From assembly GCF_014196305.1 (NCBI RefSeq), contig NZ_JACIDJ010000008.1:1-64000 (forward strand): a stretch of 64,000 nucleotides of DNA. The letters run 5' to 3'. The notes below the pieces were generated by a model that saw nothing but the letters and a program-made list of their open reading frames with translations, was not told where the DNA came from and searched no databases. Made by a program: the position numbers and the translations under genes. Shown one piece after another: positions 1-64,000 of this stretch. Positions within the stretch are counted from its first letter, which is position 1. Every line of letters starts with the position of its first letter. The stretch is from Roseococcus suduntuyensis (lineage in GTDB: Bacteria > Pseudomonadota > Alphaproteobacteria > Acetobacterales > Acetobacteraceae).

Positions 1-10
1 CCGGATTTCT

Positions 11-38
11 TGCTCTAGAAAGCATATATTCTAGAGCA
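11..38. repeat. short inverted repeat, TGCTCTAGAA arms
   Basis: Ten-base arms TGCTCTAGAA (11-20) and TTCTAGAGCA (29-38) are perfect inverted repeats around an 8-base AT-rich loop. It sits just left of a larger palindrome and shares the TAGAGC motif with it. It may be part of the same intergenic repeat. No T-tract follows on either strand, so it is not a typical intrinsic terminator. Confidence 0.6.
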
Positions 39-93
39 GCTTAGTCCCATCTGACAGAACCGCATGCGGTTCTGTCAGATGGGACGCTGCTCT
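33..93. repeat. long palindrome at the 3' end of the GMC gene
   Basis: Bases 45-84 are a perfect 40-base palindrome centred on GCATGC (62-67). Outer arms AGAGCAGC (33-40) and GCTGCTCT (86-93) extend it with a small asymmetric bulge. It overlaps the TAG stop of the leftward oxidoreductase gene (complement of 92-94). It could act as a transcription-ending or mRNA-stabilising hairpin, but lacks a T-tract. TAGAGC ends like these recur at 17249-17351, which suggests a dispersed repeat family. Confidence 0.7.
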
Positions 94-1687
94 AAGCCGC
101 GCGGCGGATGAAATCCGCGCAGCGCTCGCCGATCATGATGCAGCCGGCATTGGTGTTGCCGCTGACCACGGTGGGCATGATCGAGGCATCGGCGATCCGC
201 AGCCGCTCCACGCCACGCACGCGCAGCTCCGTGTCCACGATGGCGCCCTCGTCGCTGCCCATGCGGCAGGTGCTGGTGGGGTGGTAGATGGTGCCACCCG
301 TGCGGCGCACGAAGTCGAGCATGGCCTCGTCCGTGTCGGGCGCGGCGGCGCCCGGCGCGTATTCGGCCTCGATGAACGCGCCGAGCGCCTTGCTGCGCGC
401 GAGCCGCCGCGCGAGCTTGGCACCTTCCACCATGCATTGCCGGTCGGTCTCGGTGCTGAGATAGCGCGCCACCATGCGCGGCTTGGCCATGGGGTCGGGC
501 GAGGCCAGCGTCACCTCGCCCCGGCTCTCGGGCCGCAGCTGGCAGACGCTGATGGTGAAGCCGGGCCACTTGTGCAGGCCCTCCTTCACCGTGTCGGCGC
601 TCCAGGGGATGAAGTGGAACTGCACGTCGGGCGTGGCACTTTGCGGCAGCACGCGGGCGAAGAGCCCCGCCGTGCCGGCCGCGAAGGTCAGCGGGCCGCG
701 CCGGGTCAGCGCGTACTGCACGCCCATGGTGGCCATCCCGATCCAGGAATTCACGCGTTCATTCATCGAGACGCGCTGGCTCGCGCGGTACATCAGCCGC
801 GCCTGATAGTGGTCCTGCAGGTTGCGGCCGAGTTCGGGCATGTCGCGCTGCACGGCAATGCCCATCTCCGCCAGGTGCGCGGCGGGCCCGAAGCCCGAGA
901 GCATCATGATCTGCGGCGAGTTGATGGCGCCGCCGGACAGCACCACCTCACGCGTCGCGCGGATTTGCCGTTCCTCGTTGCCCACGCGATAGGCAACGCC
1001 GACCGCGCGCCCGCCCTCGACCAGGATGCGCGTGACATGCGCGTCGGTGATGAGGCGCACGCGTCCGGCCTTCATGGCGGGCTTCAGGTAGGCCGTGGCG
1101 GCCGAGCAGCGGAAGCCATCGCGCACCGTCACCTGGTACCAGCCGGCCCCTTCCTGCACGCGGCCGTTGAAGTCGTCATTGGCAGGGAAGCCCAGTTCCA
1201 GCGCCGCATTGATGAAGGCCTGGGAGAGTGCCCCCTTGTCGCGCAGGTCGGTGGTGGAGAGTGGGCCATCGGCGCCGTGCAGGTCGGAGGCGCCACGCTC
1301 CTGCCGCTGGGCGCGGCGGAACCAGGGCAGGCAATCCTCGAAGGACCAGCCGGTGCAGCCCAATTGCCGCCAATGGTCGTAATCCTCCGCCTGGCCGCGG
1401 ATGTAGATCAGCCCGTTGATGGCGGAGCTTCCCCCCAGCACCCGCCCGCGCGGCCAGGGGATGGAACGGCCGCCCAGCTCGGGCTCAGGCTCCGTCTGGT
1501 AGTTCCACGAGAGGGTGGGGTGGTACATCGTCTTGGCATAGCCCACCGGCACATGCAGCCAGGGGTTGGTGTCGCGGCTGCCGGCCTCCAGCACCGTCAC
1601 GCGCAGCCCGGGAATTTCCGAAAGCCGTCCCGCCACCGCGCTGCCGGCTGAGCCGGAGCCGATGACCACCACATCCGTCTCGTCCAT
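92..1687 (-). CDS. GMC-family FAD oxidoreductase (choline/alcohol dehydrogenase type)
   Basis: A 531-aa flavoprotein expected to oxidise an alcohol-type substrate with FAD; the substrate cannot be read from sequence. Seen: dinucleotide-binding GSGSAG at residues 10-15, GMC signature 1 (RGRVLGGSSAINGL, about 80-93), signature 2 (GGAINSPQIMMLSG, near 260), and the C-terminal active-site segments YHPTSTCRMG and GNTNAG. The length matches choline dehydrogenase-like family members. The ATG at 1687 is chosen because the FAD motif begins right after it and the in-frame extension upstream carries no domain. The gene diverges from the FAD-linked oxidase at 1806. Its stop codon lies inside a palindromic repeat. 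Family call is firm; calling it betA would be a guess. Confidence 0.9.
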   Translation of the reverse strand: MDETDVVVIGSGSAGSAVAGRLSEIPGLRVTVLEAGSRDTNPWLHVPVGYAKTMYHPTLSWNYQTEPEPELGGRSIPWPRGRVLGGSSAINGLIYIRGQAEDYDHWRQLGCTGWSFEDCLPWFRRAQRQERGASDLHGADGPLSTTDLRDKGALSQAFINAALELGFPANDDFNGRVQEGAGWYQVTVRDGFRCSAATAYLKPAMKAGRVRLITDAHVTRILVEGGRAVGVAYRVGNEERQIRATREVVLSGGAINSPQIMMLSGFGPAAHLAEMGIAVQRDMPELGRNLQDHYQARLMYRASQRVSMNERVNSWIGMATMGVQYALTRRGPLTFAAGTAGLFARVLPQSATPDVQFHFIPWSADTVKEGLHKWPGFTISVCQLRPESRGEVTLASPDPMAKPRMVARYLSTETDRQCMVEGAKLARRLARSKALGAFIEAEYAPGAAAPDTDEAMLDFVRRTGGTIYHPTSTCRMGSDEGAIVDTELRVRGVERLRIADASIMPTVVSGNTNAGCIMIGERCADFIRRAA

Positions 1688-1805
1688 GGTTGTTTCCCCC
1701 GTTCGCGGCATGCTTGCGCCGTGGGATGAACAGGTCAATCGCCATCTGTGGCGCTTGACGCGCCGCCCGCCCGGGATTGCCATGCGGGCCGGAAGGAAAT
1801 GCCCC

Positions 1806-3212
1806 ATGCCCCCGCTCGACATGCTCAGCGCCACCCTCGGCCCCGCCGCCTGCCTGCGCGCCGAGGAGGACATCGCCCCCTATGCCGTGGATTGGCGCGG
1901 CGTCTATCACGGCCGGCCCGTGGCCGTGCTGCGCCCCGCCGACACGGCGCAGGTGGGCGAGGCGCTGCGCCTCTGCGCCGCACAGGGCCTGGCGGTGGTG
2001 CCGGCGGGCGGGCGCACCTCGCTCTGCGGCGCCGTGGTGCCGGGCGCGGATGGCCCGCCCAGCGTGGTGCTGAGCCTGGAGCGCATGAACCGCCTGCGCG
2101 ACGTGGACGCGCTGGACAATTCCCTGGTGGCCGAGGCCGGCTGCACCGTCGAGGCCGTGCAGAACGCGGCGACCGAGGCCGGCCGCTTCTTTCCCTTGCA
2201 CTTCGGCGCCCAGGGTTCCGCCATGATCGGCGGCGCGCTCTCCACCAATGCCGGCGGCATCCGCACCCTGCGCTACGGCAATGCGCGCGATCTCGTGCTG
2301 GGGCTGGAGGTGGTGCTGGCCGATGGCCGCGTGCTGGATGACCTGCGGCGCGTGCGGAAGGACAATTCCGGCTATGCGCTGCGGCACCTCTTCATCGGCG
2401 CCGAGGGCACGTTGGGCGTCATCACCGCGGCCTCGCTCAAGCTCTTCCCGCGGCTGGTGACGCGCGAGACGGCGCTGGTCGCCGTGCGCAGCCCGCACGA
2501 GGCGCTGCGCCTGCTGGCCCGCTGCCAGGAGAGCGGCGCGGACCTCGTGGCCTTCGAGCTGATCCGCAAGGTCTGCATCGACATCACGCTGAAGCACGGC
2601 ACCAACATCCGCCAGCCCATGGATCTGTCCACCGACTGGTATTGCCTCATCGAGGCCGCCAGCACCCATGCCGCCATCCCCGTGCGTGAGGCCCTGGAAG
2701 GCGCCTTGATGGCGGGGCTTGAGGCCGGCGAGGCCGAGGACGTGGTGCTGTGCGAGAGCGAGGCGCAGCGCCAGAACCTGTGGAACATCCGCGAGACCTT
2801 CCCCACCTGTTCGCGCATGGAGGGGCCGGGCCTGCCCACCGACACCTCCGTGCCCGTCTCGCGCATCCCGGACTTCCTGGACCGGAGTGCCGCGCTGATC
2901 GCGGCCAACTGGCCGGAGGGGCGGATGGTGGCGCTGGGGCACATGGGCGATGGCAACATCCATCTCTCGCTCCAGGCGCCCGCAGGCATGACCCATGCGG
3001 AATGGCACGCGCGCGCGCCCGATTTCGAGGACCGCGTGGGCGAGATCGCGGTGGAACTGGGCGGCAGCTTCTCTGCCGAGCATGGCATCGGCCAGTCCAA
3101 GCGCGGCGCCATGGCCGCGCTGAAATCGCCCGTGGCACTCGACCTCATGCGCGCCATCAAGAACGTGCTGGACCCCGAGGGGCTGATGAACCCAGGCAAG
3201 GTGCTGCCCTGA
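1806..3212 (+). CDS. FAD-binding oxidase, D-2-hydroxyacid dehydrogenase type
   Basis: A 468-aa flavoprotein of the GlcD/D-lactate and D-2-hydroxyglutarate dehydrogenase superfamily. The N-terminal half has the PCMH-type FAD fold (PAGGRTSLCGAVVPG, GAQGSAMIGGALSTNAGG, GAEGTLGVITA). The C-terminal half has the cap domain with the metal and substrate motif GHMGDGNIH and the late EHGIGQSKR. These motifs are typical of enzymes that oxidise a D-2-hydroxy acid and pass electrons to a quinone or ETF. The ATG at 1806 has a good ribosome site, GGAAGGA at 1791-1797. A small GACGCC/GGCGTC hairpin overlaps and follows the stop (3211-3225). The exact substrate is unknown. Confidence 0.88.
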   Translation: MPPLDMLSATLGPAACLRAEEDIAPYAVDWRGVYHGRPVAVLRPADTAQVGEALRLCAAQGLAVVPAGGRTSLCGAVVPGADGPPSVVLSLERMNRLRDVDALDNSLVAEAGCTVEAVQNAATEAGRFFPLHFGAQGSAMIGGALSTNAGGIRTLRYGNARDLVLGLEVVLADGRVLDDLRRVRKDNSGYALRHLFIGAEGTLGVITAASLKLFPRLVTRETALVAVRSPHEALRLLARCQESGADLVAFELIRKVCIDITLKHGTNIRQPMDLSTDWYCLIEAASTHAAIPVREALEGALMAGLEAGEAEDVVLCESEAQRQNLWNIRETFPTCSRMEGPGLPTDTSVPVSRIPDFLDRSAALIAANWPEGRMVALGHMGDGNIHLSLQAPAGMTHAEWHARAPDFEDRVGEIAVELGGSFSAEHGIGQSKRGAMAALKSPVALDLMRAIKNVLDPEGLMNPGKVLP

Positions 3213-3290
3213 CGCCGCAGGCGTCTCCGCCAAGCGCGATCAGACCCCAGCCTTGAGTGCCCCGCGCGCTGCGCCTACAAGCGGTTGCGG

Positions 3291-3364
3291 CGGGGCGTAG
3301 CACAGCCTGGTAGTGCGTCTGCTTTGGGAGCAGAAGGTCGCTGGTTCGAATCCAGTCGCCCCGA
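3291..3364 (+). tRNA. tRNA-Pro(TGG)
   Basis: Cloverleaf with acceptor arms CGGGGCG (3291-3297) and CGCCCCG (3357-3363), discriminator A at 3364, anticodon loop TTTGGGA (3323-3329) with TGG at 3325-3327, and the T-loop sequence GGTTCGAATCC. The 3' CCA is not encoded. Confidence 0.97.
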
Positions 3365-3472
3365 TGCGCCGCCTGAGCTTACCGGTTGGCAAGCCGCGTT
3401 TTCCCGTCCATCCTTCCAGACAAAATAGGCGGGCCGATGTTTTCGTCGGCCCCAATGCAGGGAGAAATGGAC

Positions 3473-4450
3473 ATGCTCAATCGTCGCCAAGCCCTCAGCC
3501 TCGGCGTGCTCGCCGCGCCGGCGGTGCTGCCCGCGGGCGCCCTTGCCCAGGCCTGGCGCCCCTCGCGCCCCATCCGCCTCGTGGTCCCCTTCGCGCCGGG
3601 CGGTTCGAATGACATCGTCAGCCGGCTGATCGCGGAGCCCGCCTCGCAGACCCTGGGCCAGCCCATCGTCATCGAATCCCGCGCGGGTGCGGGCAGCGTG
3701 ATCGGCAGCGAGCATGTCGCGCGCGCCGCGCCCGATGGCTACACGCTGCTCATCAACAGCGCCCATGCGACGGTGCCCGCCATCGTCGAGCGCATGCCCT
3801 ATGACCCCGTGAATGATTTCGTGGGCCTCGCCGTGGCAGGTTTCTCGCCGCATGCGCTGGTGGTGAACCCCCGCTTCCCCGCCCAGAACGCGCGCGAGAT
3901 GGTGGAGCGCCTGCGCACCAACCCCGGCCAGTACAACATCGCGACCGCGGGCCTGGGCAGCGGCGTGCACCTGGCGGCGGAGCTGCTGCGCTCCACCCAG
4001 CGTCTCCAGGCCGAGGTGGTGCACTACCGTGGCGGCGGGCCGAGCGTGGTGGCGCTGGTGGCGGGCGAGGCGCAGGTGGGCACGCCCACCATGGCCTCCT
4101 CCATCGGCCAGATCCGCGGCGGTGGCCTGCGCGCGCTCTGCGTCCTGGCCGAGAGCCGCACGCCGGCCCTGCCCGACGTGCCCAGCGCGACCGAGGCCGG
4201 CATGACGGGGCTGGTCCATGAGGAGTTCTTCCCCATCGTCGCCCCCGCGGCCACGCCGCCCGAGATCGTGTCGGCCCTGGCCGCCGCCTTCCAGGCCGCC
4301 ATCCGCCAGAACGGGGCCCGCCTGACCGAGATGGCCGGCGTCACGCCCCGCGCCGGCTTCGAGACGCCCGACCAGGTGAAGACGCTGATGACGGAGATGG
4401 TGGCGCGCTACTCGGCCATCCTGCGCGAGGCGGGGGTGCCGAAGCAGTAA
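3473..4450 (+). CDS. Bug/TctC-family tripartite tricarboxylate transporter substrate-binding protein
   Basis: A 325-aa periplasmic solute-binding protein with an N-terminal export signal (MLNRRQALSLGVLAAPAVLPAGALAQA) that has a twin-arginine-like NRRQ start. After cleavage come the typical Bug motifs: RPIRLVVPFAPGGSND near the mature N-terminus and YRGGGPS in the middle. Such proteins deliver carboxylates to TctAB-type permeases. No permease is adjacent, so this is an orphan that may dock with the system at 34.1-37.2 kb or one elsewhere. The start at 3473 is preferred over 3467 because AGGGAG (3459-3464) lies 8 bases upstream. It converges with the gene ending at 4463. Confidence 0.9.
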   Translation: MLNRRQALSLGVLAAPAVLPAGALAQAWRPSRPIRLVVPFAPGGSNDIVSRLIAEPASQTLGQPIVIESRAGAGSVIGSEHVARAAPDGYTLLINSAHATVPAIVERMPYDPVNDFVGLAVAGFSPHALVVNPRFPAQNAREMVERLRTNPGQYNIATAGLGSGVHLAAELLRSTQRLQAEVVHYRGGGPSVVALVAGEAQVGTPTMASSIGQIRGGGLRALCVLAESRTPALPDVPSATEAGMTGLVHEEFFPIVAPAATPPEIVSALAAAFQAAIRQNGARLTEMAGVTPRAGFETPDQVKTLMTEMVARYSAILREAGVPKQ

Positions 4451-4462
4451 GACGGCGGCGCG

Positions 4463-5347
4463 TCAGCGCTCGGCCGGGGGCGTGCGGGCGGCATAGGCCG
4501 CCCAGTCCGCGTGGCGGGTGGCTTTCGCCCGCCAGTCGCCCTGCGGGATGCGCGGGTGTTGCGCGGCCTCGTCCATCACATAGGCATGGGCGCGGACAAT
4601 GCCGTCCGCGACCCGCACGGGCAGCACCGTGCGCCGATACAGCCCGCCGGGGGCACCGCCGGGCGGGCTGCCCTCCAGCGCATCCATGGCGGCGAGCCGT
4701 GCCAGCGGCAGTTCCAGCACCTCGCCCGCCACCTCATCCTCGCCGAGCGCCAGGGCGGGGTAGGGGCCGCAATCATGCAGCACACCCGCCACGCGCCCGA
4801 CCGTGCGCGGCAGGCCGTCCAGATGGTGGGCATTGGCCTCGCCCGCCATCAGCGTGCCGTAGACGAAGAGATGCGCGATGGTGAGCGGCGCGGGCGCATC
4901 CCGCGCCGCCGCGTCCAGCATGCCATGCGCGATGCCATGCGCCGCCTGTCCGCGTCGGACGATGCCGAGATAGTCCGGGTGCGGCGCGCGGAAGCCCTCG
5001 CTGCGCGTCACATAGGTCATGGCCTCCACCACGGTGCCATCGGGCAGCACGATGTGGCGCGGCGCGCGCTGGTAGGCGAAGGGCGCGCCCTCCTTGGCGT
5101 CCAGCGCGGCCAGCGCCGCCGCATCGGCGCGGAAGACCACGCCTTCGACCGCCTGGCCTGGCCGGGCGCGCAGGTTCAGCACCCCGCCCTGGCGCGTGCG
5201 GGAGAAGCAGTCGAAGACGAGTTCATGGTCCAGCAGCAGGCCGGTGGATTGCGCCATCAGCCGTGCCGCGCCGAGGCCGCGCCGCGCGCACCAGGCGTTC
5301 CAATCCTCGGCGTCCAGGTTGGAGCCATAGCCAAAATAAAGCGTCAT
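4463..5347 (-). CDS. double gamma-glutamylcyclotransferase-like protein
   Basis: A 294-aa protein with two GGCT/AIG2-like folds in tandem. The first begins at the N-terminus with YFGYGSN; the second starts near the middle with LFVYGTLMAGE. Family members release 5-oxoproline from gamma-glutamyl amino acids or peptides. Most are single-domain, so the duplication is notable; one half may be non-catalytic. The ATG at 5347 overlaps the stop of the upstream PPK2 gene by 4 bases, so the gene is the last of a leftward, translationally coupled run. Function beyond the fold is inferred. Confidence 0.75.
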   Translation of the reverse strand: MTLYFGYGSNLDAEDWNAWCARRGLGAARLMAQSTGLLLDHELVFDCFSRTRQGGVLNLRARPGQAVEGVVFRADAAALAALDAKEGAPFAYQRAPRHIVLPDGTVVEAMTYVTRSEGFRAPHPDYLGIVRRGQAAHGIAHGMLDAAARDAPAPLTIAHLFVYGTLMAGEANAHHLDGLPRTVGRVAGVLHDCGPYPALALGEDEVAGEVLELPLARLAAMDALEGSPPGGAPGGLYRRTVLPVRVADGIVRAHAYVMDEAAQHPRIPQGDWRAKATRHADWAAYAARTPPAER

Positions 5348-6222
5348 GACAGGGCGGCGCGGGCCTCGGCGAAGGCTGCGCGGTCGGCCTCGTTCACATG
5401 GGGGTAGTGCAGGCCGAGCTTCTCCAGCGCCTCGATGATGGCGCCCACAACGACGAGGCGGGTGAGCCACTTGCGGTCGGCAGGCACGATGAACCAGGGC
5501 GCCTCGGGTGTCGCGGTGGCGCGGATGGCCTCCTCATAGGCGGCCATGTAGTCGTCCCAGTGGCGGCGCTCGCTGACATCGGCGGCGCGGAATTTCCAGT
5601 GCTTCTCCGGTTCGTCCAGGCGGGAGAGGAAGCGGTTCTTCTGCTCCTCGCGCGAGACGTTGAGGAAGAACTTCAGCACCACCGTTCCCTGCCGCGTGAG
5701 GTAGCGTTCGGTGGCCGCGATGTCCTCCAGCCGCTCCTGCCAGATATTCTTCGTCACGCAGGCGGGAGGGAGTTGCTGCTTGGCCAGGATGGAGGGGTGG
5801 ACGCGCACCACCAGCACCTCCTCATACCAGGAGCGGTTGTGAATGCCGATCTGCCCGCGCGACGGCAGGGCTTCGATGTGGCGGCGCAGGTAGTCCTGCT
5901 CCAGCTCCGTGGTGGTGGGCGCCTTGAAGCTGGTGACGTGGCAGCCCTGTGGGTTCACGCCCGAGAAGACATGCTTGATGGTGCCGTCCTTGCCCGCCGC
6001 GTCCATGGCCTGGAAGAGGCACAGCACCGACCAGCGGTTCTGCGCGTAGAGCATGTCCTGCAGTTCGGACAGGCGCTCGATCCCCTTGGCGAGCAGGTCC
6101 GGCGCGTCGGCCTTGGTGAGGCCGAGGCTGCCCGCGTCGTCCGGCTCGTGGTCCGCGAGGCGGAACCCCTTGCCCGAGGTGATGCGGTAGCGCGCCAGCG
6201 CGGCGGGTGTCTTGCGCTTCAT
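5344..6222 (-). CDS. ppk2: polyphosphate kinase 2 family protein
   Basis: A 292-aa PPK2 enzyme, which moves phosphate between polyphosphate and nucleotides. Motifs seen: Walker A-like AMDAAGKDGTIKHV (about residues 70-83), the HNRSWYEEVLV segment that carries the Walker B-like region, and the lid motif SREEQKNRF. Length fits a single-domain PPK2. The subclass (class I ADP, II AMP or III) cannot be assigned from motifs alone. The ATG at 6222 overlaps the upstream MFS stop by 4 bases, and the stop overlaps the next start by 4 bases, giving strong translational coupling. Confidence 0.92.
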   Translation of the reverse strand: MKRKTPAALARYRITSGKGFRLADHEPDDAGSLGLTKADAPDLLAKGIERLSELQDMLYAQNRWSVLCLFQAMDAAGKDGTIKHVFSGVNPQGCHVTSFKAPTTTELEQDYLRRHIEALPSRGQIGIHNRSWYEEVLVVRVHPSILAKQQLPPACVTKNIWQERLEDIAATERYLTRQGTVVLKFFLNVSREEQKNRFLSRLDEPEKHWKFRAADVSERRHWDDYMAAYEEAIRATATPEAPWFIVPADRKWLTRLVVVGAIIEALEKLGLHYPHVNEADRAAFAEARAALS

Positions 6223-7457
6223 GGGGGGGATGGTCGCAGCACGCGCCCGCCGCGCCAAGCCCAAAGCAGCGCCGCCGCCTGCAGGGTAGCCGTCAGCCCC
6301 ATGGCCCAGCCATAGCCCGCCGTGGCCCAGCCACCCGTCTCGGTGCGCGGCCAGAGGTCGATGATGGCGCCGATCACGTATTGCAGGATGAAGACCAGCA
6401 CGAGCATGGCGAAGTTGATGGCGGTGGCGACACGCCCCGCCAGTTCTGCCCCGAAGCCCTGGCCCACGGCCGCATAGCCCACCGGCCCTGCCGCACCGAA
6501 CAGCGAGAAGGCGAACCAGACCATTCCCATGGTGAGCAGCCCCGCCGGCGGGTTCAGGATGAAGACGAGCTGGATGGCGAATTGCGCACAGACCGCCAGC
6601 ATCGGCACCAGCATGGCCGGCGCGCCGCGCGCCTGCAGGGCCGAGGAAAGCTGCCCCATCAGGATGGAGCCCACCGCCATGCCCGCGGCATAGACCAGCA
6701 GGATGGTGGCGCGTGGCCCGTCGTCCAGCCCGCCCACGTCGCGCAGCCAGGGCCCGGCCCATAGCCCCGAATAGACGAAGTTCATGGCCGACAGCACGAT
6801 GATGGCGGGGACGAAGCGCAGGAAGGTCGGGTGGGTGAAGATGGGCCCATAGGCCGCGATCTCGGCCGCCAGGTCGCGGCGGGCTGGGCGCGCGGCGCCA
6901 GGGGGCGCATCGGTCAGGGAGAACCAGATCCAGGCGGCCACCACCAGCGCCAGCACGCCCAGGATCAGGAAGCCGCCCCGCCAGCCCACGAAGGGCAGGA
7001 TCGTCGCCATGGGCAGCGTGGCCGCCATGCCCCCCAGCGCGCCCACGAAGACGCCAGCCCCCGTCATGGCGGCGACCCTATGGCGAGGAAACCATTGCGT
7101 GTTGGCCTTGAGCATGGCCATCAGCCCGGCCGCGATGCCGATGCCCGTGATGAAGCGCCCCGCCCCCAGCATGATGGGCCCCGTGGCGAAGGCGCAGAGG
7201 AAGAAGCCCAGGGCCGCCATCAACGTCAGCACCGCCTGCACCCGGCGCGGCCCGTAGCGGTCCAGCGCCACCCCCACGGGAAGCTGTGTCGCCGCATAGG
7301 CCACGAAGAGCACCGCCGCCAGCAGCCCAAGGTCGCTGGCCGAAAGCGCGAATTCCAGCGCCAGCAACGGCCCGATCAGCGCCAGCACCGCGCGGCTCGC
7401 CTGGTTCAGGAAGTTCACGGCCGCGAGCGGCAGCGTGATGCGCAGGAAGGCCCTCAC
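6219..7457 (-). CDS. MFS transporter
   Basis: A 412-aa inner-membrane carrier with about 12 hydrophobic segments. It shows the MFS loop 2-3 motif (GVALDRYGPRRVQ) and a central cytoplasmic loop near residues 190-215. The GTG at 7457 is chosen because it forms a 4-base GTGA overlap with the stop of the upstream EEP gene and begins right at the first membrane segment. Further upstream in frame there is only arginine and proline-rich shadow sequence. The substrate is unknown. Part of the leftward EEP-MFS-PPK2-GGCT run. Confidence 0.85.
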   Translation of the reverse strand: MRAFLRITLPLAAVNFLNQASRAVLALIGPLLALEFALSASDLGLLAAVLFVAYAATQLPVGVALDRYGPRRVQAVLTLMAALGFFLCAFATGPIMLGAGRFITGIGIAAGLMAMLKANTQWFPRHRVAAMTGAGVFVGALGGMAATLPMATILPFVGWRGGFLILGVLALVVAAWIWFSLTDAPPGAARPARRDLAAEIAAYGPIFTHPTFLRFVPAIIVLSAMNFVYSGLWAGPWLRDVGGLDDGPRATILLVYAAGMAVGSILMGQLSSALQARGAPAMLVPMLAVCAQFAIQLVFILNPPAGLLTMGMVWFAFSLFGAAGPVGYAAVGQGFGAELAGRVATAINFAMLVLVFILQYVIGAIIDLWPRTETGGWATAGYGWAMGLTATLQAAALLWAWRGGRVLRPSPP

Positions 7458-8320
7458 CGTGCGCGCAGCCGGATGCTGAGCGGGCAATGGTCCGAGATCA
7501 GGTCGCGCATCGCGCGGTCGCGCTCGGCATAGACCATGACCCGCAGGCTGCCCGGCACCATCCAACCCCGCGCCGGCCCGCCGAGCAGGATATGGCTGAT
7601 GAAGGGACGCCCGCCCCGCGGCCCCGCCCAGCAGGGGTCCGAGGTGCCTTCATTGGCGCGCAGCAGGCGCCCGGCCTGTTCCAGGGTGGCACTCATCTCG
7701 TCGCGCGGATGGTCCATGCGGCGGTTGAAATCGCCCAGGATGGCGTAGGGGATGCCCTCGCGCTCCCGCGCCGCGACCCAGCCGGCCAGAACGCTCGATT
7801 GCGTGGCGAGGTTCGCGCATTGCCGGCTGCGCTCGGCCTCCAGCGGGCCGGACTGGCAGCCCGCCGCCAGATGGATGGAAAGCAGGCGCAGCCGCCCGCC
7901 TGCCCATTCCACCGTGATGTCGGTGCCGCGGCGGTGCGAGAAGCGCGCTTGCGGCGCCACGTCCAGCGCCACGAGGTCCGGGTTCTGCGTCACGCGCAAA
8001 TGGCGGCGGACGGCGAAGCCGGTGCGCTGCACGTCCTCCTCGTCGGGGAAGAAGAAGGCGTGGTCGCGCGGGGAGAAGACGCGGGCGGCGGCCTCGGGCC
8101 CATCCACCTCCTGCAAGGCCACGATGTCGGCCTCCAGCCGTTGGGCATAGGCTTGCAGCCGGGCGACGTCGGCAGGGCCACGGCGGTTGATCTCGGCCGG
8201 GATCATGGGGTCGCCGGCCGGGCGGAGCGAGAGCCAGGCGATGTTCCAGCTTGTGAGCCGAAGCTCGGCCGCCTGGAGGGGGCCGGCCACAAGCAGCAGC
8301 AACAGGATGAGGAGGCGCAT
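7454..8320 (-). CDS. exported endonuclease/exonuclease/phosphatase family protein
   Basis: A 288-aa protein with an N-terminal signal peptide (about residues 1-18, a leucine run ending in LQAAE). The mature part carries the EEP catalytic set in order: SWNIAWLS, the metal-binding glutamate in ALQEVDG, LGDFNRR, and the terminal SDHCPL. EEP enzymes hydrolyse phosphodiesters of nucleic acids, lipids or inositols; an exported one may scavenge phosphate from DNA. It opens a coupled run that includes a polyphosphate kinase, which fits a phosphate theme, though that is inference. ATG at 8320. Confidence 0.87.
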   Translation of the reverse strand: MRLLILLLLLVAGPLQAAELRLTSWNIAWLSLRPAGDPMIPAEINRRGPADVARLQAYAQRLEADIVALQEVDGPEAAARVFSPRDHAFFFPDEEDVQRTGFAVRRHLRVTQNPDLVALDVAPQARFSHRRGTDITVEWAGGRLRLLSIHLAAGCQSGPLEAERSRQCANLATQSSVLAGWVAAREREGIPYAILGDFNRRMDHPRDEMSATLEQAGRLLRANEGTSDPCWAGPRGGRPFISHILLGGPARGWMVPGSLRVMVYAERDRAMRDLISDHCPLSIRLRAR

Positions 8321-8362
8321 CTCCGCACCATGCCGCGAAATGCGCGGCGCGGCGAGGCAGGC

Positions 8363-10363
8363 TCAGAGCAGCAGTTCGGCGGGTGTCGCGGCCGGTGCGG
8401 GCACAAGGTCGCGCGCGCCGCAGTCGCGGAGGAAATCCGCGATGGCGTCCATCTCGGCGGCGGGGCGGGTGGGGTCGCGCCACTCATCGCCGCGCGCGCA
8501 GCCGCGCGGCACCCATAGGACGGTCTCGTAGCGTGCGCGGGTCAGCAGCACGCGATACTTGTTGCGAATGAAGGCGCGGGAATCCTCCTTGCCTACATTT
8601 TCCCAAGCGTCACCACTGAAGCGCCGCGGCCGCCATGCGCTGCCCGCGCGGATGAAATCCCCGCCCCAGGCCAGCCCTACCACGTCCAGTTCCAGCCCCT
8701 GACAGGCATACTCCGTGGCGGCCGCCTCCAGCGCCCCGGATGCGCGCGGGTCGGGCCATGTGTTGAGAAACCAGTTGGGCACTTCGTCCGCCGTCACTTC
8801 CGCCGCCAGGCCCTCGGCGCGCAGGCGCCGCGCGCCGGCGGCACGAACCAGACCGGCGCGGCGCTGACCGCGTGCGAAGCCGCGCAGCGCCTCCCGCATG
8901 GCGTCCAGGTCGCGCGTAAGGAAGAAGGGCAGGGCACAGGAATTGGCGATGCCGCGCGCCCAGGCCGCGTCGCCGCGCAGCACGGCGTCCACCCATTCCG
9001 CCGCCGCCGGTTCCCGCACCGACCGCATGGATGCATCGAGGTGCAGGTCCGGATCCAAGGCGAGCCAGGCGCGGGGACCTTCGGCCAAGCATTGCGCGGC
9101 CTCCTCCGCGCCCAGCACCAGGGGCGCGGCCACGGCGCGCCAGTCGCCGCGCGCCTCCAGCACGCTGCCCCATTCGGCGAGGCCGGCTTCGCCAGTATTG
9201 ATCTCCTGCCCCTGGCCGATCAGGGCCACCAGCGCCGCCCAGCCCGGCGGACGAGACATGATGTCGAGCGCATGGGCCGCTTCACTCATCGTCAGCTTCG
9301 AGGGCTTGTTCTGCGTGCCGCGGCGGGACTTCTCCGCATCCCATGCGCGCTGCGCCTCGTCGAAGACAATCAGATGCTCGGGCGGCGCGAGATATGGATC
9401 GAGCGCCCCATCCTCCAGGAAGCGGTGCACGTTCTGAAGCGCGGCCCGCGTGCGCCGATGCGCCTCGCCACGCTCGGTTCCACGCGCAATGGCGTCCCGT
9501 GCCAGCGCCTCCCTCAGCACGGCCACCAGCGGGACATTGCCGGTGAGGAACGCGGCCCGCCCCGCCCCTGCCGTGCCAAAGACGGCGTTCAACCCGCACA
9601 GCGTCTTGCCCGCGCCGGGAATGCCCGTGACGAAGATGGCCACCCGCGTACCGTCGCGCCGGGCCGCTTCCACATGGCGCAGGATGGCGCCGGAGGTGCG
9701 GTTTAGGCTGGCCGCATCGGCGCGTGCGGTCGCGATCTCGCGCACACCCGTGCGGGCGTAGAGCATGGTCGCCGCCTCGATGATGGTGGGCACGGGGCGA
9801 TAGGGCGAGACGACCCAAGCGGCGCCGTGCAGCGGCTCGGCAGGCTCCGGCAGGCTGGCCTGCACCCAGCGCAGGAGCGCGCCCAGCCCATTGGCCCCGG
9901 TGACGACGGGCTGTGTCGGTGTGGTGGGCAGGAGCCAAGGCTGAACGGGTGGATCGAAGCCCGTGATGCCGTGCGAGACCAGCACTGGAACGATGGCATG
10001 GCGGCGGCTGCCCGCGTGAAAGTCCCGTAGGTCCAGCGCGTAATCCTCTGCCTCCTTCTGGGCGGCGAGGCTCGGCGGGGCGGATTTGAACTCCAGCACC
10101 AGGATGGCGCGGTCGGTCAGGATGACGGCGTCCACGCGCTTCTCAAGGCGCAACAACTCGTATTCGAGGGCGAGGGTGAAGCCTGCGCCGCCCGTTTCCT
10201 GCAAGGCCTCGTGCAGGCAACGCAGTTGCTGCGTCCAAGCGCCTCCCTGCTCCGCGGTGCCTGGGAAGCCGCGGTCCTGCTGCGCCTTGGCGAGGCGGCC
10301 CTCGATGTCGTCCAGGTCGCGCGCCAGGAACTCCGCGCCGGTGCAGGTGAACCAAGCCCTCAT
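8363..10363 (-). CDS. nuclease-like N-domain fused to DUF2075 (SF1-type) helicase
   Basis: A 666-aa protein. Residues about 50-130 contain a PD-(D/E)xK or NERD-like pattern: D78 in VDAVIL and E91-x-K93 in LVLEFKS. From about 240 follows a DUF2075/Schlafen-group ATPase: Walker A GIPGAGKT (247-254), Walker B LIVFDEAQ (D335, E336), the late YACQGLELDVVGL motif and the arginine motif LLTRARYETVLW near the C-terminus. Such nuclease-helicase fusions occur in DNA processing and in phage defence; the role here is not known. The ATG at 10363 overlaps the upstream DMT gene stop by 4 bases, so the two are coupled. The nuclease assignment rests on motifs only. Confidence 0.75.
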   Translation of the reverse strand: MRAWFTCTGAEFLARDLDDIEGRLAKAQQDRGFPGTAEQGGAWTQQLRCLHEALQETGGAGFTLALEYELLRLEKRVDAVILTDRAILVLEFKSAPPSLAAQKEAEDYALDLRDFHAGSRRHAIVPVLVSHGITGFDPPVQPWLLPTTPTQPVVTGANGLGALLRWVQASLPEPAEPLHGAAWVVSPYRPVPTIIEAATMLYARTGVREIATARADAASLNRTSGAILRHVEAARRDGTRVAIFVTGIPGAGKTLCGLNAVFGTAGAGRAAFLTGNVPLVAVLREALARDAIARGTERGEAHRRTRAALQNVHRFLEDGALDPYLAPPEHLIVFDEAQRAWDAEKSRRGTQNKPSKLTMSEAAHALDIMSRPPGWAALVALIGQGQEINTGEAGLAEWGSVLEARGDWRAVAAPLVLGAEEAAQCLAEGPRAWLALDPDLHLDASMRSVREPAAAEWVDAVLRGDAAWARGIANSCALPFFLTRDLDAMREALRGFARGQRRAGLVRAAGARRLRAEGLAAEVTADEVPNWFLNTWPDPRASGALEAAATEYACQGLELDVVGLAWGGDFIRAGSAWRPRRFSGDAWENVGKEDSRAFIRNKYRVLLTRARYETVLWVPRGCARGDEWRDPTRPAAEMDAIADFLRDCGARDLVPAPAATPAELLL

Positions 10364-11238
10364 CCCCGAACCCTGCCAGGCCAGGTCGCCAGCAGCAAAC
10401 TTCCCATCATCAGCGCGAAGCCCGCCGCATGGACCAGGCCGAAACGCTCGCCCAGGAACACAACCGCCGTCACCGCCGCGGTGGCCGGCAGGAAGCCCGT
10501 GAAGACGCCGGCCACCCCCGCCGGCACGCGCCGCAGCCCCGCGAACCACAGCACCAGGCACAGCACGCTGGCCGTCAGCGAATGGAACACCAGCAGCCCC
10601 AGCAGCGAGGGATCGGCCAGCGCGGCCGCCGCGCCGAAGCCCGGCACCGCAAACGGCAGCAGCACCAGTGCCGAGAAGCCCTGCATCCAGAGCGAGGCGG
10701 TGAAGACCGGCACGGCCCCCGCGATGCGCTTGGCCAGCAGCACATAGATGGCCTCGCCGCACACACCGGCGAAGATCAGCAGGTTGCCCAGCGCCGAGGA
10801 GGCGCCCGCGCCGCCCCCCAGCCGAGCCAAGGTGATGGCGGCCATGCCCAGGCCGGCCAGCCCCGCCGCCAGCCATTGCCGTGCCGACAGCCGCTCACGC
10901 AGCCACAGGAAGCTGCCCAGGGCCACAACGGCGGGCAGGGTGGCCAGCACCAGCCCTCCCTCCAGCGCCGATGTCAGCCGCAGCCCCGCCAGCAGCCCCG
11001 CATTGTAGAGCGCCGTGCCGAAGACCGCCTGGAGGAACAGGTTGCGCTTCACCGCGCCCGGCACGCGCACGGCGCCATCCAGCCAGCGCGCCAGCGGCCA
11101 GAGCACGGCCACCGCCAGCGCGCAGCGCAGGAAGGCGATGAGCGCGATGGGCAAGGCCTCGGCCAGCAGCTTCGCCACCGCCACATTCGCGCCGACCAGC
11201 GCCATGGCGAGGGCAAGCTGGCTATAGGCCAGCGTCAC
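10360..11238 (-). CDS. EamA/DMT-family transporter
   Basis: A 292-aa integral membrane protein with ten predicted hydrophobic helices in two EamA repeats (about 1-140 and 145-285). The repeat junction is the glycine-rich LARLGGGAGASS stretch. Members export amino acids, nucleotide sugars or other metabolites; the substrate is unknown. Start GTG at 11238 is the only candidate ahead of the first helix. Its stop overlaps the start of the nuclease-helicase gene by 4 bases. Confidence 0.85.
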   Translation of the reverse strand: MTLAYSQLALAMALVGANVAVAKLLAEALPIALIAFLRCALAVAVLWPLARWLDGAVRVPGAVKRNLFLQAVFGTALYNAGLLAGLRLTSALEGGLVLATLPAVVALGSFLWLRERLSARQWLAAGLAGLGMAAITLARLGGGAGASSALGNLLIFAGVCGEAIYVLLAKRIAGAVPVFTASLWMQGFSALVLLPFAVPGFGAAAALADPSLLGLLVFHSLTASVLCLVLWFAGLRRVPAGVAGVFTGFLPATAAVTAVVFLGERFGLVHAAGFALMMGSLLLATWPGRVRG

Positions 11239-11278
11239 GGCAGGGGCGCGCGCCCGCTCATGCGGGCCGCGTTCCCGG

Positions 11279-11632
11279 TCATGCGGGCCGCGCCTGGGCG
11301 GGCACGCCGTGCTTCAGCCGGTCCACATCGGCCAGCTGCGCCGGGAAACCTTCGATGTAGCCCTTCGTGTCGAAGGCGAAGCCCTCGGCCTCCAGCAAGG
11401 CGCGCTGGGCGGGCTTCTCCACGCGGCCATCCACCGGCACCAGGCGGTGCCAGGGCAGGCGGTCGCGTTCGGGGCCATCGAGCATGGCGATGATGTAGGC
11501 CACATGGCGCGGCATCACGTCCAGATGCGCGCCAACCGCCGCGAAGCTCACCAGCGCGCCGCGCGGCACATGCATCGCGATGGCCAGCACATCGGCGCGG
11601 ATGCGCGCGTAATGGGGGGATTTCGGCTTCAT
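11279..11632 (-). CDS. alkyltransferase-like (ATL/MGMT-fold) DNA-binding protein
   Basis: A 117-aa protein matching the DNA-binding domain of O6-alkylguanine-DNA alkyltransferases. The active-site PCHR of true alkyltransferases reads PWHR here (residues 60-63), the hallmark of ATL proteins such as E. coli YbaZ. These bind O6-alkylguanine without repairing it and recruit nucleotide excision repair. The helix-turn-helix part (VPRGALVSFAAVGAHL, then PRHVAYIIAML) is intact, and there is no N-terminal domain. The ATG at 11632 overlaps the stop of the upstream GNAT gene by 4 bases. Confidence 0.85.
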   Translation of the reverse strand: MKPKSPHYARIRADVLAIAMHVPRGALVSFAAVGAHLDVMPRHVAYIIAMLDGPERDRLPWHRLVPVDGRVEKPAQRALLEAEGFAFDTKGYIEGFPAQLADVDRLKHGVPAQARPA

Positions 11633-12780
11633 GCCTCGCCGCCCTCGCGGCGATATGGCGAGAGTTCGGCGAGGTCGCGCATGCGTTCCATCACGGCAGG
11701 GCGTTCCGCCTCCAGGAAATTCCCCACCGCGTCCGACAGGCCCTTGTGGGCGATGAGATGCGCCGACCAGGTGGGGCTGGGCAGGTAGCCGCGCTGGATC
11801 TTGTGTTCACCCTGCGCGCCGGCCTCGACGCGGGGCAGCTTGTGCTGGATGGCGAAGTCTATGGCACGCAGATAGCACAGCTCGAAATGGAGGAATGGCA
11901 CCTCCTCCACGCAGCCCCAGTTGCGGCCATAGAGGGCCTCATTGCCCAGCAGGTTCAAGGCACCCGCCACGGGTTCGCCATCGCGCTCGGCCCACATCAG
12001 CACCACGCGCTCGCCCAGGCGGTCGCCCAGCAGGGGCCAGAATTGCGGGGTGAGGTAGGCGCTGCCCCAGCGGGAATCCACCGTGTTGCGGTAGAAGCCG
12101 TGGAAGGCGCGCCAGTGTTCGCGGGTGATTTCGTCGCCGCGCAGGGTGCGCAGCGTCAGGCCGCTCTCCGCCACCTCCCGCCGCTCGCGCCGCAGGGCCT
12201 TGCGCTTGCGTGAGGAAAGGGCCCCGAGGAAGTCCTCGAAGGTCTCGTAGCCCTGGTTGTGCCAGTGGAACTGCACGCCCAGGCGTTGCAGCCAGCCCAG
12301 TTCGCCCAGCGCCTGCCATTCCTCTTCCGTGCAGAAGGTGACATGGACCGAGGAACAGTTCAGCGCCCCCATGGCCTGGCGCATGCCCTCGGCGAGTGCG
12401 GCGACCGGCACGCCCGGCCGCCGCAGCAGACGTGGCCCCGGCACGGGGCTGAAAGGCACCGCCACCTGCAGCTTGGGGTAATAGCGCCCGCCCGCCCGCT
12501 CATAGGCATCGGCCCAGCCATGGTCGAAGACATATTCGCCATAGGAATTGGTCTTGGCATAGCAGGGGGCGCAGGCCAGCAGCGCGCCGCTCTCGTCGCG
12601 CAGCGCCAGGTGCTGCGGCAGCCAGCCGGTGCGCTGTCCCGTGCTGCCACTGTCCTCCAGCGCCGAGAGGAAGGAATGGCTGACGAAGGGGTTGTCCCCC
12701 GCGCAGGCATCCCAATCGGCCACCGGGATTTCCGCGATGGCGCGGTGCAGGCTGAGCGTCAGGGGGAGGGGCGAATCCAT
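11629..12780 (-). CDS. GNAT/FemAB-like N-acyltransferase (DUF482 type)
   Basis: A 383-aa protein of the peptidogalycan-biosynthesis or DUF482 family, which has a GNAT/FemAB-like fold. Recognisable pieces are NPFVSHSFLSALEDSGS near the N-terminus, the basic SSRKRKALRRERREV stretch, WAERDGEPVAGALNL, and VEAGAQGEHKIQRGYLP near the C-terminus. Its acceptor is not known. The ATG at 12780 is chosen; an in-frame ATG at 12789 adds three residues and cannot be excluded because the GGGGGGA ribosome site abuts 12780 directly. Coupled to the downstream ATL gene. Confidence 0.8.
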   Translation of the reverse strand: MDSPLPLTLSLHRAIAEIPVADWDACAGDNPFVSHSFLSALEDSGSTGQRTGWLPQHLALRDESGALLACAPCYAKTNSYGEYVFDHGWADAYERAGGRYYPKLQVAVPFSPVPGPRLLRRPGVPVAALAEGMRQAMGALNCSSVHVTFCTEEEWQALGELGWLQRLGVQFHWHNQGYETFEDFLGALSSRKRKALRRERREVAESGLTLRTLRGDEITREHWRAFHGFYRNTVDSRWGSAYLTPQFWPLLGDRLGERVVLMWAERDGEPVAGALNLLGNEALYGRNWGCVEEVPFLHFELCYLRAIDFAIQHKLPRVEAGAQGEHKIQRGYLPSPTWSAHLIAHKGLSDAVGNFLEAERPAVMERMRDLAELSPYRREGGEA

Positions 12781-12799
12781 TCCCCCCATGTAATGCAAT

Positions 12800-13261
12800 T
12801 CAGGCCAGTTCCAGGATGGCCTCGACCTCCACGGCGACATTGCCGGGCAGGGCGGAAACGCCCACCGCGCTGCGCGCATGGCGCCCAGCCTCGCCGAACA
12901 CGGCCACCGCGCAATCCGACGCCCCGTTGATGACCTGCGGCTGGTCGCCGAAGCCGGGGGCGGAGTTCACATAGCCCGTGATCCGCAGCACGCGCTTGAT
13001 GCCGCTGAGGTCGCCGCCCGCCGCCGCCCGCGCATGGGCGAGGATGGCGAGGAAGCAGTTCTCCGCGGCCGCCTTGGCCTCCTCCACGCTCACTTCGGCG
13101 CCCACCTGCCCGATGGGCCAGAGCTTCCCGTCACGCCGCGGCACCTGGCCCGAGACGTAGAGCGTCTTCCCGGAGATGGTGAAGGGAATGTAGTTCGCGA
13201 CCGGTGCCGCGGCCGGCGGCAGGGTCAGGCCGAGTTCGGCGAGGCGGGCTTCGGGGTTCAT
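12800..13261 (-). CDS. RidA family protein
   Basis: A 153-aa member of the RidA/YjgF superfamily, close to the longer plant- and alphaproteobacterial-type subgroup (RidA core about 130 aa). Seen are VANYIPFTISGKTLYVSGQVP near the N-terminus and the conserved C-terminal block NVAVEVEAILELA. RidA proteins hydrolyse reactive enamine/imine intermediates; some subgroups lack the catalytic arginine and are not deaminases. Here the segment before the C-terminal block reads GRHARSAVGVSALPGN, with an arginine in the usual place. ATG at 13261. It lies 20 bases downstream of the TSCPD gene on the same strand. Confidence 0.88.
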   Translation of the reverse strand: MNPEARLAELGLTLPPAAAPVANYIPFTISGKTLYVSGQVPRRDGKLWPIGQVGAEVSVEEAKAAAENCFLAILAHARAAAGGDLSGIKRVLRITGYVNSAPGFGDQPQVINGASDCAVAVFGEAGRHARSAVGVSALPGNVAVEVEAILELA

Positions 13262-13280
13262 CGCAAATTCCTTGGTGGGC

Positions 13281-14786
13281 TCAGGCCACGACCCGCAGCC
13301 GCCCGCGCCGCTCGGCAACGGGCGTCGCCGGCAGGTCCAGCGGCAGCAGCGGCGCCTGTTCCGTGGCGCGGGCGGCGGCGTCGGGCGCCACATCCTCCAT
13401 CTCCGGCTGGGGCAGGGCGCCGCCCAAGTAGTCCATGGCGAGGCGCCGGAAGGCCCAGTCCAGCACCGAGGTGGCGCGGGGAATGTCCGGGTCGCCCTCC
13501 ACCACACCGGCGGGGCCGAAGCGCGTATAGGCGAACGCGTCCACATAGGCGGCGAGCGGCACGCCCTGTGCGAGGCCGAGCGACACCGCCTGGGCGAAGC
13601 CGTCCATCAGGCTGCGATAGGCGGCCCCCTCCTTGGCCAGGCTGAAGGCGATCTCGCGCAGCTTGCCGTCCTCCTCGGAGGTGCGGAGCGCCACCCGGTG
13701 CCCGCCGATGACGACATGCAGCGTCTGGCCCAGTTGCCGGCGCAGGGGCGCGCGGGGCGCGGCGGCCGGGCGGGCGGGGGCGGGCAGGGCCACCGGGGCG
13801 GGGGCCGGTGCGCTGAGGAAGGGCGTCACCGCCTCCAGCATGAGGCGGCGCGGCGCCTCGCCCACCGGGGCCAGCAGGCGGGCCACCTGGTCCGGGGCGG
13901 CGCGGCGGGCGGCGGCGGTGGGCACGTCCACCACACCCGAGGGGGTGGAAACAGGGCGACTCGCGCCCGGTGCGGGGGCGATGCCGGCGGTCTCGGCCCC
14001 CAGCAGCGCCTCGGCGGCATCGGCGGGCGAGAGCGCCACCACGCGCGCATGGCGCAGGCCGGGGGCGCCCATGGCGGCGTCCAGCGCGGCGCGGGCGGCG
14101 GCGGCCAAGCCCGGCACGGGCGTCTCGGCGGGCGGTTCGGGCCAGATCAGCGCCACCGGTTCCCGCGCGCCCAGGCGCTGGGCGAGGCGGCCGCTCTCGG
14201 TCTCGGCCGCACCCCGGGTGATGGCCGCGATGGCGGCGGCCACCTGCCGCGCGCTCGCGCTGTCATAGGGCAGGCCCAGCCCGGCCAGCAGCCCGGCGAG
14301 GTCGGCGAAGCCCAGGCGCAGCTTCAGGGGCTTGCCGCCCGTGCTGGCGTCCAGGAAGCGCAGGCCCAGCGCGCAGGCCTCGGTGTAGCCTTCCAGGTCG
14401 AAGCCACCCTCGGGCTCCAGGAAGGCGGGCAGGTTCAGCACGAAGCGGGGCTCGCCGCGCACCTCGCCGCGCCAGCTCTCGGCACCGGGGGCGCCGCGGC
14501 GGGTCAACAGCAGCGCGCGCCAGCCCTCGGCCAGGGCGCGGGCCTCGTCGGGCGCCACCACGCCGGCCTTCTGGCCGCGGCTGAGGGCGCGGGAAATCCA
14601 ACCCTCGGCCAAGCGGCGCAGCGAGACGGGGCCATGGCCGGGCGCCAGGGCGGCGAGCGCCGTCGCGGCCTCCTCCTCCCAGGCGGCGGGCAGGGCCACG
14701 GCGCGCGGGGCGGCGTCTGGGTCCGCCCCCGCCCGCGTGCGCCGCAGCGCGAGACCTTCCCACAGCGTGCCGTCATTGCGTGCCAT
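13281..14786 (-). CDS. TSCPD-domain protein (detached ribonucleotide-reductase C-domain type)
   Basis: A 501-aa protein. Residues from about 360 form a TSCPD domain (TLHVVIGGHRVALRTS, then KLREIAFSLAKEG and SLMDGFAQAVSLGLAQGVPL), which normally sits at the C-terminus of B12-dependent ribonucleotide reductases. The first 300 residues have no reductase active-site cysteine pattern. An alanine and proline-rich linker at about 310-360 separates the parts. The protein is therefore not a reductase by itself; it may have evolved from one or regulate one. ATG at 14786. It diverges from NDUFA12 with about 140 bases between starts. Confidence 0.65.
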   Translation of the reverse strand: MARNDGTLWEGLALRRTRAGADPDAAPRAVALPAAWEEEAATALAALAPGHGPVSLRRLAEGWISRALSRGQKAGVVAPDEARALAEGWRALLLTRRGAPGAESWRGEVRGEPRFVLNLPAFLEPEGGFDLEGYTEACALGLRFLDASTGGKPLKLRLGFADLAGLLAGLGLPYDSASARQVAAAIAAITRGAAETESGRLAQRLGAREPVALIWPEPPAETPVPGLAAAARAALDAAMGAPGLRHARVVALSPADAAEALLGAETAGIAPAPGASRPVSTPSGVVDVPTAAARRAAPDQVARLLAPVGEAPRRLMLEAVTPFLSAPAPAPVALPAPARPAAAPRAPLRRQLGQTLHVVIGGHRVALRTSEEDGKLREIAFSLAKEGAAYRSLMDGFAQAVSLGLAQGVPLAAYVDAFAYTRFGPAGVVEGDPDIPRATSVLDWAFRRLAMDYLGGALPQPEMEDVAPDAAARATEQAPLLPLDLPATPVAERRGRLRVVA

Positions 14787-14925
14787 AGGGCGCAGGCTAA
14801 CCCGCCCCGCCGCCACAGGGAAGCCGGATGCGGTGGTCTGGCCACCCCAGGCCCACCATATCTTGTGGAAAAGCCGCGCGGCACTTCGGTTGGACGGCGG
14901 GCGTGTTTTGTGGGATGATGCGGTC

Positions 14926-15279
14926 ATGTCCGCTATCCGCCTTTTCTTCGCCCGCCTCACCAGCCGCAAGGTCGGCGCTGATGAGTTCGGCAATGTCTAT
15001 TACGAGTCGCGCAAGCCCATGCCGGTCTACAACCGGCCCCGCCGCCTCGTGTCGCTGGCGCGCGGCCTCGACAGTTCCTCGGTTCCGCCCGAGTGGCATG
15101 CTTGGCTGCACCACACGACCGATGCGCCGCTCTCCGGGCCCAAGCACCCCTGGCAGAAGCCCCACCGCCCGAACATGACGGGCACCCCCGGGGCCTGGCG
15201 CCCGGCCGGCCATGACTATTCGGGCGGCCGCCGCCGCATCACCGGCGGCGACTACGAGGCCTGGACGCCGGGCGGCTGA
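14926..15279 (+). CDS. NADH:ubiquinone oxidoreductase subunit NDUFA12
   Basis: A 117-aa homologue of mitochondrial complex I accessory subunit NDUFA12 (B17.2), found in alphaproteobacteria. Typical blocks are GADEFGNVYYESRK near residue 18, PPEWHAWLHHTTDAPL in the middle and the proline-rich HRPNMTGTPGAW segment. It supports assembly or stability of the peripheral arm of complex I at the inner membrane. ATG at 14926. It is followed on the same strand by mlaD, an arrangement common in alphaproteobacteria. Confidence 0.93.
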   Translation: MSAIRLFFARLTSRKVGADEFGNVYYESRKPMPVYNRPRRLVSLARGLDSSSVPPEWHAWLHHTTDAPLSGPKHPWQKPHRPNMTGTPGAWRPAGHDYSGGRRRITGGDYEAWTPGG

Positions 15280-15356
15280 GCCGCCACATGGGCGGCGTCG
15301 GGCGGTTTCGCCCGCATAAGGGTCGGGCATCTCCGCCCCGCATAAGGAATGATCGC

Positions 15357-15845
15357 ATGAAGGCCCAAAGACTGGCCGAGATCGCGACGGGTGCCGTCGT
15401 CATCGCCGTGGCCGTGTTCTTCCTGGCCTATGCCGTCGTGCAAGGCGGCCGCGCCACCGCCGCCGGCGGCGGCCTGGTGCTGACCGCCGCCTTCGACCGC
15501 GTGGACGGCCTGAACAATGGCGCCGATGTCCGCATCGGCGGCGTGCGCGTGGGCTCCGTCACCGAGATGCGGATAGACCCGCGCACCTTCCTGGCGGAAA
15601 TCACCCTCAACGTGCGCTCCGACCTGCAATTGCCGCGCGATTCCTCGGCCGAGATCCAGTCGGAATCGCTGCTGGGCGGCCGCTATATCGCCATCGTGCC
15701 GGGCGGGGCGGAGCAGGTGCTGGCCAGTGGCGGGCGCATCACCGACACCCAGGGCTCGATCAGCCTGGAAAGCCTGCTGGGCCGCTTCATCTTTTCCGTG
15801 ACCCAGATGAATCCCGGCGGCGAGGCCGCACCGGCCCCTCGATGA
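15357..15845 (+). CDS. mlaD: lipid-asymmetry MCE protein MlaD
   Basis: A 162-aa protein with one N-terminal transmembrane helix (about residues 9-28) and a periplasmic MCE domain (about 38-115; AAFDRVDGLNNGADVRIGGVRVGSV, GRYIAIVPGG given in part). MlaD hexamers link the MlaFEB ABC transporter to MlaC and move phospholipids between the membranes. ATG at 15357 has AAGGA about 8 bases upstream. The rest of the mla operon is not nearby. Its stop overlaps the next start (ATGA, 15842-15845), so the small downstream gene is probably co-translated. Confidence 0.92.
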   Translation: MKAQRLAEIATGAVVIAVAVFFLAYAVVQGGRATAAGGGLVLTAAFDRVDGLNNGADVRIGGVRVGSVTEMRIDPRTFLAEITLNVRSDLQLPRDSSAEIQSESLLGGRYIAIVPGGAEQVLASGGRITDTQGSISLESLLGRFIFSVTQMNPGGEAAPAPR

Positions 15846-16060
15846 CCGGCCTGCCCGCCATCTGGCCCGGGGCCGATGGGCAGCCCATCGCATGTCGGGA
15901 GAAGCTGAAGGTCCTGGCGGAAAACCACGAAGAGGCGGCCCAGATCCTGCAGGACACCTTCGAGGACGCACTGCTCATGGGCGTGGACGAGGCCGCGATG
16001 CGTGACATCCTGGCCGGGCTGGTGGCCGGGCTGCGCAGCCCGAAAGGGCGGGGGGCGTGA
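15842..16060 (+). CDS. small helical protein of unknown function
   Basis: A 72-aa acidic, mainly helical protein with no family I recognise (KVLAENHEEAAQILQDTF is its most distinctive part). No signal peptide or membrane segment. It overlaps mlaD by 4 bases upstream and its stop shares one base with the following start, so it sits tightly inside the mlaD-DUF2155 transcription unit. That coupling is the main evidence that it is real. Confidence 0.7.
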   Translation: MTGLPAIWPGADGQPIACREKLKVLAENHEEAAQILQDTFEDALLMGVDEAAMRDILAGLVAGLRSPKGRGA

Positions 16061-16425
16061 TGCGCCGTCTCTTCCTGGCGGCCCTGCTAGCGCTCGTGCT
16101 GCCCACGCTTGCTCAGGCGCAGGGCTGGGTCGAGCGCCGCACGGCCGAACTCCAGGCGCTGGACAAGGTGACGGCGCGCATCTCCGTGATCCGGGCCACG
16201 CTGGGCGAGCCGATGCAGTTCGGCACGCTGACCATCACGCTGCGCGCCTGCCATGCCCGCCCGCCCGATGAGGTGCCCGATGCCGCCGCCTGGCTCGAAA
16301 TCACCGATTCGCTCAGCCCGCCCAACAGCGGCCCGATTTTCCGGGGCTGGCTCTTCGCCGCGACCCCCGCGGTGAACATGCTCGAACATCCGGTCTATGA
16401 CCTGCGCGTGCTGAGCTGCCGCTGA
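16060..16425 (+). CDS. DUF2155 exported protein
   Basis: A 121-aa protein with a signal peptide (about 1-20, MRRLFLAALLALVLPTLAQA) and a DUF2155 core: ARISVIRATLGEPMQFGTL, then ITLRACHARPPDE and the C-terminal EHPVYDLRVLSC. The two conserved cysteines could form a disulfide in the periplasm. Function is unknown, but in alphaproteobacteria it commonly follows NDUFA12 and mlaD as here. ATG at 16060 (TGATG junction with the previous gene); a GTG at 16057 is an alternative one codon earlier. Confidence 0.88.
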   Translation: MRRLFLAALLALVLPTLAQAQGWVERRTAELQALDKVTARISVIRATLGEPMQFGTLTITLRACHARPPDEVPDAAAWLEITDSLSPPNSGPIFRGWLFAATPAVNMLEHPVYDLRVLSCR

Positions 16426-16450
16426 GGCGGCCCGCCCCCTTGTTCTTCAC

Positions 16451-16630
16451 GCGCCGCAGGGCCAATTTGATCTGGCGAGGCTGCCCGGTGCGTCAGGTTC
16501 AGACATCCCCAGGGCCAATACGCAACTCCCGGGAACTGGCGCTGGCCGAACCGTGGTTCGGCTATCTGGTGCCCACCTGCTTATGGCAGGCCTTGGGAGG
16601 ATGCAGACGCCAACGGCCAGGGCGGCTTCG
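16451..16630 (+). ncRNA. ssrS: candidate 6S RNA
   Basis: About 180 bases between DUF2155 and zapA that fold as a long rod on the + strand: GCCGC (16453-16457) with GCGGC (16622-16626), GGCC (16460) with GGCC (16615), TGGCG (16473-16477) with CGCCA (16608-16612), CATCC (504-508 of kb 16) with GGATG (599-603), GGGCC (512-516) with GGCCT (589-593), and an apical GCCGAACC/GGTTCGGC hairpin. Two G-U pairs favour the + strand. Size, rod shape, the following terminator and the zapA neighbour fit 6S RNA, which binds RNA polymerase. It lacks the SRP and RNase P core sequences. I could not align it to known 6S RNAs, and convergence with zapA differs from the common order. Confidence 0.5.
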
Positions 16631-16631
16631 C

Positions 16632-16680
16632 GCTAAACCCGGTTCAGCCGCAAAGCGGCTGAACCGGGTTTAGCTTTTTT
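16632..16680 (+). terminator. strong intrinsic terminator
   Basis: Perfect 20-bp stem: arm 16632-16651 (begins GCTAAACCCGG) and arm 16655-16674, with a 3-base AAA loop, then six T on the + strand. It terminates rightward transcripts, either the candidate 6S RNA or the DUF2155 unit. Confidence 0.93.
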
Positions 16681-16831
16681 ATGCCCTCAAACGCCGGGCG
16701 CCGCCTCCGGCGGCTTGGCTTCCGCGCCTTGCACTGATGCTCTGGGTTCAATTGTCGGTCTGGGCGCGCCGGCCGCCTTGCGGCCGGAGCGTGGGCAGGC
16801 GGTGCCGGGAGGGATCGGGGCGCCTGTGCCC

Positions 16832-17194
16832 TCACTCGTTCTCCAGGTTCTGCGCGATGCCCTCGATCCGCTCCGCGATCCGCGTCAGCCGCTCGGCCAG
16901 CATCGGATCCTGCTCCTGCGGGGGCAACTGGATCAGGCCGGGGGGCTGGGCCTGGTTCTGGGCCACCTCGCGGCGCAGGCGCAGCAAATCCATCCGCAGG
17001 TCATTCGCTTCATCCGCGAAGAGCAGCGCCACATGCAGCAGCATCCGCGATTCGCTGAGCTGCCCGCCCATGGAGCGGATCAGCCGCACCTTCTCCTCGA
17101 TCTGCGCGATCAGGTCCTGGACATGGCCTTCCTCGCCATCCTTGCAGCCGATGGTGTGGCTGTAGCCATTCACCCGGACATTCACCTGGCCCAT
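16832..17194 (-). CDS. zapA: cell division protein ZapA
   Basis: A 120-aa ZapA homologue, which binds and bundles FtsZ filaments at the division ring. Seen: the N-terminal beta part MGQVNVRVNGYSHTIGCKDGEE, followed by a helix and a long C-terminal coiled coil (about residues 55-115). ATG at 17194 has GGAGG five bases upstream; an in-frame ATG at 17206 would add four residues. A small coiled-coil gene lies upstream on the same strand, as is usual for alphaproteobacterial zapA, and a probable 6S RNA lies downstream. The 150 bases between 16681 and 16831 hold only a CCGGCCGC/GCGGCCGG hairpin (16769-16787). Confidence 0.92.
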   Translation of the reverse strand: MGQVNVRVNGYSHTIGCKDGEEGHVQDLIAQIEEKVRLIRSMGGQLSESRMLLHVALLFADEANDLRMDLLRLRREVAQNQAQPPGLIQLPPQEQDPMLAERLTRIAERIEGIAQNLENE

Positions 17195-17248
17195 CGGACC
17201 CTCCATGCTGCTGGCGGCCCTGGGCGGGGCCGCGTGCTTCTCGCCGTT

Positions 17249-17351
17249 TAGAGCGGGATGCGTTGAGGTGGAATCACCGAAAACGCGGAAGCCCGCTTTC
17301 AGCAAGGGCTGGAGCAGGCTGTGTGAACGCGGGTGAACGCCGCATGCTCTA
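17249..17351. repeat. TAGAGC-ended imperfect inverted repeat
   Basis: TAGAGC at 17249-17254 and GCTCTA at 17346-17351 bracket about 100 bases, with matching inner blocks ATGCG and CGCAT. The right end supplies the TAG stop of the upstream small coiled-coil gene (complement of 17349-17351). The same GCTCTA edge supplies the stop of the GMC gene at 92-94. It fills the gap between that gene and zapA. Confidence 0.5.
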
Positions 17352-17540
17352 GCCTTCCGGCTCGTCCAGCGCCCCGCGGAGCCGGACCAGCGTGTCGTCC
17401 AGCTGGGCCGAAAGCGCTTCCAGCTCCGCGCGCGGGACCGTGCCTTCCGTCTCCGCCTCGCGCAGCCGGGCGGCGCGCCACGTCTCCAGCGCGCTGGCCA
17501 GCCGTTCCACCGCGGCTTCAAGTCGTTCGGCCGCCAGCAT
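17349..17540 (-). CDS. small coiled-coil protein upstream of zapA
   Basis: A 63-aa, almost entirely helical coiled-coil protein (ERLEAAVERLASALETW, LEALSAQLDDTLVRLR). Similar short coiled-coil proteins (DUF4164-like) often precede zapA in alphaproteobacteria; the role is unknown, perhaps in division. ATG at 17540 is chosen for the GAAGGA ribosome site 7 bases upstream; a TTG at 17561 would add seven residues. Confidence 0.7.
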   Translation of the reverse strand: MLAAERLEAAVERLASALETWRAARLREAETEGTVPRAELEALSAQLDDTLVRLRGALDEPEG

Positions 17541-17668
17541 GTTCACGTCCTTCGCGGCCAAGCCCGTCTCTCCACGCCCATGCCCCGCCGGATTGGATGC
17601 CGCTCCGTGGGAAAGCCCTTGCGGAAAGCGTTGACATGCCAGGGAAGCAGGGTCAACCGCGTTGCAGC

Positions 17669-18100
17669 ATGCTCCCCCCCGCGGCCCCTTCCCCCTGCGT
17701 CATCATCCACGGCGCGCCTGAGCTGGCCGCCGTGCTGGCCCTCGCGGGGGACAGGCCGCCCCGGCTGCTCTCGGCGCCCGGGGCCGCCGCCTGGTGGGGG
17801 GTGGAGGGGTTCCGCGCGCTGCTGGTGGCGCATGACGCGCTGCCGCTGGGCATTCTCGACGCGGCCGATGCGCCGGGCCACGCGCTGGCCGCCCTCCGCG
17901 CCGGCTTCCAGGCCGTGGTGCTTTCCCCCGCTGTGCCGGTCTTCCCGGCCCTGGCCGCGCTCTTCGCGGGGCAGGGGGTGACGCTGCTGCCCGAGGCCCC
18001 ACCGGCGCTCGACCTCGCCCGGGTGCAGCTGCACAAGCCGCAGGGCCAGAGGCACCTCGCGCGATGGCTCGGGCTTCCCCGCACACCTGATCTGGCCTAA
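17669..18100 (+). CDS. hypothetical protein upstream of aldolase
   Basis: A 143-aa, alanine- and leucine-rich protein with no motif I recognise; no signal peptide. It resembles a small alpha/beta protein (repeated AALRAGFQAVVLSP-type strands). It ends 40 bases before the aldolase gene on the same strand and may share its transcript. ATG at 17669 has no clear ribosome site. Codon use is typical of real genes, but the call is moderate. Confidence 0.55.
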   Translation: MLPPAAPSPCVIIHGAPELAAVLALAGDRPPRLLSAPGAAAWWGVEGFRALLVAHDALPLGILDAADAPGHALAALRAGFQAVVLSPAVPVFPALAALFAGQGVTLLPEAPPALDLARVQLHKPQGQRHLARWLGLPRTPDLA

Positions 18101-18140
18101 CACCCGGCAAACAGGCCGATTGCCCCCGAAAGGACATGCG

Positions 18141-19061
18141 ATGAAGCTGACCCCGCAGGTGAAGAAGATCCTCTCCTGGTATGAGAGCGACAACCCCGGC
18201 ACCAAGGCGAACCTCGCCCGCATCCTGATGACGGGCCGCCTGCGCGGCACCGGTCGCATGGTGATCCTGCCGGTGGACCAGGGCTTCGAGCACGGCCCGG
18301 CCCGCAGCTTCGCCTCGAACGCCGCCGCCTATGACCCGCACTACCTGTTCGACCTGGCCATCGACGCGGGTCTGAACGCCTATGCCGCGCCGCTGGGCAT
18401 GATCGAGGCCGGTGCGGCCACCTATGCCGGCTGCATCCCCACCATCCTGAAGGTGAACAGCAGCAACAGCCTCTCCACCACCAAGGACCAGGCCGTGACC
18501 GGCACGGTGGCGGACGCGCTGCGCCTCGGCTGCTCGGCCATCGGCTTCACCATCTACCCGGGCAGCGAATACCAGTTCGAGATGATGGAAGAGCTGCGCG
18601 AGCTGGCCGCCGAGGCCAAGGATGCCGGCCTCGCCGTCGTCGTGTGGTCCTATCCGCGCGGCCCGATGCTGGACAAGGTCGGCGAAACCGCGCTCGACAT
18701 CTGCGCCTATGCCGCGCACATGGCGGCGCTGATGGGCGCGCACATCATCAAGGTGAAGCCGCCCACCGACGCCGTGTTCCTCGACGCCGCCAAGAAGACC
18801 TACAAGGACTTCCCGGTGGAGGTCTCGGACGGCGCGGCCCGCATCGCCCACATCGTGAAGGCCTGCTTCAACGGCCGGCGCCTCGTGGTGTTCTCGGGCG
18901 GCGAGACGGCGGGCGCCGACAGCCTGCTGGCCTCGGCCCGCGCCATTCATGGCGGCGGCGGCAATGGCTCCATCGTGGGCCGCAACGCCTTCCAGCGCCC
19001 GCGCGAGGAAGCGCTGAAGCTGCTGTCCGACATGATCGACATCTACCGCGGCAAGGCCTGA
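18141..19061 (+). CDS. fbaB: class I fructose-bisphosphate aldolase (DhnA/FbaB type)
   Basis: A 306-aa DeoC/FbaB-family aldolase that cleaves fructose 1,6-bisphosphate through a Schiff-base lysine. Seen: VILPVDQGFEHGPARSF near residue 47, SAIGFTIYPGSE, the probable catalytic lysine in HIIKVKPPTDA, and the phosphate-binding VFSGGE and NGSIVGRNAFQRP loops. ATG at 18141 follows AAAGGA with 7-base spacing. An intrinsic terminator follows the gene. The whole-cell role is glycolysis or gluconeogenesis. Confidence 0.93.
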   Translation: MKLTPQVKKILSWYESDNPGTKANLARILMTGRLRGTGRMVILPVDQGFEHGPARSFASNAAAYDPHYLFDLAIDAGLNAYAAPLGMIEAGAATYAGCIPTILKVNSSNSLSTTKDQAVTGTVADALRLGCSAIGFTIYPGSEYQFEMMEELRELAAEAKDAGLAVVVWSYPRGPMLDKVGETALDICAYAAHMAALMGAHIIKVKPPTDAVFLDAAKKTYKDFPVEVSDGAARIAHIVKACFNGRRLVVFSGGETAGADSLLASARAIHGGGGNGSIVGRNAFQRPREEALKLLSDMIDIYRGKA

Positions 19062-19082
19062 TCCAAGGCCGGGCCAAAGGTA

Positions 19083-19112
19083 GGGGGGGCGCGGGTTCCG
19101 CGCCCCCTTTTT
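19083..19112 (+). terminator. intrinsic terminator after fbaB
   Basis: Ten-bp GC stem (GGGGGCGCGG at 19085-19094 with CCGCGCCCCC at 19098-19107), 3-base loop, followed by five T. It ends the aldolase transcript. Confidence 0.93.
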
Positions 19113-19120
19113 CGTGCGCG

Positions 19121-20092
19121 CTACTCAATGCGGATATTCGCCTCCTGCACCAGCCTTCCCATGGCGGTGCGGCCCTCGGTGACGAAGCGGGCGAATTCGG
19201 CGGGGCTGCTGCCCAGCGGCACGGCGCCGATCTGCGCGAGGCGCTGCGCCACCTCGGCATCCTCCAGCGCGTGGCGCAGCGCGGCATGGATGGCGGCGAT
19301 GGCGGGCTCGGGCGTGCCGGCGGGCGCGAAGAGGCCCGTCCATTCCGACAGTTCCACGCCCTGGATGCCCAGTTCGGCGAAGGTGGCCAGTTCCGGCGCA
19401 AGTGCGACGCGCTGCGGCGCGGACAGGGCGATGAACCGCGCCCGCCCGCTCTCCACGATGGGCTTGGCCGAGAGCAGGGTGATGAACACGCCATCCAGCG
19501 TGCCGCCCGCCAGGTCCCGCGCCGCCGCGGCGCCGCCGCGATAGGCCACATGGGTCAGTTCCACCCCGGCCGCGCGCGAGAGCATGGCGAGCCCCAGATG
19601 CCCCGCCGTCGCATTGCCCTGGGTGCCGATGTTCAGCGGCTGGCGGCGGGCCAGCGCCACGAATTCCTCCAGCGTCCGCACCGGCAGGTCCGCCTTCACG
19701 GCCAGCACCTGCGGGAAGGTCACGACCTGCGAGATGGGCGTGAAGGCCGTGTTGTAGTTGAAGGGCAGCCCCTGCAGCAGCGAGGGGTTCACGATATGGC
19801 TGGAGGCGTCCATCAGCAGCGTCTGGCCATCGGCCGTGGCACGCGCCACTTCGCCCGCGCCCAGCGAGCCGCCGGCACCGGTGCGGTTCTCGACCGCGAT
19901 GGGCTGGCCCAGGCGCTCGCCCATGCGGGGGCCGAGGGTGCGGGTGCTGCTGTCGGCCGCGCCGCCGGCCGCGAAGGGCACGATCATGCGGATGGGGCGG
20001 TTCGGGCTCCAGCCGGACGTCGAACCCTGGGCGCTGGCCGTGCCGGCGGCCAGCAGGGCGGGCAGGGCGAGGGAAAGGCGGCGGGTCAGCAT
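19121..20092 (-). CDS. Bug/TctC-family substrate-binding protein
   Basis: A 323-aa periplasmic binding protein. Signal peptide about residues 1-22 ([21 protein letters not shown]), then RPIRMIVPFAAGGAADSS, the AYRGGAAA loop and the C-terminal GLFAPAGTPEPAI block, all typical of Bug proteins that bind carboxylates. No permease gene is adjacent. ATG at 20092 follows GGGAGGA with 5-base spacing. Diverges from the TauE-like gene at 20215. Confidence 0.9.
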   Translation of the reverse strand: MLTRRLSLALPALLAAGTASAQGSTSGWSPNRPIRMIVPFAAGGAADSSTRTLGPRMGERLGQPIAVENRTGAGGSLGAGEVARATADGQTLLMDASSHIVNPSLLQGLPFNYNTAFTPISQVVTFPQVLAVKADLPVRTLEEFVALARRQPLNIGTQGNATAGHLGLAMLSRAAGVELTHVAYRGGAAAARDLAGGTLDGVFITLLSAKPIVESGRARFIALSAPQRVALAPELATFAELGIQGVELSEWTGLFAPAGTPEPAIAAIHAALRHALEDAEVAQRLAQIGAVPLGSSPAEFARFVTEGRTAMGRLVQEANIRIE

Positions 20093-20214
20093 GGGTGTCC
20101 TCCCGTTCATGCAAGGCATTGCAAGCCAGAAAGCCGCGCGGCCCCGCCCCGTCAAGCCGCATCGCTTCGCCGCCCGCTGAAACCGCGCCGCGTGTGGCGC
20201 TGTAGCAGGGAGGG

Positions 20215-20928
20215 ATGACCGACCTCCTCGCCATCGCCCTCGTCTTTCTCCTCGCCGGCTTCGTGAAGGGGGTGATCGGGCTCGGCCTGCCCACCATCGC
20301 CATGGGGTTGCTGGGGCTGATCCTGGGGCCGGCCCAGGCGGCGGCCCTGCTGCTGCTGCCCTCCTTCGTGACGAACATGGTGCAGATGGGGCCGCCCGCC
20401 GCGGCGTTTTCCATGGCGCGGCGGCTTTGGCCGATGCTGCTGGGCGTGGTGGTGGGCACCGCGCTGGGTGGCTGGCTTTGGGGTGGCTTCGGCGGGAAGC
20501 TCGGTGCCGTTCTGCTGGGCGTGGCCCTCATCGCCTATGGCGCGCTGGGGCTCGTGTCCTGGCGGCCCGCCTGGCCGGCGCGGGCGGGGCTGCCCGTGGG
20601 CCTCGCCACCGGCGCGCTGACGGCGGCCACGGGCGTTTTCGTGCTGCCGGCCGTGCCATGGCTGCAGGCCCAAGGGTTGGGGAAGGAGGGGCTGGTGCGG
20701 GCGCTGGGCGTCTCCTTCACCGTCTCGACCCTGGCGCTGGGCGGGCTGCTGGGTGGGGCGGGGCTGTTGGAGAGTGGGCTTCTGCTGGCCTCGCTGCTGG
20801 CGCTGGCCCCGGCGCTGGCCGGGCAGTGGCTGGGGGCGCGGCTGCGCCATGCCCTGTCCGAGGCGCGCTTCCGGCAGGTCTTTTTCCTGGGGCTGGCGGG
20901 GCTGGGGGCGGCGATCGCACTGCACTGA
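20215..20928 (+). CDS. TauE/SafE-family membrane exporter
   Basis: A 237-aa integral membrane protein with about eight hydrophobic helices in two similar halves. It shows the family-type glycine-rich first loop (GFVKGVIGLGLPTIAMGLLG) and its counterpart GLATGALTAATGVFVLP. Family members are proposed to export sulfite, sulfoacetate or related anions. GGGAGGG-type ribosome site directly precedes the ATG at 20215. The substrate is unknown. Confidence 0.85.
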   Translation: MTDLLAIALVFLLAGFVKGVIGLGLPTIAMGLLGLILGPAQAAALLLLPSFVTNMVQMGPPAAAFSMARRLWPMLLGVVVGTALGGWLWGGFGGKLGAVLLGVALIAYGALGLVSWRPAWPARAGLPVGLATGALTAATGVFVLPAVPWLQAQGLGKEGLVRALGVSFTVSTLALGGLLGGAGLLESGLLLASLLALAPALAGQWLGARLRHALSEARFRQVFFLGLAGLGAAIALH

Positions 20929-20994
20929 TCGCGGCAAAGACCTACGAATTCTTCACCTTCCGGGTGCCAAGCTGGGGCCCGAGGAGAATTTCGC

Positions 20995-22977
20995 ATGCAA
21001 AGCTTCGCCCTGTTCCGCTTCAAGAGCCTCGGCACCAGCCTGGCATTGGCCATGACGCTGGTCGCCTTCCTGGCCTGCGCGGGCTTCGCCGCCGTGCTGC
21101 TGGTGAACCAGCGCACCTCGCTCGACGAGGACACGGAACGCCGCCTCGCCAGTGCCCGCACCGGCTTCGAGGTGGCGCTGGCCGCCGAATCGCGCGAGGT
21201 GCTGACGGCCTCCGAAATCCTGGCCGCGCTGCCGGCCGTCACCCAAGCCGTTGTGGCGCGCGACCGCGACGCCCTGCTGGCCCTGCTGCGCGACGGCCAG
21301 GTGGCGGCCCAGGCGCGTGGCCAGCGGCTGAACGTGCATCTGCCGCCCGCGGTGAACCTGCTGCGGGTGTGGCGCCCGGAGCAGCATGGCGATGACATCG
21401 CCTCCCGCCGCCGCACCATCGTGCAGGCCGCCACCACCGGCCGCAGCGTCGCGGGGCTTGAGGTCGGCGCGGCGGAGGTCTCGCTCTTCGGCGTGGCGCC
21501 CATCCGGTCCGGCGGACAGGTGGTGGGCACCATGGACGTGGCGCTGGGCCTGACGCCGGAGGTGCTGGGCCGCCTGCGCGACGCCGCGGGGCTGGATTTC
21601 ACCCTCTATCGCCGCACGGCCGAGGGCACGGCGCGCATCGGCGGCGGCCTGCCGGGCGCCCCCGAGGGCACGCTGGACGCTGCCGCGCGGCAATCCATCC
21701 TGGGCGGTGGCGAGCTGCGACGCGAGGCCCAGGCCGGCGGCCGGGACTTCGCCATCCTGGCCGTGCCGCTGCGCGACTTCGCCGGCCAGCCCATCGGCAC
21801 GGTGGAATTCGCCTATGACCTCTCCGGGAAGGCGGCCGCCTTCCAGGACGCGCTGCGCTCGGTGGGGCTGACCGCGCTGGTCATGCTGCTGCTGGCCGCC
21901 ACCGCCGGGTTGCTCTTCGCGCGCGGTCTGAGCCGCCCGCTCAAGGGCATGACGGTGGCGCTGGAAGGCCTGGCGGCGGGCCGGCTGGATGCCAGCGCCG
22001 CGGGGGCCGAGCGCCGCGACGAGATCGGTGGCATGGCCCGCGCCTTCGCGAGCCTGCGCGCCGCGCTGGTGGAGGCCGAGCGCCTGAAGGCCGACCAGGC
22101 GGCGGCCGAGGCGCGCCTCGCCGCCAGCCGGGCCGAGGCCACCGCCGCCACGGCGGTCGAGGTGGAGGGCTCGCTCTCCGGCGTCACCGGCGCGCTGACC
22201 GAGGCCGGCGCGCGGTTGGCCGAGGCGAAGTCGCGGCTGGAGGAAACCTCGCTGCGCTCGGGCGCGGCCAGCCAGGATGCGGCGCAGGGCGCCGGCATGG
22301 CGGCCGAGAATGTCCGCGCCGTCGCCGCCGCCGCCGAGGAGCTGGCCGCCTCCACCAGCGAGATCGGCCGCCAGGTGAGCGAGGCCGCGCGGGTGGCCTC
22401 CGAAGCCAGCCAGCAATCGCGCGAGACGGACGCCAAGGTGCAGACGCTGACCGAGGCCGCGAGCCGCATCGGCGATGTGGTGCGCCTGATCAACGGCATC
22501 GCGGGCCAGACCAACCTGCTGGCGCTGAACGCCACCATCGAGGCCGCGCGCGCCGGCGATGCCGGCAAGGGCTTCGCCGTGGTGGCGAGCGAGGTGAAGA
22601 ACCTGGCCGGCCAGACCGCCCGCGCCACGGAGGAGATCGGTGGGCAGATCACCGCCATGCAGGCCGCGATGGAGGCCGCGGTTGCCGCCGTGGCCGACAT
22701 CGCCAGCACCATCCAGCGGCTGGACGGGATCACCACCGCCATCGCGGGCGCCGTGGAGGAGCAGGGCAGCGCCACGCGCGAGATCGCGCGCTCGGTGCAG
22801 GAAGCGGCGGTGGGCACGTCGCTCGCCTCCACCGCGGCGGAGCGCGTGGCTGGCGAGGTGGATGCCGCGCGCGGCGCCGTGGAGGGTGTGGGCGAGGCCA
22901 TCGGCGTCATCGGCGAACAGTCGGGACGGCTGGACGCCGAGGTGGGGGCGCTGGTGCGGCGGCTGCGGGCCGCATAG
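20995..22977 (+). CDS. methyl-accepting chemotaxis protein
   Basis: A 660-aa chemoreceptor. Order: cytoplasmic N-tip, TM1 (about 14-36), a large periplasmic Cache-like sensor (about 37-285), TM2 (about 288-312), HAMP, then the signalling coiled coil. The hairpin tip reads [23 protein letters not shown], here given in part: [17 protein letters not shown], followed by [17 protein letters not shown]. It passes ligand state to CheA/CheW. No che genes are next to it and the ligand is not predictable. ATG at 20995 with GAGGAGA upstream. Confidence 0.93.
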
Positions 22978-23028
22978 CTCCACCATCCGGTGCTTGCCGC
23001 GCCGGGCGGCAGGCGCCACACAGGCGGC

Positions 23029-23691
23029 ATGGATGATCGCTGCCGCCTCTATCTCATCACCCCGCCGCGCCTCGATGCGGGCTTCGAGGCACGGCTGGAA
23101 GCGGCGCTGGAGGGGGGCGACGTGGCCTGCCTCCAGCTGCGGCTGAAGGATGCCCCGCGCGAGGAGATCATCCACTGGACGCGCCGCCTCATGCCCATCG
23201 CCCAGGCGCGGGACGTGGCCTTCCTGCTCAACGACGACGCGCCGCTGGCGGCCGAACTGGGCTGCGACGGCGCGCATCTGGGCCAGTCCGACGGCGACCA
23301 TGCGGGGGCGCGGACGCTGCTCTCGGGGCGCATCCTGGGCATCACCTGCCATGCCTCACGCCACCTCGCCATGACGGCTGGCGAGATGGGCGCGGACTAC
23401 GTGGCCTTCGGCGCCTTCTTCCCCACCAGCACGAAGGAGACGCAGCATGTGGCCGACCTCGAACTGCTGTCCTGGTGGAGCTCGGTGATGGAAATCCCCG
23501 CTGTCGCCATCGGGGGCATCACGGCGGAGAATTGTGCGCCGCTGGTCCAGGCGGGGGCGGATTTCCTGGCCGTGGTGGGCGCGGTGTGGAACCACCCGGA
23601 AGGCCCGGCGGCGGGCGTGGCCGCGATGAACGCCGCCATCGCCGCCGCCCTGGCTGCCCCCCGGGCCGAGACCCCCGCCCATGGAACTTGA
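23029..23691 (+). CDS. thiE: thiamine phosphate synthase
   Basis: A 220-aa TIM-barrel enzyme joining HMP-pyrophosphate and thiazole phosphate in thiamine synthesis. Motifs in order: [38 protein letters not shown] in part, [22 protein letters not shown] and [13 protein letters not shown] at 23029 gives the family-typical N-terminus. The 3' end overlaps the PhzF-like gene by 11 bases, suggesting one transcript. Other thiamine genes are not in the window. Confidence 0.9.
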
Positions 23692-24550
23692 GTACGAAAC
23701 GGCCGACGTCTTCACCACCACCCGCTTCGGCGGCAACCCGCTGGCCGTGGTGCATGGCGCCGAGGCGCTGGACGGCCAGCGCATGCAGGCCATCGCGCGG
23801 GAATTCAACCTGTCCGAGACGGTGTTCGTCCTGCCCTCGGGTGTCGCCGATGCGCGGCTGCGCATCTTCACCCCGGGGCAGGAGGTGCCCTTCGCGGGCC
23901 ACCCCAATGTGGGTACGGCGGTGCTGCTGGCCCGACGCATGCCGGGCGCACCGGCCATGCTGCGGCTGGAGCAGGAGGCCGGCCTCGTCACCGCCTGGAT
24001 CAGCCGCAACGCCGCCGGCACGCCCACCGCGGCCGAGATCGAGGCGCCGCTGCCCCTCCAGCTCGGCGCCAATCTCGACCCCGCCGAGGTGGCCCTCTGC
24101 GCCGGCCTGCCGCCAGGTGCCATTCACATGAACGGCCACCCGCCCATCGAGGCCGGCTGTGGCCTGCCCTTCGCCATTGCGGAGGTGGAGGATGTGGCGA
24201 CCCTCGCCACCGCCACGCCCGACACCGCGGCTTTCCGCCGCCATCTCTCCCGCACCGGCGCGCTGCTGCTGCACGCGCCGCTGGGCCTGGGCCGGCGCCG
24301 CGTGCGGATGTTCTCCCCGCTGGACGGCATCGGCGAGGACCCGGCCACGGGCAGCGCCAATTGTGCGTTGGCAGGGCTGCTGCTGGCCGTGGCGGGCGGC
24401 AGCGTGCTGAACCTGGAGGTGGAGCAGGGCATCGAGATGGGTCGCCCCAGCCTGCTGCACCTGGCGGCCCGGCGCGACGCGGACGGCGCCATTCGCGTGC
24501 GCGTGGGTGGCGGGGTGGTGCCCGTGGCGCGCGGCACCATCTGGGTGTGA
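23681..24550 (+). CDS. PhzF-family isomerase-like protein
   Basis: A 289-aa protein of the PhzF/diaminopimelate epimerase fold. The catalytic glutamate is in FNLSETVF (near residue 46); [11 protein letters not shown] and [16 protein letters not shown] are the other signature blocks. PhzF itself acts in phenazine synthesis, but most family members are of unknown substrate, and no phenazine genes are present. Overlaps thiE by 11 bases; its TGA shares one base with the next start (TGATG). Confidence 0.88.
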
Positions 24551-25263
24551 TGGAGGAGATCGATTTCTTCCGGGCGCTGCACCGGCCCGGCACCATCCTC
24601 GACATCGGCGCCCATGACGGGCTGCTGACGGCACCGCTCGCGGAACTGCCCGGCGCCCACGTCATCGCCTTCGAACCCCTGCCGAGTGCCATGGCCCGTC
24701 TGCGCAACCGGCTCGGCGCCCATCCGCGCGTCACCTTGCGCCCCGAGGCGCTGGGCGCCACCCATGGCGAGGCCACGCTGACACTGCCCGTGGTGGCGGG
24801 CGAGGCGGCGGAGCAATGGGCGAGCCTCGCCAAGACCTATGCGGGCCATGCCGGCGTCACCACTTTGCGCCATCCCGTCACGGTCCTGCCGCTGGACGCG
24901 CTCGAGCTGACCGACGTCACCGCCATCAAGCTCGATGCCGAGGGGTATGAGGAGGAAGTGCTGCAAGGCGGCCGCGAGACGCTGCGCCGTTGCCGGCCGG
25001 TGCTCTCGGTCGAGATCGAAGAACGCCACCGCCCGGGCAGCACCGTGGCCGTGCCGGCGCTGCTGGCCGAGCTGGGCTATTCCGCCTGGTTCTGGCATGC
25101 CGGCCGCCTGCACCCCTTCGCGGCCTTCGACGCGGCCACCATGCAGGTGGCCAGCCCCGACCCCAGCGTCTTCGCCGCCTCCGACCCCTACATCTTCACC
25201 TTCTTCTTCCTGCCCGACGGGGAGGGGCCACGGCAACTCGCCATGGCGGGGTTCGACAGATGA
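24550..25263 (+). CDS. FkbM-family SAM methyltransferase
   Basis: A 237-aa methyltransferase. SAM-binding motif I is ILDIGAHDG, motif II FEPLPSAMARLR, and the FkbM-typical IKLDAEGYEEEVLQGG lies in the middle. Such enzymes O-methylate sugars or small molecules. Translational coupling with the PhzF-like gene through TGATG suggests a shared pathway, otherwise unknown. Confidence 0.88.
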   Translation: MEEIDFFRALHRPGTILDIGAHDGLLTAPLAELPGAHVIAFEPLPSAMARLRNRLGAHPRVTLRPEALGATHGEATLTLPVVAGEAAEQWASLAKTYAGHAGVTTLRHPVTVLPLDALELTDVTAIKLDAEGYEEEVLQGGRETLRRCRPVLSVEIEERHRPGSTVAVPALLAELGYSAWFWHAGRLHPFAAFDAATMQVASPDPSVFAASDPYIFTFFFLPDGEGPRQLAMAGFDR

Positions 25264-25386
25264 AGCCCGGAACAACTCGCTAAAGAGGTGAAGACACCAA
25301 TCTGAAATGGAATATATCTGTCGATTTACCTTGTGGAATTGGCTCCTGACATTTGAAATATCTGGAGACAACAAGGGAGGAACGAC
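25264..25386 (+). promoter_or_regulatory. AT-rich leader of the carbonic anhydrase gene
   Basis: This 120-base gap is far richer in A and T than its surroundings and ends in AGGGAGGA, a strong ribosome site just before the ATG at 25387. It is the likely promoter region of the carbonic anhydrase gene. I could not place -35 and -10 boxes with confidence. Confidence 0.45.
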
Positions 25387-26097
25387 ATGTGCACCTTATG
25401 CGATGATCCGCGGATGGCGCGGCGGGCGATGTTTGCGGGCGGGGCGGGCTTGCTCGCGAGTTCTCTTGTCGCGCCGGCTATGGCGCAGGGAAGTGCGGCC
25501 GCGCCGGCGACCCCCGACGCCGCCTTGCAGGCCCTGGTGGAGGGCAATGCGCGCTATGCCGCCGACCAGCCCCGCCAGCGCGACTTTTCCGCGCGCCGCG
25601 TCGCCCTTGCCCAGGGGCAGTCGCCCTTCGCGGCGGTGCTGGGCTGCGCGGATTCGCGCGTCGCGCCGGAACTGGCCTTCGACCAGAATCCCGGCGACCT
25701 CTTCGTGGTGCGCGTCGCGGGCAATTTCGTGACGACGGAGGGGATGGGAAGCCTCGAATTCGGCGCCGCAGTGCTCGGGACGAAGCTGATCCTGGTCCTG
25801 GGCCATACGAGCTGCGGGGCGGTCAATGCCACCGTGGATGCGCTGCGCCAGGGCAGCAACGCCCTGCCCGGCAACATCGCCGGCCTGGTCACGGCCATGA
25901 AGCCGGGCATCGAGCCCGCGATGGCGGGGCCTGGCGGCGATGAGCTGACGCGCCGCGCCCTCGTCTCCAACGTCCGGCACAATGTGCGGGCGCTGGAGAC
26001 GGCCTCGCCCATCCTGATGGGGCTGATCGCGCGGCGCGAACTCGCGGTGCGGGGCGGCATCTATGACCTCGCCACCGGGCGGGTCGAGCTGGTCTGA
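25387..26097 (+). CDS. exported beta-carbonic anhydrase
   Basis: A 236-aa beta-class carbonic anhydrase that interconverts CO2 and bicarbonate. Zinc and dyad residues are seen: C87, D89 and R91 in GCADSRVAP, then H140 and C143 in GHTSCGAV. An N-terminal export signal (ARRAMFAGGAGLLASSLVAPAMA) with a double arginine suggests transport, possibly by Tat, so the enzyme likely works in the periplasm. Preceded by an AT-rich leader and a strong ribosome site. Confidence 0.92.
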   Translation: MCTLCDDPRMARRAMFAGGAGLLASSLVAPAMAQGSAAAPATPDAALQALVEGNARYAADQPRQRDFSARRVALAQGQSPFAAVLGCADSRVAPELAFDQNPGDLFVVRVAGNFVTTEGMGSLEFGAAVLGTKLILVLGHTSCGAVNATVDALRQGSNALPGNIAGLVTAMKPGIEPAMAGPGGDELTRRALVSNVRHNVRALETASPILMGLIARRELAVRGGIYDLATGRVELV

Positions 26098-26119
26098 GGT
26101 CCCGCACCCCTTCCGTGCG

Positions 26120-26569
26120 CTACCGCGCGCGGAAGGGCCTATGGCAATCGCCGCAGGCGGCGCCGGTGGCCTGCACGGCGGCCGCGAAGGCCCGCGCGTC
26201 GCCCGACTGGGCGGCGGTGTTCAACGCTTCCAGCCGGGGGCCGAGTGCGGCGGCGACGCGCTCGAAATTGGCGCGGTCCGTCCAGATCTCGGGCAGGGCG
26301 CGGGTGTCGAGCCCCGCGGTCCCGCGCGCCGTGCCGGCCGGGAAGCGGTCGGGAAAGTTCACGAAGAAGGCCTGCACGGCGGCCACCCGTTCGGCGGCCG
26401 GGCGAGGGTCGCTGCCCGCGCGCGCGATGGCGGCCATGGCCTCCATATGGGCGCCCACGGCGCGCAGCCCGTCGCGGCGCTCCTGGACGATCTGGGCGGG
26501 GTTGGTCTGCGCCGCGGCGGTGCCCAGCAGGGCCAGCAGGCCGAGACCGATGAGGAGTGGCTTTGACAT
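26120..26569 (-). CDS. cytochrome c-prime-like class II cytochrome
   Basis: A 149-aa periplasmic haem protein. Signal peptide about residues 1-21 (MSKPLLIGLGLLALLGTAAAQ), a four-helix-bundle type body, and the haem motif CGDCH close to the C-terminus, as in class II c-type cytochromes. Roles include NO binding or electron transfer. An in-frame ATG at 26602 would add MKKPQPVSDSR; the ribosome sites do not decide between them. Converges with the carbonic anhydrase gene. Confidence 0.88.
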   Translation of the reverse strand: MSKPLLIGLGLLALLGTAAAQTNPAQIVQERRDGLRAVGAHMEAMAAIARAGSDPRPAAERVAAVQAFFVNFPDRFPAGTARGTAGLDTRALPEIWTDRANFERVAAALGPRLEALNTAAQSGDARAFAAAVQATGAACGDCHRPFRAR

Positions 26570-26658
26570 TCGGCTGTCGCTCACAGGTTGAGGCTTTTTC
26601 ATTGCACACCCCCGGCTTGCCCGCCAAGCGCCGTAACGTTATGAGACGCGCACGGCGC

Positions 26659-26735
26659 CGGAGTGTAGCTCAGCCTGGTAGAGCACTGTGTTCGGGACGC
26701 AGGGGCCGGAGGTTCGAATCCTCTCACTCCGACCA
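26659..26735 (+). tRNA. tRNA-Pro(CGG)
   Basis: Acceptor arms CGGAGTG (26659-26665) and CACTCCG (26725-26731), discriminator A, encoded CCA (26733-26735). Anticodon loop TTCGGGA (26691-26697) gives CGG at 26693-26695. T-loop GGTTCGAATCC is present. It is the second proline tRNA in the window. Confidence 0.97.
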
Positions 26736-26755
26736 GCCATTTTCCCGATGGGGCC

Positions 26756-28174
26756 TCACACATCCCGCCAGTCATGGCGCCGCGCCTCGAAGGCGTCGCG
26801 GCCCAGCATGAACACGGCGGCCGTCCGCGCCAGGATGCGCAAATCCAGCCAGAGCGACCACTCGGAGAGGTAGGCGAGGTCATGCCCCACCACCTCCCGC
26901 GCCATGGCGGGGCCGGCGATGGTGCCTGACAACCCATTGACCTGCGCCCAGCCGGTGATGCCCGGCTTGAGGCGGTGCCGCGCGCCATAGCCGGGCACGA
27001 TCTCCTCCATGGGCAGGCCCGCCACCTCGATGCCGGGGACGTGCGGGCGGGGGCCCACGAAGCTCATTTCGCCGCGCAGCACGTTGATGACCTGCGGCAT
27101 CTCGTCGATGCAGGTGGCGCGCAGGAAGGCGCCCACGCGGGTGATGCGCCGGTCGCCCTCGCGCACGCCGCGGCGCCCGTCATCGGCTGGGTCCAGGCGC
27201 AGGGTGCGCAGCTTCAGCACCTCGAAGGGCCGGCCGAACTGCCCCACGCGCCGCTGGCGGAACAGCACGGGCCCGGGGCTTTCCAGCCGGATGGCGATGG
27301 CGGCCAGGGCCAGGATGGGCAGCACCACCAACGACAGGCCGGCCGCCAGCAGCTTGTCCAGCGCCCCCTTCACCAGGATGGCCGCGCCCGGCACCGGCGC
27401 GCGCACGAGGCGCAGCGCCGGTCGGCCGGCGATGAGCGGGCGCGGCGCCCCCTGCGGGGCGGCATTGTCGCCCCCCAGCATGACCATCACGTCGGAGGAG
27501 AGCCATTGCACCTGCTGGATCACGCGCAGGATGTCGATGGCGCGGCGCATCGGCAGCGCGATGACGATGACGTCGATGCGCTCGCGCGCCGCGAGCCCGG
27601 CCAGCGCCCGCACATCGCCGCGCACCGGCAGGCCATGCAGGGCGGCGGGGCGGCGCGTCGCGTCGCGGTCGTCGAAGATGCCCACCAGGTCGGGCGGCTC
27701 GACATTCTCGGGCGCGGTCAGGTCCGCGATCAGCCCTTCCGCCTCCTCGCTGGCGCCGATGATGGCGATGCGCCGCCGCAGCCAACCTTGCCGCACGCCG
27801 AACTGCGCGGCGGTGGAGACGAGCAGGCGAGAGGCCATCAGCAGCATGCCCGCGAGCGCCGGCCACAGCACCAGGGCATGGGCGGCCTGGCCCCCCAGCG
27901 CGGCCAGGGCCAGCAATACGGCCGCGAGGCCCACCAGCGCCGGATAGGCCATGGCCTCCAGCACGGTCCAGGGCAGGCGCAGCATCTGGCCCAGATGGAC
28001 GGGGCCAAAGGCGCGCATCAGCAGGAAGGTCATCATCGGCAGGAGGAAGGCGATGAGCGCGCCCTCCAGCGGCGAGAAGGCCAGCGGCGTCGGCCCCGCC
28101 CGCATCCAGACGAGGCCGGCGAGGGCCAGGGCCAGCAGGTCGGCCAGCCCCGTCGCCTGGCGCAGCAGCGCCAC
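26756..28174 (-). CDS. polyprenyl-phosphate sugar-phosphate transferase (exopolysaccharide priming)
   Basis: A 472-aa WcaJ/GumD-type enzyme that places the first sugar phosphate on undecaprenyl phosphate. Four N-terminal membrane helices (about 5-130), a Rossmann-like domain (RIAIIGASEEAEGL), then a fifth membrane segment and the catalytic domain from about 270: FRQRRVGQFGRPFEV, DEMPQVINVLRG, MSFVGPRP and LKPGITGWAQVNGLSG. The GTG at 28174 has no ribosome site. In-frame codons upstream encode a plausible N-terminus beginning at a CTG near 28237, right after GGGGAGGG. Faces the EPS genes that start at 28449. Confidence 0.9.
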   Translation of the reverse strand: MALLRQATGLADLLALALAGLVWMRAGPTPLAFSPLEGALIAFLLPMMTFLLMRAFGPVHLGQMLRLPWTVLEAMAYPALVGLAAVLLALAALGGQAAHALVLWPALAGMLLMASRLLVSTAAQFGVRQGWLRRRIAIIGASEEAEGLIADLTAPENVEPPDLVGIFDDRDATRRPAALHGLPVRGDVRALAGLAARERIDVIVIALPMRRAIDILRVIQQVQWLSSDVMVMLGGDNAAPQGAPRPLIAGRPALRLVRAPVPGAAILVKGALDKLLAAGLSLVVLPILALAAIAIRLESPGPVLFRQRRVGQFGRPFEVLKLRTLRLDPADDGRRGVREGDRRITRVGAFLRATCIDEMPQVINVLRGEMSFVGPRPHVPGIEVAGLPMEEIVPGYGARHRLKPGITGWAQVNGLSGTIAGPAMAREVVGHDLAYLSEWSLWLDLRILARTAAVFMLGRDAFEARRHDWRDV

Positions 28175-28448
28175 CGGCGAGGCGCTGCCGGCCGCGGGTG
28201 GCGCGGCGATGCCGGTCGCGGACAGGATTTCGGACAGTTGACCCTCCCCGCGGCCTTGACCTCAACTGAAGGATAGCGCGCTTGGCCCAAAGGAACAGCC
28301 TTCCTGCGTGGCGGGGTGCGGCCAATGCTTGTCCGGTGCCCCCGCGCGGCATAAACTCGACGTAACGGAAGGAGGCGCTTCGCCAGGCTTTCGTTGCACT
28401 GCCCGCCATGGCCCTGATGGCCGGCATCCTTTGCTGGGGACATCGCGC

Positions 28449-30293
28449 TTGGCCACCCTGCGGATCGATACCCCTGGCTTCATCCCCCCGCCCTCGGCGG
28501 GATGGTCGCGCCGCCATGGCTGGTGGGCGACGGCGCGCTGGCGCGCCCCCTGGATTCTGGCCGCGCTGCTGCTTCCCCCGGCGCTGGCCCTTCTTCTCGC
28601 CGCGCGCGTGCCGCCCATGCACGAGGCCGAGATGCTGCTGCGCCTGGACGCGCCGCAGGCCGCCCTGGCCGAGGCCGCCCTGCTGCGCGAGCAGGCGCCG
28701 CGCGTGACCGACGCGTCCGCCGGCCCGCCGCGCATGGAGATCCTGGCGGAGGGGCGGGTGTTGCGCCTCGTCCTGCCGCACCCAGACGCCCGCGCCGCCA
28801 CGGCGCAGGTCGAGGCACTGGTGCGCGCCTGGCTCGCGGCGCGGGAGGCGTTCTGGTCCGATGCCGAGGCCACGCGCCTCGCCGCGCGCCTCGCCGCCCT
28901 GGAGGAGGAGCTGCGCACCACCGCCGCCCGCCTGGGCGCGCTGGATCTGGCGCAGGAGGCCGCTGCCGCCATCGCCCACCGCCAGCGCCTGGCCGAGCGG
29001 CTGGACGCCCTGGCTGCCGAGCGCGCCGCCGCCATGGGCCGGCTTGCCGCCGCCGAGGCCGCGCTGGCCGCCCAGCCCGGCCGCGTGCTGGGTGCCATCG
29101 AGCGCAGCAACGCCCCCCTGGTGGAAGAACCCCGCACCCTGCTGACGCGCCTGCTGGCCGAGCGCGCCCGGATGCGCGCCCAATACCAGCGCGACGCGCC
29201 CATGCTGACGGAGCTGGAGGCGCGCATCGCGGACGCCCGCCGCGCCCTGTCCCAGGCGAGCAGCCAGCGCGTCGAGACCTCGCGCGAGGAACGCAACCCC
29301 CTGTTGGACGGGCTGGCGGGCCAGGCGTTCGACGCCCGCATCACCCGGGATGCCCTGGTCCAGGAGATCGCCGAGACCTCCCGCCTTCGCGCCGAGGCGG
29401 AGGCGCGCGCGGCCGCCCTGCTGGCGGCCCTGGAACCGGGCCGCGAGCGCGCCGCCCTGGCCGCGCGCCTGGCCGCCCGCCCCGTGCAGCAGGCGGCCCC
29501 GGTGGGCGTGCCCGAGGCCGCGAGCCTGCGCCCCGGCACCACCCATCCCGGCCCCGCCTGGGTCGCGGCCGGCGCGGGCGCTGGGCTGGCGCTGGCCCTG
29601 CTGCTGGGCGCGCTGCTGACCCGCTGGCGCACCGTCTTCCTGCACCCGGCCGAGGCCGAGCGCGGGACCGGTCTGGCTGGCCTGGGCGCCATGCCCGCGC
29701 GCGGCGGGGCCGGCACGCCGCCGGCCATCGCGAGCCTCGCCGTGCAATTGCTGGACAGCGCGCCGCCCGGCCACGCGCAGATGGTGCAGTTCCTCGGCAC
29801 CGCGACCGAGGATGGACGGGACGCCGCCGCCCGCGCCCTGGCGGTGGAGCTGGCGCGCGGGCATGGGCTGTCGGTGGCGCTGATCGACCTGGACGGCGAT
29901 GGCCGCCGGCACCTGGCCACCCTGGGCGACCCCGCGCAGCCGCCCATTCCCTCGCCCGAGGGCGTCTTCGCCCATGCGACCGGGGTGCCGCGCCTCTGGG
30001 TGACCTACCAGCGGCGCGAGGCCGCGCTGATGACGCCCCACGCGCTGGAAACAGGCGTGCTGCACATGGCCGATCGGCTGCGCACCGCCTTCGACGTCTG
30101 CGTGCTGATCGGCGGCGCCGGGATGGACCATTATGCCCGCCGGCGCCTGTCGGTGCTGGTGGATGGCAATATCCTGGTGGTGGGGCGCGGCCGCACGCGC
30201 GCGCCGGCGGCGCGCGAGATGATCGGCCAGGTGCAGGCGGGCGGCGGGCGCTTCTTCGGTCTGTTCTGGACGGAAGGCGCGCGCGCGGCATGA
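28449..30293 (+). CDS. polysaccharide chain-length regulator with degenerate BY-kinase domain
   Basis: A 614-aa Wzz/GumC-type co-polymerase. TM1 about 34-52, a long periplasmic coiled coil (about 60-350), TM2 about 370-392, then a cytoplasmic domain of about 220 residues with Rossmann-like strands (GLSVALIDLDGDG, DVCVLIGGAGMDH). The P-loop of bacterial tyrosine kinases is not seen: the expected strand reads MVQFLGTATEDGRDAA. It therefore probably regulates export without kinase activity. TTG at 28449 follows GGGGA by about 8 bases. Stop overlaps the next ATG by 4 bases. Confidence 0.8.
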   Translation: MATLRIDTPGFIPPPSAGWSRRHGWWATARWRAPWILAALLLPPALALLLAARVPPMHEAEMLLRLDAPQAALAEAALLREQAPRVTDASAGPPRMEILAEGRVLRLVLPHPDARAATAQVEALVRAWLAAREAFWSDAEATRLAARLAALEEELRTTAARLGALDLAQEAAAAIAHRQRLAERLDALAAERAAAMGRLAAAEAALAAQPGRVLGAIERSNAPLVEEPRTLLTRLLAERARMRAQYQRDAPMLTELEARIADARRALSQASSQRVETSREERNPLLDGLAGQAFDARITRDALVQEIAETSRLRAEAEARAAALLAALEPGRERAALAARLAARPVQQAAPVGVPEAASLRPGTTHPGPAWVAAGAGAGLALALLLGALLTRWRTVFLHPAEAERGTGLAGLGAMPARGGAGTPPAIASLAVQLLDSAPPGHAQMVQFLGTATEDGRDAAARALAVELARGHGLSVALIDLDGDGRRHLATLGDPAQPPIPSPEGVFAHATGVPRLWVTYQRREAALMTPHALETGVLHMADRLRTAFDVCVLIGGAGMDHYARRRLSVLVDGNILVVGRGRTRAPAAREMIGQVQAGGGRFFGLFWTEGARAA

Positions 30294-30991
30294 GGCGTGC
30301 CCTGTTGCTGCTGCCCCTGCTGGCCGCCTGCACCGGGCAGGAAATCCGCGTGCAGCAGCAGCGCCCGGAGGGCTTCACCGCCTGGACCGACGCGCCCCCC
30401 GTCTATCGCTTCGGCCCCGGCGACCGCCTGAACGTGCGCTTCCGCCTGACGCCCGAGCTGAACGAGGTGGCGCTGGTGGGGCCGGACGGTACCATCGCGC
30501 TCCGCGCCGCCGGGCGGGTGCGGGTGGGGGGTCTTTCGCCCGCCGAGGCCGAGGCCGCCATCGCCGAGGCCTCGCGCCGCCTGCTGCTCAACCCCGAGGT
30601 CAGCGTGGCCTTCGACGAAACGGCCGCCAACCAGGTCTTCGTGGGCGGGATGGTGGAGCGTTCCGGCGCCTTCCCGCTGGTGGGGCGGCGCGGCGTGCTG
30701 GAGGCCATCATGCTCGCCGGCGGCTTCACCCCCGAGGCGCGGATGAACGAGGTGGTGCTGATCCGCCGCGACCCCGAGAACCGCCCCATGCTCCGCACCG
30801 TGAACCTGCAGGGATTCGCCGCGCGGGCCGAGGCCGACGTGCCGCTGTTCCCGGGCGACATCGTCTTCGTCCCGCGCAGCCGCATCGCGGAGGTGGCCAA
30901 TTTCGTGGACCAGGCCATCAACCGTACGCTGCCCTTCTCGCGGGGGTTCAGCTACACCATCAACCGTGGCGCCACGGCCGGGACGTTTTGA
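30290..30991 (+). CDS. Wza/GumB-like polysaccharide export lipoprotein
   Basis: A 233-aa outer-membrane exporter. Lipoprotein signal with lipobox LAAC (cysteine at residue 14), a Poly_export domain (VYRFGPGDRLNVRFRL) and one SLBB-like domain (VFVGGMVERSGAFPL, GVLEAIMLAGGF). It should form the outer-membrane channel for the polymer. Overlaps its upstream partner by 4 bases and the next gene by 4 bases, so stoichiometric co-expression is likely. Confidence 0.9.
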   Translation: MRRALLLLPLLAACTGQEIRVQQQRPEGFTAWTDAPPVYRFGPGDRLNVRFRLTPELNEVALVGPDGTIALRAAGRVRVGGLSPAEAEAAIAEASRRLLLNPEVSVAFDETAANQVFVGGMVERSGAFPLVGRRGVLEAIMLAGGFTPEARMNEVVLIRRDPENRPMLRTVNLQGFAARAEADVPLFPGDIVFVPRSRIAEVANFVDQAINRTLPFSRGFSYTINRGATAGTF

Positions 30992-31731
30992 CCGACCGGG
31001 TGATGCTGGGGGTGATCGGCCTCGCCCCCCTCGATACCGAGGGCGCGCTGGCCGCCATCGCGGCGCGCGACCCGGCCTCTCCCTTCGCCTATGTCGTCAC
31101 CGCCAATGCCCAGCATTTGGCCCTGCTGGCCGAGCCCGCGCACCCGCTGCGCGCCGCCTATGATGCGGCCTGGCTGCGGCTGAACGACAGCCGTGTGCTG
31201 TCCCGCCTGCAACGCTTCGCGACCGGCGAGGGCTTTCCCGTGGCCACCGGCAGCGACCTGACCCGTTTGCTGTTCGAGCGGGTGATCGCGCCCGGGGATG
31301 CGCTGGTGCTGGTGGGGGGCGATGCCGCGCTGGCTGAGGCGCTGCGCGCGCGCTTCGGCCTGACGGCGCTGCATTTGCATGTGCCGCCGATGGCTTGGGC
31401 GGCGGACCCGGCCGCCGTGCAGGCGGCGCTGGATTTCGTGCGGGCCCACCCGGCGCGCTTCGTCTTCGTCATCACCGGCGCGCCGGCGTCCGAAACCTTC
31501 CTCCGGCGCCTTGCCGCCGAACCGGGGCTGACCGGCACAGGCCTCGCCGTCGGCAGCGCGCTGCGCTTCCTGGTGGGGCAGGTGCGGCGCGCGCCGGTGT
31601 GGATGCAGCGGTCGGGACTGGAATGGCTGTTTCGCCTGCTGAGCGAACCGCGCCGGCTGTGGCGCCGCTATCTGGTGGACTCCATGCCGGCGGTGGTGAT
31701 CGCCTTCAGGTTGTGGAGGCGGAATTCATGA
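30988..31731 (+). CDS. WecG/TagA/CpsF-family glycosyltransferase
   Basis: A 247-aa GT26-type enzyme that extends lipid-linked glycans. Seen: VVTANAQHLALLAE, the substrate block LNDSRVL (most relatives have an ADG-type sequence here), and the C-terminal VGSALRFLVGQVRRAPVWM with GLEWLFRLLSEPRRLWRRYL in part. TTG at 30988 overlaps the upstream stop (TTGA); an ATG at 31003 would drop five residues. Last gene of the coupled EPS run. Confidence 0.88.
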   Translation: MTDRVMLGVIGLAPLDTEGALAAIAARDPASPFAYVVTANAQHLALLAEPAHPLRAAYDAAWLRLNDSRVLSRLQRFATGEGFPVATGSDLTRLLFERVIAPGDALVLVGGDAALAEALRARFGLTALHLHVPPMAWAADPAAVQAALDFVRAHPARFVFVITGAPASETFLRRLAAEPGLTGTGLAVGSALRFLVGQVRRAPVWMQRSGLEWLFRLLSEPRRLWRRYLVDSMPAVVIAFRLWRRNS

Positions 31732-31840
31732 TGCTTTTTGGTTGCGTGTGGTAAAGTAGAACTTAAGGTGTGCTTCCGGCGGGGGCCGCCAAGGTGGCCG
31801 CATTCCCGACCGCCGGTGCTCCCGCGCGAGGGGAAACACC

Positions 31841-32494
31841 ATGACGACTGCGGATATCTTCCTGCGCGACCATGCTGTGGAGGTCGTGGGCTCCGGCGTC
31901 AGCCTTGGCCCGACCACCGGCAAGCCCACCATGGTCTTCGACCTGACGGGCGGAGACCTGTTCCTGGGTGGCAACGCGGCCGATGCCGCCATCGCGCTGC
32001 GCCGGGCCGATGGCACCACGGCCCTGCACCTCACGACCCATGCGCGCGAACCCGCGCCGGCCAGCGCGCGCATCAGCCTCGACGCGGCGACGGGCAAGGT
32101 GGCCCTGGGCGGCAGCGGCGCGCATGGCGTGCTGCATGTGCGCGACAACCGCGGCAACCCGCGCATCGCCATGGGCGCGCTGGCCGGCCAGCGGGAGGAG
32201 GACACCACGATCGCCATGGACGGCCTGCTCGGCGCCATCACGCTGGGCGGCAAGGCCATCGACGGAGACCTTTACCTCCGCAACGGGGCCGATACCGTCA
32301 CTGTCCACATCTCGGGCGGCGTGGACTTCCACACCCGGCCGCGGGCCGATGTGGCCATCCAGGTGGACGGCCACACGGGCAGCGTGACCTGCCGGCGCGT
32401 GGTGGTCTCGCGCGACGGGGTGCTGCACGACCTGCTGGCGAAGATCGAGGCGCTGGAGGCCGAGGTGGCCGCCCTCAAGCAGGCGGGGCGCTGA
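31841..32494 (+). CDS. glycine-rich beta-repeat protein, unknown function
   Basis: A 217-aa protein without signal peptide, made of repeated short strands with a DLFLGG / KVALGG / AITLGG / DLYLRNG rhythm at about 35-40 residue spacing, then a C-terminal helix (LLAKIEALEAEVAALKQ) able to trimerise. This pattern recalls tail-fibre or beta-helix stalks. GAGGGGAAA ribosome site precedes the ATG at 31841. It is followed after 3 bases by an SGNH hydrolase gene, so the two probably form a unit. No family recognised. Confidence 0.7.
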   Translation: MTTADIFLRDHAVEVVGSGVSLGPTTGKPTMVFDLTGGDLFLGGNAADAAIALRRADGTTALHLTTHAREPAPASARISLDAATGKVALGGSGAHGVLHVRDNRGNPRIAMGALAGQREEDTTIAMDGLLGAITLGGKAIDGDLYLRNGADTVTVHISGGVDFHTRPRADVAIQVDGHTGSVTCRRVVVSRDGVLHDLLAKIEALEAEVAALKQAGR

Positions 32495-32497
32495 GCG

Positions 32498-34060
32498 GTG
32501 GCGCGCAAGCTCCGCGCCGCGGTGGTGGGCGACAGCGTGATCTGGGGCCAGGGCCACCCCCATCCGGGCAAGCCGCACAACCTGGCCTTCGCCGCGCTGC
32601 GCCAAAGCGGCGCACTGGACGTGACGGTGCCCGAGGGCCTGTTCACCGCGCAATCCGGCGCCCAGGCCAGCAATATCGATGGCAACAACGCCTTCGTCCT
32701 GGGCCGGGTGCCTTCCGCCGCGGTGGTGCCGCGCAACGCGATCTCTGGCGAAATCCCCTCCGGGGCGCCCTCCGCGCGGGACCAGTTGCGCGCCCTCGCC
32801 CCGCGGGCCGAGGAGGTGGAGGTGCTGGTCATGGATGGCGGCGCCAATGACATGGGCTTCCTGACGGCCGGGCTGCCCTTCGACGGGTCGCAGGAAGATG
32901 CCGTCGCGGAGGCGACGCGTCACATCGAGGGCGCGGCCCGGCGCCTGGGCATGGACGCGAAGGAGTATTTCTTCTCGGAGCATTTCACGCAGCGGCTCGA
33001 ATCCGTGACCCTCGCGCTGGCCGATGCGCGGGCGCTGCGGGCACGGCATATCCTCTACACCGGCTATTATCCTGGGCTGAGCCAGGACAGCCGTTCGGAC
33101 GAGGTGGTGGGCCTGCTCGCGGGGACAGCGGGCGTGTTTCTGGGGTCGTTCCTGCTGGGCCCTGTGGGTCTTGTCGCGGGAGTCTTCCTGGGCATCTCGG
33201 CCCGCGAGGAAGCGCGCCAGGCGGCGGCGCAGGTGGAGTTTTTCTACGCCCGCCTGACCTCGGAACTCACGCGGCGCATCGCCGAGCACAACCGCCGCTC
33301 CTCAGGGCCCTCGGTCCATTATGTGAACCCGCGCTTCCCGAACGCCCGCGCCATGTACACGCGCGAGCCCTGGGTCTACGAGCCGCCCGGTCCGGGAAAC
33401 CAAGCGGTGCGGGATGCGCGCATCACCCATTACCGGTCCCGCATGGGTGGCGACCCGCCGGTCAAGCAGCGGCCCACGATCTACAACGCCCACTGGGCGC
33501 ACCCCAACGAGGCGGGGGCCGCGCAATATGGCCGCCGCATCGCGGAGGAGCTGGACCGCGTCGTGAACTTCTCGCTGCGGCGCGAGGCGGAGCGCATCTC
33601 CCGCGAACCCGGCATCCGCGCCCGGCAGGACCGGCTGCTCTTCAGCCGTGCGAACGGGTCGGTGCGTGCCCTGATGCGGATCGCGGTGGTGGAGACGGTC
33701 GAGTTCCGCCTGCGGTTCCGGCAGGTTGTCGCCTTTACGACGGTTGGCGGGCCCAACGCCTTCCGCGTGATGTCCTCGACCTTACGCACGGCGGCCGGCG
33801 ACTTCGGGTCGCGTGCCTTCCGCGCGGCCTCGCGCCCGCGCACTCCCTCGCATCTCGAAGTGCTCTTTGACCTGCGTGGCGTCGCCTACGGCCAGATCGG
33901 CCACCTCGACTTCGCCTTCGATGGACAGAACATGGTGTTCGACACCGCGGGCGACCTCGAGTTGTTCGTGAACGGCTATCCCATCTTCTCGGGCAAGGTC
34001 GAGGCCCACCAGTGGCGGGCGGATGGGCGTTTCATGCGCTTCCGCCACCCGCTTCCGTGA
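32498..34060 (+). CDS. SGNH/GDSL-type hydrolase with extra C-terminal domain
   Basis: A 520-aa protein. Block I GDS at residues 11-13 (VVGDSVIWGQG), block III-like GGANDMGF near 115, and block V-like AHPNEAGAAQYG near 345 give an SGNH esterase/acyl-hydrolase catalytic set. An insertion with a glycine-rich hydrophobic stretch (GLLAGTAGVFLGSFLLG, about 205-235) may touch membranes. Residues from about 400 form a separate beta-rich region, perhaps a binding domain. No signal peptide. GTG at 32498. Partnered with the repeat protein just upstream; a target such as the exopolysaccharide is only a guess. Confidence 0.7.
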   Translation: MARKLRAAVVGDSVIWGQGHPHPGKPHNLAFAALRQSGALDVTVPEGLFTAQSGAQASNIDGNNAFVLGRVPSAAVVPRNAISGEIPSGAPSARDQLRALAPRAEEVEVLVMDGGANDMGFLTAGLPFDGSQEDAVAEATRHIEGAARRLGMDAKEYFFSEHFTQRLESVTLALADARALRARHILYTGYYPGLSQDSRSDEVVGLLAGTAGVFLGSFLLGPVGLVAGVFLGISAREEARQAAAQVEFFYARLTSELTRRIAEHNRRSSGPSVHYVNPRFPNARAMYTREPWVYEPPGPGNQAVRDARITHYRSRMGGDPPVKQRPTIYNAHWAHPNEAGAAQYGRRIAEELDRVVNFSLRREAERISREPGIRARQDRLLFSRANGSVRALMRIAVVETVEFRLRFRQVVAFTTVGGPNAFRVMSSTLRTAAGDFGSRAFRAASRPRTPSHLEVLFDLRGVAYGQIGHLDFAFDGQNMVFDTAGDLELFVNGYPIFSGKVEAHQWRADGRFMRFRHPLP

Positions 34061-34085
34061 CCCCCCGCCGCGGGTGCGCCCGGCC

Positions 34086-35582
34086 TCAGGCCGGCTGCAT
34101 CCGCGGCGCCCAGAGCTTCGACAGCGTCGGGTAGAAAAGCATGACCAGGCCCAGCGTCATGATGCCGCCCACCAGCCAGTTGGAGAAGAACACGGCGAGC
34201 GACCCCTCGCTCAGCAGCAGGGACTGGCGGAAGCTCTCCTCCGTGCGGTCGCCCAGCACCAGCGCCAGCACCAGCGGCGCCAGCGGGTAGTCCAGCTTCT
34301 TCATCACATAGCCGATGACGCCGAAGATCAGCATCAGCACCACGTCGAACTCGGCCGAGTTCACCGTGTAGGCGCCGATGGCGCACACCATGAGAATGAT
34401 GGCCGCGATGATGGAGAAGGGCACGCGCAGGATGGCCGCGAACCACGGCACCGCCGCCAGCACGATGATCAGCCCCACGATGTTGCCCAGATACATGGAC
34501 GCGATCAGCCCCCAGACGAAGTCCTTCTGCTCGACGAAGAGCATGGGCCCCGGCTGCAAGCCCCACATGATGAGGCCGCCCAGCAGCACGGCGGCCGTGG
34601 GCGAACCCGGCACGCCGAGGCTCAGCATGGGCAGCAGCGCGGACGTGCCCGCCGCATGCGCCGCCGTCTCCGGCGCCACCACGCCCTCCATGCGGCCGCG
34701 CCCGAAGCTGTCCTTGTCCTTCGCCATGCGCCGCGCCACGCCATAGGACATGAAGGAGGCGGGCGTGGCGCCGGCGGGCGTGATGCCCATCCAGCAGCCG
34801 ATGAGCGAGGAGCGGATGAACAGCGCCCAGTGGCGGGGAAGCTCGGCCCAGGTGCGCAGCACGGTGCCCAGCGTGATGCGCGCGCGGGCCCCCTTGAAGC
34901 GCAGCCCCTCCTCGATGGACTGGAAGATTTCGGACAGGCCGAACAGGCCGATGACCACCACCAGGAAATCAATGCCGCGCATCAGCTCCATGGAGCCGAA
35001 GGTCATCCGCAACTGGCCCGTGACGCCGTCCATGCCGACGCCCGCCAGCAGGAAGCCGAACATCATCGCCGCCAGCGCCTTGAGCGGCGATCCGCGCGCC
35101 AGGCCGATGAAGCAGGCGAAGGAGAGGAACATCACCGCGAAGAATTCCGGCGGGCCGAATTGCAGCGCGAACTGCGCGACCAGCGGTGCGAGGAAGGTGA
35201 TCATCACCACCGCGACGAAGGCGCCCACGAAGGAGGAGGTGAAGGCCGCCGTCAGCGCCTCGCCGGCCTTGCCTTGCTGCGCCATCGGGTAGCCGTCGAA
35301 GGTCGTGGCGACCGACCAGGGCTCGCCCGGGATGTTGAACAGGATGGATGTGATGGCCCCCCCGAACAACGCGCCCCAATAGATGCAGGAGAGGAGGATG
35401 ATGGCGCTGACCGGCGGCAGGGTGAAGGTGAGCGGCAGCAGGATGGCGATGCCATTGGCCCCCCCCAGCCCCGGCAGCACGCCGATGAGCACGCCGAGCA
35501 CGATGCCCGCCACCATCAGCAGCACGTTTTCCCATTGGAGCGCGACGGCGAAGCCGTGGCCCAGGAGCTGGATCTCTTCCAT
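34086..35582 (-). CDS. tctA: tripartite tricarboxylate transporter large permease TctA
   Basis: A 498-aa inner-membrane protein with about 12 helices. TctA signatures: GVLIGVLPGLGGANGIAILLPLTF in part at the N-terminus, IPGEPWSVATTFDGYPMAQQG in part, and the second half repeat LPMLSLGVPGSPTAAVLLGGL in part. It is the main transport subunit for a carboxylate taken up by a proton- or sodium-driven mechanism. ATG at 35582. Encoded downstream of tctC and tctB. Confidence 0.93.
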   Translation of the reverse strand: MEEIQLLGHGFAVALQWENVLLMVAGIVLGVLIGVLPGLGGANGIAILLPLTFTLPPVSAIILLSCIYWGALFGGAITSILFNIPGEPWSVATTFDGYPMAQQGKAGEALTAAFTSSFVGAFVAVVMITFLAPLVAQFALQFGPPEFFAVMFLSFACFIGLARGSPLKALAAMMFGFLLAGVGMDGVTGQLRMTFGSMELMRGIDFLVVVIGLFGLSEIFQSIEEGLRFKGARARITLGTVLRTWAELPRHWALFIRSSLIGCWMGITPAGATPASFMSYGVARRMAKDKDSFGRGRMEGVVAPETAAHAAGTSALLPMLSLGVPGSPTAAVLLGGLIMWGLQPGPMLFVEQKDFVWGLIASMYLGNIVGLIIVLAAVPWFAAILRVPFSIIAAIILMVCAIGAYTVNSAEFDVVLMLIFGVIGYVMKKLDYPLAPLVLALVLGDRTEESFRQSLLLSEGSLAVFFSNWLVGGIMTLGLVMLFYPTLSKLWAPRMQPA

Positions 35583-35671
35583 GTGGGTTCCCCCGGCGCG
35601 CGCCCGTCAGGCCGCGCGCGGGGTGTCCGCGCGCCGGGTGTGGCCGGTCTTGAGGGCGAGGGGAGGCGGGA

Positions 35672-36214
35672 TCAGTAGCCGAGCGCGGTCTCGAGTGGCC
35701 CCTTGGGCAGGGCGACCAGGAACCAGATCTCGAAGATGACGAAGGAGACGAGGGCGGCCGCGGCGCCCGACAACATTGAGGTCACCATGCGGAACTCGCC
35801 AAAGCGGCGCATGAAATAGGCCACCAGCACGGCCGAGCTGACATAGATGCCCGCCAGCGGGATCACGGCCACATAGATGGCGGTCGGCACGAAGACCTGC
35901 GCGACCAGCGCCAACTGCCCCCAGGTGGCGAAGCGCGGCCCCCGCGCCCCGCGCCGGTGGTCGCGCAGCGCCACGACCAGGTTGCCGAGGCTGGCCAGCG
36001 CCAGGATGGCGCCGAGCCAGAAGGGGAAGTAGCCCGATTGCGGGCCATCCGTCCCCCAGCCCGCGCCGATGCGAAGGCTGTCCATCATGCCGATGCCGCC
36101 CGCCGCCATCAGCACGACGGCGGTGGCGATCTCCATGCCGCGCTGGCTGGGGCCACGCTCGGCCGCTGCCTCGGCGCTGGGGATGAGGACGCTGTCCTGG
36201 GTGGTGATGCTCAT
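35672..36214 (-). CDS. tctB: tripartite tricarboxylate transporter small permease TctB
   Basis: A 180-aa protein with four hydrophobic helices and the TctB-type DGPQSGYFPFWLGAILA loop after the first helix. It is the poorly conserved small subunit that works with TctA. ATG at 36214, four bases after the tctC stop, so co-translated. A gap of 89 bases separates it from tctA. Confidence 0.9.
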   Translation of the reverse strand: MSITTQDSVLIPSAEAAAERGPSQRGMEIATAVVLMAAGGIGMMDSLRIGAGWGTDGPQSGYFPFWLGAILALASLGNLVVALRDHRRGARGPRFATWGQLALVAQVFVPTAIYVAVIPLAGIYVSSAVLVAYFMRRFGEFRMVTSMLSGAAAALVSFVIFEIWFLVALPKGPLETALGY

Positions 36215-36218
36215 GGTC

Positions 36219-37226
36219 TCAGCCCCCCGCCGCCAGGAAGCCCGCTTCCTGCATGAGCGTGCGGTGGCGCTCCTCCTCGCGGCCCAGCCATTCGGAGAAG
36301 GGCGCGCCGGTCAGGCTCGTGGTGTTGAAGGCGCCTTGCGCCATCAGCTCGCGCCATTCCGGGGTTTCGGCCACGCGCTCCAGCAGGTTCACCCAGAAGG
36401 CGGTCTGGGCGGGGGTGATGCCGGGCGCGCCGAAGATGCCGCGCAGCATCAGGTATTCGACGTCGAGGCCGCTTTCCTTGCAGGTCGGGATGTCCTGCCA
36501 GCCCATGGTCTCGGTGATGCGGCCCTCGCCCGGCAGGCGCCGGCTGTCGAAGACGCAGAGCGGGCGCAGCGTGCCGGCGCGCCAATGCGTCACGGCCTCG
36601 ATCGGGTTGTTCACCGTGCTGTCGATGTGCCGGCCGACCAACTGCGTCGACACCTCGCCGCCGCCCCGGAACGGCACATAGGTGAAGGTGGCGCCCGTGG
36701 CGCGCTGCAGGGCGACGGTGATGATCTGGTCTTCCTGGCGCGAGCCGGTGCCGCCCATCCGCAGCCGCCCGGCCTTCGCGGCCTCGACGAACTGGGCCAC
36801 GTTCTGCCAGGGGCTTTCGGCGTTCACCCAGAGCACGAACTCGTCCAGCGCCATCATCCGGATGGGCGTCAGGTCGCGCCAGGTGAAGGGAATGCCGGTG
36901 GACATCGGCGTGGTGAACAGGTTCGACAGGCTGATGATCAGCACATGCGGGTTGCCCCGGCTGTTGCGGGCTTCAAGGAAGCCCTCGGCGCCCGCGCCGC
37001 CCGCCTTGTTCACCACCATCAGCGGCCGGTTCATCAGGTTGTGCTTGCTGACGATGCCCTGGATCACGCGCGCCATCTGGTCGGCACCACCGCCCGTGCC
37101 GGCGGGCACGATGAACTGCACCGGGCGCTGCGGCTGCCAGGCGGCCTGGGCGAAGGCGGGGGCGGCAAGGGCGGCGGCACCGAGCCCCGCACCCATGGCG
37201 GCAAGCTGACGACGGCGAAGCATCAT
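36219..37226 (-). CDS. tctC: tripartite tricarboxylate transporter binding protein TctC
   Basis: A 335-aa periplasmic receptor. Signal peptide with MLRRRQLAAMGAGLGAAALA and an AFAQA cleavage site; mature RPVQFIVPAGTGGGADQM and FTYVPFRGGGEV loops are Bug hallmarks. Unlike the two orphans in this window it is encoded with its own permease. ATG at 37226 or 37223 (ATGATG). Its promoter must lie in the 190-base gap shared with the divergent ligase gene. Confidence 0.92.
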   Translation of the reverse strand: MMLRRRQLAAMGAGLGAAALAAPAFAQAAWQPQRPVQFIVPAGTGGGADQMARVIQGIVSKHNLMNRPLMVVNKAGGAGAEGFLEARNSRGNPHVLIISLSNLFTTPMSTGIPFTWRDLTPIRMMALDEFVLWVNAESPWQNVAQFVEAAKAGRLRMGGTGSRQEDQIITVALQRATGATFTYVPFRGGGEVSTQLVGRHIDSTVNNPIEAVTHWRAGTLRPLCVFDSRRLPGEGRITETMGWQDIPTCKESGLDVEYLMLRGIFGAPGITPAQTAFWVNLLERVAETPEWRELMAQGAFNTTSLTGAPFSEWLGREEERHRTLMQEAGFLAAGG

Positions 37227-37415
37227 GGTCGGGGCCCTTTCTCGATGGCCCCTTGAAAATGCCGTAAAGTCCGCCCGGTGGAAGGTGTTCGTTTTGCAAA
37301 GGTGTCAACTTGGTGTGAAGCAATGAAAATCCTGAAAATCGGCCGTCTCGACTTTTCGCGGTAGTGAAATGATCCCATGCTTTTGGGAGTTTCGATTGGG
37401 AACATCGCCTTGGCC
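37227..37415. promoter_or_regulatory. divergent promoter region, tctCBA and acyl-CoA ligase
   Basis: A relatively AT-rich stretch separates the leftward tctC start and the rightward ligase start and must hold promoters for both. I could not assign specific boxes. The ligase could also start at an ATG at 37377 inside this stretch. Confidence 0.4.
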
Positions 37416-38930
37416 ATGACATCCGTGACCTCTCTTTCCGCCCTGCTGGCGCGTGGCGCCGCCGAAGCCCCCGCGCTGCGGGCACCCGGCCGCCCGGCCC
37501 TGACCCATGGCGCGCTGCGCGACCTCGCCGCCCGCACCGTGGCCACCCTGAACGGGCGCGGCATCGGCCGGGGCGAGCGTGTGGCCATCGTGCTGCCCAA
37601 CGGGCCCGAGATGGCGGCGGCCTTCCTCTGCATCGCGGCGGGCGCCTGCACCGCGCCCCTCAACCCGGCCTACAAGCAGGATGAGTTCGCCTTCTACCTC
37701 GAGGACCTGAAGCCCCGCGCCCTGGTGGTGCAGCGGGGTGTCGAGACCTCCGCCCGCGCCGCCGCCGAGGGACTCGGCATCCCGGTGCTGGAGCTGGTGC
37801 CGGGCGAGGCGGCGGGCGACTTCACGCTGGAGGGCGGTACGCCGGGCACCGCCGCCCGCCCCGGCATGGGCGAGGCCGAGGATGGCGCCTTGGTGCTGCA
37901 CACCTCCGGCACCACGGCGCGGCCCAAGATCGTGCCGCTCAGCCAGCGCAACATCTGCGCCTCGGCCGCGCATATCGGCGCCACGCTGGACCTGACAGAG
38001 GCGGATGTGTGCCTCAACATCATGCCTCTGTTCCACATCCATGGGCTGATCGCGGCGGTTCTGTCTTCCGTGGCGGCGGGCGGTGCCGTGGTGTGCACGC
38101 CGGGCTTCGACGGGATGCGCTTCTTCCGCCTGCTGGAGGAGGAACGGCCCAGCTGGTACACGGCCGTCCCCACCATGCACCAGGTGATCCTGGCCCGCGC
38201 AGAGCGCAACGCGGATGTCATCGCGCGTGTGCCTTTGCGCTTCATCCGTTCGTCCTCGGCCTCGCTGCCGGGGCCGGTGATGGAGGCGATGGAGAAGGCC
38301 TTCGGCTGCCCCCTGGTCGAGAGCTACGGCATGACCGAGGCCGCGCACCAGATGGCCTCCAACCCGCTGCGCGGCGCCCGCAAGCCAGGCGCCGTCGGCC
38401 TGCCCGCCGGCCCCGAGGTCGCCATCATGGACGAGGACGGCACGCTGCTGCCCCAGGGTGGCATCGGCGAGGTGGTGATCCGCGGCCCCAACGTGACGGC
38501 CGGCTATGACAACAACCCTGACGCCAACGCAAAGGCCTTCACCGAGGGCTGGTTCCGCACCGGCGACCAGGGGATGCTCGACGCCGATGGCTACCTGGTG
38601 CTGACCGGGCGGCTGAAGGAACTCATCAAGCGCGGCGGCGAGCAGGTGAGCCCGCTGGAGGTGGATGGCGTGCTCTCCGCCCATCCGGCCGTGGCCCAGG
38701 CGCTGACCTTCTCCATCCCCCACAAGATGCTGGGCGAGGAGGTGGGCGCCGCCATCGTCCTGCGCGAGGGCGCCGAGGTGAGCGAGCGCGATCTGCGCGA
38801 CTTCGCCGCCCGCCAGCTTGCGGACTTCAAGGTTCCCCGCAAGATCGTCTTCCTGCCGGAGATTCCCAAGGGCGCCACGGGCAAGCTCATGCGGATCGGC
38901 CTGGCGGAGAAGCTGGGGGTGACGGCTTGA
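37416..38930 (+). CDS. AMP-forming acyl-CoA ligase (oxalyl-CoA synthetase-like)
   Basis: A 504-aa ANL-superfamily enzyme that activates a carboxylate with ATP and CoA. Motifs: P-loop LHTSGTTARPK, MPLFHIHGL, ESYGMTEAAHQM, GWFRTGDQGMLD and the catalytic lysine block PKGATGKLMR. Overall blocks resemble Pcs60/oxalate-CoA ligases, but the acid is not proven. It diverges from a carboxylate transporter, which would fit uptake and activation of one substrate. Start at 37416 (MTSVTSLSALL) is preferred; 37377 is possible. Confidence 0.88.
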   Translation: MTSVTSLSALLARGAAEAPALRAPGRPALTHGALRDLAARTVATLNGRGIGRGERVAIVLPNGPEMAAAFLCIAAGACTAPLNPAYKQDEFAFYLEDLKPRALVVQRGVETSARAAAEGLGIPVLELVPGEAAGDFTLEGGTPGTAARPGMGEAEDGALVLHTSGTTARPKIVPLSQRNICASAAHIGATLDLTEADVCLNIMPLFHIHGLIAAVLSSVAAGGAVVCTPGFDGMRFFRLLEEERPSWYTAVPTMHQVILARAERNADVIARVPLRFIRSSSASLPGPVMEAMEKAFGCPLVESYGMTEAAHQMASNPLRGARKPGAVGLPAGPEVAIMDEDGTLLPQGGIGEVVIRGPNVTAGYDNNPDANAKAFTEGWFRTGDQGMLDADGYLVLTGRLKELIKRGGEQVSPLEVDGVLSAHPAVAQALTFSIPHKMLGEEVGAAIVLREGAEVSERDLRDFAARQLADFKVPRKIVFLPEIPKGATGKLMRIGLAEKLGVTA

Positions 38931-38976
38931 TGCACGCCCTGGGTCGCGGAGCGGCGGAGCAGCGGAGCGTGAATCC

Positions 38977-39960
38977 ATGGCGATGAAAATTTGCGTTTTC
39001 GGGGCAGGGGCCATCGGTGGGCTGATGGCGGCGAAACTCGCCGCCGCCGAGGCCGCCGAGGTGACCATCATCGCCCGCGGCCCCCATCTGGCGGCCATGC
39101 AGGCGAACGGCCTCAAGCTCATCAGCGAGGGGATCGAGACGGTGGTCCACCCCCGCTGCGTTGCCACGCCGGAGGAGGCCGGGCCACAGGACGCCGTCAT
39201 CATCACCCTCAAGGCCGTGGGGCTGCCGGGTGCCGCGCCGCAGATCGCGAAGCTGCTGGGCCCCGAGACCGCCATCGTCTCGGCGGTGAACGGCATTCCC
39301 TGGTGGTATTTCTACAAGTTCGGCGGCGAGTTCGATGGCCGGCGCGTGGAGAGCGTGGACCCGGGCGGCGAAGTCTCGCGCCTGCTGCCGCCGGAGCGCG
39401 CCATCGGCTGCATCGTCTATCCGGCGGCGGAGGTGGCGGAGCCGGGCGTCATCGAACACACCTATGGCGACCGCTTCACGCTCGGCGAACCTTCCGGCGA
39501 ACGCACGCCGCGAATCGAGGCGCTGGCCAAGGCGCTGGTCGCCGCCGGCTTCAAGGCGCCGGTGCGGCCCAAGATCCGCGACGAGATCTGGGTGAAGCTC
39601 TGGGGCAACCTGGCCTTCAACCCGATCAGCGCGCTGACCTCCGCCACGCTCGATGTCATCACCGCCCCCGGCGAATTGCGGGACCTCGCGCGCGCCATGA
39701 TGCTGGAGGCGCAGGAAATCGGGCAGGCCCTGGGCGTGCGCTTCGCCATTGATGTGGACAAGCGAATCGCGGGCGCGGCGGAGGTGGGCGCGCACCGCAC
39801 CTCCATGCTGCAGGATCTGGAGCGCGGGCGGCCCATGGAGGTCGAGGCGCTGCTCGGCGTCATCGTCGAATTCGCCGAACTCACCGGGCGGCCCGCGCCC
39901 AATTGCCGCACGGTGCTGGCGCTGCTCCGCGCCCGGGCGCGTGCGGCCGGGTGCCTCTGA
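38977..39960 (+). CDS. ketopantoate reductase family protein
   Basis: A 327-aa NAD(P)H-dependent reductase of the ApbA/PanE family. Rossmann motif GAGAIGGLMAAKL at residues 9-21, and the catalytic-lysine region in EIWVKLWGNLAFNP. PanE makes pantoate for CoA; many paralogs act on other 2-oxo acids, and the panE symbol is not certain. ATG at 38977. It follows the acyl-CoA ligase by 46 bases and may share its operon. Confidence 0.88.
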   Translation: MAMKICVFGAGAIGGLMAAKLAAAEAAEVTIIARGPHLAAMQANGLKLISEGIETVVHPRCVATPEEAGPQDAVIITLKAVGLPGAAPQIAKLLGPETAIVSAVNGIPWWYFYKFGGEFDGRRVESVDPGGEVSRLLPPERAIGCIVYPAAEVAEPGVIEHTYGDRFTLGEPSGERTPRIEALAKALVAAGFKAPVRPKIRDEIWVKLWGNLAFNPISALTSATLDVITAPGELRDLARAMMLEAQEIGQALGVRFAIDVDKRIAGAAEVGAHRTSMLQDLERGRPMEVEALLGVIVEFAELTGRPAPNCRTVLALLRARARAAGCL

Positions 39961-40047
39961 CGCATTGCTGGCAATATCGGTTAACGGTTCACGCGCGTCC
40001 TGTAGTTCCATAAGGTAAGCGACACTTTCATTTGGAGTGTCGGGCGC

Positions 40048-41241
40048 GTGGACAGTTTGCCTCCGGCGAAACCCGCCACGGCGCGGGCGGAACCCGCGCG
40101 CGGCGCGCAACTGGGCGCCTCGCTCGGCCGCCTCGCGCGCATCGCTTTCGCGGTGCTGGTGGTCGGCGCCACGCTCTTTTTCCTGCATGACCGCTTCTTC
40201 ACCGTGCAGGCGCAAAAGGCGCTGATGGCCGGACAGGCGCTGACCTTGCGCGCGCCCATCGAGGGGCGGCTCGACATGCATCCCCATCTGCCCGGCGCGT
40301 GGTTCGGCCAGGGCGACAGCTTCGCCAGCATCGTGAATGAGCGCGTGGACACCCAGCGCCTCGACGAACTCCGCGCGACGCTGGAGGGGATGGAGGCCGA
40401 GGTCTCGGCCCTGGTCAGCCGCATGGAGGCCACACGCGTGCTGCTCGCCGCCGCCACCGGCACGGCCGACAGCTTCCGTCAGACCCGGCTCGACCAGCTC
40501 CGCGCCCGCATCGCGGAGGGCGAGGCGCTGCTCGGCGCCGCCCAGGCCCGGCTGCGCGAGGCCGAGGCCGCCGCCTCGCGCGGGGAGCGGCTGCTGCGCC
40601 AGGGCATCATCAGCCTCGCCGCCGTGCAGGGGCTGCGGCGTGACCTTTCGGTGGCGCGCGACGAGGCGGCCGCGACGACGGAGCGCGTAGCGTCCCTGCG
40701 CGCCGAGGAGGAGGGTGCCCGCCGCGGCATCTTCGCCGCCGACAATGCCAGCGACCGTTCGGTGTCGCAGCAGAACATGGACCGCCTGAGCCTCGCGCTG
40801 GTGGAGCTGGAGACGCAGCTCGTCGAACGCCGCGCCCGGCGCGACGCAACCCGCCGCCAGCTGGAGGCCGAGACGGCGCGGGTGGGCCGGCTGGCCAACG
40901 CCCCCGTAGAGACTCCGGAGCCCGCCCTGCTGGCCCGCCTGCTGGTGCAGCCGGGCGAGACGGTGCGGCCGGGGCAGGACCTGGCGCGGCTGATTTCCTG
41001 CGCCGCCCCCCTCATCACCGCCGAGCTGGACGAGCGCGGCTTCCGCCAGACCCATCTGGGCCAGCAGGCGGAGTTCCGGCCTCTGGGCGGCGGGCCGGCC
41101 TTGCGCGCCGAGGTGATCCAGCGCGTCGCGCCCAGCTTCACCCCCGGCGAGGCGCGCGCCCTGCCGCAGGTGATCCTGCGCCCCGTGATGCCGCCGGAGG
41201 GCTGCGAGACGGGCCGCCTCGGCGCCGTGCAGTTCCGCTGA
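40048..41241 (+). CDS. HlyD-like membrane-fusion adaptor linked to a glycan synthase
   Basis: A 397-aa protein: cytoplasmic N-tail, one membrane helix (about 32-52), then a barrel-sandwich and long alpha-hairpin (LRAPIEGRLDMHPHLPG; two coiled coils about 105-270), and a beta-barrel end (LLVQPGETVRPGQDLARL). The layout matches HlyD/Alg44-type adaptors. GTG at 40048. The BcsA-like gene starts 3 bases after its stop, so the adaptor probably couples polymer synthesis to periplasmic transit. A guess at Alg44-like role is inference. Confidence 0.82.
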   Translation: MDSLPPAKPATARAEPARGAQLGASLGRLARIAFAVLVVGATLFFLHDRFFTVQAQKALMAGQALTLRAPIEGRLDMHPHLPGAWFGQGDSFASIVNERVDTQRLDELRATLEGMEAEVSALVSRMEATRVLLAAATGTADSFRQTRLDQLRARIAEGEALLGAAQARLREAEAAASRGERLLRQGIISLAAVQGLRRDLSVARDEAAATTERVASLRAEEEGARRGIFAADNASDRSVSQQNMDRLSLALVELETQLVERRARRDATRRQLEAETARVGRLANAPVETPEPALLARLLVQPGETVRPGQDLARLISCAAPLITAELDERGFRQTHLGQQAEFRPLGGGPALRAEVIQRVAPSFTPGEARALPQVILRPVMPPEGCETGRLGAVQFR

Positions 41242-41244
41242 GCC

Positions 41245-43206
41245 ATGGACCCGCTGGCGGAAGCCTTCCTGCCGGTGCTGCTGGTGCTGTCGCTGGCGGC
41301 CTTCCTGCCCTGGATCTCCTCCATCAACCCCTGGGCGCGCTGGGCCGGGGCGTGGCTGACCATCCTGCTCATGGGGCGCTATCTGTTCTGGCGCGCGACG
41401 CAGACGCTGCCCGAACCGGCGCTGGACCCGCTGGCACTGGCGGCCTGGGCCTTCTTCATGGTCGAGGTGGTGGGCAGCTTCGCGGGCGTGCTGCTGCTGC
41501 ATGTGCTCTCGCGCACGCTGGACCGCAGCGCGGAGGCCACGGCGCATCCGGTGGAAAGCCACCCCGGCGGCCCGCCGCTCATTGACCTGCTGATCCCGAC
41601 CTACAACGAGCAGGAGGAGATCCTCTACCGCACCATCGTGGGGGCCATGTCGCAGGACTACCCGCGCTTCCGCGTCTGGGTGCTGGACGATGGCAAGCGC
41701 CCCTGGCTCAGCGAGATGTGCGAGCGGCTGGGCGCCAACTACCGCATCCGCGGCGACAACAGCCACGGCAAGGCGGGCAACATGAACGCCACCTTCTGGC
41801 ACCTGATGTCGCTGCCCGAGCCGCCCGACGCCATCGGCGTGCTGGACGCGGACTTCGTGGCCACGCCGCTGTTCCTGCGCCGCGCCGCCGCCCTGTTCCA
41901 CGACCCCAAGGTGGCGCTGGTGCAGACGCCCCAGCACTTCTTCAACCCCGACCCGATCCAGCTCAACCTGGGCGACGCGGCGCGCGTGCCCGATGAGCAG
42001 CGCTTCTTCTTCGACGTGGTGCTGGCGTCCAAGGACGCGCATGGCACGGCGTTTTCCTGCGGCACCTCCTCCATCGTGCGGGCGGATTGCCTGGCGCGCA
42101 TCGGCGGCTTCCCGACCGAGAGCGTGACGGAGGACATCCTGCTCTCCATCAAGCTGACCGGCATCGGCCACAAGACGGCCTATCTGAACGAACCGCTGAC
42201 GGCGGGCCTGGCCCCCGAGGGCTTGCAGGAATACCTGACGCAGCGCGGCCGCTGGTGCCTCGGCACCATGCAAATCGTCCGCACGCCGTGGGGGCCCTTC
42301 TCGCGCGGGGTGGGCACCCCGCTGCTGATGCGGCTGCACACCATGGACACGGTCCTGTTCTGGACCATGACGCCCATCCTGCGGATTCTCTGCCTGCTGA
42401 TGCCGGTGCTTCACTGGTGGACGGGGCTGGTGGTGGTGCGGACGGACCTGCACGGGCTGATCTCGCACCTCGGCCCCTACTGGATCTGCTGCGTCATCTT
42501 CCTGGGCTGGGTCAGCCGGGGCACGAACGTGCCCATCCTGGCGGACGGCATGTCGCTGCTGGTGGCGCGCGAATCGCTGCGGGCCAGCGCGGTGGGGCTG
42601 TTCGGCAACAAGAACCAGAAATTCAAGGTGACGGCCAAGGGCGCCACGCGCGACCGCACCGTGGTGCAATGGAGCCTGGCGGGATGGTTCCTGGCCATCG
42701 CGGCCCTGACCGTGGCGGGCATGGTGCTGCGCCTGGTGCTGGGGCCCATCGAGGGCACGCCGCCCGCCGCCGAGGCCATGAACCTGTTCTGGAGCGTCTA
42801 CAACATCATCATGCTGGCGGTGGCCTCGCTGATGTGCGTGGAGGCGCCCCGCTATCGGCGGGAGGAACGCTTCCTGGCCGGCGAGGCGGCAAAGCTGCGG
42901 CTGGCGGGGCGTGAGGTGGAGGCGGTGCTGGAGGATGTCTCGCTGCTCGGCTGCCGCCTGCGGCTGCCGGCGGGGGGCCTCCCCGCCGCCGATGCCCGCG
43001 TGGAGGTGTCCATTGCGGAGGTGGGCGAGGTGCCTGCCCTGGTCCGCGCCGTCGGGCCGGACCACTGCCAGCTGGTCTTCGAGGCCGATGCCGCGCAGCG
43101 CGCGGCCCTGGTGCGGAAGCTCTTTTCCGGCCGCTACCGCCATTCGGTCACGACGCTGCGGCCCTTCGCCTTCATGGGCATCCTGTTCCGCAAGGCCTTC
43201 ATGTAG
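41245..43206 (+). CDS. BcsA-like processive glycosyltransferase with PilZ domain
   Basis: A 653-aa membrane GT2 synthase. Catalytic residues are in order: TYNE, D148 in DDGKR, the DAD at 201-203, TED at 295-297 and QRGRW at 333-337, flanked by N- and C-terminal membrane helices. A C-terminal PilZ region has RREER (538-542) and DVSLLG (564-569), the c-di-GMP binding signatures, so polymer synthesis is probably c-di-GMP activated. No BcsB, BcsC or BcsZ lies nearby, so the product need not be cellulose. Partnered with the HlyD-like adaptor. Confidence 0.9.
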   Translation: MDPLAEAFLPVLLVLSLAAFLPWISSINPWARWAGAWLTILLMGRYLFWRATQTLPEPALDPLALAAWAFFMVEVVGSFAGVLLLHVLSRTLDRSAEATAHPVESHPGGPPLIDLLIPTYNEQEEILYRTIVGAMSQDYPRFRVWVLDDGKRPWLSEMCERLGANYRIRGDNSHGKAGNMNATFWHLMSLPEPPDAIGVLDADFVATPLFLRRAAALFHDPKVALVQTPQHFFNPDPIQLNLGDAARVPDEQRFFFDVVLASKDAHGTAFSCGTSSIVRADCLARIGGFPTESVTEDILLSIKLTGIGHKTAYLNEPLTAGLAPEGLQEYLTQRGRWCLGTMQIVRTPWGPFSRGVGTPLLMRLHTMDTVLFWTMTPILRILCLLMPVLHWWTGLVVVRTDLHGLISHLGPYWICCVIFLGWVSRGTNVPILADGMSLLVARESLRASAVGLFGNKNQKFKVTAKGATRDRTVVQWSLAGWFLAIAALTVAGMVLRLVLGPIEGTPPAAEAMNLFWSVYNIIMLAVASLMCVEAPRYRREERFLAGEAAKLRLAGREVEAVLEDVSLLGCRLRLPAGGLPAADARVEVSIAEVGEVPALVRAVGPDHCQLVFEADAAQRAALVRKLFSGRYRHSVTTLRPFAFMGILFRKAFM

Positions 43207-43264
43207 GCGGCGCGCTGGCCATGCCCGGCTGGCCTCGCCGCCGACCACGGGTTACCTGCGTGTC

Positions 43265-44068
43265 ATGTCACGACGGTTCGCCTTCATGCACGTGCCGAAA
43301 ACGGCCGGCATCTCCTTCACCACGGCCCTTCGCGGCGCCACCGAAATTCCTGGCGAGACCTTCGGCTTCGACCGCCACCAGTTCGGGTCCTTCGACGGGT
43401 TCGCGCAGCTGGATGAGCTCTCGCGCTCGCTGGTCCGCATGTGTGCGTCGGACTGGCCGCGCGAGGTCGGCTTCGCGCGCGGCCATGTCACATTGGGCAC
43501 GCTGCGCGCCGCCTATCCGCGGCATGAATTGCTGACCGTGCTCCGCGAGCCCCGGGCGCGGCTCGTCTCGCTCTGGCGCTTCTGGCGCGGGCAATCCGAG
43601 GCCGACTTCGCCTCCTGGGGGGCCTGGGGCGAGCGGACGCGCGCGGCACGCGGGCCGCTCGGGCGCTTCCTGGCCAACCCGCTCCTGGCCACGCAGACCG
43701 ACAATGTGCTGGTGCGCCTCCTGCTGGCCCCGCACCCGCTGGTGCCGCCGGACGGGTTCATCCCGCCGGCCGCCGACCGGCTGTTGCTGGCGGCGGCGCG
43801 AACCGCCCTTGCGGGGTTCGACTTCGTGGGTCTCGTCGAGGACCGCGCGCTCGAAGAACGGCTTGGCCGCTTCCTCGACCGTCCCGTGCGGCTTGGCCGG
43901 CACAACGTGACCAGGCCCTTGCCCGCCGAGTGGGAGCCGGTCCTCGAACAGGAGATGACCCCCGCGACGCTAGACCTGCTGGAAAGGCGGTCACGGCTGG
44001 ATGCGGAACTGTGGCGTGGTGTCGCGGCGGGCGTGAAGCTGGAGGTGGGCCACCCTGAGCCGGGCTGA
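43265..44068 (+). CDS. sulfotransferase-family protein
   Basis: A 267-aa protein with the PAPS-binding 5'-phosphosulfate loop HVPKTAGISFTTAL near the N-terminus and the 3'-phosphate block VLREPRARLVSLW about residue 85. It would transfer sulfate to a glycan or other acceptor. It sits 60 bases after the glycan synthase gene and could modify that polymer. ATG at 43265. It is the last core gene before the integrated element. Confidence 0.83.
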   Translation: MSRRFAFMHVPKTAGISFTTALRGATEIPGETFGFDRHQFGSFDGFAQLDELSRSLVRMCASDWPREVGFARGHVTLGTLRAAYPRHELLTVLREPRARLVSLWRFWRGQSEADFASWGAWGERTRAARGPLGRFLANPLLATQTDNVLVRLLLAPHPLVPPDGFIPPAADRLLLAAARTALAGFDFVGLVEDRALEERLGRFLDRPVRLGRHNVTRPLPAEWEPVLEQEMTPATLDLLERRSRLDAELWRGVAAGVKLEVGHPEPG

Positions 44069-44082
44069 AGGGCGGGCGGGGA

Positions 44083-44134
44083 TGGTGCCGACGGCGAGAA
44101 TCGAACTCGCGACCTACCGATTACGAATCGGTTG
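44083..44134. repeat. left attachment repeat (tRNA-Thr 3' fragment)
   Basis: Identical to 59157-59208. It covers the CCA end, T-arm and anticodon arm of tRNA-Thr (on the minus strand) but lacks the D-arm and the 5' acceptor strand, so it is not a functional tRNA. It marks the left junction of the element. Confidence 0.95.
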
Positions 44135-44150
44135 AAAGCCCCTTTCCGCA

Positions 44151-44269
44151 TGGACCCCCGCTAGGCGATATCAGGCAGATTCCCTTGCAAAACCGTGTCA
44201 GACCGTCCTACATCGTCTCACGCGATTTCATGCGAGCGCGGGCGATTTGGACCCCCGGTGGACCCCCGG
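44151..44269 (+). promoter_or_regulatory. integrase arm-type sites, left
   Basis: Three direct copies of TGGACCCCCG at 44151, 44248 and 44259; the last two are tandem at 11-base spacing. Two more tandem copies with the same orientation and spacing lie near the right end (59124, 59135). Position inside both ends and next to the integrase gene suggests arm-type binding sites for the recombinase. Confidence 0.6.
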
Positions 44270-44318
44270 CGGACTAACCGAATAGCCCCCCGCTGCTGGA
44301 TTGAGGGGATTCTGCGCG

Positions 44319-45557
44319 GTGAAACGGGAACTGAACGACGCCTTCCTGAACGGCTTGGAGCCCCCGGCATCGGGCCGGCTGGAAGTGTGGGACACGAAGG
44401 AGCCGGGCCTAGTCTGGCGCATGACGGCGAGCGGCGCGGCATCCTGGGGGGTGAGGGCGCGGACGAAGGACGGGAAACGGACCCGCCCCACCCTCGGCAC
44501 CTGGCCCGCCATGTCCATCAAGGTGGCCCGCCAGCGCGCAAAGGCCGCCATCGTCGCCATTGCCGGCGGTGCAGACCCCGCCGCCGAGAAGAAGCAGGCG
44601 CGGGCCGCGCGGGCCGCTGAAGCGGCCGAGGCGACCGTAGCGGCCCGCTGGGACGAATGGCGCGAGGCGCGCGCGGCAGACTGGTCGGACAGCTATCAGC
44701 GCGAGGTTGCCCGCATCGGCACGCGCGACCTGCTGCCCAAGTTGGGCAAGCGCCCCCTTCGCACGACGAAGCGCGAGGACTGGACGGGCATCATCGCCGC
44801 AAAGAAGAAATCCGCCCCGGTGCAGGCGAGCATCTTCTACCGCGTCGTGTCGTCCTTCCTGAACCACGCTGAGGCCGAGGGCTGGATTCCCCTCCCTCTG
44901 CTGCCCCGGAAAGGCTTGATCCGTTCCGCCCCGCCGCCCAAGGCGCGCGACCGCGCCCTGACGGATGCGGAACTGGTTGCCCTGTGGACTGCGACCGCCG
45001 CCGAGCCGGTGAAGCTGCGCGCCTTCGTGCGGCTGCTGATCCTGACGGGCGCGCGGCTGAACGAGGTGGCCGGGATCGCCACGGGGGAGATTGATCGCGC
45101 CGCCGGCCTGTGGCGCCTGCCTGCCGCCCGCGCGAAGAACAACATGCCCCACACCATGCCCCTGTGCGGGCTGGCGCTGGCCGAGATCGCCGCCGCGTGG
45201 CCCGAACATGGTGATGAGGCAGGGGCGGATTGGCGCCTGCTGGGGAAGGGGGGCAATGCCTTCTCGGGCTTCTCGAAACTCAAGGCGCGGCTGGACAAGG
45301 CGACCGGCCTTGCGCCCTGGCGCTTCCACGACCTTCGCCGCACGGCCCGCACGGGCATGGCGCGGCTGGGGGTGGACCGGCTGCACGCGGAGCGGGCCAT
45401 CGCGCATATCAGCGGGCAGTCGAAGCTTGAGCGGACCTACAACCTGCACGACTTCCAACCCGAGACGCTGGCGGCCCTGGGGCGCTGGCAGGCGCATGTC
45501 GCGGGGTTGATTGATCCGAAGCCCGCTGCGGAGATTGTGCCGCTGAGGCGCGCGTAA
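44319..45557 (+). CDS. int: tyrosine-type site-specific integrase
   Basis: A 412-aa recombinase with an N-terminal arm-binding DUF4102-like domain (LEVWDTKEPGLVWRM and GTWPAMSIKVARQRA), a core-binding domain, and the catalytic domain with R246 (TGARLNEV), H337-x-x-R340 (HDLRR), H363 and nucleophile Y374 (RTYNL). It should excise and insert the element at tRNA-Thr(CGT). GTG at 44319 is chosen with GAGGGGA about 9 bases upstream; a TTG at 44301 adds six residues. Last codon overlaps the next ATG. Confidence 0.93.
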   Translation: MKRELNDAFLNGLEPPASGRLEVWDTKEPGLVWRMTASGAASWGVRARTKDGKRTRPTLGTWPAMSIKVARQRAKAAIVAIAGGADPAAEKKQARAARAAEAAEATVAARWDEWREARAADWSDSYQREVARIGTRDLLPKLGKRPLRTTKREDWTGIIAAKKKSAPVQASIFYRVVSSFLNHAEAEGWIPLPLLPRKGLIRSAPPPKARDRALTDAELVALWTATAAEPVKLRAFVRLLILTGARLNEVAGIATGEIDRAAGLWRLPAARAKNNMPHTMPLCGLALAEIAAAWPEHGDEAGADWRLLGKGGNAFSGFSKLKARLDKATGLAPWRFHDLRRTARTGMARLGVDRLHAERAIAHISGQSKLERTYNLHDFQPETLAALGRWQAHVAGLIDPKPAAEIVPLRRA

Positions 45558-46150
45558 TGAGCGCACAGGCGGCCCTTGAGGCGGTGATTGCCGAGCATCT
45601 TCCCGCCGCCCGCGATGGCGCCCCGAGCGATGCTGACGAAGCCCTGCTGCTGCGCCTCGCTATCGTCGGCAACGGGCGGTTCAAGGTGATGGACAAGGCC
45701 AAGGAACTGGCCCGGCTGGCCGATGTGCACCTAGCCGCGACTGCCCTCCGGAACGCGCTTGATTCTTTGGACCTCAACGCGCGGCACGCTCTCACGCAGG
45801 CCGCAATGGCCGTGCCGAGCAGGGCGCTACGTCAGCCCCGCCGAGCCGGGGGCGGCTTCACCTTTGCGGATGTGCTCGACCTGCCCGAAGTGCTGCGCCA
45901 CGCTGCCCCGGCCGCGCGCGAGGTAATCCAGGCCGCGAGTGAAGCGGGGGGCACGAAGTGGCGTGCCGTGTCTCTCTTGATGGCCACGCGCGAACTATGG
46001 GCGCGTCGGCAACCCAAGCCGCCGCCGCGACACCCAAACCCGGCAACCCGCTTCGGAAGGTTCGCCCAGGATGTGTTTGACGCGGCCGGGTTGGATGCGA
46101 AACCCAAGCACGCGGCGGCTGCGGCGATCGAGGCGGGTGTCCTGAGTTGA
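45557..46150 (+). CDS. hypothetical protein coupled to the integrase
   Basis: A 197-aa mostly helical protein with no recognised domain (ALLLRLAIVGNGRFKVMDKA near residue 30, GRFAQDVFDAAGLD near the end). Its ATG overlaps the integrase stop by one base (TAATG), so it is probably co-translated. It may assist recombination or control of the element, but nothing in the sequence shows it. Confidence 0.7.
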   Translation: MSAQAALEAVIAEHLPAARDGAPSDADEALLLRLAIVGNGRFKVMDKAKELARLADVHLAATALRNALDSLDLNARHALTQAAMAVPSRALRQPRRAGGGFTFADVLDLPEVLRHAAPAAREVIQAASEAGGTKWRAVSLLMATRELWARRQPKPPPRHPNPATRFGRFAQDVFDAAGLDAKPKHAAAAAIEAGVLS

Positions 46151-46207
46151 CCCCGAATTGGCTGGTTAGCTCGGGACGCAATCCCCTGCGACGTGGAGAT
46201 ATCTAAC

Positions 46208-46230
46208 GGCACCACACAACATGAGGTGCC
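46208..46230 (+). promoter_or_regulatory. GGCACC/GGTGCC inverted repeat before the AlpA-like gene
   Basis: Arms GGCACC (46208-46213) and GGTGCC (46225-46230) enclose 11 bases that include part of the likely ribosome site of the next gene. It could be an operator or a hairpin that limits translation. Confidence 0.35.
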
Positions 46231-46235
46231 GCTCA

Positions 46236-46487
46236 GTGAGTAACCACGAAACGCCGCTTCCGCCCCGAGCCGCCGCAAGTGAGGTGGTGGGCGTGAGTCC
46301 TGCGACCTTCTGGCGCATGGTGGCCGCTGGCCGCCTGCCGGCCCCGTTCTATCCCAGCCCCCGCGCGCCGCGCTGGCTCGCCTCGGAACTGCGCGCCGCG
46401 ATGGAGGCGACCCGCGCCAAGCCCCGTGAGGCAATGGCCGAGCGCCGCGCCGCGAAGCTAGCGGACATGCAGGGGAGGGCCGCGTGA
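46236..46487 (+). CDS. AlpA-like helix-turn-helix regulator
   Basis: An 83-aa protein of the AlpA/excisionase type: a winged helix-turn-helix around VGVSPATFWRMVAAGRLPAPFY in part, with PRWLASELRAAME after it. In P4-like elements AlpA turns on integrase for excision. GTG at 46236 follows GAGGTG; an ATG at 46221 would add five residues. One base of its stop is shared with the next start. Confidence 0.8.
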   Translation: MSNHETPLPPRAAASEVVGVSPATFWRMVAAGRLPAPFYPSPRAPRWLASELRAAMEATRAKPREAMAERRAAKLADMQGRAA

Positions 46488-46801
46488 TGGCCGCCCTCAC
46501 GCCCCGAGACTCCGCCGATCCGCGCCACCTGGAAGCCGTCATCAACGACCTGGCCGGCGCCGCGAGCGTCGCCGCTGCGATCCTTGACCACATCCGCAGC
46601 GACCCCAACGCAGCCGAGGCGCAGTCGCTTGAAGAAGGCCTCGGCTGGCTCGCCCTGAGGCTCAACACCGCGGCCGAAAATGCGCTGGCCGTCCAGCGCC
46701 GCCACGCCCCGCGCTGGCGGACGTTGATGGAAGCGGAGGATATCGCCGCGGCGGTGGGAGCGGCCATCGCGGCGGCCAATGCGCGGGAGGCCGGGGAATG
46801 A
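46487..46801 (+). CDS. small hypothetical protein
   Basis: A 104-aa helical protein, no recognised domain (VINDLAGAASVAAAILDHI; EDIAAAVGAAIAAANARE). It overlaps the AlpA-like gene at its start and the next gene by 4 bases at its end, inside a coupled run of small genes that leads to the replication protein. ATG at 46487 (GTG at 46484 possible). Confidence 0.65.
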   Translation: MAALTPRDSADPRHLEAVINDLAGAASVAAAILDHIRSDPNAAEAQSLEEGLGWLALRLNTAAENALAVQRRHAPRWRTLMEAEDIAAAVGAAIAAANAREAGE

Positions 46802-47088
46802 GCAAGCCCTCCACCTCCACGCCGCCCGCCCTGCTGGCCGCCGCTGACGACGCGCTGAGCATCCTGAACGCCGCCGATGATCGCCACCTTGGCGACCTTG
46901 AAAGTTTTGCGGAACTGCTGGCGCACTTGGTCGAGAAGCCGGACGACACGCTGACAACCTCGGCGCTGGCGGCTACGGCCATGAGCATTCATCGCCATGC
47001 CGATGGCGTGGCCGAGGCGCTTCGTTCTGCGGTGGACCTGCTGAGGGAGGCGGTGATGCAGGCCCGCACCGCGAACCACCCGAAATAG
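46798..47088 (+). CDS. small hypothetical protein
   Basis: A 96-aa acidic helical protein (ALSILNAADDRHLGDLESF; AEALRSAVDLLREAVMQA) without a family I recognise. Its ATG overlaps the previous stop by 4 bases. A GC-rich hairpin follows the gene at 47092-47119. Confidence 0.65.
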   Translation: MSKPSTSTPPALLAAADDALSILNAADDRHLGDLESFAELLAHLVEKPDDTLTTSALAATAMSIHRHADGVAEALRSAVDLLREAVMQARTANHPK

Positions 47089-47091
47089 AAA

Positions 47092-47119
47092 CCGCGTCGC
47101 GCTGGAGAACGCGACGCGG
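47092..47119. repeat. perfect 10-bp hairpin after the small-gene run
   Basis: CCGCGTCGCG (47092-47101) and CGCGACGCGG (47110-47119) with an 8-base loop, directly after a stop codon. There is no T-tract, so it may stabilise or slow transcription rather than end it. Confidence 0.5.
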
Positions 47120-47202
47120 CGGCAACTCGTGAACCACACTGACACGCGAGATATAGCCCGACCACGAAGCATTTTCCAGCGCGCGCATCGAAGGAATATT
47201 CG

Positions 47203-47727
47203 ATGCCTGTTCTGTTTGCATGCCCAAATCCGGCGCAAATCAGCGCCGCAATCGCCAAGAGCAAAGCGGCCGGTGCCAGCCACCACGCGCCGCTGCTTCG
47301 CGCGTTGATGGCCGACGAAATCGCGCTGGCCGTGATGCTGCCCGGTGATCGCCTGCCCCTATCCATGTTGGACCCGACGCGCTTCCTCAAGCCGCTTGTC
47401 GTGTTGCTGGGCGGTGACGGCATTACGCCGGACGGAAGCCGAGACTGTGGCCCGGAGGGCTGGCAGCAATCGCGCCGCCTGTTGCGGTGGTCGCGCTGGA
47501 CGCTGCTGCACGGCACGGGCGGCGAGGAAGCGCACTACGACTGGGCAGTTGAAGCAGCGCGAAGCTACCGCCGCGTTCTGATCGCCGAATGCGGCACCGC
47601 CACCCTTCCCACATGGATGGCCCTGCGTGCCGAGGTGGCGCCCTACTGCCCCGGCGCCGTCCTGCAATGCGACCCTGACGACTTCCACCCGCGCCGCCCC
47701 GCCATGGCCGAGGGGGTGACGCCATGA
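47203..47727 (+). CDS. hypothetical protein
   Basis: A 174-aa protein of unknown function. Features are a GGDGITPDGSRDCGPEGWQQ segment and later YRRVLIAECGTATLPTWM, with several histidine, cysteine and aspartate residues but no known motif order. ATG at 47203 has GAAGGA 8 bases upstream. The next gene overlaps by 4 bases. It precedes the replication protein, so a role in replication or its control is possible but unproven. Confidence 0.65.
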   Translation: MPVLFACPNPAQISAAIAKSKAAGASHHAPLLRALMADEIALAVMLPGDRLPLSMLDPTRFLKPLVVLLGGDGITPDGSRDCGPEGWQQSRRLLRWSRWTLLHGTGGEEAHYDWAVEAARSYRRVLIAECGTATLPTWMALRAEVAPYCPGAVLQCDPDDFHPRRPAMAEGVTP

Positions 47728-47888
47728 CACCCACCACCCGCACCCTGCGCGACATTCTGGAAGCCGCAGCTTCGGCCCGGCGGGAAGGCGATGCCGCCGC
47801 CGCCGACTGGCACGAAGCCGACGCGGCCCGCCTTCTGCGGCGCCTGGTGGCCGCGCCCGTGCCAGAGCAGCCGGAGGGCCGCCATTGA
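47724..47888 (+). CDS. 54-aa hypothetical protein
   Basis: A short helical protein, MTPTTRTLRDILEAAASA at its start, rich in alanine, arginine and glutamate. It overlaps the preceding gene by 4 bases (ATGA) and the following TTG start by 4 bases, so it is embedded in the coupled run. GGAGGG near its end serves as the ribosome site for the replication protein. It may exist partly to couple translation. Confidence 0.6.
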   Translation: MTPTTRTLRDILEAAASARREGDAAAADWHEADAARLLRRLVAAPVPEQPEGRH

Positions 47889-50494
47889 ATGCGCCCCCGC
47901 CTTTCGCGCCCGACAGGCGCGCCATCGGGCAATTCGTGGATGCGATGTTTCGCTACGCCGAGCCCGACACCTTCGTCTCGCTGCGAGCCTTCCGCGACGA
48001 TGCGAACGAGGTGTTCGCCAAAAAAGCGCACCGCATCGGCGAGAGCCTGGACACCCTTACAGACGAAGCGGAGCAAGGCGCACTCAAGGCCGCGAACGCG
48101 CCCTTCCCCGTGGTGTTCGCGCCGCCGGTCGCGACCTTCACCAACCCCGACAAGGCAGACGAGGCCAGCCTCGCGAATGGCCTGGCGCTGAGTGTGGAAT
48201 GCGACGCCACGCCCACCGCCGCGAGGCACCGCCTCGAAAGCCTGCTAGGCCCCGCAACGGTGGTGGTGGCCAGCGGGGGCGAATGGCCCGAGCCCGGGAC
48301 AGGGGTGCTGCAACCGAAGCTCCACCTGCATTGGCGCCTGACAGAGCCGACGCGCGAGGCCGAGGATCACGCCCGGCTGAAGCTGGCTCGCACGCTGGCC
48401 CAGCGCCTGGTAGGGGCCGACGCCTCGAATACGCCGATGGTCCACCCGATCCGTTGGCCTGGCAGTTGGCACCGCAAGCGGACGCCGCGCCTCGCGCGCA
48501 TCGTCGTCCTGCATGACGCCCGCGAGATTGACCTTCAGGACGCGCTGGAACGCCTCCAGGACGCCGCCAAGGCGGCCGGGCTACACGAACCCAAAGGCGC
48601 CGAAGGGGCCTCCACGGGCACGGGAGAGGCACGGGAGACGGCGGAGCTAGTCCGGGCGGTGCTGGCGGCGGAGGACTACCACGCGCCGCTGGCCGCCCTC
48701 GCAATGCGGTTGCTCAAGTCAGGCACTCAGGATGGGCAAGCGGTGGTTCTGCTGCGCGGGATCATGCTGGCGGTTCCCATCGCACAACGCGACCTGAAGG
48801 ACGGCACGCCCGAGCCGGGCCGCTGGCAGTCGCGCTATGACGACATCCCCCGCGCCGTGGCGACGGCCCGCGCCAAGCTGGGGGAGAGGCCCGCCGAGGC
48901 CGCCGCACCTGGCGGCGAGTGGCCCGATCCGGTGGACTTCCTCGGCGACACGGAATTGACCGGCGCCCCCGTGCTGCGGCCCGATCATCTGCCCGACGCC
49001 CTCGCGCCCTTCGTCTTCGACACGGCGGCGCGCATGGGCGTTGACCCGGCGGCGGTGGCCCTCTGCGCGGTGGTGGCCGCCGCCAGCGTCATCCCGGACG
49101 AGTGGCGCATACAGCCTCGCGTGCATGACGACACCTGGACGGAAAGCCCCCGGCTTTGGGGCGCGGTGGTGGGTGATCCGTCCATCATGAAAACGCCCGT
49201 CCTAAAGGCCGCGACGGCCCCGATTGATCGCCTGGACGCCGAGGCGCGGGATCGGCACGCCGAGGCCATGCGGAAGTGGCGGGAGGAAATGGCCGCCCTC
49301 AAGGCGGACAAGGCGCCCCCAGGCATTGGGCCGCAGCAACCGAAGCTGGATCGGCACCTGATCGAGGGCACGACCGTTGAAGCCCTGACCGAAGTCCTGC
49401 GGCGCGACGATGAGGCAAAACAGCGCGCGCCGTCGGGCAAGGTGCTGTGCCGCCAAGACGAGATGAGCGGCTGGCTGGCCTCCATGGATCAATACAAGTC
49501 CGGCGGCAAAGGCGGCGCGGATCGGGCGCATTACCTGACGCTGTTCAACGGTGGCCGGTATGTCGTGGACCGAATTGGGCGCGGCACCTTCGCCATTCCG
49601 AATTGGTCCGCCTGCGTGCTCGGCGGCATCCAGCCCGAGCCCATCCAGCGCGTCGCCAAAGAGGCGGCAGACGATGGCCTGCTGCAACGCTTCCTCTACT
49701 GCCTGCCGAGCGGGCAGGGCGATGGGGAGGACCGGCGCCCCGACGCGGCAGCCCTCGCGCGCTACGCCGCCCTCTTCCCTGCCCTGGCCGTGCTGCGCCC
49801 CAAGACGGGCTTTGCCGAACTGGCCCCCGAAGTCAGGCACAAGCCGGTGGTCTTCCACTCGGACGCGCATCGGCACCGCGAGGGCATCAACGCCCTGGTG
49901 AAAGCCCATGGCGCCCTTCCCGACGCGTCGCCCCGGCTGAAGGCCGCCCTCGCCAAATGGCCTGGCACCTTCGCCCGGCTGGCGTTGACCTTCCACCTTA
50001 TCGCCATCGGGGACGCCCATGCGCGCGGAGAACGGCCGCCCGTCGCCACGGTGCTGACGGAGGACACGGCCCGCCGCGCCGCCGCCTACATGCGGGAGGT
50101 GCTGCTTCCGCACCTGCTGCGCGCCGATGCCCTACTGTTCCTGACGCGCCAGACAGGCCACGCGCGATGGATCGCGGGGCACATCCTGGCGAGCGATGAC
50201 GCGCGGGAGACGGGGCGCGTCACGCTGCGGGACATTACACGGGCCTACGGTGCCCTCCGCGCTCCGGAACATCGGCGCGAACTGCTTGAGGTGCTGGATA
50301 CGCTGGCCGTCATGGGCTGGGTCAGCCCTGAGCCGGTGGAGAACGCGGCGAGGCACCCGACCGGATGGCAGGTTAACCCGAAGCTGCACGCGGTCTTTGC
50401 CGTCGCGGCGGCTGCCGAGAAGGCCCGGCGCCAACGGGCAGCCGAAGAAATGCGGGAAGCCATCCGCCGCTACCGAGCGGAGCAACCCCGATGA
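47885..50494 (+). CDS. RepB-like primase / DUF3987 helicase-type replication protein
   Basis: An 869-aa protein. The N-terminal third is a RepB-type archaeo-eukaryotic primase domain (KLHLHWRLTEPTRE, HPIRWPGSWHRK). The rest is DUF3987, a helicase-like domain with a P-loop GDPSIMKT (430-437) and a DE Walker B (D525, E526 in RQDEMSGW). Such fusions are the replication or primase proteins of genomic islands and satellites. TTG at 47885 has GGAGGG about 6 bases upstream. A candidate origin lies just downstream at 50505-50619. It makes autonomous replication of the element after excision plausible. Confidence 0.85.
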   Translation: MNAPPPFAPDRRAIGQFVDAMFRYAEPDTFVSLRAFRDDANEVFAKKAHRIGESLDTLTDEAEQGALKAANAPFPVVFAPPVATFTNPDKADEASLANGLALSVECDATPTAARHRLESLLGPATVVVASGGEWPEPGTGVLQPKLHLHWRLTEPTREAEDHARLKLARTLAQRLVGADASNTPMVHPIRWPGSWHRKRTPRLARIVVLHDAREIDLQDALERLQDAAKAAGLHEPKGAEGASTGTGEARETAELVRAVLAAEDYHAPLAALAMRLLKSGTQDGQAVVLLRGIMLAVPIAQRDLKDGTPEPGRWQSRYDDIPRAVATARAKLGERPAEAAAPGGEWPDPVDFLGDTELTGAPVLRPDHLPDALAPFVFDTAARMGVDPAAVALCAVVAAASVIPDEWRIQPRVHDDTWTESPRLWGAVVGDPSIMKTPVLKAATAPIDRLDAEARDRHAEAMRKWREEMAALKADKAPPGIGPQQPKLDRHLIEGTTVEALTEVLRRDDEAKQRAPSGKVLCRQDEMSGWLASMDQYKSGGKGGADRAHYLTLFNGGRYVVDRIGRGTFAIPNWSACVLGGIQPEPIQRVAKEAADDGLLQRFLYCLPSGQGDGEDRRPDAAALARYAALFPALAVLRPKTGFAELAPEVRHKPVVFHSDAHRHREGINALVKAHGALPDASPRLKAALAKWPGTFARLALTFHLIAIGDAHARGERPPVATVLTEDTARRAAAYMREVLLPHLLRADALLFLTRQTGHARWIAGHILASDDARETGRVTLRDITRAYGALRAPEHRRELLEVLDTLAVMGWVSPEPVENAARHPTGWQVNPKLHAVFAVAAAAEKARRQRAAEEMREAIRRYRAEQPR

Positions 50495-50952
50495 CGGCGG
50501 CGCCCATGTCGCAAATGTCGCTACACGCGCGCGCGCGCGAGGCTGGCTTTTCCAAGATATATGAAAAAGTGGGTCAAATCACTTCGGCGTCTCACGCGCG
50601 CGTAGCGACATTTGCGACATGCCGCCCCGGCGGCTGCCGCCTTCCAACCCTTTCCGCCCCGGAGACGCTGGCCGCACGGCCGGGCGCGGCAACCCCTGCG
50701 GCCGAGGTTCACGCAATGCTCTACGCCCTGAAAGCGGGCTTGTCCGGCGCACCCCTCGCACTGGCGCCCTCGCTGCCCCGCGCTCTCTGGTCGCGGCTGC
50801 CGGCGCACATGCAAGCCCTCTATGAGGCGACGCCCGTTCCGCCGCCCCCGCCCCCGTCGCCCGACGCGCGCGCACACGTTGCCATGCGCCAGGCCGGTGC
50901 TGCCGTGACGGCTACGCTGCGCGCCGGCCGCACCCTTCCCACCATTCGCTGA
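50491..50952 (+). CDS. hypothetical protein overlapping the candidate origin
   Basis: A 153-aa frame starting in a 4-base overlap with the replication gene. Its first 45 codons are the inverted-repeat region itself and read as low-information sequence. The later part (EVHAMLYALKAGLSGAPLAL; SRLPAHMQALYEATPVPPPPP in part) looks like protein. Either it is a real small gene or only its downstream half is coding. Confidence 0.5.
   Translation: MTAAPMSQMSLHARAREAGFSKIYEKVGQITSASHARVATFATCRPGGCRLPTLSAPETLAARPGAATPAAEVHAMLYALKAGLSGAPLALAPSLPRALWSRLPAHMQALYEATPVPPPPPPSPDARAHVAMRQAGAAVTATLRAGRTLPTIR
50505..50619. other. candidate replication origin: inverted repeats, iteron-like heptamers, AT-rich centre
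   Basis: Perfect 20-bp inverted arms 50505-50524 and 50600-50619; each contains two ATGTCGC heptamers (four in all, two per orientation). Inside each arm lies an alternating CG tract (50527-50536 and 50593-50600), then an AT-rich core with AAGATATATGAAAAAG. The site follows the replication protein gene directly. This is the layout expected of an iteron origin, but no activity is shown. Confidence 0.5.
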
Positions 50953-50965
50953 AAGGATGTCCATC

Positions 50966-51685
50966 ATGCAGCTGTTCAAGAAGCAGCCGACCGCCGCGCC
51001 GGCCCCCGCCATCAACGACGCGCCTGCCGCGCCCCATGCCGCCCCCAGCACAGCGGCAAAGCTCGCCGAGGCCCGTGAAGCCGCCGCCGAAGCAGAGGCG
51101 GCCCGTGCGGCTGCCGAGGATGCGCTACAGGCCGATATCCTGGACCTCGAACCCCAGTCGTTCGCCGAACGCCGCGCCGAGGTGGTGAGGCTGCGGCAGG
51201 CGGCAGAAGACACGGCGGCCCGCGTGGCGATCCTGGAGAAGGCCAAGGCCGAGGGCGACAAGCAGGAGCGCGTGGACCGCGTGCGCGCCTATGCTGCCGA
51301 ACTGGAGGCAATGACCGCCGAGGGTGTGGCGGCTGAGGCCGCCTACCTCATGGCAGCGCGGGACGCCTGGCAGGCCGCGCAGACCTTGCGACGTGTGCAG
51401 AAGCGGGCGTGGCAGATTGGCAGTGACCTACACGACCTGTGGGACAACGAAATGGCCGCCACTATCGGCCAATACCCCCGCCTCGGCGCGGAGCTTGCGG
51501 AGGTGACCTTGCTCCGCCTGCCTGCTGCCGGACCCCAAGGGGTGATGTTGGCGGATGCTGACGGCGCTGAGGACGACGCCGGCTTTATAAACCGCCACGT
51601 CGCGGCTACCGGCCGGCGCGCCCTGCATGACGGCATCAATGCGGGCATGGACATTGCCCGCCGGGTGGATCGGTGGCGCCGCTGA
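50966..51685 (+). CDS. coiled-coil hypothetical protein
   Basis: A 239-aa protein: an alanine- and proline-rich N-tail, a long coiled coil (about 35-130; EAREAAAEAEAARAAAED, RVAILEKAKAEGDKQE), and a more globular end that contains YPRLGAELAEVTLLRLP. No membrane segment. ATG at 50966 is preferred over 50957 because AAAGGA lies 8 bases upstream. Function unknown; position after the origin suggests a scaffold or DNA-handling role, which is a guess. Confidence 0.65.
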   Translation: MQLFKKQPTAAPAPAINDAPAAPHAAPSTAAKLAEAREAAAEAEAARAAAEDALQADILDLEPQSFAERRAEVVRLRQAAEDTAARVAILEKAKAEGDKQERVDRVRAYAAELEAMTAEGVAAEAAYLMAARDAWQAAQTLRRVQKRAWQIGSDLHDLWDNEMAATIGQYPRLGAELAEVTLLRLPAAGPQGVMLADADGAEDDAGFINRHVAATGRRALHDGINAGMDIARRVDRWRR

Positions 51686-51755
51686 GGTGGGGAGGGGGCG
51701 CTATATCTCTGGCGCCCCTCTGCCTGGGGATCGGCGTGGGGAATGCATCTTGTGC

Positions 51756-51838
51756 GCTAACACAGGAAATCCTCGCGCGCGCGCGCGCAAAGACTGGCTT
51801 TTCGCCGGAATTTTAAGTATAATTCCGAAAATTAGCCC
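51756..51838. other. second CG-tract / CTGGCTTTTC motif with AT-rich inverted repeat
   Basis: An alternating CG tract (about 51774-51788) is followed by CTGGCTTTTC (51794-51803) and the inverted repeat CGGAATT/AATTCCG (51806-51828) around TTAAGTAT. The same CG tract plus CTGGCTTTTC occurs in the candidate origin at 50527-50550. It ends 50 bases before the tape-measure gene and may hold that gene's promoter or a second replication site. Confidence 0.5.
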
Positions 51839-51885
51839 CATTCCGGAAGACGAGCCGGGGCGGCACTCAGGAAAGGACAGTCGGC

Positions 51886-53841
51886 ATGTCTGACACAGTA
51901 GGCCGCCTCACAGTCGTCATTGACGCGAAGGTGGCGCAGTTTGAGCAACGGGTAGCCCGCGCCGAGCAACGGCTTCAGGGCTTTTCTCGCAAGGGCGCGC
52001 AGGACGTGCGGAAGGTGGACGAGAGCTTCTTGCAACTCACGAACCGCACCCTTGCCCTGGCACGGGCGATGCCCCTTCTCGGGACGGCAATCGCGGGCGC
52101 CTCTGCCGGCGGGATGCTGGCGATGGTGCAGCGCTCAGTGGAGGCGACCGCGCAGCTTGAAATCCTCGCCACCCGGGCCGGTGTCAGTACGGATGCCTTG
52201 CAGGCGCTGGGCTACGCGGCGGGGCAAGTTGGCTTGCGGCAGGACGACATGCAGGACGGCTTGCAAGAGCTGACCTTGAAGCTTGGCGAAGCCGCGCGGG
52301 GGGAGACGGAGGCCACAGAGGCTTTCACGGCCCTCGGCGTGGCGGTGACAGACACGCAGGGGCGCATCCGCCCGACGGCGGCAGTGCTCACTGATCTTGT
52401 CGCCAAGTTTTCCGAAATGCAGAACCCGGCCGAGCGAGCAGCGGCGGCGGCGCGCATCTTCGGTGATGACCTGGCGGCCCGCATGGTGCCCTTCCTCACG
52501 CAAGGTTCGGCGGCGCTGCGAACCATGGTCGAACGGGCCATCGAATTTGGGAACGTCGCGGACGCGGAGTTGATCGCCAAGGCGCGCGAGGCTTCGACGC
52601 GTATCACGGCGTTGCAGACTTCGTTTTCCGCGCTGGCTCGCAACATGCTGGCCGAGGTGGCGCCTGCTCTCACGACTGTGGCGAACCTGCTGAACAGCAT
52701 CATTGAAGGCGGACGCGGCGCGCCCCGGCTGGCGACGATCCAGGCTCAGGCGGGCCAGCTTGCGGAGACCATCCAGAACCTTGAGGGGCGCCTCGGCGGC
52801 GGCGCCTTGCCGGGCGGGATGCGGAACGTCCTGACGGGGCAGCTTGCGCGGGCACGCGCGGACTTGGAGGCGCTGAACGTTGAAGCGGAGGCGATCAATC
52901 GACGGATCGCGAACGCCCCGGCGCGGGCGGCAGAGGTGTTGAACCCAACAGGGGGCGCCCGGCCCGTCATGCCCGCTGAGGCTGCCTCCGGTGGCCGTGG
53001 GGGCGCCTCTGCCCGCGCGGACGATGCAACTACCCGACGGACGAATGCAGTCATCCAGGCTCAGGAAAACCAACTGCTGTCCGACCGCACGCGCATCCTT
53101 GAGCAGAACCGCACGCCCGAGGAAACCTACATCGCGCGCCTCGAAAGGCTCGGCGAGGTGGTGGCGCGGTTCGAGGGCACGGGCGACGAATTACCGTTGC
53201 CCATGATCCAGGCCGAGGCAATTGACGCTCTGAACGACTACGAGGACGCCATCCGCAGGGCCGGCGGCGCGGCGACTGAAGCGCAACAGGCGCTTCGCAA
53301 GCTGGGCGAGCAGACGGTGATGAACTTCGCCGAGGCCATCGCCGAAGGGCGCAGCCTCCGGGAGGTGGCGCAAGGGCTGCTGAAGGACTTGGGCCGGCTG
53401 TTCCTGCAACAAGCGGTGCAGGGTTCGGGCGTGGGGAAAATCTTCAGCAGCTTCTTTGGCAGTCTGTTCGGTGGAGGTGGCGGCGGTGGTGCCGGCAAAG
53501 TCCCATCCGCCAACGGCAACGTATTCAGCGGCGGGCGCGTGGTGCCCTTCGCCACGGGCGGCGTGGTCAGTGGCGCGATCGCCTTCCCAATGGCCGATGG
53601 CCGCACCGGCTTGATGGGGGAGGCTGGCCCCGAGGCCATCATGCCGCTGACGCGCGGCCCTGGCGGCAAGCTGGGCGTGAAGGCGCAAGGTGGTGGTGCG
53701 CCGGTCGTGATCCACCAGCACATGACCTTCGGCAGCGACGTGAACCGAGCGACGCTGGCGCAGTGGGGCGCAGAGGTGAAGCGTCAGACACTGGCGGCGG
53801 CGCAGGAGACGCGGCGGGAAAGCCGGAGCTTCCTGGCCTAG
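51886..53841 (+). CDS. phage tail tape-measure protein (lambda-type C-terminus)
   Basis: A 651-aa protein. N-terminal helices (AKVAQFEQRVARAEQRLQ), a hydrophobic AMPLLGTAIAGASAGGML stretch near 60, a tape-measure core (STDALQALGYAAGQVG), coiled coil, a glycine hinge (SLFGGGGGGGAG) and the tape-measure C-tail PFATGGVVSG / GLMGEAGPEAIMPLTRG. Such proteins set tail length and help DNA ejection. No other tail, head or packaging gene is in the element, which is unusual. Strong GAAAGGA site precedes the ATG at 51886. It is intact, so it is probably used. Confidence 0.85.
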   Translation: MSDTVGRLTVVIDAKVAQFEQRVARAEQRLQGFSRKGAQDVRKVDESFLQLTNRTLALARAMPLLGTAIAGASAGGMLAMVQRSVEATAQLEILATRAGVSTDALQALGYAAGQVGLRQDDMQDGLQELTLKLGEAARGETEATEAFTALGVAVTDTQGRIRPTAAVLTDLVAKFSEMQNPAERAAAAARIFGDDLAARMVPFLTQGSAALRTMVERAIEFGNVADAELIAKAREASTRITALQTSFSALARNMLAEVAPALTTVANLLNSIIEGGRGAPRLATIQAQAGQLAETIQNLEGRLGGGALPGGMRNVLTGQLARARADLEALNVEAEAINRRIANAPARAAEVLNPTGGARPVMPAEAASGGRGGASARADDATTRRTNAVIQAQENQLLSDRTRILEQNRTPEETYIARLERLGEVVARFEGTGDELPLPMIQAEAIDALNDYEDAIRRAGGAATEAQQALRKLGEQTVMNFAEAIAEGRSLREVAQGLLKDLGRLFLQQAVQGSGVGKIFSSFFGSLFGGGGGGGAGKVPSANGNVFSGGRVVPFATGGVVSGAIAFPMADGRTGLMGEAGPEAIMPLTRGPGGKLGVKAQGGGAPVVIHQHMTFGSDVNRATLAQWGAEVKRQTLAAAQETRRESRSFLA

Positions 53842-54563
53842 ACTTGTGGCACGAAGCTGACGCCATCTGAGCGGGCGCTGTTCACGCGGCGCCGCAAGGA
53901 GATTTACGAGGCGTTGCACCCGGAGACGCGCAACGGCGCAAACCAGCACACGAGGGTCGGCCAAATTGGCCAAGCCTTTGCAGACGACACCGCAGAGAAG
54001 ACCGGCGTCGCAGCCCGCACCATTCGCCGCGACGCCACGCGCGGCGAGCGGCTTGTTGAAGAGAAGGTGGCCCACGGTGGGCCACCTTTGCCGGGGGGCC
54101 ACATTGATGAGTGGCGGCGGCTGACCGTGGAGAAGGTGGGTGCAGCTTGCACCCACCTTGGGGGGGTTCAGCCAGCAGAGCGCGGCATCAAGAAGACAGC
54201 CGATGCGTTGGGGGTTTCGGAGGACACGGTGAAGCGCGCCACGCGCATCGCCGCCCTTCCCCAGGACGTGCGCGACACCGCGCGAGCAGAGGACTGGTCG
54301 CAGTCACGGCTGTTGCAGGCTGCGCGGCCCACGCCCAAGGCGCCGCCAATCGCACCCGATCCGCTGGAAGAAGAGCAGGCCATTGAGGCTCAGGTGAAGC
54401 GCCTCATGGCCGCCTGGAACGCTGCCGGACCTGATGCACGCGCGGCGAACGGCTTGGCGAGGATGTTCTCCAGCAGGTGCGCGGGACCGAGTTGGACAAT
54501 GGCGTGGTGCTGGATTGGTTGGCGCAGGCGGAAGCGCTTCCTAACCCAGTTGATCTTAACTGA
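53842..54563 (+). pseudogene. ParB-like protein remnant, 5'-truncated and frameshifted
   Basis: Directly after the TAG of the tape-measure gene and in the same frame, codons read LTPSERALFTRRRKEIYEAL, the middle of ParB-like proteins, then HTH-type TGVAARTIRRDATRGE and GVSEDTVKRATRIAALP. The ParB nuclease-like N-domain is missing and no start codon fits. Near 54440 the reading frame slips: the following frame continues as LGEDVLQQVRG and DNGVVLDWLAQAEALPNP, ending at TGA 54561-54563. A TTG-started frame (53914-54672) exists but its last 70 residues are shadow. Deletion joined two modules here. Confidence 0.7.
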
Positions 54564-54804
54564 GCTTGGCTGGGCTCCCGGCGACCATCGCCAGCTTCTG
54601 CGCCGCGAGCTTCAACAGCTCAGCGCAGAGCGGAAGACCGCCCTGTTCGGCATGCCGTGCCGAAGCCAATAGGCTGTCCACCAGGGCTTGCTTTTCCGCG
54701 CCCTTCCGGTCATCGCCCCGCGCGGACCTGGAAGACTCCAAGCCGCCCGCATGAACCATTAGAGTGGGAGGGCTGTGCGGGTCGCTGGCTCGGTATGCGG
54801 GCAT
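54556..54804 (-). CDS. small hypothetical protein
   Basis: An 82-aa protein with a helical, amphipathic C-half (ALVDSLLASARHAEQGG, LCAELLKLAAQKLAMVAG). The ATG at 54804 has GGAGAC four bases upstream. It runs opposite to the neighbouring remnant and overlaps its last bases. No family recognised. Confidence 0.45.
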   Translation of the reverse strand: MPAYRASDPHSPPTLMVHAGGLESSRSARGDDRKGAEKQALVDSLLASARHAEQGGLPLCAELLKLAAQKLAMVAGSPAKLS

Positions 54805-55050
54805 GGTGTCTCCGGCAAGGTTTGCATCTAAGTCAATTTTTCATCTTCACGCTGTTTGGAATACAACCGGGAATTTGTCACTCTCCCCCTATGCGAGTAA
54901 CGCCGATTTAATTAGCTGTCCGGATCCGAAATGGCCCTTATGGTCCCCAGAATCGACGCGCCGAGGCATTCTACGGTTGAGTGCTTTCGTAAGACTTCTC
55001 CGATAGCCTACTAAAGGCGCGGGATTCTTTTTTTGAGGGAGCAAGGGGTT

Positions 55051-55260
55051 GTGGATGCGCAAGAATATATACGCGGGATCCTTCGGGCCGCCCTTCATGA
55101 ATCTTTGGCAAAGTCGTCCAATAGCGAGGATGCATTTGCAAGACTTGAACGGGAACTCTCTGAATGGGCAGCTCAAAATACTGGAGTGCCCCAGGATACC
55201 ATATTAGCAATGTTGAGGCAGATCATAGAAGAAGAGCGCGCGAAGCGCGGTGATCGCTGA
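55051..55260 (+). CDS. small helical protein in an AT-rich patch
   Basis: A 69-aa helical protein (EYIRGILRAALHESLAKSS; LSEWAAQNTGVPQDTILAML). Base composition is clearly more AT-rich than nearly all other genes in the window, as is the 54830-55030 stretch before it, which suggests a separate, recent origin. GTG at 55051 follows GAGGGAG with 8-9 base spacing; a TTG at 55033 is possible. Function unknown. Confidence 0.55.
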   Translation: MDAQEYIRGILRAALHESLAKSSNSEDAFARLERELSEWAAQNTGVPQDTILAMLRQIIEEERAKRGDR

Positions 55261-55301
55261 AAATTGGGCAAAATCAAGCAGAGCCTATTAACGGGACCGC
55301 T

Positions 55302-55658
55302 TCAACCCGCCTGCCAGGGCCGTTCTATGCATTCGCGCCAGCCCGTTGCTCCGTAAGGCAGTCCCTGGGCATGGCATAAGGCAAGCCGCAGGCTCGCAGC
55401 ATCCATGAACCGGGAGAGATGCAGCAAAAGGCGGTGAAGCTCCGCATCGGACAACCGTCGCCCGGGAAGCCCGTCAGCATCTACCGGAATAGGCTGCCCA
55501 TCGTCACCGAGAACCCCATACAACAGGCCCAGCGGCACTGAAGTCGTCAGGGCGGCCGACCCACCGCTCATGGAAATTGCTGCAACGAGCATCACGCAAC
55601 GCAGCGCCCGGGCCACGCAAAGCGCCCCGCTGCCAATCACGAGGCGAGGGGTTCCCAT
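55302..55658 (-). CDS. hypothetical protein
   Basis: A 118-aa protein with a hydrophobic N-terminal part (ALRCVMLVAAISMSGGSAAL) that might be a signal or membrane anchor, and a C-half reading LSDAELHRLLLHLSRFMDAA in part. No family recognised. It overlaps the previous leftward gene by 22 bases, so the two probably share a transcript. ATG at 55658 has no clear ribosome site. Confidence 0.5.
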   Translation of the reverse strand: MGTPRLVIGSGALCVARALRCVMLVAAISMSGGSAALTTSVPLGLLYGVLGDDGQPIPVDADGLPGRRLSDAELHRLLLHLSRFMDAASLRLALCHAQGLPYGATGWRECIERPWQAG

Positions 55659-55885
55659 CCGGGCAGGATTTCTGGGCGCTGGAAAGGGGCCAGCAGCACG
55701 GCCCTTTCGACCCGTATCTCACTTCTGCCCGGCCCTGTGACGCTCACGGTGCCGATTGTAAACTGGTCGGTGATGGTTGAGGCGGCTCCGAACAGGTGAA
55801 CCTCAAAGACTGGCCGACCATCATCAGGTATCTCAGCACGGCCGAGCAGGCGGTTTTCGCCGTTTTCGCTGCGGTAAACTTTCAT
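55637..55885 (-). CDS. small hypothetical protein
   Basis: An 82-aa beta-rich protein (MKVYRSENGENRLLGRAEI; STITDQFTIGTVSVTGPG) of unknown function. The ATG at 55885 gives a compact domain; an ATG at 55984 would add 33 residues. It lies on the minus strand and is coupled with the 118-aa gene downstream. Confidence 0.5.
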   Translation of the reverse strand: MKVYRSENGENRLLGRAEIPDDGRPVFEVHLFGAASTITDQFTIGTVSVTGPGRSEIRVERAVLLAPFQRPEILPGWEPLAS

Positions 55886-56088
55886 CTCTGACCCAGGGGT
55901 TGTCCCAGGCGAGGTTAGTCCAACTCCCCACCCATGGCGCAAGCCTTCGACGGAGACGCCGCAAAACCTGTCAGATACGGACATGCCGGGCTTACTTCAT
56001 GTGATCGCTGCGAGCGATGACCGCTTGCTACCCATGAAGCGGCTCGCCACCCTCCCGACCTCATGCAAAGGGGGAGCGGGATAGCGCG

Positions 56089-56514
56089 ATGAGCACGCAT
56101 GGCGGCATGCCGTCGCCCCCTCCGTTGGCGGGCATTCAGCAGAACCAAATCCGCGCCGCCGCGCGGGCCTACCGCGCCGCGATGACGGAAGGCGACTCTG
56201 ACGGCCCCGCGAGGCGCCGGGCAATCACCGCCTATATTGCCGCCGGAGGTAACACCGAAACAGCCTTCACGGACGTAGCCCGAATCATCGCCCGCGTGGC
56301 GAGCGACCATGGCGAATGGTTCTGGCGACCCGTCATGGAGCGGTTGGAACGTGAGGAATACGCCATGCGGAAGCTGGGATGGTGGCCTGGCCCTCGCGCC
56401 TGGGACGAGCGGCGGCGCGTCGCGGAAGCGGCGGTGGCGCGGGTGTTCGGGAATAAGGCCGCCTGCGGCCCTGACATGGCCGGGCAGCCCGGCTCGCCCC
56501 CTCAGCCCGAGTGA
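56089..56514 (+). CDS. hypothetical cargo protein (intact paralog)
   Basis: A 141-aa protein of unknown function with a conserved core DHGEWFWRPVMERLEREEYA, then AMRKLGWWPGPRAWDERRR and EAAVARVF. A decayed paralog with the same core lies at 58719-59087 on the other strand, so the family is typical of this element and was duplicated. ATG at 56089 follows a GGGGGAG-rich leader. No catalytic pattern is evident. Confidence 0.7.
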   Translation: MSTHGGMPSPPPLAGIQQNQIRAAARAYRAAMTEGDSDGPARRRAITAYIAAGGNTETAFTDVARIIARVASDHGEWFWRPVMERLEREEYAMRKLGWWPGPRAWDERRRVAEAAVARVFGNKAACGPDMAGQPGSPPQPE

Positions 56515-56568
56515 ACCGCCGCGCTGCCTTCCATTGCCGTGCGGCGCGGTCTGAGTGACCCTTGAGGC

Positions 56569-57225
56569 ATGTGCAACGCCTACTCCATGACGAAGAGCCA
56601 GCAGGCCATCCGCGACATTGCGCGCGTGATGCGCGACGGGTTGGGCAATCTGCCGCCTATGCCTGGCATCTACCCTGACTATGCCGCGCCCATCGTCCGG
56701 AACGGCGTGGACGGGCGGGAGCTGGTCTATGCGCGCTGGGGTATGCCCTCGCCGGCCTTTGCCCTGAAGGGCCGCAAGACGGACCCGGGCGTGACCAACA
56801 TCCGCAACACGAAGTCGCCCCACTGGCGCCGCTGGCTCGGCGTGGAAAGTCGGTGCGTGGTGCCGTTCACCAGCTTCGCCGAGAACGAGGTGTTGCCGGA
56901 TGGATCGCGGCCCCCCGTCTGGTTTGCGCTGGCGGAGGGCCGCCCTCTGGCCTTCTTCGCGGGCGTGTGGACGCGCTGGACCTCTGTCCGGAAGTTGAAG
57001 GAAGGCGAGACGACGAACGACCTGTTCGCCTTCCTGACGACCGAGCCGAACGCCGAAGTTGGCGCCGTCCACCCGAAGGCCATGCCGGTGATCCTGACGA
57101 CGCCGGAGGAGGTGGACCTCTGGCTTACAGCCCCGACCGCCGAGGCCATGGCCCTTCAGCGGCCCTTGCCGGATGGCGCACTGAAGGTGGTGGCGCGGGG
57201 CGGGAAGCAGGATGGGGAACCGTAG
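56569..57225 (+). CDS. SRAP / YedK-like SOS-associated protein
   Basis: A 218-aa SRAP protein. After removal of Met1 the catalytic Cys2 (MCNAYS) would bond covalently to abasic sites in single-stranded DNA and protect forks. Other family positions are seen: TNIRNT, the glutamate in SFAENE (where many have a GFYEW-type sequence) and HPKAMPVIL with the conserved histidine. Mobile elements often carry SRAP genes. It may protect replicating element DNA; that is inference. Short 55-base gap after the previous gene. Confidence 0.9.
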   Translation: MCNAYSMTKSQQAIRDIARVMRDGLGNLPPMPGIYPDYAAPIVRNGVDGRELVYARWGMPSPAFALKGRKTDPGVTNIRNTKSPHWRRWLGVESRCVVPFTSFAENEVLPDGSRPPVWFALAEGRPLAFFAGVWTRWTSVRKLKEGETTNDLFAFLTTEPNAEVGAVHPKAMPVILTTPEEVDLWLTAPTAEAMALQRPLPDGALKVVARGGKQDGEP

Positions 57226-57287
57226 CCCCCCTCCGGAGCCGATCTACGCTGAAGCACACAAAAAAATGTTTGTCCGAAGGAAACCGC

Positions 57288-57316
57288 TTGCACCTACTAA
57301 GTGTTTCACTTAGCAT
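57288..57316 (+). promoter_or_regulatory. toxin-antitoxin promoter with palindromic operator
   Basis: -35 TTGCAC (57288-57293), 17-base spacer, -10 TAGCAT (57311-57316). The spacer holds the perfect palindrome CTAAGTG-TTT-CACTTAG (57297-57313), overlapping the -10. This is a likely operator where the XRE antitoxin represses its own operon. The predicted transcription start falls at or next to the toxin ATG (57323). Confidence 0.65.
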
Positions 57317-57322
57317 CTGCAT

Positions 57323-57682
57323 ATGCACACAGTCTGCGAACTCTTCTCCTTCCGGCGCGCCGCCAAGGATGCGGGAATGGACGCAGATGAGGTAGAGCGG
57401 CTGGTTACGTATCTAGCAGGCAACCCTCAAGCTGGCGACGTGATCGAAGGAACTGGAGGCTGTCGGAAGGTTCGGTTTGCTAGACCCGGAAAAGGGAAAA
57501 GCGGCGGATATCGGACAGTCACCTTTTACACAGGCCCAAATATTCCGGTCTTCTTACTCACCGTTTTTGCAAAGGGGGAGAAGGTTAATCTCTCCAAGGC
57601 TGAGCGAAACGATCTCGCCGCCATGACGGGGGAGTTAGTGGAGGAGTACCGCAACCGCGTAAGGAAAGTGAACACAAGATGA
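57323..57682 (+). CDS. RelE/HigB-type toxin
   Basis: A 119-aa toxin of the RelE/ParE superfamily. Conserved: GDVIEGTGGCRKVRFARPGKG in part, GGYRTVTFYTG, and VFLLTVFAKGEKVNLSKAER in part. Members usually cut mRNA at the ribosome and stop growth. There is no ribosome site and the ATG lies about 6 bases after the -10 box, so the message may be leaderless. Its stop overlaps the antitoxin start by 4 bases. It is more AT-rich than the core genes. Confidence 0.88.
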   Translation: MHTVCELFSFRRAAKDAGMDADEVERLVTYLAGNPQAGDVIEGTGGCRKVRFARPGKGKSGGYRTVTFYTGPNIPVFLLTVFAKGEKVNLSKAERNDLAAMTGELVEEYRNRVRKVNTR

Positions 57683-57975
57683 GCAAGAAGGCTTTCGGCA
57701 AGATCGCGGAGGGGCTCCGCGAGGCCCTGGCGGTCGCCCGGCACGAAACCAGCCCTGCACGTCTGCATGTTCCGCCCGAGATGGACGTGCGCGCCATTCG
57801 TTCGAAGACCGGGCTATCCCAGGAGGGCTTTGCCCAATCCTTTGGTTTCACCGTTCATCAGGTGCGCCAATGGGAGCAGGGGCGAAACCGCCCCACCGGG
57901 GCCATGCGAGCTTATCTTATGGCGATTGAGCGCAACCCGGCGACCATACTTGATCTGCTGCGGGAAGCGGCATGA
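57679..57975 (+). CDS. XRE-family antitoxin
   Basis: A 98-aa DNA-binding antitoxin. The N-half (MSKKAFGKIAEGLREALAVA) likely covers the toxin; the C-half is an XRE helix-turn-helix (IRSKTGLSQEGFAQSFGFTVHQVRQWEQGRNRP in part). It would bind the palindrome upstream of the toxin. Toxin-first order resembles higBA. Overlaps the toxin stop by 4 bases. Confidence 0.9.
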   Translation: MSKKAFGKIAEGLREALAVARHETSPARLHVPPEMDVRAIRSKTGLSQEGFAQSFGFTVHQVRQWEQGRNRPTGAMRAYLMAIERNPATILDLLREAA

Positions 57976-58014
57976 GGGCAATCACCTGCTAATCCCGCGA
58001 TGGGTTTGAGAATT

Positions 58015-58042
58015 GATGCGGCGCCCACCGGGGCACCGCATC
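58015..58042. repeat. hairpin after the antitoxin gene
   Basis: GATGCGG (58015-58021) pairs with CCGCATC (58036-58042), with an inner GCCC/GGGC pairing. It lies 40 bases after the antitoxin stop, with no T-tract. It may mark the end of the operon between converging transcripts. Confidence 0.4.
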
Positions 58043-58176
58043 CGTCCTGCCCGTGGCTGGCAGCCCACTCAGCCAACGGTTTGAGGAATTCCACGCTTCA
58101 AGCTTTCGATACGCCAATATCCCCCCCAAAGCCGATGGCGTACATCGGAGGAGCGCCCGACACCGCGCCGGACAGG

Positions 58177-58569
58177 TTACTTCACCGCAGAACCGTCCTG
58201 ACGGATGCTCAAACGAGCCACTTCCAGTTCTGGTATTTGGAGGCCCCGCCCTGTGTAGGCGGCCGTGAGGTAGTCTCGCGAACGGTCGCTAGTCCAAGGG
58301 CCAATTGCCTGATCGCATTCGACGAAAATTTCCTGAACTTTGCCGACCGGTACCGGCTGACCACTGCGGGCGTAGCCCTCTGTGGAAGGGTACTTCAAGC
58401 GCCACCATACCTGCCTAACAATCAAATCTTCGCCATATGGGTCGGGCGTGTCGGGTCGCTGGACAGATAGGTAATCCCCAACGGCAGGGATCTGTGGCAA
58501 GTCGAAATCAATGGAGTAGTCGGGGCTCAAGCGCCCCACTTCACGTACCACAACGGTAACTCGGATCAT
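58177..58569 (-). CDS. hypothetical protein
   Basis: A 130-aa, beta-rich protein of unknown function, starting MIRVTVVVREVGRLSPDYS, with IPAVGDYLSVQRP and a VRQVWWRLKYPS segment. ATG at 58569 has AAGGAG about 10 bases upstream. It converges with the toxin-antitoxin pair and is moderately AT-rich. The upstream in-frame extension to 58620 has no ribosome site. Confidence 0.55.
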   Translation of the reverse strand: MIRVTVVVREVGRLSPDYSIDFDLPQIPAVGDYLSVQRPDTPDPYGEDLIVRQVWWRLKYPSTEGYARSGQPVPVGKVQEIFVECDQAIGPWTSDRSRDYLTAAYTGRGLQIPELEVARLSIRQDGSAVK

Positions 58570-58718
58570 CTGAGCGCATCTCCTTGCAATGAGGGCTGCC
58601 GCGTGCGGCCCGCGAATCACTCATCTGGCCGCCGTGATCAAGTTACGTTTATTGCCTCGAACAGCAACTTCTAAGTGAATTAGGTTGGGACAAGTCGCCC
58701 CTAGCACGGGGGTGCTCG

Positions 58719-59087
58719 TCACTCCGGCCTGTCGCCAAACACGCGCGCCACGGCTTCCTCCGCCATGCGGCGCCGTTCATCCCAAGCAAGCGCGCCGGGC
58801 CTCCATCCAAGCTTCCGCATGGCCGCATCCTCCCGGTCCTACCGTTCCCGGACTGGCCGCCAGAACCATTCGCCATGGTCTGCGGCCACGCCGGCAATGA
58901 TGCGGGTAACATCCTTCTACGCTGCATTAGGATTGCCGCCAGCCTCGATGTCGGCCGCGACTGCACGGGCGCTGGCCTCGCGGGCCTGGCACCCCTCTAC
59001 CATTGTGGCGCGGTAGGCGAGGGCAACGGCGCGGATGCGTTCGCACTGGTAATGGCGGAGCGCGGTGGGGCTTGGCATTCCACCCAC
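58719..59087 (-). pseudogene. decayed paralog of the 56089-56514 gene (two amber stops)
   Basis: Reading the minus strand from GTG 59087 to TGA 58719-58721 in one frame gives GGMPSPTALRHYQ, AGVAADHGEWFWRPVRER, AMRKLGWRPGALAWDERRR and EEAVARVFGDRPE, matching the intact protein along its length. Two TAG codons interrupt it (complement of 58917-58919 and 58839-58841), at the places of Phe and Leu codons in the intact copy. There is no frameshift. Confidence 0.8.
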
Positions 59088-59123
59088 GGCATTGCCTCGC
59101 GTTCCGCGCTGCCTGAGCTACTT

Positions 59124-59144
59124 TGGACCCCCGGTGGACCCCCG
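59124..59144 (+). promoter_or_regulatory. integrase arm-type sites, right
   Basis: Two tandem TGGACCCCCG copies (59124-59133, 59135-59144), same orientation and spacing as the pair at 44248-44268, 13 bases inside the right attachment repeat. Confidence 0.6.
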
Positions 59145-59156
59145 AGTTGGGAAGGG

Positions 59157-59208
59157 TGGTGCCGACGGCGAGAATCGAACTCGCGACCTACCGATTACGA
59201 ATCGGTTG
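59157..59208. repeat. right attachment repeat
   Basis: 52 bases identical to 44083-44134. It forms the 3' part of the complete tRNA-Thr gene, including CCA, T-arm, variable region and anticodon arm, so integration leaves the tRNA intact. Confidence 0.95.
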
Positions 59209-59231
59209 CACTACCGCTGTGCTACGTCGGC
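59157..59231 (-). tRNA. tRNA-Thr(CGT)
   Basis: Read on the minus strand from 59231: acceptor GCCGACG pairs with CGTCGGC, D-arm GCAC/GTGC, anticodon stem ACCGA/TCGGT with loop TTCGTAA (anticodon CGT), T-arm GCGAG/CTCGC, discriminator A and encoded CCA (complement of 59157-59159). It is the integration target of the element. Confidence 0.97.
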
Positions 59232-59374
59232 CCAGGCCTGCGGCGGAAAAGGCTCCGCGGCACGGACGGCCCGCTCTTAGCCCCGCCGCGCCGCCCGCGC
59301 AACCGGGCTTGCCTCAATGATCCAAGGCGCCATCTGCATTGCGCGCAATTCCGCGCCCCGTGCTACCAGCGGCC

Positions 59375-60292
59375 ATGGCCCTCGAACCCGACCTCCTGCT
59401 CGACCGGCGCCGCCTCAAGCGGCAACTCGCCTTCTGGCGCACCACCCTCGTCCTCGGCGTGGTGGTGGGCCTGGCGGTGATCTTCGGCGGGCCCGGGCCT
59501 GCCGCCAGCGTGCTGGGCGGGCAGCATGTGGCCCGCCTCACCCTGGCGGGCACCATCAGCGAGGACCGTCGCACCCTGCGCCTGCTGGAACGCGCCGCGC
59601 GGGATGACGACATGCGCGCCCTGCTGGTCATGATCAACAGCCCGGGCGGGTCGGTCGCCGGCGGCGAGGCCTTCCATGCGGCCATTGCCCGCGTGCGCGC
59701 GGCCGGCAAGCCCGTGGTGGCCATCATGGGCGGCACGGCCGCCTCGGCCGGCTACATGGTGGCGCTGCCGGCCCACCGCATCTTCGCCCGCGAATCCACG
59801 CTGACGGGCTCCATCGGCGTGCTGCTGCAAAGCTTCAACGCGGCGGAATTGCTGGAAAGCCTGGGCGTGCGGCCGGAGAGCATCACCTCCGGCCCCCTGA
59901 AGGACCAGCCCAGCCCCTTCCGCCCGTTGACCGAAGAGGGGCGCGCGGCGCTCTCCGCGGTGGTCGAGGACATGCAGTCCCAATTCGTCGCCATGGTCGC
60001 CGCCGGGCGCGACATGCCCGAGGCCCAGGTGCGCGCCGTGGCCGATGGCCGTGTCATGACCGGCCGCCAGGCGATGGCGCTGGGCCTGCTGGATGCCATT
60101 GGCGGCGAGGCCGAGGCGCGCGTCTGGCTGGCCGAACAGCATGAGGTCCCGCGGGACCTTCGGGTGCGCGACCTGGACCCGCGCGGGACGGCAGAACGGG
60201 CCCTTTCCTCGATGTCGGATGCCTTCTGGGGAGGGGCCGCGCGGCTTTTGCGCGCGGAAGGTGTATTTCCCTGGCAAATTTCGCTTCGATAA
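59375..60292 (+). CDS. sppA: S49 signal peptide peptidase SppA
   Basis: A 305-aa membrane peptidase that degrades leftover signal peptides. One N-terminal membrane helix (about 23-42), then the S49 domain with the catalytic dyad S124 (TAASAGYM) and K176 (GPLKDQPSP); their 52-residue spacing equals that in the Bacillus enzyme. Also MINSPGGSVAGGE and STLTGSIGVL. ATG at 59375. It is the single-repeat, short form. Confidence 0.93.
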   Translation: MALEPDLLLDRRRLKRQLAFWRTTLVLGVVVGLAVIFGGPGPAASVLGGQHVARLTLAGTISEDRRTLRLLERAARDDDMRALLVMINSPGGSVAGGEAFHAAIARVRAAGKPVVAIMGGTAASAGYMVALPAHRIFARESTLTGSIGVLLQSFNAAELLESLGVRPESITSGPLKDQPSPFRPLTEEGRAALSAVVEDMQSQFVAMVAAGRDMPEAQVRAVADGRVMTGRQAMALGLLDAIGGEAEARVWLAEQHEVPRDLRVRDLDPRGTAERALSSMSDAFWGGAARLLRAEGVFPWQISLR

Positions 60293-60358
60293 ACGCTGAA
60301 CATCCTGCAATCTCGACTACATCGGGTTGTGTGAATGCACCACGCCGCGAGGAACGCC

Positions 60359-60661
60359 ATGACAAAAAGCGAGTTGATCGCGCATCTGGCCACCCAGCAT
60401 CCGCATCTGCGGCAGCCGGATGTGGAACTTGTGGTTGGAACGATCTTCGAGGAGATCAGCAAGGCCCTCGCGCGCGGGGACCGGGTGGAGCTGCGCGGCT
60501 TCGGCGCCTTCACCACCCGCAAGCGCGACGCGCGCCAGGGCCGCAACCCCCGCACCGGGGAAAGCGTGGCCGTGGCCAGCAAGGGCATGCCGCATTTCCG
60601 CCCGGGCAAGGAGCTGCGGATTCGCGTCAATGGCGGCCAGGACCCCGGCGAGGGCGCCTGA
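60359..60661 (+). CDS. ihfB: integration host factor subunit beta
   Basis: A 100-aa HU/IHF-family DNA-bending protein. [17 protein letters not shown] start, the beta-arm region [26 protein letters not shown] in part with the conserved proline, and [17 protein letters not shown] in part identify IhfB. It forms a heterodimer with IhfA and serves recombination and transcription, possibly including excision of the element just upstream. GAGGAA ribosome site precedes the ATG at 60359. sppA followed by ihfB is a common order. Confidence 0.93.
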
Positions 60662-60707
60662 CCGAACCCGGCTGACGCCGCCGCGATTCCGGGGTAACGC
60701 ATGGGGC

Positions 60708-61421
60708 ATGCTCGCACGTCCCCAAGCTCCGGGCGGCCGCCTGATCGCGGCCCTCGATACCCCGCGCCTCGATGAGGCCCTTTCCCTCGCGGATCGTATG
60801 GGGGGTGCCCCCGCCGTGCTGAAGCTGGGGTTGGAACTGTTCTGCGCCGAGGGGCCCGCGGCGCTGGACGCCCTGACCGCCCGCGCGCCGGTCTTCCTGG
60901 ACGTGAAGCTGCACGACATTCCCAACACGGTGGCCGGCGCCATTCGCGCCTTGTGCCCCCGTGGCCCCGCCATGGTGACCCTGCACGCCGGCGGCGGCCC
61001 CGCCATGATCGCGGCCGCGCGCGAGGCGGCGGAGCGGGCGGGCGCCACGCGCCCCATCCTGCTGGCCGTCACGGTGCTGACCAGCATGGATGCCGCCACC
61101 CTGCACGAGGTCGGCGTGGCCGGCGGCCCGTCTCAGCAGGTGCTGCGCCTCGCGCGCATGGCGCTCGCGGCCGGCGCCGATGGGCTGGTCTGCTCGGCGC
61201 GGGAGGTGGCGATGCTGCGCGACGCGCTGGGCGAGGACCCCTTGCTGGTCGTGCCCGGCATTCGCCCCGCCGGCAGCGACCCTGGCGACCAGGCCCGCGT
61301 CGCCACCCCGGAGGAGGCGGTGGCCGCCGGTGCCGACTGGATCGTGGTGGGCCGCCCCATCACCGCCGCCGCCGACCCGGGTGCCGCCGCCCGCGCCATC
61401 GTGGCGGCCCTGCCGCGATGA
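60708..61421 (+). CDS. pyrF: orotidine 5'-phosphate decarboxylase
   Basis: A 237-aa TIM-barrel enzyme, last step of UMP synthesis. LIAALDTPRLDEAL start, the catalytic DVKLHDIPNTVAGA block with Lys and Asp, and the phosphate-binding VVPGIRPAGSDPGDQ and VVGRPIT loops. ATG at 60708 chosen; it begins just before the conserved core. Overlaps trpF by 4 bases. Confidence 0.95.
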   Translation: MLARPQAPGGRLIAALDTPRLDEALSLADRMGGAPAVLKLGLELFCAEGPAALDALTARAPVFLDVKLHDIPNTVAGAIRALCPRGPAMVTLHAGGGPAMIAAAREAAERAGATRPILLAVTVLTSMDAATLHEVGVAGGPSQQVLRLARMALAAGADGLVCSAREVAMLRDALGEDPLLVVPGIRPAGSDPGDQARVATPEEAVAAGADWIVVGRPITAAADPGAAARAIVAALPR

Positions 61422-62065
61422 GCGTCTGGGTCAAGGTCTGCGGCATCGCGACCCCCGAAGCCCTGGCGGCCGCGGCTTCGGCAGGCGCGGATGAGGTGGG
61501 CTTCGTCTTCTTCCCCGCCTCGCCCCGCGCGCTGACGCCGGAACAGGCGGGCGCGCTTTCGGCGACGCTGGAGGGCGGGCCGGGACGGGTCGGGCTTTTC
61601 GTGGACCCGACCGACGAGGAACTGGCCGAGACGCTCGCCGCCGTGCCGCTCGACACCATCCAGCTCCATGGCGAGGAGACGCCGGCCCGCGTCGCCGAAA
61701 TCCGCGCCCGCTTCCGCCGGCCGGTGATGAAGGCGCTGGGCATCGCGACCGAGGCCGACCTCGCCGCCATCCCGCCCCATGCCGCGGTGGCCGACCGGTT
61801 GCTGCTGGACGCGAAGGCGCCGCCCGGCGCCGCGCTGCCCGGCGGTAACGCCCAGCCCTTCGAATGGCGCCTGGTGCGGGGCCTGGCGGTGGGGCGGCCC
61901 TGGCTGCTGGCCGGCGGCCTGACGCCCGGCAACGTGGCCGAGGCCATCGCGACGGCCGGAGCGCCGGGGGTGGATGCCTCCTCGGGGCTGGAGCGGGAGC
62001 GGGGGGTGAAGGACTCCGCCCTGGTCGCCGCCTTCGTCAAGGCCGCGCGGGGCGCCAGCGTCTGA
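61418..62065 (+). CDS. trpF: phosphoribosylanthranilate isomerase
   Basis: A 215-aa tryptophan-pathway enzyme. The catalytic cysteine is in VKVCGIATPE (residue 8), followed by GFVFFPASPRALTPEQA, TIQLHGEETP and the C-terminal LAGGLTPGNVAEAI with VDASSGLERERGVKD. ATG at 61418 overlaps the pyrF stop by 4 bases. pyrF-trpF-trpB-trpA order is common in alphaproteobacteria. Confidence 0.95.
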   Translation: MSVWVKVCGIATPEALAAAASAGADEVGFVFFPASPRALTPEQAGALSATLEGGPGRVGLFVDPTDEELAETLAAVPLDTIQLHGEETPARVAEIRARFRRPVMKALGIATEADLAAIPPHAAVADRLLLDAKAPPGAALPGGNAQPFEWRLVRGLAVGRPWLLAGGLTPGNVAEAIATAGAPGVDASSGLERERGVKDSALVAAFVKAARGASV

Positions 62066-62066
62066 T

Positions 62067-62091
62067 CGTTTTCGGCGTTTCGCCGAAAACG
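62067..62091. repeat. perfect hairpin between trpF and trpB
   Basis: CGTTTTCGGCG (62067-62077) and CGCCGAAAACG (62081-62091) around TTT, directly after the trpF stop. There is no clean T-tract. It may end or weaken readthrough into trpB or stabilise the upstream message. The rest of the 190-base gap holds no gene; a GGCCCC/GGGGCC repeat lies near 62200-62216. Confidence 0.6.
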
Positions 62092-62256
62092 TGAATCAGC
62101 CGCCTAACCCTAGGCCGAAGTGTGATCAACGGAAGTTGACCATGGTGCGCCCGCCTCGCGCGATCCGGGGTTGGGGAAAGCCGCGCGCTTGGCTATCACT
62201 GTCGGCCCCGGGGGGCCGCATTGCCCCCCGCGCACCTCAGCCCCGGGAACGCCAAG

Positions 62257-63504
62257 TTGAACAAGCCCCTCACGCGCCCGAACACCTTCCGCAGCGGCCC
62301 CGACGCCGCCGGCAAGTTCGGCGGCTTCGGCGGCCGCTATGTGGCCGAGACGCTGATGCCCCTCATCCTCGAGGTGGAGCAGGCCTACAATGCCGCGAAG
62401 GCGGACCCGGCTTTCGACGCGGAGTGGCGCCGCCTGCTGACCCATTATGTCGGCCGCCCCAGCCCGCTTTGGTACGCGGAGCGCGTGACGGAACACCTGC
62501 GCGCCGAGGCCGCGCCCGGCATGGGTGCGAAGGTCTATTTCAAGCGCGACGAGCTGAACCACACCGGCGCGCACAAGATCAACGCGGTGCTGGGCCAGAT
62601 CCTGCTGGCCAAGCGCATGGGCAAGAAGCGCATCATCGCCGAGACCGGCGCGGGCCAACACGGTGTTGCCACCGCCACCGCCTGCGCCCTGTTCAACCTG
62701 CCCTGCACGGTCTTCATGGGCGCCACCGACGTGGCCCGCCAGCAGCCCAACGTGTTCCGCATGAAGCTGCTGGGCGCCGAGGTGGTGGCCGTGGAATCGG
62801 GCGCCGCCACGCTGAAGGATGCGATGAACGAGGCCCTTCGCCACTGGGTCGCGAATGTCGAGGACACCTACTACTGCATCGGCACCGTGGCCGGCCCGCA
62901 CCCCTATCCCGTCATGGTGCGCGACTTCCAGAGCGTGATCGGCAGCGAGACCCGCGCCCAGATGATGGAGGCCGAGGGCCGCCTGCCCGACGTGCTGGTG
63001 GCGGCGATCGGCGGTGGCTCCAACGCCATGGGCCTGTTCCATCCCTTCCTGGATGACGCCGATGTGCGGATGCTGGGCGTGGAGGCGGGCGGCCATGGCG
63101 TGGACACCGTCACCGGCCATGCGGCCAGCCTGACCGGCGGCCGCCCCGGCGTGCTGCACGGCAACCGCACCTACCTGCTGCAGGACGAGCATGGGCAGAT
63201 CCTGGAAGGCCACTCCATCAGCGCCGGCCTCGACTACCCGGGCGTCGGGCCGGAGCACGCCTGGCTGCACGAGCTGGGCCGGGTCGAATATGTGAACGCC
63301 ACCGATGACGAGGCGCTGGCCGCCTTCCAGCTCTGCTCGCGGCTGGAGGGCATCATCCCCGCGCTGGAGCCCGCGCACGCGCTGGCGCATGTGATCAAGG
63401 TGGCGCCCACACTGCCCGAGAGCACCCTGATCGTGATGAACATGTGCGGCCGCGGCGACAAGGACATCTTCACCGTCGCCCGCCTGCTGGGGGAGGAGTT
63501 CTGA
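62257..63504 (+). CDS. trpB: tryptophan synthase beta chain
   Basis: A 415-aa PLP enzyme that joins indole and serine. PLP lysine in [12 protein letters not shown], ammonium/PLP phosphate loop GGGSNAMG, and [12 protein letters not shown] and [12 protein letters not shown] blocks are present. TTG at 62257 ([19 protein letters not shown] as the N-terminus) fits family starts better than the TTG at 62221. TGA overlaps the trpA ATG by one base. Confidence 0.95.
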
Positions 63505-64000
63505 TGTCCGCCACCGCCACCGAGACCCGCCCCGTGGTCGCCACCGGCTCGCGCATCGCCGCCCGTTTCGCGGCCCTGCGCGCCGAGGGGCGGGGCGCGC
63601 TGATCCCCTTCCTCGAAGCCTATGACCCCGACCGCGCGACCAGCATGGAAATCCTGCGCGGGATGCCGGGCGCGGGCGCGGACCTCATCGAGATCGGCGT
63701 GCCCTTCACCGACCCGATGGCGGATGGGCCCATCATCCAGCTCGCCGGCCAGCGGGGGTTGAAGGCGGGTGCCACGCTGGGCGGTACGCTGGAGATGGTG
63801 CGGGAATTCCGCGCGGGCGATTCTGAGACGCCCGTGATCCTGATGGGCTACCTCAACCCCATCCTCTCCTATGGCGCCGAGCGCTTCGTGGCCGATGCCG
63901 CCAGCGCCGGCGTGGACGGCCTCATCGTGGTGGACATGCCGCCCGAGGAGGCCGAGGTCCTGGCGCCGCATGCCGCCGCCGCGGGGCTGGACATCATTCG
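63504..64000 (+). CDS. trpA: tryptophan synthase alpha chain, cut by window end
   Basis: The first 165 codons of TrpA, which makes indole from indole-3-glycerol phosphate. The catalytic glutamate is in [16 protein letters not shown] and the second catalytic aspartate in [10 protein letters not shown]. The ATG at 63504 shares a base with the trpB stop (TGATG) and has GGGAGGAG upstream, so it is coupled with trpB. The reading frame is open to base 64000. Confidence 0.95.

Follow-up and report, generated by a model that had tools for sequence, protein, structure and literature searches.

A lone tape measure gene in a satellite-like element of Roseococcus suduntuyensis, and similar elements in related bacteria, suggest satellites that build their own ruler into the tails of other phages

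A 15-kb element of Roseococcus suduntuyensis carries a gene for a tape measure protein (TMP) as the only virion gene recognised in it. This lone TMP, together with similar elements in related bacteria, suggests that satellites build their own ruler into the tails of other phages. For the element described here, the best explanation, to which we give somewhat better than even chances, is that the satellite replaces the ruler of helper tails with its own TMP, all other tail parts coming from the helper. As far as is known, satellite control of helper tails was demonstrated in 2026 and for a single family, the PLE (PMC12987554). If TMP proves to be a common satellite gene in another bacterial class, with an origin in multiple phages and sometimes as the sole virion gene, tail manipulation would rank with capsid resizing as a general strategy of satellites. 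Such elements would then serve as minimal systems for the effect of TMP alone on tail length, on DNA entry and on the escape from TMP-targeting defences.

The window, that is, the whole stretch of 64,000 nucleotides that was analysed, is located on contig C8 of the 4.14-Mb genome (G000). The element measures 15,074 bp, taken as the spacing from repeat start to repeat start, and it is inserted in a tRNA-Thr(CGT) gene with a 55-bp att repeat. The right copy of the repeat (59154-59208) lies inside the intact tRNA-Thr(CGT) gene at 59157-59231 on the minus strand, and the left copy (44080-44134), identical to the right one at 54 of 55 positions, is the displaced 3' part of tRNA-Thr, where ARAGORN called a tRNA-Thr at 44083-44155. 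The two closest genomes, G175 and G044, lack the element, and in both of them the flanks (left 96% and right 97% in G175, left 77% and right 93% in G044) join on one repeat copy. These empty sites indicate that the element is a recent insertion in this strain.

All the genes of the element described here are on the plus strand. The order begins with a tyrosine integrase (44301-45557, with a possible start at 44319; Pfam Arm-DNA-bind_3 3e-14 and Phage_integrase 1.2e-13, phrog_1 2.4e-41), an unknown protein of 197 aa, an AlpA/excisionase-like helix-turn-helix protein (46221-46487; a modest phrog_66 match of 1e-7, with HTH_17 below the cut-off) and three small ORFs. It continues with a DUF3987 helicase/primase (47885-50494; Pfam DUF3987 1e-50), a 27-nt inverted repeat (50505-50531 and 50595-50621, 96% complementary, with an A+T-rich middle), a helical protein of 242 aa without a family assignment, immediately 5' of TMP (50957-51685), TMP itself (51886-53841), a start-less open frame (53842-54672) and an accessory stretch. 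The latter comprises a SOS-response-associated peptidase (SRAP, 56569-57225; Pfam 4.7e-23) and, at 57323-57975, a RelE-type toxin (57323-57682; RelE 8.3e-10) with an HTH antitoxin (57679-57975; HTH_31 7.2e-6, just below the cut-off). A 96-aa protein encoded at 46798-47088 is 38% identical over 77 aa to L043:9320-9550 (tblastn 3.7e-7), part of a second TMP element that this genome carries. The 242-aa protein gave no match in Pfam, PHROG or PADLOC, and AF2 run without an alignment predicted helices only, with a mean pLDDT of 62. One arm of the inverted repeat is conserved at 83-97% identity no more than 2 kb away from the primase of six relatives (L046, L047, L050, L052, L062 and L064), and this repeat is probably the replication origin of the satellite family. 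The accessory region also holds a 302-nt inverted duplication (56149-56450 and 58735-59036, 71% complementary), in which a 141-aa ORF is paired with what seems to be its decayed copy, close to the att site.

This arrangement of integrase, AlpA/Xis-like protein, DUF3987 primase and conserved inverted repeat is that of a phage satellite. The length falls between 10 and 20 kb, the integrase is accompanied by att repeats at a tRNA and by an empty site in relatives, the element has its own replication gene (DUF3987) and an AlpA-like regulator, and instead of a full virion gene set TMP alone was found. Pfam, PHROGs and the tail models recognised in the element no capsid, portal or terminase, which a cf-PICI has of its own, and no tail tube, chaperone or hub; in the whole window, neither TAC nor a baseplate hub was recognised by Pfam, PHROGs or the TAC/hub models. 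The original prediction that the element has no other tail genes agrees with these results, as the other ORFs of the element that were scanned singly gave no tail match in Pfam and PHROGs (for those starting at 56.5 kb or beyond, the scan used Pfam alone). The ORF at 46484-46801 matched a virion-protein PHROG family with an E of 0.04, which was taken as a chance match and discarded as a virion gene. The protease label found 5.5 kb downstream corresponds to a host gene beyond the att site.

Regarding the TMP gene (ATG at 51886, stop at 53839-53841), its product of 651 aa matches PhageMin_Tail with an E of 4.8e-9 (36.8 bits against a Pfam cut-off of 33.2), and phrog_10574 spans its residues 1-646 (positions 4-636 of 640). 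Both the core and the length of a tape measure are therefore present, and the earlier description of a full-length gene with a tape-measure core holds. Thirty PHROG families match at E ≤0.1, and among the best 25 of them 18 are tape measure families and seven have unknown function. The TMP frame scored +0.21 per codon and the five other frames were all negative, according to a codon model whose training set was limited to 31 host genes, which makes it independent of the element genes; the gene caller had been seeded with element genes including TMP and later retrained per locus, so it is no independent test for this gene. The lambda-type C-tail that had also been claimed is less certain as worded, since Tape_meas_lam_C reached 15.7 bits against a Pfam cut-off of 23, yet phrog_1716 and phrog_339 align inside residues 442-634. 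The C-terminal stretch is closely alignable with the TMPs of L038 and L039, and its C-terminal motif resembles that of L038-L040. A plain hydropathy scan found no transmembrane stretch in the protein and PADLOC gave no defence-system match.

A ribosome binding site, AGGAAAGGA, is located at 51869-51877, 8 nt 5' of the ATG, as had been predicted. The upstream motif region proposed for the gene is real as far as its letters are concerned: a (CG)n tract with CTGGCTTTTC is found at 50543 and again 5' of TMP at 51794-51823 on the plus strand, with an AT-rich stretch next to it and TATAAT at 51818-51823. The promoter scan found 0 sites upstream of TMP, so transcription from this region is putative. 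The repeat itself is weak because CTGGCTTTTC has 6 matches at up to one mismatch and 9 of 100 shuffles reach that number. It was not seen at the equivalent place in the scanned primase relatives, and the 51794-51823 place also contains a single weak terminator-like stem.

The nearest relatives of this TMP belong to siphophages. It clusters with L035-L037 (SH-aLRT 97) and its core is 45-50% identical to the TMPs of these three loci (genomes G160 and G021). L035 and L037 belong to operons that comprise head as well as tail genes, and L036 lies with tail genes on a short contig; apart from this operon setting, the difference lies in the length, which is 695 aa in L035 and L036 and 695-732 aa in the related phages, against 651 aa here. 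The helical stretches found in L035 are missing from the TMP of the element, and its region of approximately 380-609 is 37-42% identical to L038-L040. Among the loci examined, no further satellite was found whose TMP is closely related to this one. A phage-record search with the TMP returned 23 records, all of them in pieces and none covering 80%, and a search of IMG/VR with the single TMP protein returned one weak locus. Among 80 TMP loci from IMG/VR, L173, L205, L210, L213, L224 and L241 have an integrase within 9 kb.

The census of related TMPs revealed that the isolated context is recurrent. A TMP core profile (A3) was applied to 397 genomes of the family at E ≤1e-25, scoring up to six candidates per genome, and it found at least 66 TMP places in at least 57 genomes, these counts being lower bounds on account of both settings. 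Their surroundings were taken as far as the contigs extend. At 47 of the 66 places, a tail tube, a sheath or several additional tail genes, either siphophage or Mu-like, lie within 9.5 kb. At the other 19 the models built for tube and sheath found neither nearby, although these models, derived from a single Mu-like locus (L042) and a single siphophage (L044), could overlook tubes of other types. Homologues are thus not always part of full tail operons, as they would have to be for the original prediction to be refuted, and the search for copies in the same isolated context, which had been proposed as a check, gave a positive answer.

The two groups differ clearly in their neighbours. With iterative models that started from two integrases and three primases, an integrase and/or a primase was found within 9.5 kb at 16 of the 19 tube-less places versus 0 of the 47 tail places (Fisher P 1e-12), and the proportions were 11/12 versus 0/32 where at least 7.5 kb of sequence was available on both sides. 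Neither label was found at L313, L337 and L343, and the contigs of L305 and L343 are shorter than 5 kb. No other tail label exists at ten of the tube-less places (the window, L043, L313, L316, L325, L341, L350, L353, L356 and L357); at the other nine, TMP is accompanied by a TAC, a hub or a minor-tail label and is near-lone, not lone. L331 and L358, both counted among the 66, have identical TMP cores, and L063 and L316 are one element from two collections, counted once. Tube-less TMPs also tend to be shorter, with a median stop-to-stop frame length of 627 (n=19) versus 698.5 in the tail group (n=42, after omission of 5 of the 47 rows that were cut or broken; P 0.02). Across the class, 24 of 385 genomes gave matches, at 27 places; among those outside the family, L261 and L268 were the two analysed closely.

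Att-like repeats delimit seven TMP elements with lengths of 10-18 kb. The one under study has a length of 15.07 kb and TMP alone, and one more is present in the same genome. This second element (L043:5317-15697, about 85.3-95.7 kb of contig C7) has a length of 10.36 kb, is inserted at tRNA-Ala with a 19-bp repeat and encodes a primase, a TMP gene overlapping a protease-capsid fusion gene and an integrase. It carries, then, two size-setting virion proteins, and neither a terminase nor a tail tube was recognised in it. L302 (14.63 kb, genome G325) encodes an integrase, a TAC (Phage_TAC_7), TMP, an S49 protease, a primase and DUF927, and L316 (17.81 kb) an integrase, a DUF3987 primase 57% identical to that of the window, a small-terminase-like gene and a TMP whose C-terminal part may be lysozyme-like. 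L261 (15.06 kb, at tRNA-Ser) has an integrase, an HNH gene and TMP, and L341 (12.47 kb, at tRNA-Ser, with a 19-bp repeat) an integrase, a capsid label and TMP. Finally, L268 (17.76 kb, at tRNA-Gly) contains terminase, portal, capsid, adaptor, TMP, minor tail protein and integrase; cf-PICIs encode capsid and packaging genes, and L268 is close to their plan. Among unbounded loci, Pfam located a hub gene of the Mu gp44/GpP type close to TMP in L310 and in L340, the latter in the genus of the window, and Phage_TAC_7 by TMP in L246, as in L302. The unlabelled ORFs of the six bounded elements outside the window were mostly pooled with ten ORFs of the window (82 proteins), and some were also scanned singly. 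Among the best 25 of the 51 PHROG families of this pooled scan, which are given by family and not by member, there was one tail family, phrog_1924, with two members.

The primase relatives showed that TMP is not a fixed component of these satellites. Of 200 genomes of the family, 12 hold relatives of the DUF3987 primase, the genome of the element included, and 77 loci were kept from GTDB genomes (the best 80 of 199 relatives). TMP was found with the A2/A3 models at 2 of the 94 DUF3987-primase loci outside the window (L063 and L074), many of these loci being distant primases or lying on short contigs. The primase most similar to that of the element is found in L045, from Roseococcus sp. SDR (81%); this locus likewise has an integrase upstream and different cargo behind the primase, where a defence set of PLD helicase and DUF1156 methyltransferase is located (L045:14092-19150). 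Both results indicate that TMP is cargo and not part of the core of the satellite family.

To place these TMPs in an evolutionary context, a quick tree of 80 cores was built, 58 of them labelled as tail-operon and 22 as tube-less; 12 extra tail rows come from outside the family census and their labels were partly checked, and the program flagged L264, L343, L340 and L338 as long branches. The tube-less label changes 15 times on this tree, at least five of the changes being forced by the starred branches. The scattering of tube-less TMPs among tail-operon TMPs points to repeated capture and to a polyphyletic origin of the satellite TMPs. In the tube-less clade formed by L341, L350 and L356 (SH-aLRT 100), dN/dS was 0.21 for L350-L356 and 0.18 for L350-L341, ratios that are rough because dS is above 1; a value of about 0.2 nevertheless argues against decay in this lineage.

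The genome G245 provides a pair of special interest, the TMP of the tube-less locus L353 (8653-10551) and that of the contractile prophage L349 (9506-11362), whose ends are alike and whose cores differ. Their identity is 90-96% in the first 250 alignment columns, 78-80% in the next 100, 25-46% in the following 250 and 70-83% at the end. Judging by this alignment, L353 and L349 are the obvious candidates for a satellite-helper pair. A wider proposal can be formulated on this basis, in which satellites of Acetobacteraceae and related Alphaproteobacteria would be a broad polyphyletic group of ruler pirates that repeatedly captured TMP, with or without a chaperone, a hub, a prohead protease or a capsid protein, all of them components that determine the dimensions of the virion, to re-size or re-gate helper tails, their TMP copying the ends of the helper TMP and changing the core as in L353 and L349. 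This proposal is tentative and we place it a little below even odds. Among the matches listed, the open-licence literature contained no report of TMP-bearing satellites of Alphaproteobacteria.

The closest tested precedent for a satellite that puts its own TMP into helper tails is the PLE of Vibrio cholerae. As described in the Nature 2026 report (PMC12987554), these satellites encode TMP and TAC, and PLE11 also BhuB; in PLE11 virions, the PLE TMP and BhuB replace the ICP1 versions; the tails bearing the PLE TMP, which differs in length from the helper TMP, are approximately 10 nm shorter; and deletion of tmp lowers transfer by 96% in PLE1, 99% in PLE4 and about 99.9% in PLE11. The legend of its Extended Data Fig. 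10 adds putative tmp genes in PLE-like elements and sampled cf-PICIs (PMC12987554). Such cf-PICIs share with the present element an integrase and a predicted TMP. There are also clear differences. TAC and BhuB were not recognised in the window element, its TMP is of siphophage type and that of PLE contractile, and the PLE TMP was found in virions that contain parts of the helper ICP1, whereas for this one both the place in virions and the helper are putative. The capsid and packaging genes of cf-PICIs were not recognised here either, L268 being the closer case. With PICI and P4-like satellites, the element shares the att site at a tRNA, the integrase, the AlpA-like gene, the primase and an accessory spot behind the primase.

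Under the favoured explanation, the satellite TMP would be produced during the growth of a siphophage helper in the same cell, and its ends would fit the helper tail parts, so that it could be built into a tail of helper tube, chaperone and tip. There it would set the tail length. TMP accounts for 0.15 nm of tail length per residue, and 651 aa versus 695-732 aa would thus give tails about 7-12 nm shorter than those of the related phages. The satellite TMP would also be the protein ejected with the DNA, and the benefit could be a better entry of satellite DNA or an escape from TMP-targeting defences. The original prediction had already proposed that the element supplies its own TMP to a helper tail; the PLE precedent (PMC12987554) and the recurrence in 19 of the 66 places make the idea more credible, and for this copy the role is a predicted one. 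Its full-length core, its host-like codon usage and the delimited element with empty sites speak for such a chimeric tail, as do the recurrence of the same plan, the presence of TAC or hub near TMP in some relatives and the TMP/TAC/BhuB set of PLE (PMC12987554). The sequence comparisons, namely the tube-less clade apparently under purifying selection, the probable repeated capture and the tendency of tube-less TMPs to be shorter, are consistent with it too.

Several features weigh against the chimeric tail, and some of them also count for a remnant or passenger, that is, a TMP acquired from a siphophage by illegitimate recombination, functionless and still open because the capture is recent. 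The nearest kin of this TMP are in siphophage operons and no close satellite homologue was found; no TAC or hub was recognised in the element, and the promoter scan was empty. The DNA 3' of TMP looks truncated: the start-less frame at 53842-54672 begins directly at the TMP stop codon, has a codon score below 0 and weak ParB-like PHROG matches (E 0.02), and could perhaps be a truncated partition or HTH-type gene and the whole a recombination scar, while 54673-56088 is noncoding in every frame by the open-frame and host-trained codon check. The element is missing from the two closest genomes and so recent in this strain that an open TMP frame alone says little; furthermore, TMP at 2 of 94 primase loci is not family core, and the purifying selection was seen in another TMP lineage with dS above 1. 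In the opposite direction, many other small elements have TMP as their sole tail gene, or nearly so, one tube-less lineage seems to be under purifying selection, and this copy has a ribosome binding site and 651 open codons with host-like usage. We consider a remnant unlikely overall, and it stays a serious reading for the window element.

Interference with other phages, which had also been put forward, appears more doubtful still. A TMP without tube and chaperone could act as a decoy that occupies the chaperone or the tail tip of phages entering the cell, in other words, as a defence at the accessory spot behind the primase. This spot holds the defence set in L045, and in PICIs the spot behind pri holds the Tai tail-assembly inhibitors (PMC11364771); tail assembly is a known target of defence, and Tab is described as recognising TMP (PMC10884400). 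In contrast, PADLOC found no match for this TMP, and among the relatives tested with Pfam two have a TAC and two a hub near TMP, an arrangement that fits assembly better than poisoning. To our knowledge, the known tail-assembly inhibitors are small proteins unlike TMPs. A decayed prophage reduced to a few genes, rather than a satellite, is very improbable: TMP is a prophage gene and the element does contain noncoding tracts, but the integrase, the AlpA-like gene and the primase are retained along with the conserved inverted repeat and the two att sites, L045 (81%) likewise combines an integrase upstream with other cargo behind the primase, and the resident siphoprophage with its head and tail operons looks quite unlike the element.

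This resident siphoprophage, C1, was identified by gene order and bears on the question of the helper. Its TMP differs from the satellite TMP in both the N-terminal part and the C-terminus, for which reason C1 is not named as the helper. As for a possible packaging site, no long DNA is common to the element and C1, the longest stretch being 17 bp against 19 in a control host segment; both results weigh against the chimeric-tail explanation. A search of this genome for a contractile sheath returned no match, a result that carries no weight by itself. A 26-bp match at 54100 to the element of contig C7 was discarded, as it extends to 69 bp at 78% only.

Two further observations concern the surroundings of these loci. 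A gene module of approximately 160, 450 and 130 aa is common to several primase islands and adjoins one prophage (L027:8757-10950, L029:14547-16776, L031:16277-17795, where the 130-aa gene was not seen, and L037:12938-15177). Moreover, a tRNA-Thr(CGT), the same tRNA used by the window element, is located near two other tube-less TMP loci, at L313:11156-11230 and L325:9134-9208.
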